Part shown: piece by piece, positions 1 to 8,012 of the stretch
How the letters are laid out: each line of letters begins with the position of its first letter
How positions within the stretch are numbered: position 1 is the stretch's first letter
Source of the DNA: Candidatus Heimdallarchaeota archaeon
GTDB taxonomy: Archaea > Asgardarchaeota > Heimdallarchaeia > Heimdallarchaeales > Heimdallarchaeaceae
NCBI GenBank assembly: GCA_030603505.1
Contig: JAUVXQ010000050.1
Coordinates: forward strand, 1-8,012
Direction: 5' to 3'
DNA length: 8,012 nucleotides
Notes under the pieces: model-generated
The model's database searches: none
Seen by the model: only the letters and a program-made list of their open reading frames with translations
What the model was told of the DNA's origin: nothing
Position numbers and translations under genes: made by a program

Positions 1-42
1 ACTCTTGTTTGATATAGTTTCATATTCCCGACATAAATCCAT
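1..42 (-). pseudogene. Start of a leftward ORF, possible second transposase copy (partial, cut by window edge)
   Basis: Reading leftward from an ATG at 42-40 gives 14 open codons (MDLCREYETISNKS) before the window ends. The first seven residues and the DNA under them are identical to the start of the decayed transposase at 2359. The following residues are conservatively different (ETISNKS against DKLLDNT), and a 2-nt indel may be involved at the DNA level. This is either the beginning of a second, inverted copy of the same insertion-sequence transposase or a remnant of one. Too little is visible to say whether it is intact. Confidence 0.35.
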
Positions 43-44
43 GC
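21..44. repeat. 24-bp inverted repeat, left copy
   Basis: Positions 21-44 are a perfect reverse complement of 2357-2380; both contain the core ATTCCCGACATAAATCC or its complement. Similarity falls off quickly outside the 24 bp. On the minus strand the repeat contains an ATG and the next six codons (MDLCREY). Confidence 0.9.
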
Positions 45-145
45 TTTATATTTTCTAGGTTATTGTAAATCCTTCTACTTATTATTTAGTAAATCACATT
101 TTGAGTTACTAAATTATAATTCTAACACTTGAAATTAATATAATT

Positions 146-153
146 AAAAAAAA
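146..153 (-). terminator. Oligo-T terminator candidate after the split secreted-protein gene
   Basis: An A8 run on the plus strand reads as T8 on the minus strand, about 27 nt past the TAA that ends the leftward gene. Several further T-rich stretches lie between them. Archaeal RNA polymerase commonly terminates at oligo-T tracts without a hairpin. The rest of 43-179 is AT-rich and shows no gene. Confidence 0.4.
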
Positions 154-179
154 CAAATAATAAATAAGAAGAAATCTAT

Positions 180-1760
180 TTAATAGGATATGAAGTTTGT
201 TAATTGCCATCCATCTACTATATATCTACCCCAATAAATACGGAATTTAATAGAATAAATAGGTTCAAAAAATGCTATAGATGTTTCAAAGTAAGAAGAA
301 AGAGTAAAAGTGTGAGATGGGGTCGTTTCTTCATTAATATAGATGTACAGATATCTAGGGTAGATATCATTTCTTCGATGAATCTCAAATTTTATTTGAT
401 CTTCATCGGGGTTACCACTCAATTGGAAGTTTAAATCAGAGTTATATGACTTCGGGAAAAAATGATCAGTAAACTTATGAGCATCAATGAAATCTCCTTT
501 TAAATCACCTGAATTTATTAAAGCGGAACAATAATATGTTATAAAGGATGTACGCCAGATTTTTTTAGTCCAAACAAAACCATGATATTGAGTCTGTCCC
601 GGTAACAACCAGTATTCGTAATTAAACGAATCATACCTATCTTGATTTTTTGTCGATTCGTGCCAATCAACACGGAAATATGTTAGGGGTACTTGATTTC
701 CTCCAAGGTTTTTGAAATGATAATCTATATGAATATGTCCACTAAAAAAACCTCCTTCAATATTATCAATGACAATTTCAAAATAAGCATTAGTACTAGC
801 ATGAGTGTCAATATATGGATATATATGAGATGAGATTTCATTCATTTGTTCTAAAGAAGTATCAAACCAAAGATAATATCTATAATAGAAGTCTGTAGGC
901 CAATTTACTACATCAGAATACATTTCGACTTGATTCAGCTGATAAATTACATCACTGATTTTATCTTTAACATTACTGAAATTATTTATAATTGCATCTT
1001 CTAAGGCTTCAAGTCTTTCATATAAGCTCTCCCCTACTAAAGGAAAAGAACCAGGACCAGGGTATACAGCATTGTAGGTTTCTAAATCAAGCTCCATTAC
1101 TACAGAATCAGAAAACATCTTATAACTAAAATCCCACTCTTTGAAAGCAAAACTAGAAATCGTTGTCATTATAGTTAGTAAATCAAAAATAAAACCAACA
1201 GTTTCAAAGGCTTCTTGAACTCTTGCATTTCCCATTGCACTATATGCCCAAGATAAAACATCTGGATAATCCTGTGTTACTAAATCAAATACAGCATCAC
1301 CAATTGGTTTTTCTAAAAATGTATCTGATGCTACTTCTTCCAAAATAGTATCAACCCAATCTTCCCATTCAGATTGTGTTAAAACAAATCCAAAGAAACC
1401 TGGATATAATGTATCAATAAACATATTCATTATGCCTTCAATCATCATTCTCGTTGCTTTTGCTGCCGTAAAACTTTGTCCAATAATTGTAGCTACCACA
1501 CGAGTACCAGTCTTCAATTGCCTGATTGCTGCCAAAAGACCTCCATACTGAATACTGGTTTCTTGATAGAAACAATCATATTGCAAAGTATGTTTAGGTA
1601 CAATTATTCTCTTTAGTATTTCGTTTTTATTTTTTTCTAGATACGTTAAGGCTTCTTCAAAAATGGATTTGGATTTTCTTAGGTTGTATTTCTTGACATC
1701 ATCTTGGAAAGCAAGTAAGAAATTAACATATGCACACATATAATCAATTTCAGCTTCCAA
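180..1760 (-). CDS. Downstream part of an amber-split secreted protein (unknown function)
   Basis: From a TTG at 1760 this frame is open for 526 codons to a TAA. The TTG is probably not a natural start. The frame stays open upstream for 20 more codons, and those residues (including FLSCYSSN and EYIGVNVF) look like real protein, up to the TAG at 1821-1823 that ends the ORF above. The part visible here begins with an acidic segment resembling the end of a caspase-like core (LEAEIDY). It continues with a long, mostly helical region (roughly residues 10-300, including a glycine- and alanine-containing hydrophobic stretch near 85-130). A likely helical/coiled segment (ERLEALEDAIINNF) follows around 245-270. 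The last 200 residues are rich in aromatics and beta-prone, as in an extracellular beta-sandwich. There is no obvious C-terminal membrane anchor. I do not recognise the family from these domains. The long open frame suggests recent interruption, or that the protein is still made. Confidence 0.7.
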   Translation of the reverse strand: MEAEIDYMCAYVNFLLAFQDDVKKYNLRKSKSIFEEALTYLEKNKNEILKRIIVPKHTLQYDCFYQETSIQYGGLLAAIRQLKTGTRVVATIIGQSFTAAKATRMMIEGIMNMFIDTLYPGFFGFVLTQSEWEDWVDTILEEVASDTFLEKPIGDAVFDLVTQDYPDVLSWAYSAMGNARVQEAFETVGFIFDLLTIMTTISSFAFKEWDFSYKMFSDSVVMELDLETYNAVYPGPGSFPLVGESLYERLEALEDAIINNFSNVKDKISDVIYQLNQVEMYSDVVNWPTDFYYRYYLWFDTSLEQMNEISSHIYPYIDTHASTNAYFEIVIDNIEGGFFSGHIHIDYHFKNLGGNQVPLTYFRVDWHESTKNQDRYDSFNYEYWLLPGQTQYHGFVWTKKIWRTSFITYYCSALINSGDLKGDFIDAHKFTDHFFPKSYNSDLNFQLSGNPDEDQIKFEIHRRNDIYPRYLYIYINEETTPSHTFTLSSYFETSIAFFEPIYSIKFRIYWGRYIVDGWQLTNFISY

Positions 1761-1820
1761 TGTGAAAACGTTAACACCAATGTATTCTATAATATTTGAT
1801 GAATAGCAAGAAAGGAAATA

Positions 1821-1823
1821 CTA
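1821..1823 (-). other. In-frame TAG separating the two halves of the secreted protein
   Basis: The TAG is codon 122 counted from ATG 2186. The frame before and after it is the same, without an indel, and remains open to position 180. A single substitution from CAG (Gln) or TGG (Trp) would produce it. It falls between the putative His-Gly strand and the Cys strand, so termination here would remove the presumed active-site cysteine. TAG is a normal terminator of three other genes in the window (stops at 6401-6403, 7651-7653 and 7664-7666). Confidence 0.9.
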
Positions 1824-2186
1824 ATATGCATTTTCCTCTGAATTTATGGTCATACTCAGTTCTTTCCATGAATACATGCTCTTTTTCAACGAAATTCCTT
1901 CTTCATTTCCATGAAATATATATATCTGGTATTCCGCTTCTGTGTGTCGTAACAACTCATTAAGATCATAAGTAATTTGACATTTGTATGGAATATTGTA
2001 TTTATCAAATGAATTACATATTAATGATTTCATCATTTTAGTTGTTGAGGTAGAATCATCAAAGAAAATGTCAACTTTCAAACCTTTCTCAATTTTTATA
2101 CTTGACGAAGTAGAAACTATAAAAGATGATGAAATCATCAATATTAAAAGTCCTAAAGAAATAATTTTTTCTCCTACTTTTTTCAT
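1821..2186 (-). CDS. N-terminal part of an amber-split secreted, possibly caspase-like protein
   Basis: 121 codons starting at ATG 2186. Residues 1-29 form a signal peptide: a basic start (MKKVGEK), a hydrophobic core (about 8-24) and a serine/threonine-rich cleavage region. After that come a beta-strand-like segment ending in acidic residues (KVDIFFDD) and an amphipathic helix. A second strand ends in a His-Gly pair (YQIYIFHGN, H92-G93), followed by a Trp-containing helix (YSWKELSMTI). The ORF then stops at TAG. Immediately past the stop, in the same frame, comes YFLSCYSSN, with C127 where clan CD (caspase-like) folds place the catalytic cysteine on the strand after the His-Gly strand. Together the two parts make a frame of 668 codons. 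The caspase-like assignment rests on motif order only and could be wrong; the family is not firmly recognised. Confidence 0.6.
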   Translation of the reverse strand: MKKVGEKIISLGLLILMISSSFIVSTSSSIKIEKGLKVDIFFDDSTSTTKMMKSLICNSFDKYNIPYKCQITYDLNELLRHTEAEYQIYIFHGNEEGISLKKSMYSWKELSMTINSEENAY

Positions 2187-2204
2187 TATTGATCACTTTT
2201 TTTT

Positions 2205-2212
2205 AATATTTA
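2205..2212 (-). promoter_or_regulatory. TATA-box candidate for the split secreted-protein gene
   Basis: On the minus strand TAAATATT lies 19-26 nt before the ATG at 2186, preceded by a purine-rich GAAAAGGA that could be a BRE. It is slightly closer to the ATG than for fixC and pyrE, so transcription would start at or just after the first codon if this box is used. The region is so AT-rich that chance occurrence is possible. Confidence 0.3.
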
Positions 2213-2330
2213 TCCTTTTCAATTTATTGCCTTAAAGATTAAACAAGAATAGATATTTGTGAATACCTATTTTTCTAATTTTTAAAGCAAACTATGTGTT
2301 CTCTTATGTATTTATAAATTTATCTTAAGC

Positions 2331-2366
2331 AAATCCACTAATTAATCTCTATTAATGCATGGATTT
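2331..2366. repeat. Imperfect inverted repeat (hairpin) at the left edge of the decayed IS
   Basis: Left arm 2331-2346 (AAATCCACTAATTAAT) and right arm 2351-2366 (ATTAATGCATGGATTT) pair over 13 of 16 positions, with a 3-nt mismatched patch, around a CTCT loop. The right arm runs into the 24-bp repeat and the first codons of the transposase. It may be a regulatory or end structure of the insertion sequence. The remainder of the gap 2187-2358 shows nothing else. Confidence 0.55.
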
Positions 2367-2380
2367 ATGTCGGGAATATG
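2357..2380. repeat. 24-bp inverted repeat, right copy
   Basis: A perfect reverse complement of 21-44. This copy includes the ATG (2359-2361) and the next codons of the decayed transposase (MDLCREY). No clear target-site duplication is visible outside the two copies. Confidence 0.9.
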
Positions 2381-3243
2381 ACAAACTTCTTGACAATACA
2401 CCTCCACAAACTAAAAGAATTTATTCAGATTATGAAACTTTCCTTAAAACACTATTCAATAACAAAGCGACAACAACGAAGAAGGGAGGAAGACTAAGGA
2501 TAGCACCTTTGTGAATAATGGTGGCTTTATGTGTTCTGAGAAGAGTAAGAAACGTTCCTTGTCGGAAACTACAGAGCAAATGGAAAGATGTACATTTCTG
2601 ATTGTTGAAGGGTGGATGAGAACCAAACCTCAGAAATCGACATTTCATGCAGTATAGAGGAGTATCAACCCATTACTAATGGAAAAGTTGATAACAACCT
2701 TAGTACAAAGATGTTCTTCTTATTTTATTAGTCTGGAAGCAGCGGGAGATAGTTTATGAGTGAAAACACGAAAAGGAAGTGTATGACGATTCTTGAAGTT
2801 GGAAAGAGGATTAATACATAAAACTTCTCCCCCTCTTCCGTAAAATACATGTGATCATCAATCTATCCTGTAGAACAATAGCAGCTATCACTCGCTCAAC
2901 CTCAAGTACTCATGACAGTAAATGCTTTAGAATATTATGGAGACAACTACCTCGAACACTCGTTACCTAACTACATAGAATACATTTAGATGTAGCATAC
3001 TGAACAGATAATATCATGGAGTTGTTAACACAAGAAGGCATCCACTTTGTTATTCCTCCAAAAAAGAATGTTAAAGTGCACGGAACAGATAGTCCCCACG
3101 ATAGGATCGCTCGCGTAATTTTGCATTATCCTGGTCTCAGCTGTTATAACCACCACCTTGAACGACGAAGTAGTGTCAAACATGTTTTTGGAATGATAAT
3201 GTTTAAAGAGTGCGTAATACGAGAATGTCTCCCTTCTACCTGA
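2359..3243 (+). pseudogene. Decayed DDE transposase, IS5/IS1182-like
   Basis: One plus-strand frame of 295 codons reads as a transposase throughout but holds about twelve internal stops. The N-terminal part reads MDLCREYDKLLDNTPP, followed by GGRLRIAP, a stop, then IMVALCVLRRV and VPCRKLQ, the usual helical DNA-binding region. The catalytic core shows THDSK around 2911-2925, LDVAY around 2980-2994 (the strand carrying the second Asp) and EGIHFVIPPKKN, then HGTDSPHDR from about 3034 on. The last motif reads ERRSSVKHVFGMI, where these families normally have Glu in place of the Lys, so the third catalytic acid appears lost (GAA to AAA). The length fits an intact transposase of about 300 residues. 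The longest open piece, 3016-3243, is just its C-terminal end. It cannot produce an active enzyme. Family assignment is by motif recall and is not exact. Confidence 0.8.
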
Positions 3244-3429
3244 GATAACACTATTTTATCCAGTTTCCTCTAATATATCTTCAATCTACTCTTCCAGGAG
3301 GTGAAGTGAGCGAAAAAGAATTAATGGACATCCATAAGTAGTAAAGATAACCCTTTTTAAATGAGATAGTATAAATGGTATTGCTGAAAAGAAATCATGT
3401 ATAGAAGTACTTTTATTGCATTTTTTTCT
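3244..3429. other. Remnant DNA after the decayed transposase, no gene seen
   Basis: Stops are frequent in all frames. The stretch probably contains the 3' end of the insertion sequence. No convincing counterpart of the 24-bp repeat was found here; the fragment GGACATCCATAAG near 3326-3340 resembles part of it only loosely. No RNA gene is recognisable. Confidence 0.4.
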
Positions 3430-3453
3430 TTTTCATTTTCATTTTCATTTTCA
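3430..3453. repeat. Four tandem copies of the hexamer TTTTCA
   Basis: Four exact TTTTCA units end on the stop codon of the minus-strand membrane-protein gene. Read on that strand the units are TGAAAA, so the stop codon TGA recurs in frame every second codon, four times in all. It looks like a slippage-prone microsatellite, preceded by a T-rich run at 3421-3430. Confidence 0.9.
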
Positions 3454-3735
3454 AATAAGATCGTTGTAATGTTTTTTGAAATATTCTTCTGCTGTTTTAA
3501 TGTGCTTTTGATTAATGCTTTTCTTATATTCTAAAATAAACATCATTATCAACCCAATTGCAGCTAGAGAAAAAACAATCAATAAGGGAATTACTATACT
3601 TAAACTATTTTCATCCATTATACACAAAGTCAAGATGATAATAATTACACAAATTAAGAATCCAATAATATATGACCCTATTCTATTTTCTGACCGTTTT
3701 ATACGTTTTATTGGTTCTAACATCCACATTTTCAT
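3451..3735 (-). CDS. Small two-helix membrane protein, unknown function
   Basis: 94 codons from ATG 3735 to TGA. A basic N-terminus (residues 1-19, several Lys/Arg) is followed by a membrane helix at about 20-40 (IGSYIIGFLICVIIIILTLC). A very short polar turn (DENS) leads to a second helix at about 45-68, then a charged tail (EYKKSINQKH...YFKKHYNDLI). By the positive-inside rule both ends lie in the cytoplasm, making a simple hairpin. It has its own TATA-like box and stands alone, divergent from fixC. No family is recognised. An overlapping plus-strand ORF (3515-3757) is AT-rich and lacks features, so this strand is preferred. The relation to the neighbouring fix genes is unknown. Confidence 0.6.
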   Translation of the reverse strand: MKMWMLEPIKRIKRSENRIGSYIIGFLICVIIIILTLCIMDENSLSIVIPLLIVFSLAAIGLIMMFILEYKKSINQKHIKTAEEYFKKHYNDLI

Positions 3736-3754
3736 AAATAACCACTTCTTTCTT

Positions 3755-3762
3755 TAATTTAA
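3755..3762 (-). promoter_or_regulatory. TATA-box candidate for the two-helix membrane protein
   Basis: On the minus strand TTAAATTA lies 20-27 nt before the ATG at 3735, which fits a leaderless archaeal transcript. It is overlapped on its upstream side by the palindrome at 3760-3775. Confidence 0.4.
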
Positions 3763-3775
3763 GATAATTATCTTA
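3760..3775. promoter_or_regulatory. 16-bp perfect palindrome, operator candidate
   Basis: TAAGATAATTATCTTA is a perfect dyad in the 149-bp gap between the divergent membrane-protein gene and fixC. It spans 25 to 40 nt before the membrane-protein ATG, overlapping its TATA/BRE position, so a dimeric regulator bound here would block that promoter. It lies about 110 nt upstream of the fixC start. Confidence 0.45.
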
Positions 3776-3854
3776 CAATACAATCTAAATATATATAATT
3801 GATTCATTAATCTGTAAAATACTTTTTCATTTGTTTTTTTGAGATTCCACATTA

Positions 3855-3862
3855 TTTAAAAA
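3855..3862 (+). promoter_or_regulatory. TATA-box candidate for fixC-fixX
   Basis: TTTAAAAA is centred 26 nt before the fixC ATG, so transcription would begin at or next to the start codon. No Shine-Dalgarno sequence precedes the ATG, which agrees with a leaderless mRNA. Confidence 0.55.
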
Positions 3863-3884
3863 ATAGCATGAATCAATATTCCTA

Positions 3885-5177
3885 ATGAGTGATGATTACG
3901 ATTTTGATGTAGCTATAATAGGTGCAGGTCCTGCTGGTACTGCTGCAGCTCTCACACTTGCTAAGGGTGGAATAGAAGTTGTAGTAGTTGAAAGAGGTCA
4001 ATATCCGGGAGCAAAAAATGTTAGTGGTGGAGCTCTTTATGGTCCTGTTATCAACGAATTAATCCCTAATTATTGGGAAGAAGAAGGATTTGAAAGGTTT
4101 CTCACTACTAAAAAAATCTCTTTGTTATCAGATAACAAAGCTGTTACAATTGATATCAACAACCAAAATTTCAAGGAACCACCTTATAACGGTGTAACTG
4201 TTACACGTCCTAAATTTGACCGATGGTTAGCTAAAAAAGCAGAAGAAGCAGGTGCGATGATTCTCCTAGATACAGTTGTTGAAGATTTCGTCTGGGAAGG
4301 GGATCAGATACTTGGTATTAAATCTGGGGACGACATAATAAAATCTAAACTTACTATTATTGCAGAAGGTTCTAGTGCTTTACTTACAGAAAAAGCTGGA
4401 TTGGCTGAATTTCCAAAACCTGAACATTATGCTGTAGCTTTAAAAGAGACTTACGAGCTACATAGTGACGTTATAGAATCAAGATACGGGTTAGACAAAA
4501 ATGAAGGGTTCAGTAATGAAATGCTTGGTTATGCAGAAGGTATTCCTGGTGGAGGGTTCTTCTATACTAATAGAGATACACTCTCTCTTGGGTTGATTCT
4601 GAACCTAAAAAAACTAACCAAAAAGAAACTAAAGTCCACAGATGTTTTTGAGCAATTTAAAACACACCCCTATATCCAGAAACTGATACAAGACGCTAAG
4701 ATGATTGAATATTCTTCTCATACGATTCCTGAAGGAGGATTCAAACATATGTCTAAACTCTACGGAAATGGAGTTTTAGTAGCAGGAGAGGCAGCAGGAA
4801 TGCTGTTAAACGCTGGATTATATATAGAAGGGATGAATTTTGCTCTAGAAGCTGGAAAGATAGCAGGAGAGGCAGCTATAGAAATTCTGAAACTGGGTGA
4901 TTTTTCATCGAATGGGACGAAGATATATGAGAATAAGCTGAAGAAAAGCTTCGTTTATAAAGATCTGAAAACTTTCAAGAGAGCAGCTAAATTCCTTGAT
5001 ACTGACAGAATTTTCACTAAATATCCAGATTTAATTACTGGTTTAATGGAAAAATTACTTACAAATACTGGTAAACCTAGAAAAAGGATAGTGAAAACAG
5101 CTGTTGGTTATGTTTTGAAAACGATGAATATTTTCAGTCTCATTAAAGATGCAATAGGAGGATGGCGATCAATATGA
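3885..5177 (+). CDS. fixC: FixC-type electron-transfer flavoprotein:quinone oxidoreductase (FAD subunit)
   Basis: 430 residues, the usual size for FixC. It should accept electrons from a reduced electron-transfer flavoprotein (EtfAB/FixAB) and, with FixX, pass them to membrane quinone. The N-terminus carries the FAD Rossmann motif GAGPAG (residues 13-18) followed by the acidic strand end VVVVERG and then GAKNVSGGALYG, typical of FixC. The second FAD contact region VAGEAAGMLLNAGLYIEGMN lies at about residues 300-320. The last 80 residues form the family's helical C-terminal region. The downstream gene is the cognate ferredoxin subunit and overlaps by 4 nt. Geranylgeranyl reductases share this fold, but the FixX neighbour and the GAKNVSGGA motif decide for FixC. 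No FixA/FixB genes are in view, so the electron source (fatty-acid oxidation or other dehydrogenases) cannot be told. Confidence 0.9.
   Translation: MSDDYDFDVAIIGAGPAGTAAALTLAKGGIEVVVVERGQYPGAKNVSGGALYGPVINELIPNYWEEEGFERFLTTKKISLLSDNKAVTIDINNQNFKEPPYNGVTVTRPKFDRWLAKKAEEAGAMILLDTVVEDFVWEGDQILGIKSGDDIIKSKLTIIAEGSSALLTEKAGLAEFPKPEHYAVALKETYELHSDVIESRYGLDKNEGFSNEMLGYAEGIPGGGFFYTNRDTLSLGLILNLKKLTKKKLKSTDVFEQFKTHPYIQKLIQDAKMIEYSSHTIPEGGFKHMSKLYGNGVLVAGEAAGMLLNAGLYIEGMNFALEAGKIAGEAAIEILKLGDFSSNGTKIYENKLKKSFVYKDLKTFKRAAKFLDTDRIFTKYPDLITGLMEKLLTNTGKPRKRIVKTAVGYVLKTMNIFSLIKDAIGGWRSI
5156..5161 (+). promoter_or_regulatory. Ribosome binding site for fixX
   Basis: AGGAGG ends 12 nt before the ATG at 5174 and directly abuts another in-frame ATG at 5162. 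The spacing makes 5174 the usable start, four codons shorter than the longest reading. It is the one clear Shine-Dalgarno sequence noticed, and it serves the internal gene of an operon, while fixC itself looks leaderless. Confidence 0.6.
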
Positions 5178-5482
5178 GCAAAACAGAGAAAGTAATGACT
5201 ATTGATGAAAAACTATCTTTGACAAAATTGACAACGGATAAAAATTACGAGCATATTACAGTAAACCAGGAAATATGCAGAAAATGCAAGACGTTCGATT
5301 GCGTTTATGCATGCCCTGCAAACTGCTATAAATTCTCAGAAGGAGAAGAAGTAGATAGTCCAATAATTTTTGATTACGCTCCCTGTTTGGAATGTGGAAG
5401 TTGTCGTATTGTGTGTCCTCATGGTAGTGTTGACTGGCATTATCCTAAAGGTGGTTTTGGAGTAGAGTACAAAAATAGTTAA
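5174..5482 (+). CDS. fixX: FixX ferredoxin-like subunit of ETF:quinone oxidoreductase
   Basis: 102 residues from ATG 5174, overlapping the fixC stop as ATGA. It is the iron-sulfur partner of FixC. The family signature is clear: CLECGSCRIVCP at residues 71-82, then VDWHYPKGGFGVEY at 86-99. There is a first motif C35-x2-C38-x4-C43-x3-C47-P and a second C71-x2-C74-x2-C77-x3-C81-P, enough for two [4Fe-4S] clusters with cysteines exchanged between motifs as in bacterial-type ferredoxins. The E. coli protein, as I recall it, keeps only part of the first motif. The small protein likely docks on FixC at the cytoplasmic membrane face. An alternative start at 5162 would add four residues (MAIN). Confidence 0.9.
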   Translation: MSKTEKVMTIDEKLSLTKLTTDKNYEHITVNQEICRKCKTFDCVYACPANCYKFSEGEEVDSPIIFDYAPCLECGSCRIVCPHGSVDWHYPKGGFGVEYKNS

Positions 5483-5494
5483 CTCCTTTCACTC

Positions 5495-5500
5495 TTTTTT
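5495..5500 (+). terminator. Oligo-T terminator candidate after fixX
   Basis: TTTTTT starts 13 nt after the fixX stop in a pyrimidine-rich stretch (CTCCTTTCACTC) and precedes the promoter candidate of the next gene. It is consistent with intrinsic archaeal termination. Confidence 0.5.
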
Positions 5501-5508
5501 CAGATAAG

Positions 5509-5516
5509 ATTTAATA
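5509..5516 (+). promoter_or_regulatory. TATA-box candidate for the zinc-ribbon gene pair
   Basis: ATTTAATA is centred about 33 nt before the ATG at 5546. This would give a leader of only a few nucleotides. The presence of a T-tract just upstream supports a new transcription unit here. Confidence 0.4.
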
Positions 5517-5545
5517 ACCAGTTAGTATATTTTGTTTTGAGATAG

Positions 5546-6403
5546 ATGAGTAATTTTGATACGTTAAAAAAACAAATCCCGAAGATAATTGTTGGGTCAA
5601 TCAAGTACTCTGATTACAATAGAATTCCAGAAGAACACCCGGTTAAAAACCGTGACGCATTATTTCAAATCCTTAAAAGATCTATAACAGCAGGATCAGA
5701 AGGAGTAGTATTTTATCTTTATAACGAGGAATTTGTAGAGGTACTCAATCTATTCCACAAAGAGAATCCTAAAATTGTTAAAATGTTGATTCTAAAATAC
5801 GAGAAACTCGACTATCTTGTTAATTTGTTAGAAGGTCTTAAATTCAGACCTAAAGTAATTTTCTTAGATTTCTCAATAACTGATCAAAAAGATATTAGTT
5901 TATTAGAGAAATATTCTTCAAATATCTCAAAATACACAGAGAATGTAGGCATTTATACCATAGAACCAATAGGCACAGTCTCTATTTATATCACTTCTAT
6001 TCCTGAAATACGTGTTTACCTTTTCCCCTTCAACATGCTAGGTATAGGACTGCAGAACCGAAGTATGCTTGAGATGATTGTCAACTCAACGGAAAATATC
6101 TATGTCACAAGCAATCCACTAGCTGATAGCAGATTGAAACCTCAACAAGCTTTTAATTATATTGGCACTCATAAAGTTCATGGGACTCTTATCGATCTTG
6201 AAGAAGCTGATGTGATGCTTGAAACAGTAAAATTCGCTAAATACTATTTTGAAACACACGACTTCCTACAGATTGCGCTTGAATTTGAGGATCTTACTGA
6301 AATATGTGAAAATTGTGGTTTAGGAATGCATCGATATTATCCACCAACAGGAGGTAGTTGGTTTTTCTGCCCCCAATGTCAAATTAAGAAAGAAAGAAAG
6401 TAG
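5546..6403 (+). CDS. Predicted TIM-barrel-like protein with C-terminal zinc ribbon
   Basis: 285 residues. The first 240 alternate hydrophobic strands and helices: KIIVGSI near 13-19, GSEGVVFYLY, VIFLDFSI, VGIYTIEP, VYLFPFN. Later comes ENIYVTSNPLADSRLKPQQAF, then a helix containing LEEADVMLETVKFA. The pattern, especially the NPL-x-x-x-RLKP-x-x-AF segment, resembles the late strands of aldo-keto-reductase-type TIM barrels. I see no convincing catalytic tetrad, so enzymatic activity is not claimed. The end holds a zinc ribbon, C254-x2-C257 and C275-x2-C278, suited to binding nucleic acid or protein. The gene has its own TATA candidate and is followed after 5 nt by the RING protein gene, so the two are probably cotranscribed and may act together. 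No family name is recognised. It ends with TAG. Confidence 0.65.
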   Translation: MSNFDTLKKQIPKIIVGSIKYSDYNRIPEEHPVKNRDALFQILKRSITAGSEGVVFYLYNEEFVEVLNLFHKENPKIVKMLILKYEKLDYLVNLLEGLKFRPKVIFLDFSITDQKDISLLEKYSSNISKYTENVGIYTIEPIGTVSIYITSIPEIRVYLFPFNMLGIGLQNRSMLEMIVNSTENIYVTSNPLADSRLKPQQAFNYIGTHKVHGTLIDLEEADVMLETVKFAKYYFETHDFLQIALEFEDLTEICENCGLGMHRYYPPTGGSWFFCPQCQIKKERK

Positions 6404-6408
6404 CAAAG

Positions 6409-6999
6409 GTGATAGAAATTTCACAGTGCCGTTTTTGTGAGAGAGAAATACCTGGCGAGAGTAAATTTTGTCCATATTGTGGTGATGAAACACCTATCTA
6501 TAAACCACTTATGCATGGAGCAACATCAATTATCTCAATGATAAAATCAAGTTATGCAGAATCTGCTCCCAAGATTAAGGAAGAAGTAGCAAAAATTATC
6601 TCAAAGTTTGACAAAAATATTAAATCAGTTAATTGGTTACCTTCTTTTGTCAATAAACAAAAAATCCAGAATATTTTACAGAATCTACAAAAAAAAGTTG
6701 AAGTAGAAGAAGACAGAGATCAAGTCAGGGACTTGGAGGATTGGGTTCAACATATAGAAAAAACAATCTCAGGAGATAAGTGTATAATCTGTTTACAAAA
6801 GTTTAATATTGATAATGAAAAGCAAGTAGAGGTAGCTTTATGCCCTAACTGTAACTATGCAGGACATTCTGATCATTTCCATTTATGGCTTGAACAAAGA
6901 TCTTCATGTCCTATATGTCGAGTAGAGTTGAAAGATGAGAACTTGCTTAAAGGGAATCTAATCAGAAAAAATGACGAAATAGTTTTTTTGGGAACATAA
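6409..6999 (+). CDS. Zinc-ribbon/RING-type domain protein, possible ubiquitin-ligase-like
   Basis: 196 residues from a GTG that lies 5 nt after the previous stop. An N-terminal zinc ribbon is formed by C7-x2-C10 and C21-x2-C24. A charged helical middle (about 40-120, with KIQNILQNLQKKVEVEEDRD) follows. The C-terminal RING-like cross-brace has C125-x2-C128, C145-x2-C148, H153-x2-H156 and C167-x2-C170, with W160 and the typical CPIC ending. RING domains of this kind recruit ubiquitin-conjugating enzymes in eukaryotes, and several Asgard archaea encode RING proteins alongside E1, E2 and ubiquitin-like genes. None of those is in this window, so a ligase role is inference; structural or nucleic-acid-binding zinc fingers are the alternative. 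The tail (ENLLKGNLIRKNDEIVFLGT) is short. A T7 run at 6983-6989 lies inside the last codons. Operon with the gene at 5546. Confidence 0.75.
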   Translation: MIEISQCRFCEREIPGESKFCPYCGDETPIYKPLMHGATSIISMIKSSYAESAPKIKEEVAKIISKFDKNIKSVNWLPSFVNKQKIQNILQNLQKKVEVEEDRDQVRDLEDWVQHIEKTISGDKCIICLQKFNIDNEKQVEVALCPNCNYAGHSDHFHLWLEQRSSCPICRVELKDENLLKGNLIRKNDEIVFLGT

Positions 7000-7015
7000 A
7001 TCAAACTTAGCGAAA

Positions 7016-7023
7016 TTTTTAAA
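7016..7023 (+). promoter_or_regulatory. BRE/TATA candidate for pyrE
   Basis: A purine-containing CGAAA immediately precedes TTTTTAAA, centred about 25 nt before the ATG at 7045. This is a textbook archaeal arrangement giving a leaderless mRNA. It separates pyrE from the RING gene, whose stop is only 16 nt upstream. Confidence 0.6.
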
Positions 7024-7044
7024 CTACCACCTATTTTTTAATTG

Positions 7045-7653
7045 ATGAATGTGGATATTTCTGAATTAACAAAATTATTAGTTGTAAATAAAATAATTAA
7101 GTTCGGAGATTTTGAACTTAAATCTGGGAAGAGATCATGGTTCTATATCGATTTGCGCTTAATTTCTTCTTATCCTTCAGTTTTCCGATATACAATCGAA
7201 TGTTATAAATCTCTGTTGAATAAAATTGATAACTTTGATGCAGTAGCAGGAGTTGCAGTGGCTGGTGTACCTTTTTCAGCTGTTCTAGGGTTTGTGTTAA
7301 ATAAACCTTCGTTAATTGTTCGACCACAATCTAAGCAACATGGGCTAAAAAAACTTGTTGAAGGGTTTTTACAGCAAAATAGGGAAGTAGTCTTAATTGA
7401 TGATCTTATCTCAACTGGAGGAAGTAAAATCCCAGGAATTAAAGCTCTAAGACAAGAAAATTATATTGTTAAGAATTTGATTGTACTTATTGATAGAAGT
7501 CAAGGGAGTCTTGAAGATTTGGAAAAGACCGAAATCAATCTAGTCTCGTTTGGAAAAATCGAAGATATTTTTGAAGAATGTCTAAAAGAAGATAATGACT
7601 GGATCAGTGAAGAAGATAAGGAAATAATAGAGAGTAATTGGGTATCTAAATAG
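7045..7653 (+). CDS. pyrE: Orotate phosphoribosyltransferase
   Basis: 202 residues. It converts orotate and PRPP to orotidine 5'-phosphate, the fifth step of pyrimidine synthesis, in the cytoplasm. The PRPP-binding signature VVLIDDLISTGGS lies at residues 115-127. The substrate and catalytic regions are FELKSGKRSWFYIDLRL near 24-40 and VRPQSKQHG at 92-100, the latter corresponding to the flexible catalytic loop region with Arg, Lys and His. AVAGVAVAGVPFS near 65-78 is the conserved hydrophobic strand/turn. ATG 7045 is preferred to the adjacent TTG at 7042 because of the promoter spacing. It ends with TAG, 10 nt from the stop of the converging pyrF. Confidence 0.93.
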   Translation: MNVDISELTKLLVVNKIIKFGDFELKSGKRSWFYIDLRLISSYPSVFRYTIECYKSLLNKIDNFDAVAGVAVAGVPFSAVLGFVLNKPSLIVRPQSKQHGLKKLVEGFLQQNREVVLIDDLISTGGSKIPGIKALRQENYIVKNLIVLIDRSQGSLEDLEKTEINLVSFGKIEDIFEECLKEDNDWISEEDKEIIESNWVSK

Positions 7654-7663
7654 CCAATTTTAT

Positions 7664-8012
7664 CTAACACTCTGATTTTTGACTATTTAGTAAGTCTCTA
7701 AATTCTTTAGCTTTCTTACCGGGATTATCAGAATATATTAACATCCTACCAACGTTAACAATTGTTTTTGAATCGAAATAACTCAAAACTGTTTTAGCAT
7801 TACCGCCTTGAGCTCCTACACCAGGAACAAGAGCAAATATCTCTGACCCTACTCTATCACGTATTTTGCATATATCATCCTCTTTTACATGTCCAGTAGC
7901 ACCAATAACTATACCGTCAGCTCTTGAATTTTTACATTTTTCAGCAATGTGAAGAAATAACGGAGTCTTTTCAACTAAAGCTTGCTTCTGAATTATAGCT
8001 TGAGGATTAGAC
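7664..8012 (-). CDS. pyrF: Orotidine 5'-phosphate decarboxylase (C-terminal part, cut by window edge)
   Basis: 116 codons before a TAG are visible; the start lies beyond the right edge. The enzyme decarboxylates OMP, the product of the neighbouring PyrE, to UMP. Diagnostic segments are ADGIVIGATG, the phosphate-gripper motif ALVPGVGAQGG, and the closing TIVNVGRMLIYS, where the Arg contacts the phosphate. The PGVGAQGG wording fits the longer bacterial-type (class 2) subfamily at least as well as the shorter archaeal one, but with the N-terminus and the catalytic Asp-Lys-Asp region outside the window this is left open. Tail-to-tail arrangement with pyrE; the two transcripts must overlap at their 3' ends because no terminator fits into 10 nt. 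Confidence 0.9.
   Translation of the reverse strand, partial: SNPQAIIQKQALVEKTPLFLHIAEKCKNSRADGIVIGATGHVKEDDICKIRDRVGSEIFALVPGVGAQGGNAKTVLSYFDSKTIVNVGRMLIYSDNPGKKAKEFRDLLNSQKSEC

Follow-up and report, generated by a model that had tools for sequence, protein, structure and literature searches.

How should a gene be read whose frame is interrupted by one stop codon and is otherwise open? This question is raised by a reading frame on the minus strand of the window, the whole stretch of DNA analysed here, which is an entire contig of 8012 bases from an uncultured member of the Heimdallarchaeota, a class thought to be close to eukaryotes. From 2186 to 180, the frame consists of 121 codons, a TAG, 546 codons and a terminal TAA. 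Translation confirmed two statements of the preliminary description of this DNA, namely that the TAG at codon 122 (1821-1823) is the sole internal stop of the frame beginning with the ATG at 2186, and that no further stop follows in the next 546 codons. A fresh nonsense mutation, a sequencing error, and programmed readthrough or decoding of TAG by pyrrolysine or a suppressor tRNA had been put forward as explanations. Here, we argue that the frame is probably an accessory caspase-like gene hit by a recent nonsense mutation, and as such a very young pseudogene.

Results

The 5' part of the frame (1824-2186, minus strand; 121 codons) starts with a hydrophobic, signal-like N-terminus, as judged by eye, and contains the predicted catalytic His at codon 92 (1911-1913) within a His-Gly motif. 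The 3' part (180-1820, minus strand; 546 codons and the TAA) contains the predicted catalytic Cys at codon 127 (1806-1808) within the motif SCYSSN, five codons past the TAG, followed by a long helical middle, which is based on a low-confidence model of the homologue in G001, the genome of Candidatus Heimdallarchaeota MAG C4.bin.22, and by a C-terminal part. The His and the Cys form a dyad that is conserved in the family, and the TAG separates the two; the earlier proposal that a cysteine past the stop completes a His-Gly/Cys pair therefore holds. By a simple reckoning, an open run of 546 codons in AT-rich DNA is well past chance expectation, and the post-TAG part aligns with homologues in G001, G006 and G019 with 54, 59 and 39% amino-acid identity, respectively. 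For these two reasons, the part past the stop is real coding sequence.

The homologous sequences of G001, G006, G019 and P0005 continue unbroken over the TAG site; the G006 copy is split over two contig ends, and the near-identical P0005 bridges both pieces. At the TAG column, Gln is found in all four of these sequences (CAA, CAA and CAG in G001, G006 and G019, respectively), and Tyr in the G002 protein, which is more distantly related. The database contains a predicted protein (P0001) of 519 residues that begins at a downstream Met, which would fit two separate genes, one for a 121-residue protein and one for a protein of approximately 519 residues. Against this, the homologues cross the junction, and none was seen to end at codon 121: those with sequence there run on. 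In addition, there is no start codon between the TAG and the Cys, so that neither product alone can carry both dyad residues. We consider two genes very improbable, and the sequence comparisons support one interrupted gene, as had been suggested. Its relatives are few. A large protein search with the 546-residue part as query found P0002 and P0003 besides itself, further large protein searches returned one relative and three relatives, one of them new, and matches, two of them weak, were present in 5 of the 58 genomes of the class.

The description of the product as secreted and caspase-like can be kept in its second half, owing to the conserved His/Cys dyad; its first half relates to the hydrophobic N-terminus seen by eye, from which we regard the protein as probably exported. 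In total, 82 matches to the family were found in 34 of 58 related genomes, with the highest numbers in G034 (14), G051 (8), G028 (7) and G035 (7), some of them partial. Among the alignment rows with a residue at the respective position, the His is conserved in 43 of 44, the following Gly in 35 of 44 and the Cys in 43 of 44, where the window itself, two pairs of duplicates and five members with an interruption are counted among the rows. Lower-scoring matches to the domain are also seen in open frames of approximately 1600-1800 residues in G030, G034, G040, G041 and G042. No Peptidase_C14 match was obtained for two pieces of the window (E 1), three relatives (E 1) or 36 family members (E 0.1), with the HMMER filters removing most matches above 0.1, and Peptidase_C25 was touched weakly by two of the 36 members (best E 0.0011). 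Searches of the window pieces against Pfam, NCBIfam and PDB sequences gave sub-threshold matches or none; the family alignment had no match in the PDB at E 10 and scattered weak matches, none of them consistent, in Pfam and NCBIfam. In Foldseek searches, flavodoxin-like chains ranked first. Literature searches for caspases in Asgard archaea yielded nothing evidently about this family among the matches listed, those for metacaspases in Heimdallarchaeota nothing related among the matches listed, and a search for peptidase C25 in Heimdallarchaeia as well as searches on pyrrolysine found nothing. The conserved His-Gly and Cys residues mark the family as caspase-like, and its members are putative proteases.

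A lone TAG in a frame that is otherwise intact could be decoded as an amino acid, either as pyrrolysine or by a suppressor tRNA with a CUA anticodon. Pyrrolysine use has been published for one Asgard class, the Sifarchaeia, and according to the passages on recoding in that study, it is restricted to this class among the Asgard archaea (PMC9723677). The window organism resembles the pyrrolysine-decoding Sifarchaeia in being an Asgard archaeon with an in-frame TAG in which TAG is also a common terminator: it ends three of the seven other genes in the window, and the terminator TAG at 6401-6403 is retained in the closely related genome G003. As 21% of the genes of Sifarchaeia end in UAG and pyrrolysine is encoded nonetheless (same passages of PMC9723677), the use of UAG as a terminator alone is no proof against amber decoding. 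The window organism differs from the Sifarchaeia in that PylS was found above the cut-off in none of 58 related genomes, a set that includes G003 and is made up of genomes other than the window's own. This contradicts the pyrrolysine option. Weak PylS matches occurred in 47 of the 58 genomes; among 14 control genomes, 13 had matches and one of these was above the cut-off. The same passages of PMC9723677 describe selenocysteine decoding as lost in Heimdallarchaeia and Odinarchaeia, and for Atabeyarchaeia and Freyarchaeia, it is stated in a section of PMC11291895 that pyrrolysine is not encoded. Regarding the suppressor tRNA, none with a CUA anticodon was present at the 17 places in G003 that matched our single pattern, which covers tRNAs not split by introns; the reversed control pattern matched 24 places, and ARAGORN reported one tRNA at the candidate places, a Ser tRNA with the anticodon GGA. 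The window itself gave no hit in Rfam or tRNA scans. Against dedicated decoding, it also counts that other family members are interrupted by TGA, TAA or TAG at other places. We regard dedicated decoding of the TAG by either route as exceedingly improbable.

The age of the stop was approached with a four-taxon codon model, in which 541 post-TAG codons were used, stops were treated as missing data and the boundaries of the parts were placed to within a few codons in the relatives. For the window branch, omega past the TAG was 0.061 compared to 0.123 for the background, and setting omega to 1 cost 12.0 log units. The corresponding values for the 129 codons ahead of the TAG were 0.169 and 0.222, and omega = 1 cost 2.6 log units. 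No relaxed selection past the TAG was detected on the window branch with this model. When a neutral phase was added at the end of this branch, the best-fitting time was 0, and the log likelihood dropped by 1.7 at 0.010 and by 3.5 at 0.020 substitutions per site. From the fact that all 546 codons are free of another stop, a 95% bound of 0.025 substitutions per site was obtained. The post-TAG sequence fits purifying selection with zero to about 1% neutral change since the loss. Purifying selection without a neutral phase means that the lesion is very young or that the gene is still read, and the missing relaxation is expected of a very recent lesion and equally of a translated gene. Between the window and G003, 54 of the 1290 fixC sites are different, including 40 at third positions, so that the stop can be younger than the split between the two.

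The orthologue in G001 is broken as well, by a lone TGA (L001:7522-7524) at a position occupied by Trp in the window, G006 and G019, and its frame continues past the TGA to a TAA at 8007. On the G001 branch, omega past the TGA was 0.231 compared to 0.067, with a gain of 5.5 log units, which fits a copy that has been decaying for longer. Two of the four orthologues compared (window, G001, G006 and G019) are thus broken; this is more than expected if such stops are rare and counts against a recent chance mutation in the window. In the wider family, a stop is found inside 7 of 53 matched places and inside 8 of 82 matches, with the G001 orthologue in addition, and the stops are TAG, TAA or TGA. 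The FixC-like genes used as control have a stop in 1 of 35 matches; the two sets differ in thresholds and lengths, and we do not claim an excess. In five lone-stop copies (the window, L001, L044, L057 and L059), the stop takes the place of Trp or Gln and could have arisen by a single C:G to T:A transition, a class to which 22-45% of nonsense changes would be expected to belong under a simple model. Further lone-stop places are G034:C137:4073, G034:C153 and G023:C186, and L066 (G011:C103) matches in two frames in turn, a seeming frameshift that is absent from the stop count.

Near-cognate reading of UAG can insert Gln. Termination at the window stop might be leaky, with a near-cognate Gln-tRNA reading the UAG, some full-length protein being made and the stop damping a potentially harmful protease. 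The purifying selection past the stop and the Gln of the homologues, which is the residue that such reading would insert, speak for this, and the UGA at a Trp position in G001 and the UAA in L059, at a Gln position as judged by its relatives, agree with the idea. However, among the five interrupted members read, L044 and L058 have a common TAG at one conserved Trp column, and the UAGs at Trp positions in L044, L057 and one of the stops of L058 could not be restored in this way. Furthermore, the stop column of the window is found in no other of the 45 alignment rows, even though L044 and L058 share theirs, and the RNA that begins at the TAG has no more stable a fold than shuffled sequences (z -0.45; 66 of the 200 shuffles were equally or more stable). 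Leaky termination in the window is very improbable on this evidence. We consider it likewise very improbable that members of this caspase-like family in Heimdallarchaeota are silenced by single leaky stops (UAG and UAA at Gln, UGA at Trp positions) at which near-cognate tRNAs restore the native residue. If true, such stops would act as a safety catch at the level of translation, holding back a protease that might harm its own cell.

A different possibility is that most cells carry an intact gene and that the stop arose as an error of sequencing or assembly, or entered the consensus as the allele of a minority strain. The protein database lists the sequence from one contig only (P0001), and the best-fitting neutral time of zero agrees with such an origin. 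On the other hand, substitution errors are rare in assembled short reads, and the neighbouring open reading frames show no break, by eye or in a Pfam scan. We assign this explanation a small but appreciable probability.

The gene lies in a block of DNA that adjoins the fixC operon. An identical sequence of 25 bases is present in inverted orientation at 20-44 and 2357-2381 (29 bases at 97%), and related elements (L081 and L074) suggest that it represents the end of an insertion sequence at which the transposase starts: 2353-2381 (plus strand) is probably the 5' end of an insertion-sequence relic, and its inverted copy at 20-48 (minus strand) probably that of a second copy, which runs off the window and of which 48 bases are seen. 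The alternative that the repeats delimit a transposon with the gene inside was dropped, as the related elements point to the transposase-start end. The 25-base sequence was absent from 58 genomes with three mismatches allowed, and an exact copy was absent from viral contigs. A decayed transposase relic (2440-3288, plus strand) aligns over 300 residues, at 34% identity, with an open frame of 320 amino acids in G003, and its own frame is interrupted by 14 stops from residue 34 to residue 316; the decay noted previously is real, the count of about twelve stops was too low. The stretch 3429-6708 (plus strand) is collinear with G003 at 95% identity, and we take the window and G003 to be of the same or nearly the same species. 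Upstream of 3429, G003 has etfA (fixB) and the window has the island. etfA is also located upstream of fixC in three of five other relatives, and the other two had no match in the flank examined. The relic (2440-3428) is old by its 14 stops, yet is missing at this site in the 95%-identical G003. A small protein encoded at 6409-6999 has a zinc-ribbon match and, slightly below the curated cut-off, a RING-like match (zf-RING_2, 27.0 bits compared to 27.3). G003, which is fragmented (contig numbers up to C277) and of unstated completeness, has no match to the gene or the family, from which the gene is probably accessory. The context of the block and its absence at the site in G003 indicate that mobile DNA probably brought the gene in or relocated it.

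Discussion

Among the options raised at the outset, a fresh nonsense mutation is best supported, owing to the low omega and the best-fitting neutral time of zero, and a disabling stop stands where the homologues have a sense codon. We propose that one recent nonsense change at a Gln position cut a single gene between the dyad halves. This gene lies in a block bounded by two putative inverted insertion-sequence ends, and its full-length product, which is probably exported, would consist of a caspase-like (His/Cys) domain at the N-terminus, a long helical middle and a C-terminal part. The 121-residue product would have the His and lack the Cys. With the dyad cut and no start codon between the stop and the Cys, this accessory gene would be a very young pseudogene, and we infer that the stop is real in the organism and abolishes activity. 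The intact part past the stop would look alike in a gene that is still translated, which counts against the pseudogene reading. All sequences compared are from MAGs of unstated completeness, and the rate test comprised four orthologues.

The stop itself is most likely an everyday mutation. The broken family may matter more, as the gene belongs to a little-known caspase-like family without a consistent Pfam or NCBIfam match, which is relevant to the history of caspase-like enzymes and to the speed with which such genes are gained and lost. When set beside the clan CD proteases of prokaryotes, that is orthocaspases, metacaspases and CHAT proteins, 36 family members matched neither Peptidase_C14 nor CHAT at E 0.1. 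With regard to its surroundings, the locus differs from composite transposons in that the right copy is decayed and the left one continues past the edge of the window, so that movement and target duplication are conjectural here. It does resemble accessory genes flanked by insertion sequences in a composite-transposon-like manner, as one and the same 25-base sequence is found, inverted, on both sides of the gene.
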